Shown one piece after another: positions 1 through 39,220 of a stretch of DNA of 39,220 nucleotides. Under the pieces are notes generated by a model. It saw nothing but the letters and a program-made list of their open reading frames with translations. It was not told the origin of the DNA and ran no database searches. The stretch's first letter is position 1. The number at the start of each line of letters is the position of its first letter. Source of the DNA: Actinomycetota bacterium (lineage in GTDB: Bacteria; Actinomycetota; Actinomycetes; S36-B12; UBA10799); NCBI GenBank assembly GCA_963169225.1, contig CAUJDH010000101.1, forward strand, positions 1-39,220, in the 5' to 3' direction. A program made the position numbers and the translations under genes.

Positions 1-29
1 AGCAGGATGAGCACCTTGCAATTCTAGTT

Positions 30-2183
30 GTGACAGAGCGAACGGACGCGCAAACCCATAAACTGACGTTCATGGTCAAGTTCAGTCCAGTCGCCGCAGC
101 CAGATCCGTGCTCAAGCACGCCGTGGCGTCTCCTGGTGCACGAGCCGGAATCCTGGCAGCATCAGCCACCTTTGCCTCGTCGTTCGCTCGTGGCTTATTG
201 CCTCGCAGTGTGACCGACCAAGCGGTGATCACGGGCAGTTGCGCGGTCATTGCTTATGAGATGGGAACCACAGTCCACTCGGCTGCTCAAACGCTTGCTT
301 TGTATAGCTCGGGTTCCCATGGAATGCGTGGTCGCACGGCAGGGCCGACTCGTACCTTGGCAGTGGACTTGGCTTTTATCGGTGCTGGAACGATGATTGA
401 GCGTTCCCTTCCCGAACATGAAGAAGAACTCGCTGGGATCTCTGCTGTACGAACAGCAGGAACCATCCTCAAAGTTGGCGGCACTGCGGGTGCTGCCTTG
501 AGCGCGATCGACCTTGCGCTCGAGACGATCTTGCGCAAAGAAGTGATCGCCCGTCGCAGTGTCCTGATCGATGTGGCCGTCGGTGGATCGGTAGCAGCCT
601 ACGGTTTATGGAAGCGACACAAACGAGCTGAGAAGTATGGTCTCGTCGACCCTGATCGCAAGACGATCAAGAGCGCAAGTGTGGGCGCGCAAGTGAAGGC
701 GGCCGGAATGGGAGTTGCCTGTGCAGGTGGACTCTTGGTTCTTGTAGCAGTCGAAGACGCGATCGCTCAAGGCGTGGAGTGGGTGCTCAACGAGAAGGTC
801 ACGGGCCTTGATATTGGGTCGCCATTGCTTGGTCACGCTGTTTCGCTGGGTGTCTTGGGATTTGCCGGTGTCTGGGCGCACGAGCACGTCAAGCACAAAT
901 TGGAACGTTCAGACAATGTGATCGAACCCGCGTACTTCACGCCACCGACAAACCCCAATGTGACAGCCGGGCCAAAGTCGCTCTTCGCGTTCAGCGATAT
1001 CGGCAAGGAGGGTCGTAGGTTCGTTCTAATGACTCTGACTCCGGAGGAGATCACGTCCGTCATGGGCGAGCCAGCGCAAGAGCCGGTACGGATTGTGGCT
1101 GGCTCTGAGACGACGAAGGACACCCCGAAGCTCGCCGAGATGGCGTTCGAAGAGATGGTCAGGCTTGGCGCATTCGACAAATCGCTAATTTGTGTTGCTG
1201 CGCCCACTGGCGTCGGTTACGTCAATTACACCTTTGCTGAGGCGCTCGAGTACCTCACGCGTGGTGACTGTGCGATCGTCGTCCCGCAGTATGCGCTGGT
1301 TCCTAGTGCTATGGCGTTGTTCGATACCAACGAGGGAATAGAACTCCAGTCCAAGGTGATCGAACTCGCGCGCGACTATATTGATGCGATGCCATCCGAC
1401 AAGCGGCCGCGTCTGATTCAGTACGGTGAAAGTTTGGGCGCGCAGGTTGCCATGGATGTATGTGGACCAGCAGGTGTACCAGGTTACGACCAGTTGGGTC
1501 TTGAGGCCGGACTGTACTTCGGTGTTCCGTTCCGAACGGAGTCTTGGCTCAGGTGGCGAGCTAACCGAGACGAACTGGATCCCAACCACGAACTGATGCT
1601 CGTGACCCAGGCGCCGGATCTTGTGACGGCACGTGAAGAGGGCAAAGAGATCCCCAAGCACGTCATGATCATCCACAACGATGACCCGGTCAATAAGTTC
1701 TCGTACCGCATGACTATTGCCCGGCCGTGGTGGTTTGGTCCACCAGCCACCAGGCCACCGATGGTTCCGCGCGAAACAACATGGCGTCCGTTCTTCTCAT
1801 TCGTGATTTGCTTGATTGACCTTATGAACGGAATGAACTCGCAACCAGGCAAGTTCGTGCGCCGTGGCCATGATTATCGAATCGAGATTTGCGAGTCAGT
1901 ATCGATTGTCTACGACCTGCCATGCACCATCGAGCAAGAGCAGACAATCGAGGCCGCTCTACGTCAACGTGAGCAAGACTGGGCGACTAAGCGACTTGTG
2001 GCTCGCAAGTTCATGACCGCCAAGGATTCAATAACGAACACTTTGGGTAAATGGGGGGTTCAGATCCCCGATATGGAAGACGTCAGTCTGCATGCTCTCG
2101 AGGTGGCCGACATCGATCCACGTGGAGCGGACCAACCGGAGCCGACCACCCAAGCGGATTCACTTAATTCGGGTGTTGTCTAG
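30..2183 (+). CDS. Membrane-anchored alpha/beta-hydrolase family protein (Abhydrolase_9 type)
   Basis: This 717-residue protein starts at a GTG. The first ~300 residues are rich in Gly/Ala/Val with several hydrophobic segments (around residues 30-60, 75-95, 215-245 and 265-290), so this part is probably membrane-embedded. The C-terminal half is soluble and carries a nucleophile elbow, YGESLGAQ, with Ser468 as the likely catalytic serine. The order of an N-terminal membrane domain followed by a serine hydrolase domain fits the actinobacterial Abhydrolase_9_N / Abhydrolase_9 family as I know it. Family members are mostly uncharacterised; a lipid or ester substrate is a guess. The gene stands 21 bases upstream of the next gene and may share its transcript. 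No other partner is evident. The Ser nucleophile is well supported; the His and Asp of the triad were not pinned down. Confidence 0.82.
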   Translation: MTERTDAQTHKLTFMVKFSPVAAARSVLKHAVASPGARAGILAASATFASSFARGLLPRSVTDQAVITGSCAVIAYEMGTTVHSAAQTLALYSSGSHGMRGRTAGPTRTLAVDLAFIGAGTMIERSLPEHEEELAGISAVRTAGTILKVGGTAGAALSAIDLALETILRKEVIARRSVLIDVAVGGSVAAYGLWKRHKRAEKYGLVDPDRKTIKSASVGAQVKAAGMGVACAGGLLVLVAVEDAIAQGVEWVLNEKVTGLDIGSPLLGHAVSLGVLGFAGVWAHEHVKHKLERSDNVIEPAYFTPPTNPNVTAGPKSLFAFSDIGKEGRRFVLMTLTPEEITSVMGEPAQEPVRIVAGSETTKDTPKLAEMAFEEMVRLGAFDKSLICVAAPTGVGYVNYTFAEALEYLTRGDCAIVVPQYALVPSAMALFDTNEGIELQSKVIELARDYIDAMPSDKRPRLIQYGESLGAQVAMDVCGPAGVPGYDQLGLEAGLYFGVPFRTESWLRWRANRDELDPNHELMLVTQAPDLVTAREEGKEIPKHVMIIHNDDPVNKFSYRMTIARPWWFGPPATRPPMVPRETTWRPFFSFVICLIDLMNGMNSQPGKFVRRGHDYRIEICESVSIVYDLPCTIEQEQTIEAALRQREQDWATKRLVARKFMTAKDSITNTLGKWGVQIPDMEDVSLHALEVADIDPRGADQPEPTTQADSLNSGVV

Positions 2184-2204
2184 AACTTAGCTATCGTGGG
2201 TTCT

Positions 2205-3470
2205 ATGTCCACTGGCCTCAAGCTCGCCGTCACTCAATCTGGGACGAGTAGTTCCTTAGGTGTTGCAAGGCCGTGGGAGTCATCGGCAACCTATTGGCCT
2301 TCCCTCACTCAAGCGACAGTTGACCTTCCTGCTCCTGTGGCAACGATTGATATCGACGCACTGGCATACAACGCTAACGATCTACTGCTTCGTTCCCAGG
2401 GCGTTCCGATCCGGGTAGCGAGCAAATCGATCCGCGTGCGCGAAGTGTTAAACGCGACGCTGGCGTTGCCCGGTTACGCCGGTGTCCTGGCTTTCACTTT
2501 GTCCGAAGCACTCTGGTTGGCCGGGCCGGGTGGAATTGACGATGTAGTCCTGGGGTATCCAACTGCAGATCGTGCGGCGATTGAACAGCTGTGTGCTGAC
2601 GAGCAGCTGGCATCGAGAATCACGCTCATGGTCGACGATCCGAGCCAACTTGATCTTGTCGATTCGGTCAAGCCTCCGGGTAGTCGACCTACGATCCGGT
2701 TGGCTATTGACGCTGATGCTTCATGGCGGGCGCCTAAGCCGCTAGGGCACATTGGTGTCCGCCGATCGCCGCTTTACTCACCTAGAGAGGTGGAGTGGTT
2801 CGCGCGTCAGGTGATGAAACGTGATGGGTTTGCGCTCGTTGGTCTCATGATGTACGAGGCGCAGATCGCCGGCCAAGGTGATGCAACCGGATTGTCTGAC
2901 CCCATGATCCGTTGGGTCCAAAAGCATTCGGGTGATGAGCTGTTGGAACGTCGCGGTGCGATCGTACGTGCGGTGAAGAGCATCACCGAGCTGGAGTTCG
3001 TTAACGGGGGTGGGACAGGATCCCTCGAGTACACCTCGGGAGACCTCTCAGTGACTGAAGTGACGGCTGGAAGTGGACTCTTAGCAGGCCATCTGTTTGA
3101 CGGCTACCAGTCGTTCACCCCTGCCCCTGCCGCGGCCTTTGCTCTGGATGTCGTGCGCAAGCCATTGCCCGAGATCGCTACTGTCCTTGGCGGCGGTTGG
3201 ATAGCTTCGGGACCTGCGCTCAAATCCAGACTGCCAAAGCCCGTGTGGCCTGATGAACTCAAAATGCTCTCGCGTGAAGGAGCCGGCGAGGTACAAACTC
3301 CATTGCGCGGAAATCAGGCTAAGCGACTCAAGGTCGGTGACCGAATTTGGTTCCGACATTGCAAGAGCGGTGAACTCGCTGAACGCGTCAACTCTTATCA
3401 CTTGGTCTCTGATGGTGCGGTGACTGGAGAAGCGTTGACGTACCGAGGCGAAGGAAAGGCGTTTCTATGA
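2205..3470 (+). CDS. Alanine racemase-fold PLP enzyme (amino acid deaminase/aldolase)
   Basis: The protein has an N-terminal alanine-racemase-like TIM barrel with the PLP lysine in VASKSIR (Lys74 counted from this ATG). The C-terminal part contains FRHCKSGELAERVN, where the adjacent His-Cys matches the zinc ligands of the D-serine dehydratase-like domain. This is the layout of D-threonine aldolase / D-serine dehydratase relatives, usually annotated in actinomycetes as amino acid deaminase/aldolase. The true substrate is unknown. I chose the ATG at 2205; an in-frame GTG at 2196 would add three residues, and neither has a good Shine-Dalgarno sequence. The stop overlaps the start of the sugar-lactone oxidase by 4 bases (ATGA), so the two genes are translationally coupled. 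I recall this pairing from other actinomycetes. Confidence 0.85.
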   Translation: MSTGLKLAVTQSGTSSSLGVARPWESSATYWPSLTQATVDLPAPVATIDIDALAYNANDLLLRSQGVPIRVASKSIRVREVLNATLALPGYAGVLAFTLSEALWLAGPGGIDDVVLGYPTADRAAIEQLCADEQLASRITLMVDDPSQLDLVDSVKPPGSRPTIRLAIDADASWRAPKPLGHIGVRRSPLYSPREVEWFARQVMKRDGFALVGLMMYEAQIAGQGDATGLSDPMIRWVQKHSGDELLERRGAIVRAVKSITELEFVNGGGTGSLEYTSGDLSVTEVTAGSGLLAGHLFDGYQSFTPAPAAAFALDVVRKPLPEIATVLGGGWIASGPALKSRLPKPVWPDELKMLSREGAGEVQTPLRGNQAKRLKVGDRIWFRHCKSGELAERVNSYHLVSDGAVTGEALTYRGEGKAFL

Positions 3471-4825
3471 TCACTAATCGATTCGGCCGAGCTGGCGCTG
3501 GCGTTTCTGGACCAGAGTTGTGGCGCAATTGGGGCCGCAGTGAGCAGGTTCGCCCACAGGCCGTTGCGGTACCCGGTTCGATCACTGAAGTACGTGAAGC
3601 AATTCGCGACGCTGCAGGCAAGGGTATGACAGTCAAAGCGGTCGGTGCAGGACACAGCTTCACCGGAATCGCCGTCGCGCCCGGACTGCAGTTGGATCTG
3701 ACCAAACTAACTGGCGTGGTTGCTGTCGACCGAGAACGTGACCGAGTGACTTTGCTAGCAGGCACTCGCCTATACGACCTGCCAAGGTTGCTGGCACCGC
3801 ATGGGCTGGCCATGCCCAATTTGGGTGATATCGATCGGCAGTCGATCTCGGGTGCCACCTCAACGGGTACGCACGGAACCGGCGTCAACCTCGGTGGTAT
3901 TTCAACCCAGATCGTCGGTGCCACTCTCGTCACAGCGAATGGCGAACTCCTCGTTGTCGATGAGAATCAGAACTCGGAGCTGCTGCCAGCTGTTGCCTTG
4001 GGACTTGGTGCGCTTGGCGTTCTTGTCGAGGTGACCTTGCAATGTGTGCCCAGGTTTGTGCTGGATGCTAAAGAACAACCTGAACCGCTTGAGAATGTCG
4101 TTGCGAATCTGGATGCCAGGGCACACGAGGTTGATCACTTTGAGATGTTTTGGTTCCCCGGCACTGACGTGGCCATGACCAAGACGAATACCCGCCTACC
4201 TGGCAACGCCGAGACGCATCCGTTGAAGCCGGTCAAGAAGTGGGTCGACGATTCGTTGATCGGCAACGGAGTGCACCAAGTGATTTCGAGTCTTGGGGCA
4301 GCGGTCCCGGCGGTAGTGCCTTTGATCAATCGCACGGCGACCAAAGTGTGGGGTGACCGAGAGTTCAGCGATATTTCAACGCGCGTGTTTACTACTAAGC
4401 GAACTGTTCGGTTCCGCGAGATGGAGTATGCGGTTCCTGCGGAGAACCTGGCCGCCGCATTTAACGACGTGCGCGAGATGTTGGCCAGTCATCAAGGAGA
4501 TCCCGCTTGGAACATTTCGTTCCCGATTGAGGTGCGCTGGGCTGCTGCTGACAACTTGTGGCTGTCGACTGCCTCGGGTCGCCCGAGCGGGTACATCGCG
4601 GTTCACCGGTACTTCAAAGAAGATCCCACCGACTACTTTGCGGCGGTTGAGGACATCATGTCTAAGTATCAGGGGCGCCCACACTGGGGCAAGATGCACA
4701 ACTTGGACGCAGCAACCTTGCGTCAGCGTTACCCACGCTTCGATGACTTTGTCGCCTTGCGAGACCGGTTAGACCCAGAGCGCCGATTCGCCAATCCCTA
4801 TTTAGATCGAGTCTTAGGGTCTTAG
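3467..4825 (+). CDS. D-arabinono-1,4-lactone oxidase family FAD oxidoreductase
   Basis: This 452-residue protein belongs to the VAO/ALO family of flavoproteins, which oxidise aldonolactones or alditols with oxygen as acceptor. The N-terminal FAD-binding domain contains VGAGHSFTGIAV; His63 sits where family members attach FAD covalently. A second FAD-contacting stretch, ISGATSTGTHGTG, lies near residues 127-139. The C-terminal ALO domain ends with the family motif HWGKMHNL, followed by DPERRFANPYLDRVLG. The start overlaps the stop of the PLP enzyme by 4 bases. The gene converges on tsaC, with their last four bases overlapping. The exact sugar substrate cannot be read from sequence; alditol oxidase (AldO-like) activity is an alternative. 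Confidence 0.9.
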   Translation: MITNRFGRAGAGVSGPELWRNWGRSEQVRPQAVAVPGSITEVREAIRDAAGKGMTVKAVGAGHSFTGIAVAPGLQLDLTKLTGVVAVDRERDRVTLLAGTRLYDLPRLLAPHGLAMPNLGDIDRQSISGATSTGTHGTGVNLGGISTQIVGATLVTANGELLVVDENQNSELLPAVALGLGALGVLVEVTLQCVPRFVLDAKEQPEPLENVVANLDARAHEVDHFEMFWFPGTDVAMTKTNTRLPGNAETHPLKPVKKWVDDSLIGNGVHQVISSLGAAVPAVVPLINRTATKVWGDREFSDISTRVFTTKRTVRFREMEYAVPAENLAAAFNDVREMLASHQGDPAWNISFPIEVRWAAADNLWLSTASGRPSGYIAVHRYFKEDPTDYFAAVEDIMSKYQGRPHWGKMHNLDAATLRQRYPRFDDFVALRDRLDPERRFANPYLDRVLGS

Positions 4826-5826
4826 CTGGCCGCCCGCTTCAGTCGGTCACGTATTGCGACCCCGATGCCAACGTTTGGTGGTGTAACGGCGACAACCGTT
4901 CGCAAACCAAGGTCGTCGGCTTTGCGAAGCGCAGCGTATAACTGAGCTGCATAAGCTTCACTATTGTTTGGCCTAGCTAGTTCGGTCGCACCGCCCAATT
5001 TAACGGTCTCGGATTCCAAGGCAATGATGCCAAGCGATTCAAGATCAACTTCCTGGCTGGCTGCCAGATCGTCGATGCTCTCTTCTGGTTCGAGCACTAT
5101 GACTTGCGCTGCCGGCGAATAATGAGATTCCAGCGATCCTGATACTCGAGGTTGAGCATCGCTAGATGTCACCGATTCGTGAACAGAAGGAGTGACTGTG
5201 GCTATCTGAGCCAGGTCTTCCTCCGTTATTCCGCCCGGACGCAACACTTCGACGTCTTGGTCGCGGCACAGTACGATCGTGGATTCGATTCCGACTTCGC
5301 TTGGTCCACCATCCAAGATGATGTCACTCGGATCGAGACGTGATCCCAGGCCGTCTTGTACGTGTTCAGCCGTCGTCGGACTTACTTGGCCGAATAAGTT
5401 GGCGCTAGGAGCCGCGATCGCTGCTGGGGCACCTGTAAGTCGGCTTAGTTCAGCCAATACCTCGAGAAAATGCGGGCTGTCCGGAGAACGCAGCGCGACT
5501 GTATTTTGGCCGCCGGTGACGCTTCCTGGCACGTTGTCGCTCTTAGGTATCACCAAAGTGAGCGGGCCTGGCCAGAAGGCTTCCACAAGGGCTGTAGCCG
5601 TGGCAGGGACGCGAGTGGCCCAATGACTAAGATCTGCATCAGCCTCCACATGAACAATCAGCGGATGCTCGTTAGGGCGGTTCTTGACCTGGAATACTCG
5701 TTCGACGGCCTTAGCGTGGTCGATACTCGCGCCAAGCCCATAAACCGTCTCGGTTGGGAGTGCGACTAGTTGACCTGCTGCGAGCGCTGCAGCTGCGACG
5801 CTCGCAGATTGTGTGACTTCAGCCAA
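4822..5826 (-). CDS. tsaC: L-threonylcarbamoyladenylate synthase (Sua5/YrdC/YwlC)
   Basis: This cytoplasmic enzyme makes threonylcarbamoyl-AMP from Thr, bicarbonate and ATP for the t6A37 modification of ANN-decoding tRNAs. The YrdC domain (residues ~10-200) shows ALPTETVYGLGA, the K-x-R of QVKNRPNEHPL, and the APSAN motif. Roughly 130 further residues make it the longer Sua5 type with a C-terminal Sua5 domain rather than a short TsaC. The start is a TTG at 5826, because no ATG or GTG precedes the conserved domain. No clear Shine-Dalgarno sequence is seen, and the gene begins only 8 bases after the L,D-transpeptidase stop, so translation probably depends on coupling. Its 3' end overlaps the convergent lactone oxidase by 4 bases. 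Confidence 0.93.
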   Translation of the reverse strand: MAEVTQSASVAAAALAAGQLVALPTETVYGLGASIDHAKAVERVFQVKNRPNEHPLIVHVEADADLSHWATRVPATATALVEAFWPGPLTLVIPKSDNVPGSVTGGQNTVALRSPDSPHFLEVLAELSRLTGAPAAIAAPSANLFGQVSPTTAEHVQDGLGSRLDPSDIILDGGPSEVGIESTIVLCRDQDVEVLRPGGITEEDLAQIATVTPSVHESVTSSDAQPRVSGSLESHYSPAAQVIVLEPEESIDDLAASQEVDLESLGIIALESETVKLGGATELARPNNSEAYAAQLYAALRKADDLGLRTVVAVTPPNVGIGVAIRDRLKRAAS

Positions 5827-5834
5827 GGGAGCGG

Positions 5835-6716
5835 CTATTTATAGACCTTGACGAAAGTGCCGATTGGAATCTGGCGATACAGCCACCTGACGCCCTTGAA
5901 GTCGCGAATGTTGACGCAGCCGAGGGAGGCACCGTAGTAGCCCACTGATTTGAATCCTGGCGAGAAGTGAACAGCCTGCGAACGGCTGAAGTAAAGCGCC
6001 CATGGCATCCAAGTGCCAGACAGGTCAGACTTGCCGTTGGCAATCTTGGTGTGTACGCGGAAGTTTCCTTCGCGGGTCGGAGTCTTGCCGACTTGACCGA
6101 AGCGAGCGTCGAATACTGCGACTAGCTTGCCGCGCTTGTAGTAACGCAGTACCTTTTGCTTCTTGGAGATGCACAGTGCCTTCTTTTGACGCTTGCAAAC
6201 CGTTGGCACTCCGCGGGTGGTCATGGACCAAAGACTTTTGACTACACGTGAGTTGGCTGTAGTGCCTTCCGACATGAAGTTCTTCTCACGGATTCCGTTG
6301 ACGGCTTTGCCCGTTGCCTTGTCGTAGATTCCGGTGGCCTTGAGCTTGAAGTATCCGGCGGCAATCAGCTTCCTCTGCAGTACTTTGACCGCGGGTCCTT
6401 GCATGCCAACGCGGAGGATGGCTTTTCCGGCACGAACCTTGCTCAGGCTAGGCGCGGGGGTGTACTTCGATGCGGGAGTCGTCGTGCGCTTTGTTGGCTT
6501 CTTTGCGGGAGTCGTAGGTGCCTTGGTTGGCACTGGGGTTGCAGTCTCAGTTTGCATCGGTGTAGCTGCGGCCGGTGTTTCAGGCGCAGACGTTTCGACC
6601 GGCTCCTCAGTTGCCACTTCAGTCGCATTTGCTGGGCTGACAAGCATGAGGCTGGACGCGATCACGCTGCATGCTGCAAGTGCAACTAGAGGCTTTCGGA
6701 AGGCTTGCTTTGACAT
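5835..6716 (-). CDS. Secreted L,D-transpeptidase (YkuD) with peptidoglycan-binding domain
   Basis: The 293-residue preprotein has a Sec signal peptide (basic MSKQAFRK, a hydrophobic core, likely cleavage near SPANA/T). A Thr/Pro/Ala-rich linker follows (~33-95), then a PG_binding_1 domain (about 98-150; RVGMQGPAVKVLQRKL). A C-terminal YkuD domain (~180-293) ends in YYGASLGCVNIRD. Cys is the acyl-enzyme nucleophile of this family, which makes 3-3 cross-links or anchors peptides to peptidoglycan. The usual motif is S/T-H-G-C-x-N; here the His is Leu (codon CTC, one base from CAC). An upstream His lies in AVHFSPG. The protein acts in the cell envelope. It is probably transcribed with tsaC, 8 bases downstream. 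Its 5' gap (6717-6890) carries no recognisable riboswitch. Confidence 0.88.
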   Translation of the reverse strand: MSKQAFRKPLVALAACSVIASSLMLVSPANATEVATEEPVETSAPETPAAATPMQTETATPVPTKAPTTPAKKPTKRTTTPASKYTPAPSLSKVRAGKAILRVGMQGPAVKVLQRKLIAAGYFKLKATGIYDKATGKAVNGIREKNFMSEGTTANSRVVKSLWSMTTRGVPTVCKRQKKALCISKKQKVLRYYKRGKLVAVFDARFGQVGKTPTREGNFRVHTKIANGKSDLSGTWMPWALYFSRSQAVHFSPGFKSVGYYGASLGCVNIRDFKGVRWLYRQIPIGTFVKVYK

Positions 6717-6890
6717 ATTGGTTTCCCCACAAAATCGAATACCACTTACTAGGTTTCAAGCAAGTGGATCGTACTTAAGGCACGAACAAATCCTTGCCCA
6801 AATCGTACTCGCAGTTTTGGTTGGACGCCAGTGGACTGTAATCGGTTTCACAAGGAGTGAGGCCGTTTCGTCTGAATTCGCGGACAGAAA
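6717..6890. other. Gap upstream of the L,D-transpeptidase
   Basis: This 174-base gap holds the upstream region of the minus-strand L,D-transpeptidase and the end of the glucosidase transcript. On the minus strand a purine-rich TGTGGGGAAACC just before the start at 6716 could serve as a Shine-Dalgarno region. A CCACTT/AAGTGG inverted repeat with a 14-base spacer lies at about 6742-6767. I see no convincing terminator or riboswitch. Confidence 0.35.
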
Positions 6891-9590
6891 TCACCGTGAG
6901 TTAGCGGGCCCTACGTTGGGTCGACCCAAGATCAAGTCCGCTACTAGTCCTGTCCACCCAGTTTGATGCGAGGCACCGATACCGGCTCCCGTGTCGCCGT
7001 TGAAGTATTCATGAAATAGCACACCGGAAGACCAAGCAGGATCGTCAAAGATCTCGTAGTCGCCGTTGCACGGACGGTGACCGTCCTCGTCCGGCACGAA
7101 CAACGAAATCAAACGCCGCCGCAACTCATCAGATACTTCTTCAAGGTTCATTAAATTGCCGGAACCGGTTGGACATTCGACCTGGAATTTTGGACCTAGA
7201 TAGAGGTGATAGCGCTCTAGTGCCTCAATGATCAATTGATTGATCGGGAACCAGACAGGTCCTCGCCAGTTCGAGTTACCGCCGTACATCGGGGTCGTGG
7301 ACTCTGCTGGCTCGTATTGGATCGAAAACTCCTCGTCGTGTATTTCAACGTTGAACGGTTCGGTTAAGTGCCGACGCGACAGCGACCGGACTCCGTAAGG
7401 AGACAAGAACGATTCTTCATCTAGGAGCTCACCCAGCACCCGCTTGAGGCTGTCAGGATCCACGACTGTGAGCAGGATCTTGGAACCTTCGAAGCTATCT
7501 TCGCGGATGATGAATCCAGCTTGATCAACTTCGCTCGTGTCGAGACCTCGTCGGGCGAGGAAGTTTGAGAAGTGTGATTCGATCCGGGCTGCGTTGCGTT
7601 GATATTCCTTGGCGTCTGACCCAACGAATGCGGCAGCTAAGACGGGGATCAGACCGACGATGCTGCGTACACGTAAGGCTTGTTTGGAGCCGTCGGGACC
7701 GATCAACTGGTCGTAGAAGAATCCGTCTTCTGGGTCCCACATCTCAGCCTCGTTGATGCCGTCGGTGATTGCGGCAAAGTGTTCGAGGAACTTCAGCATC
7801 ATTGACCGGTAGGCCACGTCTTTTGACGACAGTCGCAGAGCGATGCGCAACATGGTCAGACAGTAGAAGGCCATCCAAGCCGTGCCGTCGGCCTGCTCGA
7901 TTTTGAAGCCAGGAGGAACGTGGGTGCGGTCGATCGGTCCGATGTTGTCGAGACCTAAGAATCCGCCTTCGAAGATGTTGGTGCCGTCCGCATCGACCCG
8001 GTTGACCCACCAAGTGAAGTTCAGTAATAGCTTCATGAAGATCGTGGCGAGGAACTCGTCGTCACGTTCACCGTCGATCTCGTACACCTTGAGTGCGGCC
8101 CATGCGTGAACCGGCGGATTGATGTCGTCAAACGACCATTCATAGGCGGGCAGGGCGCCGTTCGGATGCATGTACCACTCACGCAGCATGATGTTGAGCT
8201 GGTATTTGGCGAACTCCGGGTCGATATGTGCGAACACGACTGTATGGAATGCGAGGTCCCAAGCGGCGAACCACGGGTACTCCCATTTGTCCGGCATTGA
8301 GAGCACGTCGTAGGCGTCGAAGTGACCCCAGTGGGTGTTGCGGATTTGTGAGTGACCTTCTGGCGGTGCCGGTTCCTGCGGATCGCCCTCCAACCACAGT
8401 TTGACGTTGTAACGATAAAACTGTTTGGTCCAGATCATGCCGGCAAAGGCTTGCCGCATGACTTCGAGCGCCTGTGGCGTTTGGTTCGGTGGAGCGTAGG
8501 CAGCGTAGAACTCGTCAGCTTCCGTCTCGCGCTGCGTCAGCAATTTGTCGAACGCATCGCCTGACCAGTCGGCAAAAATCTGCTCGAGCGTCGCATCGCC
8601 GGCATCCCATAGGCGTAGGCGCAATTCGACTGTCTCGCCTGGGTCGACGGTCAGCGTGTACCACCAGGCAGCTTTGGTTCCTTGGCCTTCCGGATTCACG
8701 GTCTTGGATCCCAAGATCACGTGGTCGTTGATTCCATCCTTGGGGTATTTGGTCGTGGCTTCGCTACCTTCACCCCAGATCTTCAAAGCATTAGTTTCGT
8801 TCTCGCAGAACAGGGCTTCAGGTTTGGTACCGTCGCTCGCTGGCGCGGCAGAGAAGTGGTACTCACCAAGTCGCCATTGGTCGGCACGAATCGTGCCTAC
8901 TTGCAGAGGGTCTTGCTCGATCGGTTCGATGAAATGGGCAACAGGTTTTTTATGGCGCTTGCCCCACGACCAGGTATCGCGGAACCAGAGCGATGGCAAT
9001 GCGTGCACTGTTTCGGTATCCGGTCCCATATTGGTGATTCGTACGCGCATGTAGACGTCGTCCGGCGAATCTTTGGCGTAGTCGATCTCGGTTTTCCAGA
9101 ATCGATCCTCATCGAAAATCCCGGTGTCTTGGAGTTCGTATTCGGGTTCTTCGCGACTCCGCTCTGCATTGACATCGCGCAGTTCTTGATAGGGGAACTC
9201 ACTTTGGGGGTAGAAGTAGCGCCAGCTCAACCAGGAGTGAGAAGGGGTTGCGTCTGTGTACCAGTAGCACTCTTTGACATCTTCACCGTGATTCCCCTCA
9301 TGCCCCGACAGCCCGAACATTCGTTCCTTCAGAATCGGATCCTTGCCGTTCCACAGTGCTAGGCCGATGCAGAGGTCTTGCCATTGATTGCAGATCGCGC
9401 CCATGCCGTCTTCGCTCCAACGGTAGGCACGAGACACGGCATCGTCGAACGGAAAAAAGTTCCAAGCATCCCCAGAGTCTGAGTAGTCCTCCCGAACCGT
9501 TCCCCAGGCACGCTCTGACACATATGGCCCCCAGTTGTACCAAGGCCCGGCCTCTTGCGGACCGTGTTTAAGCTGGCCCGCTTCAGCCAT
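6891..9590 (-). CDS. GH63-type glycoside hydrolase (MGH1-like / glucosidase)
   Basis: This cytoplasmic protein of about 899 residues has an (alpha/alpha)6-barrel glycosidase region of the GH63/MGH1-like class. Recognisable blocks are WGPYVSERAWGTVREDYS near the start, DPILKERMFGLSGHEGNHGEDVKE, WEYPWFAAWDLAFHTVVF (the WDLA Asp is a probable general acid by family analogy), HPNGALPAYEWSFDD and GPVWFPINQLIIEAL. Members cleave alpha-glucosidic bonds in small glucosides such as glucosylglycerate, mannosylglycerate or related oligosaccharides; the substrate here is unresolved. The ATG at 9590 is preceded by GAAGG and places MAEAGQL where I remember homologues beginning. An in-frame GTG at 9746 would add 52 residues. 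The frame stays open to 10091, but that stretch lies antisense to the divergent gene. No signal peptide is seen. Confidence 0.85.
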   Translation of the reverse strand: MAEAGQLKHGPQEAGPWYNWGPYVSERAWGTVREDYSDSGDAWNFFPFDDAVSRAYRWSEDGMGAICNQWQDLCIGLALWNGKDPILKERMFGLSGHEGNHGEDVKECYWYTDATPSHSWLSWRYFYPQSEFPYQELRDVNAERSREEPEYELQDTGIFDEDRFWKTEIDYAKDSPDDVYMRVRITNMGPDTETVHALPSLWFRDTWSWGKRHKKPVAHFIEPIEQDPLQVGTIRADQWRLGEYHFSAAPASDGTKPEALFCENETNALKIWGEGSEATTKYPKDGINDHVILGSKTVNPEGQGTKAAWWYTLTVDPGETVELRLRLWDAGDATLEQIFADWSGDAFDKLLTQRETEADEFYAAYAPPNQTPQALEVMRQAFAGMIWTKQFYRYNVKLWLEGDPQEPAPPEGHSQIRNTHWGHFDAYDVLSMPDKWEYPWFAAWDLAFHTVVFAHIDPEFAKYQLNIMLREWYMHPNGALPAYEWSFDDINPPVHAWAALKVYEIDGERDDEFLATIFMKLLLNFTWWVNRVDADGTNIFEGGFLGLDNIGPIDRTHVPPGFKIEQADGTAWMAFYCLTMLRIALRLSSKDVAYRSMMLKFLEHFAAITDGINEAEMWDPEDGFFYDQLIGPDGSKQALRVRSIVGLIPVLAAAFVGSDAKEYQRNAARIESHFSNFLARRGLDTSEVDQAGFIIREDSFEGSKILLTVVDPDSLKRVLGELLDEESFLSPYGVRSLSRRHLTEPFNVEIHDEEFSIQYEPAESTTPMYGGNSNWRGPVWFPINQLIIEALERYHLYLGPKFQVECPTGSGNLMNLEEVSDELRRRLISLFVPDEDGHRPCNGDYEIFDDPAWSSGVLFHEYFNGDTGAGIGASHQTGWTGLVADLILGRPNVGPANSR

Positions 9591-9789
9591 GCGTTTGCCT
9601 TCGGCTGTGTCAGCGGCGAGTGCGGTTGTGGGACCGCTTTTGCGAGAGAGGTGCCAAGTGGATAGCGCCAGGTCGTCATCGACGACGGCATCTTCTTGCG
9701 GTGCAGTCTCGTCGGCTCCAGGTGAATCTGTTGATTGTTGTCCCACGTCGTACAGCGTGCCGCATTGAGGGGTCGCATAGCATGTCGCA
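9591..9789. promoter_or_regulatory. Divergent promoter region, glucosidase / unknown protein
   Basis: These ~199 bases separate two divergent genes and must hold promoters for both if the glucosidase starts at 9590. I do not see a clean -35/-10 pair. The minus-strand frame stays open through the region, so part of it could instead be glucosidase N-terminus (GTG at 9746). Confidence 0.3.
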
Positions 9790-10962
9790 ATGAGCCGAAA
9801 GACGTCACAACTTACTAAATTTGCGGAATTCGATATCGCAGATCTGGATTCCGCGACAAAGAGCATTACGCAGAACCCCGGGAACTTAGGTGGCAAATGG
9901 ATCGCGCTTCGAGTCGATGGTTCAGTCGCGGGCATCGATTCTGCTGAGTTTGAGGCATTCGACGAGGCTTTAGCTGAACATGGTGCGGACAATGTCGATG
10001 TTGTTTTGATCGTCGATAGCAAAGAGTCGTCCGAGGTATTGGCTGCGTGGGAAGCTGCTAAAACGGATGCTCCAGCGAGTGTGTTAGCCAAATTACCTGA
10101 CGTCGACGGTAAGGCTTGTCGGTATGTGGCGCTGACGGGTAAGCAGGTGGCAGACAGTCTGCCGACGAAAGATTCGGATGAAGATCAACTTAGTGACAAG
10201 GACCGCAAAGCTTTGCGAACCGGCATTACTAATTTTGTTCGTGAGAATGCCGAGGATGTGCGCGGGGCACGCGCCGAGATTCAAGCAGCCGTCACTGAAC
10301 AGTCTGCAGCTAAGGCATTTTCTGGATCTCTAGCCTTAGACTCGGCCACGGATCGGCTGCAGGTCACCTGCGAGTCAAGCCTTGAAGATGTGGTAGCCGA
10401 AATAGATTTATCGTCGGATCCAACAGGTACTCCAGACAATCCAGTCGTTGTAGAAAAACTTCAGACGGAGCGAGACAGTGCGCTAAGTGAATTTGCCGCA
10501 GCTAGCTCCAAAGGTGGGTTCGGCAAACTCCTAGCCAAGTCGAAGATCAAGAACGCCGGGGATCAGCTTCTTGCAGCGACGGATTCGTTGGTTGGGGCTC
10601 GGGCGTCTGAACTGATCGAAGCCCTCATCATCAAAGCTGAGCCGCTCCTGGTCCGGGCACGCACTGATGCGCAAGTCCGAGAGTTCGACCGGGCTATTGC
10701 TGATTTGGCTAAGGCGACTGATGCTGCCGCAACAAACTTGACACAGGCTCTTGGAATAGATTCGGGTGCTATCGAACGTCCGTGGACTTCGGGCACGCCT
10801 CAGCCGCGTCACTATGTCGTTGCTGAAGCCCAAGTCCTTGATCAACTAGACCTATCAATCGACGCCACCAAGGTTCCGACCCAAGACTTCGAAGGTGTCT
10901 ACGTGCTCCAAGCCCAACACGCTTTGAGCGCCGCAGCGCTGACTGCCAACCTAACGACGTAG
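9790..10962 (+). CDS. Acidic cytoplasmic protein of unknown function
   Basis: I do not recognise this 390-residue protein. It is acidic and has no signal peptide or membrane segment. Residues ~1-125 alternate strand- and helix-like stretches (KWIALRVDGSVAGI, VDVVLIVDSKESSEVLAAW), suggesting a small alpha/beta domain. Residues ~135-330 are mostly helical, Ala/Glu/Lys/Asp-rich and possibly coiled-coil (for example ARASELIEALIIKAEPLLVR). The C-terminus returns to strand-like sequence (DFEGVYVLQAQHAL). The single Cys is in GKACRYVAL. The gene is divergent from the glucosidase and convergent with glgA (6 bases apart), so it sits between glycogen-related genes. That is its only functional hint. Base composition and codon usage look like those of its neighbours. 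Confidence 0.72.
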   Translation: MSRKTSQLTKFAEFDIADLDSATKSITQNPGNLGGKWIALRVDGSVAGIDSAEFEAFDEALAEHGADNVDVVLIVDSKESSEVLAAWEAAKTDAPASVLAKLPDVDGKACRYVALTGKQVADSLPTKDSDEDQLSDKDRKALRTGITNFVRENAEDVRGARAEIQAAVTEQSAAKAFSGSLALDSATDRLQVTCESSLEDVVAEIDLSSDPTGTPDNPVVVEKLQTERDSALSEFAAASSKGGFGKLLAKSKIKNAGDQLLAATDSLVGARASELIEALIIKAEPLLVRARTDAQVREFDRAIADLAKATDAAATNLTQALGIDSGAIERPWTSGTPQPRHYVVAEAQVLDQLDLSIDATKVPTQDFEGVYVLQAQHALSAAALTANLTT

Positions 10963-10968
10963 GTCTAG

Positions 10969-12129
10969 TTACTTCAAGACTGATTTGTAGACCTGGACAG
11001 TTTCAGCAGCGATCGTTGGCCAACCGAATCGGTTGACTGCTCGTACTCGGCCCATTTTGCCCATCCCGGCGGCAGTCGCCGGATCACTAGCCACCTTGTT
11101 CACAGCCTCGGCGAACTCACGTTCAAACTTTTCGGGTTCGGCTTCGTCGTAGTCCACGAGGATTCCGGTTTCGCCATCGACAACCACCTCCGGAATTCCA
11201 CCAACAGCACTTGCGACAACCGGTGCTTCGCACGCCATAGCCTCGAGGTTCACGATCCCCAGCGGTTCGTAGATCGAAGGGCAGGCGAACAGTAGGCAGT
11301 GTGAGAGGAACTGGATAACTTCCTCGCGGGTCACCATGGTGTCGATCCAGTGCACGTTCTCACGGGTCTTACGCAACTCGTCAACGAGCTCCTGAACCTC
11401 GACACCGATCTCTGGGGTGTCTGGGGAGGCTGCGCACAATACGATCGGAATCTCCGGATCGAACTGCTGTGCCGCTCGCAGCAGGTGCGCAATTCCCTTC
11501 TGACGAGCAATGCGTCCGACAAACAACACGAAGGGCTTGTCCGGATCAACACCATGACGCTCGAGTGCATCTGTCTTGGAATCTGGGCTGTACAGATCAG
11601 TGTCGATTCCGTTGTAGACCACATGTAGCTTGGCTGGGTCAATAAAGGGGTAGGCGTCGAGTACGTCATCTCGCATGCCTTTACTCACGGCGATGATCGC
11701 GTCTGCCGCATCGTAGGCGGAGCGTTCCACCCAGGAGGAGATTCGGTAGCCGCCACCGAGCTGCTCTTCCTTCCACGGGCGACGTGGTTCGAGCGAGTGG
11801 GCAGTGATCACGTGTGGAATGCCATTGAGCAGTCCGCCTAGGTGACCGGCCATATTGGCGTACCACGTGTGCGAATGAACCACATCGGAGCCAGCTACTT
11901 GTGCAGCCATCTCGAGGTCGACCCCAAGGGTCTGGAGCGCAGCGTTCGCCTTGCTTAGCCCAGCTGGAGTTTCGAACACTTCGACGCCGTTGCCTGCCGT
12001 GTTAGGTGCGAAGCATTTGACATCGGTCTCGATCAGCTTGCGCAGTTCAGGTACGAGGTATTCGACATGGACTCCAGCACCGCCATAAATATTGGGGGGC
12101 CATTCTTTGGTGAGGATCGTTGCCTTCAT
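10969..12129 (-). CDS. glgA: Glycogen synthase, actinobacterial GT4 type
   Basis: This cytoplasmic glycosyltransferase (about 386 residues) extends alpha-1,4-glucan from ADP-glucose. In actinobacteria this subtype (GlgA/GlgM-like) may also make maltose-1-phosphate. It opens with [25 protein letters not shown], the donor/acceptor-binding loop. Other blocks are [17 protein letters not shown] and [17 protein letters not shown], and the C-terminal E-x7-E nucleotide-sugar motif lies in [19 protein letters not shown]. The frame is open upstream to 12435, but that part is antisense to glgC and lacks family sequence, so the ATG at 12129 is used. It is divergent from glgC across 111 bases, the classical actinobacterial arrangement. 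Confidence 0.93.
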
Positions 12130-12240
12130 TCCACTGAGACTAAGGTCTTTCCTTCGCCAATGCCATGCGGCGGGTTTCCGGATAGTCCGGGTGGCGCAGC
12201 GAGCGTGCAAAGGGCGGCGGTCAGGCGATACCTTGACGGT
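12130..12240. promoter_or_regulatory. glgA-glgC divergent promoter region
   Basis: This 111-base gap should hold promoters for both glycogen genes. A short interrupted repeat, ATACC-TTGAC-GGTAT, lies directly before and overlaps the glgC start (about 12229-12243). No strong -10/-35 pair or known operator was recognised. Confidence 0.35.
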
Positions 12241-13458
12241 ATGCGACAAGATCCTCATGTTCTCGCCCTCGTACTCGCCGGTGGTGCTGGCAACCGTCTC
12301 CAGCCGCTCACCGCTGATCGTGCCAAACCGGCCGTGCCCTTTGGTGGCTCTTACCGCTTGATCGACTTCGTTTTGTCGAACTTGATCAATGCGGGATATC
12401 ACCGGGTGTGTGTGCTGACCCAGTACAAATCGCACTCACTGGACCAATACGTCACTACTAACTGGCAGATGTCCTCGATGGTGGGCGACTACGTCACGCC
12501 GGTGCCAGCGCAGCAACGTCTCGGCCCTCGTTGGTTCACCGGTAGCGCCGATGCCCTGTTCCAGAGTTTGAACCTGGTCTATGACGAGACACCAGACATT
12601 GTGGTCGTATTCGGTGCCGACAACATCTATCGGATGGATCCCAGGCAAATGGTCGACCAGCACATTAAGTCTGGTGCTGGTGTCACGGTGGCTGGTATTC
12701 GCGTACCTAAGTCAGATGCCACCGAGTTCGGCATCATCGAGACTGAGGATGACGGGATCACGATCAAGCAGTTCCTCGAGAAGCCAGCCGATCCACCCAC
12801 GATCGTCGGTTCGCCAGATGAGTCATTCGCGTCGATGGGTAACTATGTGTTTAGCACTGACGCTTTGTTGGAAGCTCTCAAAGCTGACGCCGAGGATGAG
12901 GACTCCAAGCACGATATGGGTGGCAACATCATCCCCATGCTGACCGAACAAGGTCGTGCTGCAGTCTACGACTTCTCACAAAACGTGGTTCCGGGTGAGA
13001 CTGAACGTGATCACGCCTATTGGCGCGATGTGGGCACCCTCGATGCCTTCCATGAGGCGCATATGGATCTCGTGGCCGTTCATCCGGTATTCAATCTGTA
13101 TAACCGCCAATGGCCAATCCTTGGCCCGCGTACCTCGTTGCCGCCGGCCAAGATTGTCGAGGGCGGCGAGATTGACAGCTCTATGGTTGGCCCGGGTTCG
13201 ATCATCGCAGGCGCCAAGGTCGAAGGTTCTGTCATCTTCAACGATGTCCATATCGGCGAAGGCAGTGTGGGTGAGCGTTCGGTGATTATGCCGGGAACTC
13301 GGATCGGAAAGAACGTAACGATCAAGAACGCGATCTTGGACAAATACTGCACGGTTGCTGATGGCGCTGAGATCGGTGTCGACCTAGACAAAGACCGGGA
13401 CCGCTTCACAGTGTCCGATGGCGGCATTGTGGCCCTTACGAAGGGCCAACAAGTCTAG
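12241..13458 (+). CDS. glgC: Glucose-1-phosphate adenylyltransferase
   Basis: The enzyme forms ADP-glucose from ATP and glucose-1-phosphate, the committed step of glycogen synthesis. The 405-residue length is typical. The N-terminal nucleotidyltransferase domain shows [27 protein letters not shown] and [24 protein letters not shown] lies in the sugar-phosphate region. The C-terminus is a left-handed beta-helix with hexapeptide-like repeats ([20 protein letters not shown], then [19 protein letters not shown]). The ATG at 12241 is chosen because the conserved N-terminus begins there; the open frame upstream to 12067 runs antisense to glgA. The gene ends two bases from the convergent pit stop, with no terminator between them. 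Confidence 0.95.
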
Positions 13459-13460
13459 GC

Positions 13461-14465
13461 CTAAATATGGGCAAAAAGGTTGACGATCCAATAGCAGAAG
13501 GCTGCCAGTAGAGCTGCCATCGGCAGGGTGAGTACCCATGCCCATAGGATCCGAACGCCAACGTTCCATCGGACGGCTTTGAAACGCTTCTCGACTCCGG
13601 CACCCAGAATAGAACCCGTGATGACCTGAGTCGTCGAAATCGGTGCGTGGAACACAAAAGCGGTTGTGTAGAGGATCGCCGAGGCAACTGTCTCAGCCGC
13701 GAACCCGCGTGCGGGAGTCAAGTGGATGACCCGGCGACCAAGCGTTGTCATAATCTTTTTGCCACCAATTGCGGTTCCTAAACTGATGGCTGCAGCTGCA
13801 GCGAATACGACCCATCCGGGGATCCCAGCGTCCGCTCCGAGGTATCCCATCGAAACCAGGGCGAGAACGATGATACCCATGGTCTTTTGGGCATCCTGGA
13901 GTCCGTGACCGAGTGCCATAGCGGCCGCCGAAACGGTCTGTGCGTGACGGAAACCCTCGTTGACCTTGGTCACGTTTCGATTTTGGAAGATCTGCACGAT
14001 CAGACGCATGAATAGGAAAGCCAGAATCAAGCCAACTACGGGCGAGGTCACCATGGGGATCACGACTTTGTCCCAAACCGTTGACCACTCGATAAGGGAA
14101 CCGGCAACGATTGAGGCACCTACGATGCCACCGATCAAGGCGTGGGAGGACGAAGAGGGCAGACCGAAGTACCAGGTCGTGAGGTTCCAAGCGATGGCGC
14201 CAAATAGTGCTGCTCCCACAAGTAATAGGCCCGCATAGCCCGGCGGTGGGTTGGTAATGCTTTGGATTGTTTTGGCGACTTCTTGTCCGAGGAAGGCGCC
14301 AACGAAGTTACACACGGCCGCCATGATCAGTGCTGTCCGAGGCTTCAAGGCGCGCGTGCCGACGGAAGTCGCAATAGCGTTAGCTGCGTCGTGGAATCCG
14401 TTAGTGAAATCGAATACGAGGGCGATAACGATAATGAGAATCGTTAGCGTTAATGCCCAGTCCAT
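13461..14465 (-). CDS. pit: Low-affinity inorganic phosphate transporter, Pit family
   Basis: This 334-residue inner-membrane permease of the PiT (PHO4) family imports metal-phosphate complexes driven by the proton gradient. The signature DFTNGFHDAANAIATSVGTRAL lies at residues ~19-40. The C-terminal repeat shows FHAPISTTQVITGSILGAG; the two inverted halves of the fold are visible. About ten hydrophobic segments span the length. An AAAAGGA Shine-Dalgarno sequence precedes the ATG. It lies 114 bases downstream of the DUF47 gene on the same strand, the usual accessory pairing for Pit transporters. Its location next to a divergent pst operon gives the cell low- and high-affinity uptake at one locus. 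Confidence 0.95.
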   Translation of the reverse strand: MDWALTLTILIIVIALVFDFTNGFHDAANAIATSVGTRALKPRTALIMAAVCNFVGAFLGQEVAKTIQSITNPPPGYAGLLLVGAALFGAIAWNLTTWYFGLPSSSSHALIGGIVGASIVAGSLIEWSTVWDKVVIPMVTSPVVGLILAFLFMRLIVQIFQNRNVTKVNEGFRHAQTVSAAAMALGHGLQDAQKTMGIIVLALVSMGYLGADAGIPGWVVFAAAAAISLGTAIGGKKIMTTLGRRVIHLTPARGFAAETVASAILYTTAFVFHAPISTTQVITGSILGAGVEKRFKAVRWNVGVRILWAWVLTLPMAALLAAFCYWIVNLFAHI

Positions 14466-14491
14466 ATCGAGTCCTTTTGAGCCAAGAAGTG

Positions 14492-14509
14492 TGCACGACT
14501 ATTCGTGCA
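14492..14509 (-). repeat. Hairpin in the DUF47-pit intergenic RNA
   Basis: TGCACGA-CTAT-TCGTGCA is a perfect 7-bp inverted repeat with a 4-base loop. A G-U and a U-A pair can extend it in RNA. It lies between the DUF47 stop and the pit start and has no U-tract, so it may mark a processing or stability element rather than a terminator. Confidence 0.5.
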
Positions 14510-14579
14510 TATGGTGGTGTTCAGGTACTCGATAATTGAACCATGCCCGCAGCGTTAAGCAGGCGTTCACGTCGCATAC

Positions 14580-15191
14580 TTATTCTTTAATCCCAGTGCG
14601 TGCTAGTGACCGTGCGAACACGTCTAAGTTGTCAGCGGCCTTCTCCATTGCATCGGCCACATTCTTGAGGCGCAAGGCCTCGAAAACTTCGAAGTCGCCG
14701 CTGTACAACTTAGCGATAGTTTCGTTGTAGCGAACATCCATCGCATTCTCGAGATCGCTGATCTCTTGCCAGGTTGCACGGAGCTTCTTAGGCTTCTTGA
14801 TTAGTTCGATAGCGGTCACTGACTTTTCGGCCATGAGCAGCAAATCGTAGGCGCCTTCTTCAAACGAGGTAGGCAGAGACCCGAGCTCAAACCGAACGAT
14901 GAGGTCGAGAGCATGATCCAAGGTGTCAATAAAGTCGTCGGCTGACTCGGCCATCGCGAACAGATCTTCGCGGTCGAACGGGGTGATGAACGAGTCACCC
15001 ACCTTGTCGAGGAATTTGAGGTGTTGCTCGTCAGCCTTCTGCTCCATGCGGTGCAGTTCCTCTAGCATGTCCGGGCGCTTCTTCTTGCCCGACTCCACAG
15101 CGTCTAAGAACAGTTGTGCGGCAACCGGTAGCTGCTCGACCAATTTGGCCAGCAGGAAGTCAATAGCATCGGGCTTTGACTTAATCTTCAT
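14580..15191 (-). CDS. DUF47 / PhoU-like phosphate transport accessory protein
   Basis: The protein has 203 residues and is all-helical and charged (FLDAVESGKKKRPDMLEELHRMEQKADE, FITPFDREDLFAMAESADDFIDTLDHALD). The E-x-x-A-D and F-x-T-P-x-D-R-E-D motifs are typical of the DUF47 (PhoU_div) family, which adopts a PhoU-like helical bundle. It is cytoplasmic and is normally encoded beside Pit transporters, where it is needed for or modulates their activity. GGGGAGAG provides a good Shine-Dalgarno sequence. It follows the Dabb gene by 45 bases and precedes pit, giving a Dabb-DUF47-pit unit. Confidence 0.92.
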   Translation of the reverse strand: MKIKSKPDAIDFLLAKLVEQLPVAAQLFLDAVESGKKKRPDMLEELHRMEQKADEQHLKFLDKVGDSFITPFDREDLFAMAESADDFIDTLDHALDLIVRFELGSLPTSFEEGAYDLLLMAEKSVTAIELIKKPKKLRATWQEISDLENAMDVRYNETIAKLYSGDFEVFEALRLKNVADAMEKAADNLDVFARSLARTGIKE

Positions 15192-15236
15192 TACTCTCCC
15201 CAGGTTTGCCGTAGTAGTTCAGCCGTGAATTAGGAA

Positions 15237-15530
15237 TTAGATCGAGTTCAGACTGTTCGTATCGACTACTGCTCGCGACGCAAGCTTAGGTCTCAACCAA
15301 CTTAAGAACTCTTGATGAACGGTATGCGATTGGTAGGCCTTCAGGCTACTCGAATCATCATGTGTTGTGATCAGCACAATATCGGATGCACCGTCTGTCG
15401 CTTCGGTATCGACCCCCACTTGCAGGGTCGCGATTTCGGGGATCGATTGGGGTAATGCTGATAAGCGCGCGACGGCCTCATCTCGGTCAGCCGGATCGTT
15501 CAACGCAAGCAGTACAACGTGGGTAATCAC
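15237..15530 (-). CDS. Dabb family (stress-responsive alpha/beta barrel) protein
   Basis: This is a 97-residue ferredoxin-like alpha/beta protein. The opening MITHVVLLAL is the characteristic Dabb first strand, followed by a helix (RDEAVARLSALP), VGVDTEATDGASDIVLITTHD, and AYQSHTVHQEFLSWLRP with the conserved Y-x-x-H-x-x-H-x-x-F pattern. These small dimers are mostly uncharacterised; some are linked to stress or serve as polyketide cyclase-like folds. It is the first gene of the minus-strand unit leading to DUF47 and pit, and it is divergent from pstS. The PHO box in the gap could therefore act on both sides. A role in phosphate physiology is only inferred. Confidence 0.85.
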   Translation of the reverse strand: MITHVVLLALNDPADRDEAVARLSALPQSIPEIATLQVGVDTEATDGASDIVLITTHDDSSSLKAYQSHTVHQEFLSWLRPKLASRAVVDTNSLNSI

Positions 15531-15566
15531 CCGTCAAGCCTAGGCCATTCCAAGCGTGTGTTCCAC

Positions 15567-15588
15567 GTTCATTCCCCGTTCACCTTTG
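15567..15588 (+). promoter_or_regulatory. PHO box (PhoP operator) upstream of pstS
   Basis: Two adjacent 11-nt units, GTTCATTCCCC and GTTCACCTTTG, form a direct repeat of the type bound by PhoP in Streptomyces and relatives. A weaker related stretch (GTGTGTTCCAC) lies one unit upstream. The box ends about 22 bases before TTATCTAACT (15611-15620), a plausible -10 region, so it sits where an activator would cover the -35 position. No phoR/phoP genes are in this window. Confidence 0.75.
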
Positions 15589-15669
15589 CGCCGCTCTGTG
15601 GTCACCCCGGTTATCTAACTTGAGGATTGCGTACGAAGAAGTGCGCATCCGAATTCAAATGGAGGATTA

Positions 15670-16755
15670 GTGAAGACCACTAAAACTGTAATGTTGACAG
15701 CGGCTGCCGCTGCCAGCGTTTTCGCCTTGGCTGCATGTGGCAGCTCAGGTTCAAATACTTCGTCCGGTAATAGCAACATCGACTGTGCAAGCGGCTCGAT
15801 CAAGGCTTCTGGCTCGTCCGCTCAGAAGAACGCGATCACTGACTGGATCAACGCATACCAAGAGGCTTGCGAGGGTGCCACGATCGACTACCAAGCCAAC
15901 GGCTCAGGTGCTGGAATCCAGGACTTCATTAACGCTCAGACAGCATTTGCCGGAACTGATGCTGCTGCCAAGGATAAGGACCTCGATGCAGCAACTAAGC
16001 GTTGTGCTTCGGGTCCTGCGATCAACATTCCGATGGTCGGTGGTGCAGTTGTTGCCGCTTACAACGTTGAGGGTGTCGACAAGCTGGTTCTGACGCCAAA
16101 GACCTTGGCTGGAATCTTCTCGAACAAGATCACCAAGTGGAACGATCCCGCGATCGCCGCAGACAACCAGGGCACCAAGCTTCCTGATGCGAACATCGTT
16201 CAGTTCCACCGCAGCGATTCCTCGGGAACCACAGCCAACTTCACTGACTTCCTCAGCCAGGCGGCCAAAGCTGACTGGACTTACGAGCCAGGCAAGGAAT
16301 GGGCAGCACCGGGTGGACAGGGTGCCAAGGGCACTGAGGGTGTCACCAGTGCTGTGAGTAGCACTGCTAACTCAATTGGCTACGTGGAGCTCTCGTTCGC
16401 TCAGGACCAAAAGCTTAAGACTGCAACGCTTAAGACTGCCGGTGGCGAAGTTGAGCCCACCTCGGAGAACGCTTCCAAGGCAATCGCAGAGGCAACAGTT
16501 GTCGGTTCAGGGAACAACCTGGCCCTTGAGCTCAAGTACGACACGGCTGCACAGAGTGCTTACCCAATCGTCCTAGTCACTTATGAGCTGACTTGTGAGA
16601 AGGGTCTGCCTGAGAACCAACTTGGACTCACCAAGTCGTTCCTGACCTACACGTCTTCGAATGATGCTCAGAAGCAACTGACAGAGATCGGTTATGTTCC
16701 GATCCCCGACAGCCTTCTGACCAAGGTTCAAGACGCAGTCAAGGCAATCAGCTAA
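15670..16755 (+). CDS. pstS: Phosphate-binding lipoprotein of the Pst ABC transporter
   Basis: This 361-residue periplasm-side lipoprotein has a lipobox (FALAACGSS) with Cys23 as the lipidation site. PstS features include IKASGSSAQKNAITDWI, the phosphate-binding loop FHRSDSSGTTANFTDFL, and GTEGVTSAVSSTANSIGYVE. It captures phosphate for PstCA/PstB. The start is GTG at 15670 with GGAGG five bases upstream. It leads the pstSCAB operon and has a PHO box about 90 bases upstream, so it should be induced by phosphate limitation. Confidence 0.96.
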   Translation: MKTTKTVMLTAAAAASVFALAACGSSGSNTSSGNSNIDCASGSIKASGSSAQKNAITDWINAYQEACEGATIDYQANGSGAGIQDFINAQTAFAGTDAAAKDKDLDAATKRCASGPAINIPMVGGAVVAAYNVEGVDKLVLTPKTLAGIFSNKITKWNDPAIAADNQGTKLPDANIVQFHRSDSSGTTANFTDFLSQAAKADWTYEPGKEWAAPGGQGAKGTEGVTSAVSSTANSIGYVELSFAQDQKLKTATLKTAGGEVEPTSENASKAIAEATVVGSGNNLALELKYDTAAQSAYPIVLVTYELTCEKGLPENQLGLTKSFLTYTSSNDAQKQLTEIGYVPIPDSLLTKVQDAVKAIS

Positions 16756-16797
16756 CGCTGATTCACGAGAACTAAAGAGAGTAAAAAGGCCACATTC

Positions 16798-17715
16798 ATG
16801 AATGGTGACAAGGTCTTCTTCGGTCTGTCCAGGGCAGCGGGAGTATTCGTACTCCTGCTGACCCTGGGGATCGGAGTTTTCTTGGCGGTGACCGCTGTGC
16901 CCGCCCTACGCGAAAACACGGCTAACTTCTTTACGACCCAACAGTGGTTACCGGATGCCAATCCGCCCGCATTCGGAATCGCGGCGCTTGCGTTCGGCAC
17001 CGTGATGACAGCGATCATCGCCATGGTGCTCGCTGTTCCGGTCGGCACCGGCATCGCCCTCTTCGTGGCGATCTATGCCAAGCCCACGCTCGGCAAAGTG
17101 GTGGCGTTCTTAGTCGACCTATTGGCGGCAGTGCCTTCGATCATCTTCGGCCTGTGGGGGCTCGAGTTCCTTATGGGCAACATGATCGGAGTCAGCGCCT
17201 GGCTCGACACCTGGTTCGGCTGGATCCCACTGTTCGCCAACGACCAAGACGTTTATACCCGCTCGATCTTCATCGCAGGCGTGGTCCTAGCGATCATGAT
17301 CATTCCGACGATCTCGGCAGTTACGCGCGAAGTGTTCGTACAGACTCCGCAGGGTCACGTCGAAGCGGCTTTGGCACTTGGTGCAACTCGGTGGGAAATG
17401 ATCCGCATGGTTGTGTTCCCGTATTCACGCCCAGGCATGATCTCGGCCGCGATGCTCGGACTTGGTCGCGCACTAGGTGAGACGATTGCTGTCGCGTTGT
17501 TGCTGTCGGCTCTGTTCGAGATCAACTGGCACATTACTGAACCAGGTGGCAACACATTCGCAGCAAATATTGCCCTCAAGTGGAACGAGGCCGGCTCTAT
17601 CGGACTTTCAGCACTTGTTGCTTCCGGCCTGGTGCTCTTCTTGATCACCCTCGCCGTCAATATGGCTGCCAGACTGATCGTCGCTCGCAAACGTGACTTT
17701 GTGGAGGGACACTGA
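16798..17715 (+). CDS. pstC: Phosphate ABC transporter permease PstC
   Basis: This inner-membrane permease of 305 residues has about six transmembrane segments in the MetI-like fold. The cytoplasmic EAA loop is visible as EAALALGATRWEMIRMVVFPYSRPGMISA, where it contacts PstB; LGRALGETIAVALLL follows, typical of PstC. An AAAAGG Shine-Dalgarno sequence stands before the ATG, 42 bases after pstS. The stop overlaps the pstA start (TGATG). PstC pairs with PstA to form the channel. Confidence 0.96.
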   Translation: MNGDKVFFGLSRAAGVFVLLLTLGIGVFLAVTAVPALRENTANFFTTQQWLPDANPPAFGIAALAFGTVMTAIIAMVLAVPVGTGIALFVAIYAKPTLGKVVAFLVDLLAAVPSIIFGLWGLEFLMGNMIGVSAWLDTWFGWIPLFANDQDVYTRSIFIAGVVLAIMIIPTISAVTREVFVQTPQGHVEAALALGATRWEMIRMVVFPYSRPGMISAAMLGLGRALGETIAVALLLSALFEINWHITEPGGNTFAANIALKWNEAGSIGLSALVASGLVLFLITLAVNMAARLIVARKRDFVEGH

Positions 17716-18587
17716 TGAATGACTTAACAAGTGGTCTCAAGCGCCGCCGAGCGACGGACAAGGTGGCGACTGGTGTCGTTTACCTCACGGCATTGATCGC
17801 GATCATCCCCTTGGTTTCGATTCTCATCGTGGTGTTCAGTCGAGGTATCGCGGCGATCAACGCAGAGTTCTTCACTTCAACAATGCGCAATATCAGCCCA
17901 CGTCGTGAAGGCGGCGGAATCTTCCACGCCTTTATCGGCACGCTCGAACAAGTGGGCGTTGCAACCTTGATCGCTGTTCCGGTGGGGATCATGGTGGCGA
18001 TCTTCTTGGTGGAATACGGTTCCAGAGGCAAACTGGCTGCCGCTGTTTCATTCTTTGTTGATGTTATGACCGGCGTCCCCTCGATTGTTGCTGGTCTGTT
18101 TATCTATACCTGCTTTATTTTGACGTTCGGATTTGACCGTTCCGGATTCGCAGCTGCACTCTCACTGACGATTCTCATGTTGCCCGTGGTGGTGCGGACG
18201 GCAGAGGAGATGCTCAAGCTGGTTCCTATGGACTTGCGCGAAGCATCCTATGCCTTGGGTGTTCCCAAATGGGTCACGATCATCAAGATCGTGATTCCGA
18301 CAGCGCTCTCGGGCATCATCACCGGCGTCATGCTGGCTGTAGCGCGGGTGGCTGGTGAAACAGCGCCGCTGTTGCTGACCACATTTATGACTCAGAGCCT
18401 CAACTTGGATGTGTTCAGTGGGCCACAGGCAGCGATCCCGACCTTCGTCTGGGACCAGATCGCTAACGGTACAAATCCATCGATGGATCGAGCCTGGGCT
18501 GGCGCTTTGGTGCTGATTGTCCTCGTGGCAGTCATCTACATCGTCGCCAAAGTCTTGGCCGCCCGATTCGCACCCAAGAGCAAATAA
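17715..18587 (+). CDS. pstA: Phosphate ABC transporter permease PstA
   Basis: This 290-residue permease has six predicted membrane segments and the MetI-like EAA region REASYALGVPKWVTIIKIVIPTALSGIITG. It is followed by the PstA-typical ARVAGETAPLLLTTFM. The ATG overlaps the pstC stop by one base (TGATG), so translation is coupled. It forms the membrane channel with PstC. A 67-base gap before pstB contains a short overlapping reading frame (see 18609-18662). Confidence 0.96.
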   Translation: MNDLTSGLKRRRATDKVATGVVYLTALIAIIPLVSILIVVFSRGIAAINAEFFTSTMRNISPRREGGGIFHAFIGTLEQVGVATLIAVPVGIMVAIFLVEYGSRGKLAAAVSFFVDVMTGVPSIVAGLFIYTCFILTFGFDRSGFAAALSLTILMLPVVVRTAEEMLKLVPMDLREASYALGVPKWVTIIKIVIPTALSGIITGVMLAVARVAGETAPLLLTTFMTQSLNLDVFSGPQAAIPTFVWDQIANGTNPSMDRAWAGALVLIVLVAVIYIVAKVLAARFAPKSK

Positions 18588-18608
18588 AACGACTTATAAG
18601 GACAACTC

Positions 18609-18662
18609 ATGACCGAACCAACAAGCAGTACTCACGAACCCCAAGGGGGACTCAATGGCTAA
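18609..18662 (+). CDS. Possible 17-residue coupling peptide ahead of pstB
   Basis: A short frame begins at an ATG preceded by AAGGAC and ends in a TAA that overlaps the pstB start region by 8 bases. Its sequence begins [14 protein letters not shown], which resembles the hydrophilic N-terminal tails seen on some actinobacterial PstB proteins. It may be a translational-coupling leader, or the relic of an N-terminal extension separated by a frameshift. It is too short to judge by codon usage. Confidence 0.35.
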
Positions 18663-19437
18663 GCGCATTGATATTAGCGATCTGGATGCGTACTACGGCA
18701 ACTTCCTTGCCGTCGAAGATGTCAACCTCGCGATTGAGCCGCGACAAGTGACTGCCTTCATCGGGCCATCCGGCTGCGGCAAGTCAACCCTGCTGCGCAC
18801 GCTCAACCGTATGCACGAGGTGATTCCTGGTGCCTACGTTGACGGCAAGGTTGCGTTCGACGGTGAGGATATTTACGCCGAAGACGTTGATCCGGTCAAC
18901 GTGCGTCGCCTAATTGGCATGGTGTTCCAGCGACCGAACCCGTTCCCCACCATGTCGATCGCAGGCAACGTCGTGGCAGGTCTCAAGCTGGATCGCGGCC
19001 GCAAGGTCAAGAAGTCCGAGTTCGACGACATTGTGGAGCGTTCACTGCGCGGAGCCAATCTGTGGGACGAGGTCAAGGATCGACTAGATCGACCGGGCGC
19101 GGGACTCTCAGGTGGTCAGCAGCAGCGTCTGTGTATTGCGCGTGCGATCGCAGTGCAGCCACAAGTTTTGCTTATGGATGAGCCATGCTCGGCACTCGAT
19201 CCGATCTCGACGCTGGCTATCGAAGACTTGGTCCGCGAGCTGCGAGAGGATTACACCATCGTGATCGTGACCCACAATATGCAGCAGGCCGCTCGTATTA
19301 GTGATACCACCGCATTCTTCAACCTCGCGGCGGTCGGGGAGCCCGGCAAGCTGATCGAAGCAGGCCCAACGCAACAAATGTTCTCAAACCCAGCCAACAA
19401 GGCGACTGAGGATTACGTCACCGGTCGCTTTGGCTAA
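18655..19437 (+). CDS. pstB: Phosphate ABC transporter ATPase PstB
   Basis: This cytoplasmic ATPase subunit has 260 residues. Walker A is GPSGCGKST (~residues 38-46), the Q-loop lies in [11 protein letters not shown], the ABC signature is [16 protein letters not shown], Walker B is [12 protein letters not shown], and the H-loop is [31 protein letters not shown] and DYVTGRFG at the end are typical of PstB. AAGGGGGA provides a strong Shine-Dalgarno sequence. It is the last gene of pstSCAB and converges on the MutT1-like gene one base away, so no terminator fits between them. Confidence 0.97.
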
Positions 19438-19438
19438 C

Positions 19439-20356
19439 TCATACCCCGTGGCGCTCTACTGCGACTACCTGGTACTCGCCTTTGGCTATGCGCTGACGGT
19501 GTAGGACGTAGAACTCGCCGGGTTTGAGTGGCTTAGCGAACACCTTGGCACCACCTTTGATCTTGAACTGTTCGGCAAGTGCCTTCAACAAATCGGGCAG
19601 CACCGGGCGGTGAGTGCACAGGACTGTCGGCGCCTTCTTGGTAGTGATCTTGGCTAACCGAGCTAGGGCTGCCTCTTTGTCGAGCGGAAAATCTACTTCG
19701 CTAAAAAGCGGTTCCAGCCGCAGCTGGTGATTGAAGTCCTGCGCGTACGGCGCAACTGTCGAGACGCAGCGGTTGGCCGGCGAGGTGTAGACGCGCGAGA
19801 TCCCGTACGCATTGAGGATCTCGGTGAGTGCGATCGCCTGCTGGCGACCGGCGACTGCCAACGGACGATCCATATCGCGCGACTTATTGCTCCACATAGC
19901 CCGGCGCATCGCCTTGGTGTGCCGCAAGATAACTAGTGCAGTCGTCTCGGGTTCCTTCACAGCTTCTTTGACGGTTTGGATGTCACGTCTGTGGGTGAGC
20001 TTCTTGAGTGCCTTGTCGATCGGGAACCATTCCATCTTGTCGACTTCGCCATTGGGCTCGAACTTGCCTTCTTGGCCGATCGTTGCGCGCCAATAGTGAA
20101 CGATCTTGGTGTCGCCATTGACTTTGTACTCTTGCGCCTTCAGCGGAACACCGAGCCGTACGGTAATTCCCGTCTCTTCCCAGGATTCGCGGAATCCACC
20201 GACGATAATCGGCTCACCGGTGTCTAATTTGCCTTTGGGAAGTGACCAGTCTTTGTGACGAGGCCGGTGGATCACACAGACTTGAGTTTGGCCGTCAACT
20301 TCCCGCAGTAGGGCTACGCCTGCTGCATGGATCTTGTGCTTAGTTGGTCGACGCAT
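19439..20356 (-). CDS. mutT1: NUDIX hydrolase-histidine phosphatase fusion (MutT1-like)
   Basis: This is a two-domain enzyme of 305 residues. The N-terminal NUDIX domain contains a complete box, GKLDTGEPIIVGGFRESWEETGI (residues 42-64). The C-terminal domain is a SixA-like histidine phosphatase with LVILRHTKAMRR (His146) and the second catalytic His in VLCTHRPVLPDLL. The arrangement matches mycobacterial MutT1, which hydrolyses 8-oxo-(d)GTP and diadenosine polyphosphates. It is probably the last gene of mshD-ppk-CHAD-mutT1, one base after the CHAD gene. Sitting among polyphosphate genes, it could also act on polyphosphate or inositol phosphates, but this is inference. Confidence 0.9.
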   Translation of the reverse strand: MRRPTKHKIHAAGVALLREVDGQTQVCVIHRPRHKDWSLPKGKLDTGEPIIVGGFRESWEETGITVRLGVPLKAQEYKVNGDTKIVHYWRATIGQEGKFEPNGEVDKMEWFPIDKALKKLTHRRDIQTVKEAVKEPETTALVILRHTKAMRRAMWSNKSRDMDRPLAVAGRQQAIALTEILNAYGISRVYTSPANRCVSTVAPYAQDFNHQLRLEPLFSEVDFPLDKEAALARLAKITTKKAPTVLCTHRPVLPDLLKALAEQFKIKGGAKVFAKPLKPGEFYVLHRQRIAKGEYQVVAVERHGV

Positions 20357-20357
20357 A

Positions 20358-21359
20358 TTAACCCAGCTGAGTGTGTCGGAAGATCCGTTGGATCTCGGGC
20401 CACACCCGCTCGAACTCCGTCCTGTCGTGAATCTCGGTCTCGTATTCGCGCTCGTGTGCCAGTCCCAGTGAGAAGCCAGTCGGGCCGTCGATTCCTTCGG
20501 TTCCCGCCAGTTCCTTCAGCAAGTCCTGAGCGATACACGCATCTTGATGATCCCCCAATATGTCGGTAATTTCTGACATTGCGAGGTCGAGTCTTTGGGC
20601 AGGGCCACCGAATACAACCTTGAGTGCGTCGGCGCTGTAGCGCACTCGTTTGGCTGTTATGCGGGCTTTATGCCAGGCTTCGGCCGGCCCGTCCATCCGT
20701 AGTTCGTGGACTTGGCGCTCAAGTTTGCGGAAGGAACTGGTCACCAATTCGGGTAGAACTTCGCGCGCAGGCAGCTCGGCAAGCGAGGTGAGCTTCGGGT
20801 TTTCAGCTGCTTTCACCAAAGTGTTTAGCAGTTGGTCGTGACGCTCGAGGTCGAGGAAGCTCATCGCGTGTTCGCGGGCCTCTAGTTCGCGGGCCTCAAG
20901 GTAGGGAGCTAATGCCGCCTGGACTCGTTCAGCATCGGCCGTATTCAAATCGCCTGCATGGCGAGCTAGCCGCTCGGCAATTACTTCGGTGTCGCGTGCA
21001 GCACCGAGTTCACCTGCTGCCCATCCGAGTTCGGTGCGCAACTCCTCAGCCCACTGTTCGTCAAATAGTGGTTTGAATGCCTTGAGCGCTGAGCGCAGTT
21101 TGCGAGCAGCGACGCGCATTTGGTGAACAGAGTCTGGCTCATCGCGGCGAACACGTTGATCTTGCAGAGCAAAGGCCTTGGCGTATTTGGCGACGATCCC
21201 TCGAATCGCGAAGCTAGCTGGCTGGTCGGGTGTGCTGGGTTCAGGTACCTGAATCAGTGCGACGAACCCAGTCTCCGGTTCGACAGCTTCGATCGGTGCG
21301 GCATTCGCAGCCGCACCGACGGTCTCAATCAGCGTTGAGGCTTCGACTGGTTGCGACAT
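20358..21359 (-). CDS. CHAD domain protein (polyphosphate-binding)
   Basis: This helical protein (333 residues from this start) has a CHAD domain from ~residue 45. It shows the conserved His/Arg/Lys pattern: SVHQMRVAARKLRSALKAFKPLFD, LGAARDTEVIAERL, AWHKARITAKRVRYSADAL and LGDHQDACIAQDLL. CHAD domains bind polyphosphate through basic grooves and associate with polyphosphate granules. The ATG at 21359 has a strong AAGGGGGAG sequence just upstream. An in-frame ATG at 21389 overlaps the ppk stop by four bases and is an alternative. It directly follows ppk and precedes the NUDIX-phosphatase gene. Confidence 0.9.
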   Translation of the reverse strand: MSQPVEASTLIETVGAAANAAPIEAVEPETGFVALIQVPEPSTPDQPASFAIRGIVAKYAKAFALQDQRVRRDEPDSVHQMRVAARKLRSALKAFKPLFDEQWAEELRTELGWAAGELGAARDTEVIAERLARHAGDLNTADAERVQAALAPYLEARELEAREHAMSFLDLERHDQLLNTLVKAAENPKLTSLAELPAREVLPELVTSSFRKLERQVHELRMDGPAEAWHKARITAKRVRYSADALKVVFGGPAQRLDLAMSEITDILGDHQDACIAQDLLKELAGTEGIDGPTGFSLGLAHEREYETEIHDRTEFERVWPEIQRIFRHTQLG

Positions 21360-21385
21360 CTGCTCCCCCTTGCCTGCCAAGTCAC

Positions 21386-23503
21386 TCATCCCGGAATCTG
21401 TCCCGATAGGCGAGAGTGACGAGTGTTGATCAAGTGGGTCTGCAGATCCATAAGGCGCTCCCCGTTGCTGTCTCTAAGAACACCGCGCCAGGTGTTGTCT
21501 GACTCCAAATGCCACGATGCGGTTCCCTCATCGAAACTGAGGTCGAGCAGGTTGGCGATCTCGGCAATGTGATGCTCTTCGGGGATCCGTAGCAAGGTTT
21601 CGACTCGGCGATCAAGATTGCGGTGCATCAAGTCGGCAGAACCGATAAACACTTCGGTGTCACCGCCGTTGGCAAATTCGTAGATCCGCGAGTGTTCAAG
21701 GAACCGGCCCAGGATGCTGCGTACCTGGATCGTCTCGCTCAAGCCCGGCACGCCTGCCCGCAGTGCACAGATTCCGCGCACACAAATGTCGACGGGAACG
21801 CCGACTTGGGAGGCGCGATACAGCGAATCGATGATCTGTTCATCCACGATCGAATTGCACTTGAATCGGATCCGAGCAGGCAATCCGTTTTGGAAGTTCT
21901 CAATCTCGCGGTCGATCCGGTGTACAAGTCCAGAGCGAACATCGTGCGGTGCAACCAGGAGCCGGTCATAGTCAGTGTTGAGTGAGTAGCCCGAAAGCCG
22001 GTTGAACAGGTTCGCGACATCCTCGCCAACCTCTTCGTTGGCCGATAGTACGCCCAGGTCTTCGTACAGTCTGGCCGTTTTGGGGTGGTAATTGCCGGTG
22101 CCGATGTGGCAGTAGCGAACCAGCTTGCCGCCTTCGTCGCGCACGACCATTGACAACTTGCAGTGGGTCTTGAGGCCGACAAGTCCGTAGACCACGTGCA
22201 CGCCGGCTCGTTCCAGTTTGCGCGCCCAAGTGATGTTGGCTTCTTCATCGAAACGCGCCTTGATTTCGACTAGCGCCAGCACCTGTTTGCCGGCTTGAGC
22301 TGCGTCAATCAGCGCATCGATGATCGGTGAATCACCCGAGGTTCGGTACAGGGTTTGTTTGATCGCGAGCACCTTGCGGTCTGCCGCAGCCTGCTCCAAG
22401 AACCGTTGCACACTCGTGGAGAAGGAGTCGTATGGGTGATGCAGCAGCACATCGCCGCGCTTCATAGCCTCGAACACATCTGGCTCAGAGGCAGTCTCGG
22501 CCTCGACCAACTCGGCATTGGTTTTAGGTAGAAACGCAGGATCTTTGAGGTCGTCGCGATCCAGGTTCACCAAGGTCCAAAGGCCTGTCAGGTCCAGTGG
22601 CCCAGGGAGTTTGACGACTTCTTCTTCGTTGACGCCTAGTTCGCGCACCAGCAGGTCGAGCACATCGTCATCGATCGACTCCTCGACTTCCAGACGCACT
22701 GGCGGACCGAAGCGGCGACGCATGAGCTCGCGTTCTAGCGCCTTAAGTAGATTTTCGGCATCGTCCTCTTCCACCTCGACGTCCTCGTTGCGTGTGACGC
22801 GGAAGGTGTGGTGTTGCAGGATTTCCATGCCAGGGAACAGCGCCTCAAGATTTGCTGCGATCAGGTCTTCAAGCGGAGTGAATCGTTGCGAGCCAACTTG
22901 CACGAACCGGGGCAGAGTTTCTGGCACTTTGACGCGGGCAAAGTATTCGATCCCAGTTTCTGGATTCCGGATCGCCACGGCGAGGCTGATCGACAAACCA
23001 GAAATATACGGGAACGGGTGAGCCGGATCCACGGCCAGAGGCGTCAGGACTGGGAACACGTGGTTTTGGAAGAACTCGTCAGTATTGAGGCGCTCCTCGT
23101 CGGTGAGTTCAGTCCATCTGGCGAGCTCGATCCCCTCCTGAGCCAAGGCCGGCAGGATCTCTTCGTGGAATAGATCTGCATGTCGACGCATGAGTCCATG
23201 GCTCTCGGCGAGAACGGCCTCATGGACCTCGCGCGGAAGTAAACCGCTGGCAGCACGCTGGGCGATCCCGGTGGCGATGCGGCGACGCAGGCCCGCGACG
23301 CGAACCATGTAGAACTCGTCGAGATTGCTGGCAAAAATCGCGAGAAACTTTGTTCGCTCCAGCAACGGAGCTTCGGGGTCTTCGGCCAGCTCAAGCACGC
23401 GACGGTTGAAGGCGATCCATGACAATTCACGGTCGATGAACCGGTCGTCCGGGAGCTCTTGGCTCTCTGACGTGACGTCGACTACTTCGAGGGACTCAGA
23501 CAT
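21386..23503 (-). CDS. ppk: Polyphosphate kinase 1
   Basis: This 705-residue PPK1 transfers the gamma-phosphate of ATP reversibly to polyphosphate. The N-terminal helical domain is [33 protein letters not shown] follows. The catalytic domains contain [36 protein letters not shown], and the phosphorylated-His motif [21 protein letters not shown], with His466 the expected phospho-histidine. [18 protein letters not shown] near the C-terminus is also diagnostic. It starts inside the end of mshD (8-base overlap) and its stop touches the CHAD gene. With Pst and Pit next door it couples phosphate uptake to storage. Confidence 0.97.
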
Positions 23504-24413
23504 GGCCTAAGCCTGCCAGATACTGCGTGTCTCGCGCCAACTCGGTGAAGCCAAGCTTCCGGTACAGCGCCAGCGCTTTGACATTCTTGGCATCTACATA
23601 TAGCTGCACTTTGATTGCACCTTCGTCCGCTAATTGGCTCAGCCCGGCGTTCGTGAGCAGTGCGCCAAGTCCTAGGCCCTCGGATCCGGGGGCTACTGCG
23701 AGCACGTACACCTCGCCGACTGCGCCTTCTTGTTTGGTCCAATGTGCCCCGCGCAAAGTGCCTTCACGGTCGAAGAGCAGGAGGAATCCGTCCTCGTTGA
23801 ACCAGTCTTCTTGGTAGCGAGCTCTCAGGTCGTCAACCGTCCAAGCTGCTTGGTCTGGCAAGTCCGCGAATGCTTGTCGGTTGAGATCGAGCCAAGTGTC
23901 CTCATCGGTCTCTGGACTGAACGAGCGCAACTGCCATCCATCAGGCACTTTGGATTGTTCGATTTGGTCATTGAGTGGTTTTTCCATGATTACGAGTTGA
24001 CGGGCAACAGGCCATCCGCGAGCTTGGGCCAAGCGCCCAGTAGCAGTGTCTGCACCGTGATCCCACGTCACGACCGAAGGTGCCGGTGGATTGTTGGCAA
24101 GCTCGTCGAACACTAGTTGCACCCAGTCGACTGGGTTGTCCACCCCGAGGTCGGCAACGAATTCGGCGACAGGCGGATCCATTCGGGTGTCTACAACCCC
24201 TGCAGCGTGGAGGCCACCATTGCCATCACGAGCGACTAAGAAAAGCCCGTCGGATTTCTCCTGTGCAGTATCGGTCTCGCGCGCATCTTCGGGCGCATTC
24301 ACAACGAGAGCTAAGGCCTGGTCGCTCAACTGAGTGCCAGACCCAAGCTCGCGCAACTCCGTCTTGGCGCCGGGTGCCAAGTGTCTGGAGGTTTCGATCG
24401 AGTGGGGAGTCAC
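23496..24413 (-). CDS. mshD: Mycothiol synthase
   Basis: MshD acetylates Cys-GlcN-Ins to give mycothiol, the low-molecular-weight thiol of actinomycetes. The 305-residue length and two tandem GNAT domains fit. The C-terminal, active domain contains [33 protein letters not shown] (acetyl-CoA loop, a variant of Q/RxxGxG/A) and [21 protein letters not shown]. The N-terminal degenerate GNAT includes [21 protein letters not shown]. The start is a GTG at 24413 with a poor Shine-Dalgarno sequence, so the precise start is less certain. It is divergent from glnR and leads the ppk-CHAD-mutT1 unit. Confidence 0.93.
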
Positions 24414-24450
24414 GATCTGACTCTACGGGTGTATTCGGTCACTTGCAGTA

Positions 24451-24477
24451 CCGACAATTCCCTGTTTCCCCTAGACT
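24451..24477 (+). promoter_or_regulatory. Candidate glnR promoter
   Basis: A -10-like TAGACT (24472-24477) lies downstream of CCGACA (24451-24456) with a 15-base spacer. The predicted transcript would carry a ~70-base leader with a small GCAGG/CCTGC hairpin (about 24500-24514), ending in GGGAGG before the TTG start. The -35 element is weak. Confidence 0.35.
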
Positions 24478-24552
24478 TATAGGAGTGTCCTCAGCTAGGC
24501 CAGCAGGTTCTCCTGCGGGATCACCCACGCGATCCATGGAAGGGAGGCCGAC

Positions 24553-25299
24553 TTGAGTTCGCTATTGCTCCTGACAAACACGCTCTCCGCAAGTGTCGAG
24601 GTGTTACCAGCGCTCGGCCTCTTGCAGCATCAAGTGCGTGTGCTCGCGGCCGATGGCACCCAGTTACTCGACGCACCTGACGCGGATGTCATCTTGGTTG
24701 ATGGTCGCAGTGACCTGTCGAATATTCGCTCTCTTTGCCGCGTCATCCTCGCCACTGGCAACGAATCACCAGTGATTCTCGTAGTCGCTGAGGGTGGGCT
24801 GATCGCCGTTAACTCTGATTGGGGAGTCGACGATGTGATCTTGGCGACCGCCGGACCCGCTGAACTCGACGCCCGTATTCGATTGGCAGTGGGACGTGCA
24901 AACGACGGTGACGATGTCAATCAAGAGGAGATCCGCAATGGTGATCTCGTTATCGATGAAGCTGCCTATTCGGCCAAGATTCGTGGCCGGGCATTAGACC
25001 TGACCTTCAAAGAGTTTGAACTGCTCAAGTACTTGGCCCAGCATCCCGGACGCGTATTCACGCGCACGCAGTTGTTACAAGAAGTGTGGGGATACGACTA
25101 CTTCGGAGGTACCCGCACTGTTGACGTTCACGTGCGGCGTCTGCGTTCCAAGCTGGGCGCCGAGAACGAAGGCTTGATTGGCACGGTAAGGAATGTCGGA
25201 TACCGTTTTGTCGTTGCACCTACCGAACATGTGAACGATAGTGACGGCGCGAGTCTCGACACTCAAGCTGGAACCGAAGTGGGAGCGGATCAAAACTAA
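24553..25299 (+). CDS. glnR: Orphan OmpR-type nitrogen regulator GlnR
   Basis: This 248-residue DNA-binding protein has an atypical receiver (1-~118) and a winged-helix domain (~130-222: [60 protein letters not shown]). The opening MSSLLLLTN, the ADVILVDGR block with Asp50, and [20 protein letters not shown] match Streptomyces GlnR as I remember it, including the conserved Asp50 used for dimerisation rather than phosphorylation. GlnR controls glnA, amtB and other nitrogen genes and cross-talks with PhoP. There is no partner kinase. The TTG at 24553 is well positioned behind GGGAGG. It overlaps the thioredoxin gene by one base. Confidence 0.92.
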
Positions 25300-25769
25300 T
25301 GTCTCAACAAGGGCTCTGGATCGTATGCGCGGTTCTCGTCATTGTCGGATTCGGCGGTGCTTGGCTCAAACGAAATAACGGCAAATTCAAAGAGTCCGAA
25401 GCTACTGAACAAGGCGACGAACTCGTCCTTACCGAGGCTGAACTTGGTCAGCCGCTGGGGTCGTCGCTTACGGTGGTGCAGTTCTCGTCCACGTTCTGTC
25501 AGCCATGCATCTCTACTAAGCGGGTCATCGCTTTTGTGCTGGACAAAGTGACGGTACCCGGTATCGAGAGCGTTGAGATCAATGCTGAGGAGAACCTCGA
25601 TCTCACAAGAGACTTATCGATAATGCGCACGCCGACGGTCTTGTTGGTAAATCCGGACGGCAAGGTTGTGTCGCGAGCCAGTGGGGAGCTTCGTCCGCAA
25701 CAGTTCGTTGGGGCTCTCGGACAGGCATTAGGTTTCGACGGTGCATCCGTTGACGTAAGCATCCGCTGA
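25299..25769 (+). CDS. Membrane-anchored thioredoxin-like protein
   Basis: This 156-residue protein has an N-terminal transmembrane helix (~residues 5-23), with a charged linker and then a thioredoxin fold. The active site is FSSTFCQPCISTKR (Cys67-x-x-Cys70), with the cis-Pro in MRTPTVLLV. The WC-type Trp of classical thioredoxin is replaced by Phe. It is coupled to glnR through TAATG. It probably reduces or exchanges disulfides at the membrane; which face carries the domain depends on topology and is not settled. The gene precedes the sulfur operon, and the two are commonly neighbours in actinomycetes as far as I recall. Confidence 0.88.
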   Translation: MSQQGLWIVCAVLVIVGFGGAWLKRNNGKFKESEATEQGDELVLTEAELGQPLGSSLTVVQFSSTFCQPCISTKRVIAFVLDKVTVPGIESVEINAEENLDLTRDLSIMRTPTVLLVNPDGKVVSRASGELRPQQFVGALGQALGFDGASVDVSIR

Positions 25770-25820
25770 TCTGAAAACTGAACAACGGTATTTGAGTAAC
25801 CGCCCAATAACCACACTTAA

Positions 25821-25833
25821 CTCACTTAGTGAG
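25821..25833. repeat. CTCAC-TTA-GTGAG inverted repeat
   Basis: A perfect 5-bp inverted repeat with a 3-base loop stands in the gap between the thioredoxin gene and the leader-peptide promoter. It lacks a U-tract, so it is a weak terminator candidate, or an operator just upstream of the -35 element at 25850. Confidence 0.35.
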
Positions 25834-25849
25834 AAATGGGCCCCCGGTA

Positions 25850-25878
25850 TCGACAATGGAAAACAAATCCTTTAGTCT
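25850..25878 (+). promoter_or_regulatory. Promoter of the sulfur operon leader
   Basis: TCGACA (25850-25855) and TAGTCT (25873-25878) are separated by 17 bases, a good fit to a primary-sigma promoter. Transcription would start near 25885, about 16 bases before the leader-peptide ATG. Confidence 0.5.
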
Positions 25879-25900
25879 CGTATTTATGTCTACACAGGTC

Positions 25901-25966
25901 ATGCTGACGAAGCGTCGTGCGGTTGATTTCTGCCGCATGTGTACCTGTATGTGTTCCTCCTGCTAG
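25901..25966 (+). CDS. Cysteine-rich leader peptide (cysteine attenuator)
   Basis: This 21-codon reading frame runs from ATG 25901 to TAG 25964. Its product begins MLTKRRAVDFCR and holds five Cys among its last eleven residues (positions 11, 14, 16, 18 and 21), using both TGC and TGT. I recall short Cys leader peptides with an RRxVDxCR-like core ahead of sulfur genes in actinomycetes, and polycysteine uORFs that act as cysteine-responsive attenuators in mycobacteria. Stalling of a ribosome on the Cys codons would signal low Cys-tRNA. The leader lies 119 bases upstream of the DUF4395 gene and downstream of a plausible promoter. It has only a weak AGG before its start, so it may be read with a very short 5' leader. 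Confidence 0.8.
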   Translation: MLTKRRAVDFCRMCTCMCSSC

Positions 25967-26085
25967 AGGTCTCGTCGCGCATTTGCGCTTTCGCACTTCA
26001 GCAGACCCGCAAGGTCTGCCCCTAGCCATGTCACCAGAACTTCAGACTCACTCGTGGAACTTCACGATCCAAGGAACAGGCAAAC
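25967..26085 (+). promoter_or_regulatory. Attenuator-like leader RNA after the Cys peptide
   Basis: A perfect hairpin, GCAGACC-CGCAA-GGTCTGC, lies at 26001-26019. The GGTCT at 25968-25972, just past the peptide stop, could pair instead with the AGACC of that hairpin, giving mutually exclusive structures. TGTTCCT within the Cys codons (25952-25958) is complementary over 7 bases to AGGAACA at 26072-26078. That stretch overlaps the AAGGA Shine-Dalgarno sequence of the DUF4395 gene. A stalled ribosome would cover TGTTCCT and free the Shine-Dalgarno. No U-tract follows the hairpin, so translational rather than transcriptional attenuation is favoured. The pairings are by eye only. Confidence 0.55.
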
Positions 26086-26568
26086 ATGTCAGAATCACAG
26101 TTCAATTCGAACAGCACTCAAACGGGTACTGCCGCGCCCAAAAAAGTTGACCCGCGCGGTCCGCGGTTCGGTGCTGCAGTCACTGCAGTCGTTCTGATTC
26201 TCGCCCTTTTATTTGGTCCGAGTTCGCCAGTCACCCTAGGGTTGTTGATTCTTCAAACCATCGCATTCGCGCTAGGTGGCTTGGTTGGTCTGCAATACCA
26301 GCCGTACGGCTTCATCTACAGCAGGTTGGTGCGTCCACGTTTGCAACCGCCCGCGGAACTTGAAGATGTCAGGCCACCGCAGTTCGCACAGCTTGTTGGC
26401 CTGGTGTTCGCGCTGCTGGCTTTGATCGGGTACCTCGCAGGACTGTCCGTGTTGTTTTATGCAGCTTTAATTTTGGCTCTAGTAGCAGCACTCCTCAACG
26501 CTGTATTCAACTTCTGTCTGGGTTGCGAAATTTATCTGCTTGCAGCTCGGTTGGGTAAGAAGGCTTAG
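26086..26568 (+). CDS. DUF4395 membrane protein
   Basis: This 160-residue inner-membrane protein has about four hydrophobic segments (near residues 24-38, 45-65, 100-122 and 124-145). Family marks include DPRGPRFGAAVTAVV near the N-terminus, the YRLV-like cytosolic patch FIYSRLVRPRLQPP, and NFCLGCEIYLL with a CxxC near the C-terminus. DUF4395 proteins are uncharacterised but are typically found beside thioredoxin and sulfurtransferase genes in actinobacteria. The CxxC and the Cys-controlled leader suggest a role in handling sulfur or thiols across the membrane. AAGGA stands ten bases before the ATG. Confidence 0.88.
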   Translation: MSESQFNSNSTQTGTAAPKKVDPRGPRFGAAVTAVVLILALLFGPSSPVTLGLLILQTIAFALGGLVGLQYQPYGFIYSRLVRPRLQPPAELEDVRPPQFAQLVGLVFALLALIGYLAGLSVLFYAALILALVAALLNAVFNFCLGCEIYLLAARLGKKA

Positions 26569-26644
26569 CTCGTTAAGTATCAATCCCCCTAAAGAAAATC
26601 GAAAATCACATAAGAAGTTTCATCAAAAGAAAAGGAAAAGATCA

Positions 26645-27511
26645 ATGAGTCGAGAGACATCACTCGTCACCGCTGACTGGGTGGAAGAGAATCTGGACAA
26701 CGACAAAGTAGTTCTTGTCGAGGTCGACGAAGACACCGCTGCATACGATCTCAACCACATCCGTGGCGCGGTTCGTATCGACTGGAAGGATGATCTTCAG
26801 GACCCAGTCCGTCGTGACTTCGTCAACAAGGAGCAGTTCGAGGCACTTTTGAGCCAGCGTGGAATCGGCAACGATGACATCGTCGTTCTCTACGGTGGCA
26901 ACAACAACTGGTTCGCTGCTTACGCCTACTGGTACTTCAAGCTGTACGGCCACGGTGACGTGCGTCTGCTTGATGGTGGCCGCAAGAAGTGGGAGCTCGA
27001 TTCTCGTGAGCTCGTTACCGAGGTTCCCGAGCGTGCCGCAACCACTTATGTTGCTCAGGAGCAGGACACCTCGATCCGCGCATTCCGCGACGATGTCGAG
27101 GATGCAATCGGTTCGGAGAACCTGGTCGATGTTCGTTCGCCAGACGAGTTCTCCGGCAAGCTACTTGCTCCGGCTCACTTGCCACAGGAGCAGTCGCAGC
27201 GTCCAGGTCACATTCCAACAGCCGCCAACATTCCGTGGTCCAAGACCGCGAACGATGACGGCACCTTCCTCGCCGATGAGGCGCTTACCGCGCTATACGA
27301 GGCTGAGAATGTTGATCTTGGCAAGGACACCATCGCTTACTGCCGGATCGGTGAGCGCTCGGCTCACACCTGGTTCGTGCTGCACGAGATCCTCGGTGTT
27401 CCGAACGTCAAAAACTACGACGGCTCGTGGACCGAGTGGGGTTCACTTGTTGGCGTTCCTGTCCAACTAGGTTCAGAGGCAGGTTCGCCTGCAGGAGGAG
27501 GCTCACTATGA
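26645..27511 (+). CDS. Thiosulfate sulfurtransferase (tandem rhodanese, SseA/CysA2 type)
   Basis: This cytoplasmic enzyme of 288 residues has two rhodanese domains. The N-terminal one (~1-130) is inactive (VLVEVDEDTAAYDLNHIRGAVRIDW). The C-terminal one carries the active loop YCRIGERSAHT with Cys233 as persulfide carrier; CRIGERS is the loop of mycobacterial CysA2-type sulfurtransferases. It transfers sulfane sulfur from thiosulfate or 3-mercaptopyruvate to acceptors. The ATG at 26645 follows AAGGAAAAG. The frame is open to 26540, but the A-rich upstream part is not family sequence. It is coupled to DUF1416 (ATGA overlap) and lies in the operon controlled by the Cys leader. Confidence 0.94.
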   Translation: MSRETSLVTADWVEENLDNDKVVLVEVDEDTAAYDLNHIRGAVRIDWKDDLQDPVRRDFVNKEQFEALLSQRGIGNDDIVVLYGGNNNWFAAYAYWYFKLYGHGDVRLLDGGRKKWELDSRELVTEVPERAATTYVAQEQDTSIRAFRDDVEDAIGSENLVDVRSPDEFSGKLLAPAHLPQEQSQRPGHIPTAANIPWSKTANDDGTFLADEALTALYEAENVDLGKDTIAYCRIGERSAHTWFVLHEILGVPNVKNYDGSWTEWGSLVGVPVQLGSEAGSPAGGGSL

Positions 27512-27810
27512 GTTGCGCAGCACCAAAGGGTGGTCACTCGATCGAGGGTGTAGATGCCACCAAAGAATCCGTAATCCAAGGCGTCGTGACGCGTGACGGC
27601 TCGCCAGTCGGTGGCGCCTACGTGCGTCTGCTCGACGGCAGTGGTGAGTTCACCGCAGAGGTGCCAACGAACGCGGAAGGTTCCTTCCGCTTCTTCGCGG
27701 CACCAGGCGACTGGACGCTTCGCACTCTTGCTCCGGGCGCAACGCTCGACAGCAAGGTCAGCGCCGCCCAAGGTGGCGTGGCTGAGGTAGCGGTGGAGTT
27801 GCCTGCCTAA
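27508..27810 (+). CDS. DUF1416 family protein
   Basis: This 100-residue beta-rich protein starts MSCAAPKGGHSIEGVD and has a transthyretin/CNA-B-like carboxypeptidase-regulatory fold (VIQGVVTRDGSPVGGAYVRLLDGSGEFTAEV, SFRFFAAPGDWTLRTL). DUF1416 is almost always encoded directly after the sulfurtransferase in actinobacteria. Its function is unknown; the N-terminal SCAAP Cys is a candidate persulfide acceptor from the partner, which is inference. A strong GGAGGAGG precedes the ATG, which overlaps the sulfurtransferase stop. It is the last gene before a strong terminator. Confidence 0.92.
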   Translation: MSCAAPKGGHSIEGVDATKESVIQGVVTRDGSPVGGAYVRLLDGSGEFTAEVPTNAEGSFRFFAAPGDWTLRTLAPGATLDSKVSAAQGGVAEVAVELPA

Positions 27811-27820
27811 GAGATCCAAA

Positions 27821-27869
27821 AACAAAGATGGCGTGTACTCGAAATTTCCGGGTACACGCCATCTTTGTT
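27821..27869. terminator. Strong bidirectional intrinsic terminator
   Basis: A perfect 18-bp inverted repeat (left arm 27821-27838, right arm 27852-27869) is lengthened by three inner pairs, one of them G-U, around a 7-base AT-rich loop. The arms begin AACAAAGATGGC and end GCCATCTTTGTT, giving U-rich ends on both strands. It closes the sulfur operon 10 bases after the DUF1416 stop. Confidence 0.88.
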
Positions 27870-27874
27870 GGGAT

Positions 27875-27933
27875 TTCGAGTTACGTAGTGGATCGGACAT
27901 GCATAAGGCTGTTGATCTACCACGTAACTCGAA
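27875..27933. repeat. Large imperfect inverted repeat after the terminator
   Basis: Two 20-base arms (27875-27894 and 27914-27933) share TTCGAGTTACGT...GGATC against GATC...ACGTAACTCGAA. There is one A-C mismatch and one G-U-type position, and a 19-base loop separates them. It follows the terminator by five bases. It has no U-tract of its own. It could be a second RNA hairpin, a DNA-binding site or a remnant of a small mobile repeat; I do not recognise it. Confidence 0.65.
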
Positions 27934-27981
27934 TCCCCAACGATCGTGAGTGGCTTTGCGAGTAGCGTAACTATGGTTACC

Positions 27982-28027
27982 CCGAATTAATGCTGAAATT
28001 CGGCTGCGTTCCGATAGCCAGAATCGG
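27982..28027. promoter_or_regulatory. Two inverted repeats upstream of the first response regulator
   Basis: CCGAATT-N8-AATTCGG lies at 27982-28003 and CCGAT-N7-ATCGG at 28011-28027. The second ends in GAATCGGTAC (28021-28030), a 10-mer that recurs at 30562-30571 upstream of the Fn3 gene. These are candidate operators for the response regulators. Confidence 0.4.
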
Positions 28028-28056
28028 TACGGCTAGATATAGCCAGCCGGGCTGGG

Positions 28057-28068
28057 TATAACTAAGAG
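28057..28068 (+). promoter_or_regulatory. -10 element for a leaderless response-regulator mRNA
   Basis: TATAAC (28057-28062; five of six consensus bases) lies exactly six bases before the ATG at 28069, the spacing expected if transcription begins at the start codon itself. No usable Shine-Dalgarno sequence is present. Confidence 0.55.
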
Positions 28069-28731
28069 ATGCACGAATCTGATCACAAATTTGCGCTCGT
28101 CGTTGATGACGAGCCAATCATTGGCGCGTTGCTTGAAGAAGTACTCGAGTCTCAAGGGTTTGACGTTGAGACTGCCTTACGCGCACGTGAAGCTCGAGAC
28201 ATTCTGGAGGAGTACGAACCGGACATCGTTATCATCGATTTGGATCTTGGCCCTGGCCCATCTGGTTCTGACTTATCTCACTATGTATCCAAAACCTACC
28301 CGCACATCATTCAATTGATCCTCACGAAGTACCCAGATCTTGTAGCTGCTGGGATGGACGAATGTTCCTTACCTAGCGGCACAAGCTTTCTGGCCAAAGA
28401 AAAGGTAACGAATTCGTCGGTTTTGATTGAGGCCGTTGACAAAGCATTACGAGACGAACCAGTCAATATGTCACACACTCTTAGTCCACCATTGGAAGGT
28501 TTGTCAGTCAACCAGCTACAAGTATTGCGAATGGTGGCGCAGGGATATACAAATACCGAGATCTCTAGACGGCGTAAGCGAACCGAAGGCGCAATAGAAA
28601 AGGTGCTGACCAGTACCTACGATTATTTGGGGTTTGGGTCAGATGACGTCATAAACCGTCGCACAGAAGCAGTGCGGTATTACTGCAAGGCCTTTGGCCC
28701 ACCTCCACGCCAAACCGACGACTTGGGGTGA
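28069..28731 (+). CDS. NarL/LuxR-type response regulator, first of a paralogous pair
   Basis: This 220-residue protein has an N-terminal receiver (acidic pair Asp13-Asp14, phosphoacceptor Asp57 in IIDLDLGPGPSG, Thr86 in LTKYPDL, Lys110 in FLAKEKV). A C-terminal LuxR-type HTH spans ~145-200 (LSVNQLQVLRMVAQGYTNTEISRRRKRTEGAIEKVL). All phosphorylation residues are in place. It overlaps the kinase gene by four bases (GTGA), so the two form one system. It is about half identical, by eye, to the regulator at 36535, sharing the uncommon GPGPSG and L-T-K/R-Y-P-D-L segments. The HTH resembles LuxR but is divergent. A leaderless start is likely. Confidence 0.9.
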   Translation: MHESDHKFALVVDDEPIIGALLEEVLESQGFDVETALRAREARDILEEYEPDIVIIDLDLGPGPSGSDLSHYVSKTYPHIIQLILTKYPDLVAAGMDECSLPSGTSFLAKEKVTNSSVLIEAVDKALRDEPVNMSHTLSPPLEGLSVNQLQVLRMVAQGYTNTEISRRRKRTEGAIEKVLTSTYDYLGFGSDDVINRRTEAVRYYCKAFGPPPRQTDDLG

Positions 28732-30506
28732 GTTCCGTTTCCATCGGTGGTAACTGGAAGTCGTTTTTGAAGCTAGCCACCGGCGACGGGATTGCCTCGT
28801 GGCCGCTGGCCGGGTGGATTATGGCATTGGGCGTCTTTGACGCCGTTTTGTCCGGATACTCTGAGAACGATATCGATCCAGCGAAGCTGGCTGTGGCGGT
28901 GTTTCTTAGTTCCGTAGCCATGTTTGCCTTGATTTGGGTCTGTTGGTATTTGTGTTTGCGCCACCTAGAAGGCAGGGCCAGAGTTGCAGCGACTTTGGCG
29001 ACGTACGTCGGCAGCGCAGTTCTTCGATACTGTGTGCTCGATCTACTCATAAGGACAGCCCTTGAAGGCGAAGGGGCGTTGGCCTACTACAGCAATTTTG
29101 CTTGGCGCGGGGTTGCTTACACCGCATTGATGACTGCCGCTTTAGCTATTGGGGCTTACGTCGTGGGTATTTCTCGAGCCAATCGATCGAAGGTAGGTCA
29201 ACTTCGTACTGAATATGCCAGGGTTCAACTAGCGGTCGAAAGCGTCAACGAATCAATCGCGCATGACCATTCGATACGCAATAGTGAAGTTCAACGCTCG
29301 CTGGACTTGGAATTATCTCGGCTTCGGGAGGCGGATCCAGAGCAGACTATAGGTGAAACAGAGCGCATTATTGCTCAGGTTGTTCGCCCTTTGAGTCGTG
29401 AGTTGGCTCAAGACATTCCCTCGGTTGATATGCCTACTGTCGACCCAGAGCAGTACCAGGTGAGTTGGAAGTCATTGTGGGAGAAAGAGCACATCGTTAT
29501 TCAATTTGAACCGCTGTTGACCACAGTTGTGTTCTCTCTCTACATTTGTACATCGTTTACCATGATCTTCGACTTCGCAGACATGTTGGCGATTTTCGCC
29601 ATGGTTCCGCTGATGCTTCTTGGGCTGTTTATCGTCAAGATTGTTGTGAGAAAGTACCTCGGTTTCACGAATTGGCTCTTGAGTCTCATCGTTGTGTCTT
29701 TGTTGATAGTGGTTGCGCTACTTCCGGCAACCGTCGTCTTTTACCTCTTGACTTCACAAGACGACGAACTTGGACCTAGTCGAGTCTTTTTGGTAACAGG
29801 TGTGGTGATCACCTGGTTGGTGACCTTGGCATCTACCCATCTGAATGGTGTCAACAAGACCTCCCAGCAGCTTGATGCAGTAGAAGCAGAATTGACTTGG
29901 GTGTTAGCGCGGGCCCATATGGAGCAATGGCATGAGGCCGGCAGAACTGCAAGGATTCTTCACGGACCAGTACAAGCAGAACTTCTTGCATACCTTCGTG
30001 CCCTGTATCGGCAGAAGGAGCAGGGCACCGCTGACTCTGGGGAGCTTGAGCGGCGGCGCAGTGACCTTATCCATTCACTATCGTCGAACTTCAGTCCGTC
30101 AGATGCGGTTGAGTCAATTTCTTTGTCTGGTTTCGATCGGTTAGCCGATACCAGAGCCTTGTGGAAAGGTATTGCTGAAATCGAAGTCGATCTTGACGAG
30201 TCGACGATGTTGGTTCTATCGCAGGATGCAGTCGCATCAGAGATCCTGTTAAGCGTAGTTGAGGAATCAATTTCAAATGCCATCAAGCATGGATCAGCAA
30301 CCAAAGTTGATCTGGTAGTGCACCTTGACACTGACAAGACCGTGTCGCTGGTACTAATAGACAACGGACGGTCCGATTCGAGCCTTCGGAAGGAAGGCGT
30401 CGGTACCAAGCAGTTGAACGATTGCGCGCTCACATGGGATAGAGCTTCTGGGCTTAATGGCACCACGCTGAGTGCAACCCTGCCTGTCGATCGTCACGTA
30501 TCGTGA
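28728..30506 (+). CDS. Sensor histidine kinase with duplicated membrane/helical halves
   Basis: This 592-residue membrane kinase of the NarL-partner class starts at GTG. The N-terminal half has four hydrophobic segments (~22-43, 52-79, 88-108, 124-148) and then a helical stretch with HDHSIRNSEVQRSLDLEL. The second half has four more segments (about 265-285, 288-310, 322-348, 352-372), then the DHp-like LHGPVQAELLAYL (His412). The HATPase domain shows the N-box EESISNAIKHGSATKVDL, the G1 box IDNGRSDSS and the G2-like GVGTKQLNDCA. Little or no extracellular domain is visible, so sensing is probably intramembrane. It pairs with the upstream regulator. A GTCACG-TAT-CGTGAC hairpin overlaps the stop codon. 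Confidence 0.88.
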   Translation: MSSVSIGGNWKSFLKLATGDGIASWPLAGWIMALGVFDAVLSGYSENDIDPAKLAVAVFLSSVAMFALIWVCWYLCLRHLEGRARVAATLATYVGSAVLRYCVLDLLIRTALEGEGALAYYSNFAWRGVAYTALMTAALAIGAYVVGISRANRSKVGQLRTEYARVQLAVESVNESIAHDHSIRNSEVQRSLDLELSRLREADPEQTIGETERIIAQVVRPLSRELAQDIPSVDMPTVDPEQYQVSWKSLWEKEHIVIQFEPLLTTVVFSLYICTSFTMIFDFADMLAIFAMVPLMLLGLFIVKIVVRKYLGFTNWLLSLIVVSLLIVVALLPATVVFYLLTSQDDELGPSRVFLVTGVVITWLVTLASTHLNGVNKTSQQLDAVEAELTWVLARAHMEQWHEAGRTARILHGPVQAELLAYLRALYRQKEQGTADSGELERRRSDLIHSLSSNFSPSDAVESISLSGFDRLADTRALWKGIAEIEVDLDESTMLVLSQDAVASEILLSVVEESISNAIKHGSATKVDLVVHLDTDKTVSLVLIDNGRSDSSLRKEGVGTKQLNDCALTWDRASGLNGTTLSATLPVDRHVS

Positions 30507-30507
30507 C
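30493..30507. repeat. Hairpin at the end of the first kinase gene
   Basis: GTCACG-TAT-CGTGAC is a perfect 6-bp inverted repeat spanning the kinase stop. A second, alternative hairpin, TGACA-GAT-TGTCA, follows and leads into TAAATATTCT. Together they could weakly terminate the kinase transcript. Confidence 0.4.
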
Positions 30508-30533
30508 AGATTGTCATAAATATTCTGGGTTCC

Positions 30534-30569
30534 CCGATTTTCGGTAATGAGTGAGACCACCGAATCGGT
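30534..30569. promoter_or_regulatory. CCGA/TCGG palindromes upstream of the Fn3 protein gene
   Basis: Two short palindromes, CCGATTTTCGG (30534-30544) and ACCGAATCGGT (30559-30569), lie about 80-110 bases before the Fn3 start. The second contains GAATCGGTAC, which is also present upstream of the first regulator. They are likely regulator-binding sites for this gene. Confidence 0.4.
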
Positions 30570-30598
30570 ACCTTTTCTCCACCGGCCCTTGATCACAG

Positions 30599-30617
30599 TT
30601 GCTTCATGTCGAAGCAA
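30599..30617 (+). repeat. Hairpin in the 5' region of the Fn3 gene
   Basis: TTGCTTC-ATGTC-GAAGCAA is a perfect 7-bp stem with a 5-base loop, 20 bases upstream of the GGAGGAG Shine-Dalgarno sequence. It may stabilise the mRNA 5' end. Confidence 0.4.
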
Positions 30618-30646
30618 GTTCGGGGTTTGGCTTTCTTGGAGGAGAA

Positions 30647-33600
30647 ATGCAGAAGGTTCGCCAACTGTTGGTGGCAATTTCGTCAATGGCCCTGACTGCG
30701 GGTCTATTAGTCGGGTTTGGCGCGAGTTCAGCCCAGGCTGCCCCGGACTATGGGCCCTACTTGGAGAGTCTGTCCGTTACGGATGCGACCCTTGACCCTA
30801 GTTTTGACCCTGAGGTTTTTGAGTACGGGACAGCAGTTGATGGTGAGACGGCAATAGTGAATTTCACTCCAGTTCAAGAAGACGCTGTGATTACGTTCAA
30901 CGGTGAAGTGCTGGATCAGGGAGTCACTAGCCAAGTGGTCGACCTTCAGTGCGGTGACAATCTCACTGGAATTCGGGTTCGTACTGAAGACCCCGTCAGT
31001 GATGAACGTGACTACTTCGTGAATATTTCGCGTGCCTGCCCTGAACCGCCGAATACCCCGTACGCTCCGGATGTTATTCCCGTTCCTAACCCAGACAATC
31101 CAGGAGGAATACTACTTCCGCTTGTGAGGGTCAAGCCTGATGTTCGAGGTGCAACCGCTACCTCATACCGCTCCTTTGCATTCAGATCCAACAACTCACA
31201 AGCGGGAAGCTGTGACGCTGCCGAGGTCGGGGGCAATTGGGAATGTCGGATCGCTGGCTTAGACCCAACACTTCCGTACACATTTCGATCAGAAGCCACT
31301 GGTGACGGTGGAACTTCCGCTCGGTCGCCCGCGACTGGACCAATCATCCCAGGGCCACCTGCCAAGCCGACTATTCCGGTTGTGCAGTCTGTTGGTGTAG
31401 GAACCGTCACTATCAAGACGGGTACGTCGGCTGCGACCCTTGGTGTGGTCCGTGATTACATCGTTCAGGCAATCGACTCAAACGACGAGCCACAACGATT
31501 CTGTGTGGTCCCGGCAGCAACAGTAAATACGCCATGCACGATCACCAACTTGAACCCCTCGGAACTCTACACATTCGTGACTAGGGCGGTGGGCGAGTAT
31601 GGCGAGATCTCTTCAGATCAAACGTCACCAGCGATCTATGCCAATGTAGTTCCAGAGACACCACAAGCTCCGATTGCGGCAGCTACTGGAGTTGGCGAAG
31701 TCACTGTCCAAGGGTTCGCGCTTCTACCGCCGCCAACTGACGATACGACCTACGAATATCAAGCCTTCGAAGGTGGCACGCTGGTATCGGGAAAGAGTTG
31801 TACCGGCACTCTCGTCTCACCGTTGACATGCAGCATTACTGGGTTGAACGCGAACACACAGTACGTTTTCAAAGCTCGAGCAGTTAATTCAGCGGGTCCA
31901 GGACCTTGGTCAGATTCCTCATCAGCAATCGTTGCGAATGTTCCAGCAATGCCTGGGCAACCGACGGTAGAAAAGGACCCGGATATCGAGGGTAACGTCA
32001 CTGTCACGATTGTCCCAGCTACTGACCTAGGTGGTTCCGTTGATGAGTATTTGGTTCAGGCTTATAAGGATGGCATCGCTGACGGGAACCCAACTGAACA
32101 GCTGGTCGCAGATGGACTCGAAGTCGAGTTCAGCGGACTAGATACTAGTGCGGTCTATACCTTCACAGTGGTCGCACGCAATGGCGTTGGAGACAGTGCT
32201 GCTTCAGAGCCATCAGACGAGGTCTCGTGGGCTACTCTCCCCGATACTCCTGGGGTTCCGATACTGCAGGTTGCTGCAGCAGGAGTTATTGATGTCACTG
32301 TGGTGCCCGCAGGCTCAGGTTCGCCAGTGAATTCGTATTCCACCCAAGCATTCCTTGGCGACCAGATTGTAGTGGGATCACTCTGTTCGCCCGTTCTTCC
32401 CGATCTGACCTGTCAAATCACTGGTTTGATTCCAGGGCAGCAATACACATTCGTGACAACCGCAACGAATGATGGTGGGAGCGCTGAAAGTGCTGTAAGT
32501 GCTCCGATCGATCCAGGCCCCCCAGCGGTTCCAAGTGAACCTTCAGTCACGGTTGACGAAGTTGGCAAGGTTACGGCAACAGTTACCGCGACCGAAAACA
32601 ATACCGCTACAGGCTACTTAATCACTGCGACCAATTCATTGGATTCCGGTGATGTCCAGACGTGTGCTCTCACTTCAGATCCTTTGCCAGATCCGTTGGC
32701 CTGCCAAATTGCGAATCTGAATCCGAATGCACTGTACAGAGTTACCATCGTTGCGTCGAACGCCGCGGGAGTGAGCCAGCCCTCAGCAGCCGCCTCAGTC
32801 CTCGCAAACATGGTTCCAGGGACTCCGCCTGCTCCTAGTCCAGTAGTGGCAGTTGGTACGGGAAAGATCAGGGTCACTATTGTCCCTCCAACCGTTGACG
32901 ATACGCATGGAGCGGCCCGTGGATATGGCGTGACAGCCTTCTACAAAGGCGGAGGGTCAGTAGACGGTCAATACTGTTCCGTAAATGTTAACCCTGACCA
33001 CTTGCCTACCGTATGTGAATTCACTGGTCTAGATCCAACTCAGGAATATGAGTTCATTTCGTATCCTGTCAATAACATCGGATGGGGAGCAGCTGCCTCA
33101 CCAAGATCAAATTCTGTTCTTGCCAATGCCGCGCCTGGACCGCTAGCGGCTCCGACGGCCAAGGCTATAGACGAAGGTGTAATTGAGGTGACCATAACTC
33201 CACCAACTACAGGTGGAACGCCATCAAACTATTCAGTCCAAGCATTCCTCAATGGTGAACTGCAGGCTGATCGCGTATGTTCAGCGACGCCCCAAGGTGA
33301 TGATCCGATCTCATGCATCGTCGAGGAACTAGACCCGACCCTCGAGTACTCCTTCGTTGCCACGGCTTCGAATGCAATTGCACCTGCAAGTGTGTCGCCA
33401 TCGTCTTCGCCGGTAAAAGCCAATGTAGCTCCAAATAGTCCAGGGATCCCAGTTGCTGTACTGACTGGACCGGGATCAGTTGATGTGACAATAACGCCAG
33501 CTGAAGCCGGTGTACTGCCCACTAGCTACCAGATTTACGCAATTCTCGATGGCGAGGTAGAGGACGGTTGTGTAATCACTGATCTGGCCCAGCCACTGAC

Positions 33601-36415
33601 TTGTGCATTCGAGGACTTAGATCAATCTGGTTCGTACACGTTTAGAGCTACGGCATCTAACTACGTTGGTCCGTCAGCACTGACCGATCCCTCGCAACCT
33701 ATCGTTCCGGGACGTCCAGGGACACCAGGCAAGCCAACGACCCACGTGACATCAGATGGCGACGTGAAGGTGACGGTTGTTCCACCTAGTGATGGCGGTG
33801 AACCTGAGAGCTACACGGTGACCCCGACTCCAGCCGATGGTGTTAGCCCGGAATCGTGTGAGATTACATTGCCCGATGGCGAGCTCGACAGTTGTATTTT
33901 CGCCGGTCTAGATTCTGATGTCGAATACATGTTTGAGGTTGTCGCGTCCAACGTCGCAGGGTCTTCTGATCCGGCACAGTCAGATCCAGTTGATGTAGGT
34001 GCACCTACTCAGCCGCTGGCTCCGAAAGTGACCTTGGCGGGTCCAGGTGCCGGCATCGTAGATGTAGAGGTTATTCCGGCAAGTGATGAAGGCCGTGTCA
34101 CTAAATACGTCGTTACTCCCGCTGGCGGAGTAGGAGCTTCTCCGTGTGAAATTTCTCCTATCAACGGCGAATGGCCGGATCCGTTGGCGTGTAAATTCAC
34201 TGGTCTGATTCCTAGCTCAAGCTACACGTTCACAGTAGTCGCGTTCAATGACGATCGAGGTTCCCAGCCGAGCAACGCTTCTACAGGGATCGTGCCGAAT
34301 GTGCCTGCAAAGGTGGGTAAGCCAACGGCTGCAGTGACAGGTTTGGGCAAGGCACGAGTAACGTTTGCTCCCCTAGTAGTCGCCGGTACTGGTGCGCCGG
34401 AGAAGTATGTGGTGACTGCGATCCCATCTCCGGTAGAGGGCTCGCTTGATTGTGATGTCGAGAAGGTAGCTGGCGCTTGGCCGAATCCGTTGACTTGTGA
34501 GGTTGAAGGGCTGGTACCTTCGACTGAATACCAGTTCGAAGTGGTGGCACAAAATGCTGCCGGTGACTCTGACTTGTCAGATCTATCGAACAAGGTGACT
34601 GCAGAGGCACCTGATACTCCAGGTGTACCCACAGCAGAGGCCACAAATGTGGGCGAGGTTAAGGTAACGGTTACACCGGCTTTGAGTGGTGGAACGCCTA
34701 ACTCATACACGATCATGCCTTCGCCTTCTGGCGATGTGGCTCCGTGCGTAGTTCAGGCTAATCAAACGCCGTTGTCTTGCCAGTTCACTGGACTTGAAAA
34801 AGACACCGCTTACACCTTCACTGTGAGCGCGACCAATGTGGTCGATACGTCAGCGGCATCTGAGCCTTCGGATCCATCGGTGTATCCGAACGTCGAACCA
34901 GCTGAACCTGCAAAGCCATCTGTTGTCCTGACAGGTGAGGGTGAAGTAACTGTCTCAGTCGCACCGAATTCCGGCAGCGGAGTGGACGAGTACACTTTGC
35001 AAGCATTTGAGGATGGTGAGGAAGTTACTTGCCCGATCGACGACTGCACGATTCCTGCAATGCCGACTCCGCTGAAGTGGGATCTCACTGGTTTGAGTTC
35101 GACTACGGAGTACACGTTCAAGGTGTTGGCCAAAAACTCGGCCGGCTCTTCGGATCCGTCGGTCGCTTCTGCCCCGATTGTCCCCGGTAAGCCCGGTTCG
35201 CCAGGAACTCCCGTAGCCGAAGTTAGTGGAAAGGGACGGGTCAACGTGAAGGTCGAGCCGTCATTGGATGGTGGCCCCGTTGCGACTTACACAGTCCAGG
35301 CCTTAGACAGCAACGGAGATCCGGTTACCGGCAAGACGTGCACGATGCCGGCTTCTGCCGATCCATTGGCTTGTGAGATTTCTGGTCTGGATCCAGTCGC
35401 CGACTACACGTTCGAAGTAACAGCGACGAATGTAGTAGGAACCTCGACTGCTTCCTCTGAATCGAACCAAGTAACACCAAACACGGCACCTGATACCCCG
35501 GGCACGCCTACGACAAAAGTGACTGGCTTGGGTGAAGTGACAGTGACGGTAACTCCTTCCGAGACCGGCGGCCAACCAACCAAATACATTGTGACGGCCA
35601 TGGATGATGAAGAAAATGATGCCGGAACCTGCAGTATTGATCTGCCCACGAACAAGCTGGAGTGCCCGATTGATGGTCTTGATCCGGCTAAGCCGTACAG
35701 GTTCAAAGCAGCTGCTGAGAATTCGGTGAATATCTCAAGCGATTCTGCTGAGTCCGATCCAGTCATACCGGGTGTTCCCGGGACGCCGGGTAAGCCCACG
35801 GCGAAGCCCGCCGGTCCAGGTGACGTTGAGGTGACGGTGATCCCATCGACAGGCGGCGGTCCTACCGCGTCCTATGTAGTGACCTCTGAACCCGGCGGTA
35901 AGACATGCACGGTTGTGGCCAGTGTGAATCCGCTGCGTTGTGTGGTCAAGGGGCTCACGCCTGGTGGAACCTATACCTTCACTGTGGTAGCTAAGAATGG
36001 GGCGGGAACCTCAACCATGTCGGTTGCTTCTGGTTCGGTGAAAGCGGGCGAAGCCGCTATCAAACTGCCAAACAAGCCGGCGAAAGAGTCAATCAAGGGT
36101 AAGCCGACTGCCAAAAAGTTCGTGGTGTCATGGTCTAAACCAAAAGGCACGAATGCTAGACGACCGGTAGTCGGCTACCGACTAACGGTGAAGCTGCGCG
36201 GTCAGAAGAAGATTTTGATTGTCAAGAGTCTTAATAAGAATCGCACTAGCTACACGCTGACACGCAAGCAGCTACTAAGGGCTGTAAAGCAGCTCAGAAC
36301 GGTACGCGGAGAGTACGGTCCAAGCCGTTACATCTTTTCAGTAAGTGTTCAAGCCAAGAACTCGGCTGGATTCAGCAAAGCGTCGACTAGCAAACTCATT
36401 ATGAATGTGAAGTAG
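30647..36415 (+). CDS. Giant secreted protein with ~18 fibronectin-III-like modules
   Basis: The 1922-residue preprotein has a Sec signal peptide (MQKVRQLLVAISS... cleavage likely after Ala31 in SSAQA/AP). A cadherin-like beta-sandwich domain follows (~37-125; LESLSVTDATLDPSFDPEVFEYGTAV). Then come about 17 Fn3-like modules of 95-100 residues and a final basic, divergent one (KKFVVSWSKP...). The typical module reads GxGxVxVTVxP, GGxPxxYxV, Cys-x(n)-Cys, GLxPxxxYxFxVxAxN, then a Pro-rich P-G-x-P-x-x-P linker. Sixteen of the 17 have a Cys pair. There is no LPxTG, membrane anchor or enzyme domain. I infer adhesion, a surface layer or polysaccharide binding. The ATG at 30647 follows GGAGGAG. It lies between two paralogous two-component systems. 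Confidence 0.9.
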   Translation: MQKVRQLLVAISSMALTAGLLVGFGASSAQAAPDYGPYLESLSVTDATLDPSFDPEVFEYGTAVDGETAIVNFTPVQEDAVITFNGEVLDQGVTSQVVDLQCGDNLTGIRVRTEDPVSDERDYFVNISRACPEPPNTPYAPDVIPVPNPDNPGGILLPLVRVKPDVRGATATSYRSFAFRSNNSQAGSCDAAEVGGNWECRIAGLDPTLPYTFRSEATGDGGTSARSPATGPIIPGPPAKPTIPVVQSVGVGTVTIKTGTSAATLGVVRDYIVQAIDSNDEPQRFCVVPAATVNTPCTITNLNPSELYTFVTRAVGEYGEISSDQTSPAIYANVVPETPQAPIAAATGVGEVTVQGFALLPPPTDDTTYEYQAFEGGTLVSGKSCTGTLVSPLTCSITGLNANTQYVFKARAVNSAGPGPWSDSSSAIVANVPAMPGQPTVEKDPDIEGNVTVTIVPATDLGGSVDEYLVQAYKDGIADGNPTEQLVADGLEVEFSGLDTSAVYTFTVVARNGVGDSAASEPSDEVSWATLPDTPGVPILQVAAAGVIDVTVVPAGSGSPVNSYSTQAFLGDQIVVGSLCSPVLPDLTCQITGLIPGQQYTFVTTATNDGGSAESAVSAPIDPGPPAVPSEPSVTVDEVGKVTATVTATENNTATGYLITATNSLDSGDVQTCALTSDPLPDPLACQIANLNPNALYRVTIVASNAAGVSQPSAAASVLANMVPGTPPAPSPVVAVGTGKIRVTIVPPTVDDTHGAARGYGVTAFYKGGGSVDGQYCSVNVNPDHLPTVCEFTGLDPTQEYEFISYPVNNIGWGAAASPRSNSVLANAAPGPLAAPTAKAIDEGVIEVTITPPTTGGTPSNYSVQAFLNGELQADRVCSATPQGDDPISCIVEELDPTLEYSFVATASNAIAPASVSPSSSPVKANVAPNSPGIPVAVLTGPGSVDVTITPAEAGVLPTSYQIYAILDGEVEDGCVITDLAQPLTCAFEDLDQSGSYTFRATASNYVGPSALTDPSQPIVPGRPGTPGKPTTHVTSDGDVKVTVVPPSDGGEPESYTVTPTPADGVSPESCEITLPDGELDSCIFAGLDSDVEYMFEVVASNVAGSSDPAQSDPVDVGAPTQPLAPKVTLAGPGAGIVDVEVIPASDEGRVTKYVVTPAGGVGASPCEISPINGEWPDPLACKFTGLIPSSSYTFTVVAFNDDRGSQPSNASTGIVPNVPAKVGKPTAAVTGLGKARVTFAPLVVAGTGAPEKYVVTAIPSPVEGSLDCDVEKVAGAWPNPLTCEVEGLVPSTEYQFEVVAQNAAGDSDLSDLSNKVTAEAPDTPGVPTAEATNVGEVKVTVTPALSGGTPNSYTIMPSPSGDVAPCVVQANQTPLSCQFTGLEKDTAYTFTVSATNVVDTSAASEPSDPSVYPNVEPAEPAKPSVVLTGEGEVTVSVAPNSGSGVDEYTLQAFEDGEEVTCPIDDCTIPAMPTPLKWDLTGLSSTTEYTFKVLAKNSAGSSDPSVASAPIVPGKPGSPGTPVAEVSGKGRVNVKVEPSLDGGPVATYTVQALDSNGDPVTGKTCTMPASADPLACEISGLDPVADYTFEVTATNVVGTSTASSESNQVTPNTAPDTPGTPTTKVTGLGEVTVTVTPSETGGQPTKYIVTAMDDEENDAGTCSIDLPTNKLECPIDGLDPAKPYRFKAAAENSVNISSDSAESDPVIPGVPGTPGKPTAKPAGPGDVEVTVIPSTGGGPTASYVVTSEPGGKTCTVVASVNPLRCVVKGLTPGGTYTFTVVAKNGAGTSTMSVASGSVKAGEAAIKLPNKPAKESIKGKPTAKKFVVSWSKPKGTNARRPVVGYRLTVKLRGQKKILIVKSLNKNRTSYTLTRKQLLRAVKQLRTVRGEYGPSRYIFSVSVQAKNSAGFSKASTSKLIMNVK
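31048..36400 (+). repeat. Tandem Fn3-like repeat region inside the secreted protein
   Basis: Protein-level repeats of 95-100 codons are divergent at DNA level (no long identical copies), which suggests an old expansion. Each ends with a linker such as VPGTPGKP or APDTPGVP. The fourth module (TVEKDPDIEGN...) is the only one of the first 17 without the Cys pair. The last module is Lys/Arg-rich (RGQKKILIVKSLNKNR), unlike the acidic ones before it. Confidence 0.85.
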
Positions 36416-36426
36416 TCCGATTGACT

Positions 36427-36440
36427 GGTGGAATTCCACC
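36427..36440. repeat. GGTGGAATTCCACC palindrome between Fn3 gene and second regulator
   Basis: A perfect 14-base palindrome, with two further matches outside a single mismatch, begins 11 bases after the Fn3 stop. Its outer half AACCGGTGGAATT (minus strand, 36432-36444) recurs on the plus strand near 39037-39049. It could be a terminator stem without a U-tract, or an operator. Confidence 0.5.
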
Positions 36441-36534
36441 GGTTAGGGCCGATGTTTTGAGAAAGAAGCCCTAGGTTTGTGCTCAAGGAATTGCCCCTCA
36501 TGCAGCGGCTTCAATACTGAGGTAGTAATGGACT

Positions 36535-37182
36535 ATGTCGTCACCAGTTGTTCGCTATGTTTTGATAGTCGACGATGAAGAGATGCTGTGTGCGCTTCTC
36601 AAATCGACCCTCGAATCCAACGGCTTTGTCGTTGAAGTGGCACATGATGCATCGGAGGCGAGAGATCTGCTGTCTGAAGTCGAATTCGACGTAGCTCTCA
36701 TCGACCTGGATCTTGGTCCAGGTCCCTCGGGAATCGATCTGTCCCAGTACATGGCCGACAATCACGATGAAGTTGCGCGGTTGGTTTTGACTCGTTACCC
36801 CGATTTGGTATCAGCTGGATTTACTGCGCATGATCTGCCTAAGGGCACGGGTTTACTTGCTAAAGACCAAGTTTCGGACATCGGGGTGCTCTTGAGTTCG
36901 ATAGACGATGCCCTTGGCTTTAGCGGGGTTGTCGTGGAGTCTGACCTTAAACCGCCATTTGACAATATGACTCGCAACCAATTGACGGTTTTGCGGATGC
37001 TCGCACAGGGATATTCGGTTGGGGAGATTGCGAATCTCCGGGGGAAGTCGCGTAGTTCAGTAGAAAAGCTGGTTACTACTATCTATACCCAACTTGGGCT
37101 AGATAATGACTCTGTTGTGCATGCCAGGAGCGAGGCGGTTCGGCTCTATGCCCAGCAATTTGGCGTTCCGAATAGGCCGTAG
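36535..37182 (+). CDS. NarL/LuxR-type response regulator, second of the pair
   Basis: This 215-residue paralogue of the regulator at 28069 has the same receiver residues at identical positions: Asp13-Asp14, Asp57 (LIDLDLGPGPSG), Thr86 (LTRYPDL) and Lys110 (LLAKDQV). The HTH spans ~140-195 (MTRNQLTVLRMLAQGYSVGEIANLRGKSRSSVEKLV). TAGTAA ends six bases before the ATG, as in the paralogue, so a leaderless transcript is possible; a GAGG lies 12 bases upstream but is distant. It ends in TAGTG, with a GTG that opens only a 5-codon frame. The kinase frame overlaps its last 35 bases. Confidence 0.9.
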   Translation: MSSPVVRYVLIVDDEEMLCALLKSTLESNGFVVEVAHDASEARDLLSEVEFDVALIDLDLGPGPSGIDLSQYMADNHDEVARLVLTRYPDLVSAGFTAHDLPKGTGLLAKDQVSDIGVLLSSIDDALGFSGVVVESDLKPPFDNMTRNQLTVLRMLAQGYSVGEIANLRGKSRSSVEKLVTTIYTQLGLDNDSVVHARSEAVRLYAQQFGVPNRP

Positions 37183-38947
37183 TGATTCGCATCGGATAAA
37201 CTCATCGAATTCCAATTTCAGGCGCGTATTGGTGCTCGCTACCAGCGATGGTGTCTGCTCCTGGCCACTTGTTATTTGGGTTGTCGCTATTGGCGGAGTG
37301 AGTGGCCTTATTAGCAGGTATGACTATGTGCCAGCAAGCGGCTTTGTAACAGCCCTGGTAGTAGCAGGTAGCGCGATTCCCATGTTTGCTTTTATTTTTA
37401 CTTGTTGGCATGTGGTTCTTCGCCGACTCACAGACATGCGCCGAATCATAATGACTCTGGTTGTTTTCTTTATCGGCGGTTTACTTAGGGTCTCGGTCAT
37501 TGCGATTTACATATTTCAGTTCCCGTACGAAGAAGGTGCGTTGGGGAATATACCGCTGCGAATGGTCGCCTATGCCTTGTTCATGGAGACGCTCCTATTA
37601 CTGAGTACTTATGTTGTAGCGATGAGTAGGCGACACCTAGCGAAAACTGAGTCAGTTGTTGCCCAACGAGTCAAGGTCGATCAGCTAGCTGTGGCAGCAA
37701 GTGATTCGATCAACCACGATCACGCTCGTATTGCTCAAGAGGTTCAAGATCAATTGGAAGCTGAACTTAGAGAACTTTCACAAGGGTCACCCGAGGTCGT
37801 CATCGAGCGGACCTCTCAACTTGCGGTCGAGATCGTTCGTCCGATGAGTCATCAATTGGCGCGCGAAGTTCCTCGCATCGAAGTACCAGAAATCGAGCCG
37901 CAACAGTTTTCTGTTTCGTGGGGATTGTTTTGGCGCGAAGTGCATTTTGAACGGTTCCTTCGTCCGTGGTGGTTCTGCGTTCCGGTGATCTTTTTGATAT
38001 TGATTTCGGAGTACTACATATTCAGCGGGTTTCCGTTGGTTGGGTATCTATTTGCGGTTCCGATGCTGGCCGTGGCTCTCGTGTGCGCAAATCTGATCAT
38101 CAAAAATTTGGGTCGACTCACTTCACTGATTCGTTATGTGACGGTTGTGATTGTGTTGGCGATAGCTAGCACTCCGGCAGGGCTTGTGGTCGCTCATTAT
38201 GCTGGCGATGACCAAAATCAAACGGGCATTCTTTCAGTGTTTATTCTTGAGTCGGTTGTTCTGACCTTGCTGGGAATGGTCGCACTGGGTCTCACTGACA
38301 CATTCGACCGAATGGATAAAGAACTTGACGCACTCTCCCACGAACTTGCGTGGACTTCAGCCAGAGGTCAAGGCGTGCTTTGGTATCAAAATGGCCGGCT
38401 AGCGCAAGCTCTGCACGGACCGGTGCAATCAGAATTGCACGTTGCACTCCACAAGTTGCGGGAGTCATCGAGCCGGGATGCGGAGCGGCCAGAAGTCTCT
38501 GCGGAGAGCGCTCAAGAGGTCACGGAACATCTCATGAAAACTATCCCGTCATTGCTCCAAGGAAACCGAAAGCCACTGGCATTAGTCGGTGCAGTAGAGG
38601 AGTCGCAGAATTTGTGGCGTGATCAATCGACTATTGACCTAGTGGCTTCCAGTGAGGTTCTTTGGCGATTAGAACGAGACACAGTGGCTAATTCATTGTT
38701 GTTGGAGATCTGTCAAGAGGCTATCTCCAACGCTGTTCGTCATGGCCACGCGACTCAGGTCGATATCACGATCACAACTCCAAGCAATGATTCCGTCATG
38801 CTTGAGGTGGTCGACAACGGTTCAGGTGGCTGGAGTAAGGATTCAACCGGTTTCGGAATGGCCAGGCTTCAAGAATGCGCGGTTGAATGGTCGCTTGATC
38901 AACTCTCTCCAGGTGCGCGACTCGTTGCTGTAATGCCAATCGGCTAG
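37148..38947 (+). CDS. Sensor histidine kinase, paralogue of the first
   Basis: This kinase of about 599 residues has the same plan as its paralogue: four membrane segments, a helical stretch with NHDHARIAQEVQDQLEAEL and VRPMSHQLAREVP, four more membrane segments, then the DHp box LHGPVQSELHVAL (His423). The HATPase domain shows EICQEAISNAVRHGHATQVDI, VVDNGSGG and GFGMARLQECA. Both kinases share a V/I-SW-x-x-x-W-x-x-E/x-H motif at the entry to the second membrane block (FSVSWGLFWREVH). The start is uncertain. The ATG at 37148 gives a length like the paralogue (592) but overlaps the regulator by 35 bases. The GTG at 37182, matching the coupling used in the first pair, is out of frame. Confidence 0.85.
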   Translation: MPSNLAFRIGRSDSHRINSSNSNFRRVLVLATSDGVCSWPLVIWVVAIGGVSGLISRYDYVPASGFVTALVVAGSAIPMFAFIFTCWHVVLRRLTDMRRIIMTLVVFFIGGLLRVSVIAIYIFQFPYEEGALGNIPLRMVAYALFMETLLLLSTYVVAMSRRHLAKTESVVAQRVKVDQLAVAASDSINHDHARIAQEVQDQLEAELRELSQGSPEVVIERTSQLAVEIVRPMSHQLAREVPRIEVPEIEPQQFSVSWGLFWREVHFERFLRPWWFCVPVIFLILISEYYIFSGFPLVGYLFAVPMLAVALVCANLIIKNLGRLTSLIRYVTVVIVLAIASTPAGLVVAHYAGDDQNQTGILSVFILESVVLTLLGMVALGLTDTFDRMDKELDALSHELAWTSARGQGVLWYQNGRLAQALHGPVQSELHVALHKLRESSSRDAERPEVSAESAQEVTEHLMKTIPSLLQGNRKPLALVGAVEESQNLWRDQSTIDLVASSEVLWRLERDTVANSLLLEICQEAISNAVRHGHATQVDITITTPSNDSVMLEVVDNGSGGWSKDSTGFGMARLQECAVEWSLDQLSPGARLVAVMPIG

Positions 38948-39220
38948 TCACCCGGACGGTAGTTCCTCGGAATATTTTGGCTGGTTTTGCAGACATATTT
39001 GGGGGAAGGCTACTGATTGTCATTTATAGCTGGCATCAACCGGTGGAATTATGAAGGGGGGACTGCTGAAGGGTTAGTTGTCACTTCAGGTGTGGTGAGC
39101 AAGCCACTCCGATATTTATGCGGTGATGTCGTGATGACGGTTCCCCCAGCTACTTATACCTAGCGACGCTTCCAGAATGTCTAGGTGCATAACTTGCCTA
39201 TAAGTGCAGCTATGCACCTA
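38948..39220. other. Intergenic region after the second kinase
   Basis: These 273 bases hold no convincing gene. Visible items are AACCGGTGGAATT near 39037-39049 (matching half of the palindrome at 36427), a short GTGG/CCAC hairpin near 39092-39107, and the inverted repeat at the window edge. It may contain the promoter of a gene beyond the window. Confidence 0.5.
39182..39220. repeat. Inverted repeat TAGGTGCATA / TATGCACCTA at window edge
   Basis: Two perfect 10-base arms (39182-39191 and 39211-39220) flank a 19-base spacer, which itself contains ACTT...AAGT. The right arm is the last ten bases of the window, so the repeat may continue. It could be an operator for the next gene, a hairpin, or the end of a repeat element. 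Confidence 0.6.

Follow-up and report, generated by a model that had tools for sequence, protein, structure and literature searches.

A Cysteine-Rich Leader Peptide as a Predicted Translational Attenuator of a DUF4395-cysA2-sseC Operon in an Actinomycetota Bacterium

A window of 39,220 nucleotides from an Actinomycetota bacterium (contig CAUJDH010000101.1, assembly GCA_963169225.1) contains a sulfur-transfer operon preceded by a short reading frame rich in cysteine codons (Table 1). With a probability of roughly 0.77, we propose that this leader attenuates translation of the operon in response to cysteine, in the manner of the Ms5788A leaders. The homology of the peptide, the makeup of the operon and the potential of the transcript to pair with itself are computational observations. 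Both the operon and the general mechanism are already known, and this leader is a well-supported further member in another actinobacterial lineage. The switch characterised in Mycobacterium smegmatis would thus extend to a small-genome lineage outside the mycobacteria.

As early as 2005, cysteine leader peptides were predicted for actinobacterial cys operons, their mode of action being left unknown (Seliverstov et al. 2005, PMC1262725). Ten years later, the leader preceding cysA2/Rv0815c was described along with its occupancy by ribosomes in M. smegmatis, and attenuation by cysteine was put forward for it (Shell et al. 2015, PMC4633059). Canestrari et al. 2020 (doi 10.1111/mmi.14498) then demonstrated attenuation in response to cysteine in M. 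smegmatis, as far as that work is relayed in other papers (PMC9031893, PMC13236596, PMC9094748). The original prediction for our window had taken the operon to be undescribed. This view has to be given up, since leaders of this family stand before cysA2 or DUF4395-cysA2-sseC operons across Actinobacteria and are covered by the 2015 report and, in its relayed parts, the 2020 study, and Cys leaders of cys operons go back to the 2005 prediction.

Table 1. Coordinates of the leader, its predicted RNA elements and the operon genes in the window
Feature	Position	Strand	Basis or remark
-35-like element TCGACA, 17 bp 5' of the -10 element	25850..25855	+	sequence
-10 element TAGTCT (TANNNT), predicted transcription start A25886	25873..25878	+	conserved spacing
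Cys-rich leader sORF MSTQVMLTKRRAVDFCRMCTCMCSSC, 26 aa	25886..25966	+	Ms5788A-like; NF042933 match, homologues before the same operon
Predicted sensing Cys codons 16, 19, 21, 23, 26 (TGC, TGT, TGT, TGT, TGC)	25931..25963	+	
Cys23 UGU codon at near-invariant +13 position	25952..25954	+	UGU in 74/75 leaders
P1 5' arm, anti-Shine-Dalgarno UGUUCCU	25952..25958	+	MFE, centroid, pair probabilities 0.64-0.96
P2 5' arm, GCUAG 25962-25966 (spans stop codon) and GG 25968-25969	25962..25969	+	
7-bp hairpin GCAGACC-CGCAA-GGTCTGC	26001..26019	+	nested inside P1/P2; without U-tract
P2 3' arm CCCUAGC	26020..26026	+	predicted fold
DUF4395 Shine-Dalgarno (SD) AAGGAACA	26071..26078	+	26072-26078 (AGGAACA) = P1 3' arm
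DUF4395 membrane protein, first operon gene	26086..26568	+	PF14340 E 8e-41
CysA2-type sulfurtransferase, two rhodanese domains	26645..27511	+	PF00581 E 3e-34
SseC-type DUF1416 protein, 4-bp overlap with cysA2 stop	27508..27810	+	PF07210 E 1e-39

Leader peptide and operon

The domain assignments in Table 1 bear out the earlier claim that the leader stands before a DUF4395-sulfurtransferase-DUF1416 operon. The CysA2-type protein of the window is up to 82% identical to its counterparts in Streptomyces, and the placement of DUF4395-cysA2-sseC directly downstream of the leader is common to many relatives. Upstream of the leader (24553-25769) lie a GlnR-type regulator and a thioredoxin-like gene in ThiX position; a thioredoxin-like gene is also found 5' of the leader in many relatives. 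At the other end of the operon, 3' of the DUF1416 gene, a near-perfect inverted repeat (AAAGATGGCGTGTAC...GTACACGCCATCTTT, 27828-27868) looks by eye like an operon terminator.

The Cys codons of the reading frame begin at 25931, 25940, 25946, 25952 and 25961, and a TAG stop follows at 25964-25966. The peptide therefore ends in the predicted cluster of five cysteines within its last 11 residues. The predicted length of 21 codons was too short. A start at ATG 25901 was rejected in view of the starts of relatives and the spacing to the -10 element, both of which favour ATG 25886 as the most likely start. Leaders from the same GTDB family start at the position aligned to 25886 (MSVEVVLVKRR, MSRQVELVKRR, MSQQVFLVKRR and MDQQVDLVKRR) and follow the pattern MSxxVxLVKRR, which aligns with the window frame from this position. 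The gap between TAGTCT and ATG 25886 measures 7 nt; a TANNNT element stands at exactly this distance in 71 of 99 leaders and at 6 or 8 nt in 21 more, which places it at 6-8 nt in about 92. From these starts and the conserved 7-nt spacing it follows that the sORF encodes 26 residues and would be translated from the 5' end of the mRNA. The leader transcript is probably leaderless, as in mycobacteria, with a transcription start that is predicted from sequence. The promoter had been called good. It has the TANNNT element at conserved spacing and TCGACA at 25850, and TGACA-like elements also occur upstream of the leaders of relatives; a strict sigma-70 consensus match was looked for at the leader promoter and not found.

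The NCBIfam model NF042933 ("Ms5788A family Cys-rich leader peptide") aligns with residues 4-26 of the window peptide (E 7e-10) at 38.4 bits, which lies below the curated cut-off of 45 bits. Orthologous leaders from Streptomyces (46.5 bits) and from f7 relatives, a sister family (45.1 bits), exceed this cut-off. With NF042934 ("putative leader peptide"), the window peptide reaches 25.9 bits against a cut-off of 27. Of 166 genomes in the order of the window, 27 have a hit to NF042933 with an E value no higher than 0.001. Our comparison set comprised 99 leaders located 5' of cysA2-sseC or DUF4395-cysA2-sseC; it drew on Streptomyces, Nonomuraea, Micromonospora, Nocardia, Williamsia and others as well as on the window's own order. 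These leaders share the motif (L)TKRRAVDxCR followed by a later Cys, and their placement before cysA2 or DUF4395-cysA2-sseC operons is conserved across Actinobacteria. The expectation that the cysteine-rich frame would be kept in relatives was thereby confirmed. The window's own genome contains a second Cys leader with a LISRRHVDLGRVSSAMCLCF end (L132:1741-1839, contig 38), which scores over the NF042934 cut-off and is followed by a nitrite/sulfite-reductase-like gene.

Conservation of a peptide across Actinobacteria could also mean that the peptide itself is the active product, for example a small Cys-rich protein that binds metals or acts in redox chemistry in trans, with any pairing in cis being incidental. 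This explanation is hardly credible, given that the number of cysteines per leader ranges from 1 to 5, that the leader stands directly upstream of sulfur genes, and that paralogues occur at other loci. The pattern of conservation suggests a different alternative. RR and D never vary, and K, L, T and V hardly do, although the synonymous codons used for them differ; at the first R of the RR pair, the codon entropy is 2.0 bits and the amino-acid entropy 0. In addition, 44 of 76 leaders contain only two Cys codons. Both observations would fit a nascent peptide, (L)TKRRAVDxCR, that arrests the ribosome from within the exit tunnel when it reaches the Cys codons, beyond what a shortage of tRNA would do. 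The codons for RRA..DxCR form a predicted hairpin, however, and part of the peptide conservation may thus reside at the RNA level. We consider such arrest very unlikely.

Predicted fold of the leader RNA

The original prediction pointed out that TGTTCCT (25952-25958) within the Cys codons is complementary to AGGAACA over the Shine-Dalgarno sequence of DUF4395. This helix (P1) is present in the MFE structure of 25886-26110 as well as in the centroid, mostly with a pair probability of 0.96; inclusion of longer downstream sequence lowers this value to 0.61-0.81 in places. The native pairing between sORF tail and SD (0.96; mean of the null, 0.14) is matched by 1.8% of 500 synonymous recodings. The caution that a 7-base match alone could arise by chance was justified, since the bare 7-mer match to the SD appears in about 5% of synonymous recodings. 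The total folding energy of the leader is ordinary (z -0.6), and the claim for pairing rests on where the pairs fall.

The 7-bp hairpin at 26001-26019 exists as described, with a probability of about 0.8, but the analysis does not support its role as a switch element. As a terminator it was ruled out for want of a U-tract, and no terminator-like site was detected in 25700-26150. The alternative partner suggested for one hairpin arm, GGTCT at 25968-25972, is present in the sequence; its pairing with AGACC has a probability of 0.00 and was discarded. The single hit to Rfam covariance models in 25700-26200, isrD on the opposite strand, lay under the threshold. A further hairpin is predicted inside the sORF at about 25914-25939, where the RRA codons pair with the xCRM codons, and relatives have an equivalent.

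Pairing in related genomes

In 24 non-redundant DUF4395-led leaders from the order, the mean SD-tail pairing is 0.56. The three null models gave lower means: 0.18 after synonymous recoding (p 3e-5), 0.21 when tails were dinucleotide-shuffled (p 2e-4) and 0.25 when they were swapped (p 3e-4); relatedness among the 24 leaders is ignored in these p-values. When averaged by genus, eight of nine genera lie above the synonymous null (p 0.004). In the folds for genus g13 of a sister family, the SD and start region pair with sequence at the 3' end of the sORF; directly after the stop codon, a second helix starts inside this one. This P1/P2 topology is like that of the window while the sequences are unlike. 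RNAalifold identified changes on both sides of pairs at columns 77/159, 79/127, 81/125 and 82/124 of the g13 alignment; covariation summed over the alignment comes to about zero, and pairs are broken in some rows. These compensatory changes and the synonymous-codon tests are comparative evidence that the last codons of the leader are selected to pair with the next Shine-Dalgarno sequence.

The exact heptamer pairing TGTTCCT/AGGAACA is not conserved in relatives, and no covariation is demonstrable for it because the spacers of the close family align poorly. In the nearest relatives, of genus g7, tail-SD pairing amounts to 0.21 (L099) and 0.06 (L100), and the SD is mainly paired to the spacer. 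In genus g12, tail-SD pairing does not rise above that of shuffled tails. Streptomyces-type cysA2-led leaders have little tail-SD pairing; it falls short of significance for the SD by itself, and counting the start codon as well brings it to a marginal level (p 0.05). Hence, the earlier assumption that the pairings are kept in relatives holds for the topology, which recurs with compensatory changes, and fails for the heptamer, for L099 and L100, and for g12. According to these fold models, the tail-SD architecture is common in the order of the window, with exceptions.

The exceptions bear on the question as to whether the match in the window is a coincidence, and a genuine leader regulates through another structure such as sequestration of the SD by the spacer. 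In L099 and L100, the spacer sequence CTTCAG pairs with the Shine-Dalgarno sequence CTGAAG(G), and CTTCAG is also present in the spacer of the window (26040-26046), where it is unpaired with the SD. The frequency of the 7-mer among recodings points in the same direction. On the other hand, the pairing dominates the ensemble in the window and exceeds that of the recoded controls, and the order-wide trends back tail pairing, which makes coincidence unlikely.

Ribosome occlusion and proposed mechanism

We modelled the effect of a ribosome on the leader by occluding the bases that it would cover, with approximate ribosome edges. The SD core is predicted to be unpaired with a probability of 0.04 when no ribosome is present. 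An A site at Cys16 gives 0.18 and one at Cys19 gives 0.02, and the value becomes 0.39 at Cys21, 0.55 at Cys23 and 0.59 at Cys26. In this model, only a ribosome at one of these last three codons relieves the pairing. In 17 of 20 relatives from the order, the SD opened when the modelled ribosome stood on the last Cys codon instead of on KRR. In silico, sequestration of the SD and its predicted release by a stalled ribosome fit a ribosome-mediated translational attenuator.

We infer the following sequence of events. Transcription would begin at or near A25886, and the 26-codon frame would be translated from the 5' end of the transcript. With ample Cys-tRNA, ribosomes should pass the Cys codons and depart. 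On the cleared leader, the last Cys and Ser codons (25952-25958) could then pair with the DUF4395 Shine-Dalgarno sequence (26072-26078), the helix at the stop codon (25962-25969/26020-26026) would close inside P1, and translation of DUF4395-cysA2-sseC would stay low. When cysteine is short, a ribosome would wait at Cys21, Cys23 or Cys26 and cover the anti-Shine-Dalgarno, which may leave the SD free for translation of the sulfur-transfer operon. Stalling and derepression of this kind are essentially the mechanism of the original prediction, and the opening of the SD by a modelled ribosome at Cys21-Cys26 suggests that it was right. For M. smegmatis, the abstract of Canestrari et al. 2020 reportedly puts forward that stalling of ribosomes in the Cys tract keeps RBS-sequestering structures from forming.

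The same stalled ribosome could also act on transcription, by blocking the loading of Rho in the C-rich spacer, so that clearance of the leader would lead to Rho termination before DUF4395. The spacer is indeed richer in C than in G (40 C vs 26 G of 119), Rho has been proposed for mycobacterial Cys leaders without terminators (PMC1262725), and Rho termination can come after translation attenuation (PMC12121999). Yet, Rho leaves unexplained why the sORF tail pairs with the SD above the synonymous and swap nulls and why the P1/P2 topology exists, and the M. smegmatis homologues have been described as a case of translation attenuation (PMC13236596). We judge control by Rho to be unlikely and favour translational attenuation.

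Relation to known leaders

The closest known systems are the Ms5788A leaders (cysA2/Rv0815c, Msmeg_5788). They share with the window a homologous peptide, terminal Cys codons, a leaderless-type start (here predicted), a cysA2 sulfurtransferase as target and cysteine-dependent attenuation, which is established in M. smegmatis by the relayed parts of the 2020 study and predicted here. In contrast to these leaders, the Cys codons of the window are interspersed (CRMCTCMCSSC) instead of forming a run, a DUF4395 gene stands between leader and cysA2, the host belongs to another actinobacterial lineage, and the peptide scores under the NF042933 cut-off (38.4 vs 45 bits). The Cys leaders of Mycobacterium, P. 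acnes and B. longum (PMC1262725) likewise have Cys codons near the stop, lack a terminator and precede sulfur genes. For them, the mode was left unknown, Rho was suggested, and no SD pairing was reported for the cys cases.

A run of leader codons that pairs with a downstream SD as a base stem is known from the LEU element of actinobacterial leuA (PMC1262725). This element differs in responding to leucine, in containing a pseudoknot and in its target, and mutations of its Leu codons reportedly have no effect on regulation (PMC1262725). The uORFC-8-2 motif before cysS in Rhodobacterales, which are alpha-proteobacteria, is also a Cys-codon leader with regulatory codons in a stem, but it attenuates transcription by an intrinsic terminator and is dominated by UGC (PMC8632094).

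A fixed UGU codon

If codon positions are counted from the leading R of RR, 74 of 75 non-redundant leaders use TGT for the Cys at +13, and TGC is used for the Cys at +6 in 61 of 66. The proteins of the operons use TGC 227 times and TGT 52 times, at a median locus GC of 0.71. In the papers searched, this UGU rule is not mentioned. The use of UGU at +13 is not a matter of codon context, since the codon after Cys is usually CGC at both sites. The third base of the +13 codon is often predicted to be paired, with partners so scattered that one conserved base pair was ruled out as the cause. The +6 Cys sits in the predicted hairpin with the RRA codons, which may explain UGC at this site and part of the peptide conservation.

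In the window, the UGU of Cys23 provides the first three bases of P1. Tentatively, we suggest that the wobble-read UGU at +13 might serve as a dedicated sensing codon, at which the ribosome would cover the anti-Shine-Dalgarno; slow wobble decoding could then be the cause of the rule. The fixed UGU would hint at how so few Cys codons could sense cysteine. In a phylum-wide set of leaders, mostly of non-cysA2 type with a few of Ms5788A type, the +13 Cys is TGT in 21 of 22.
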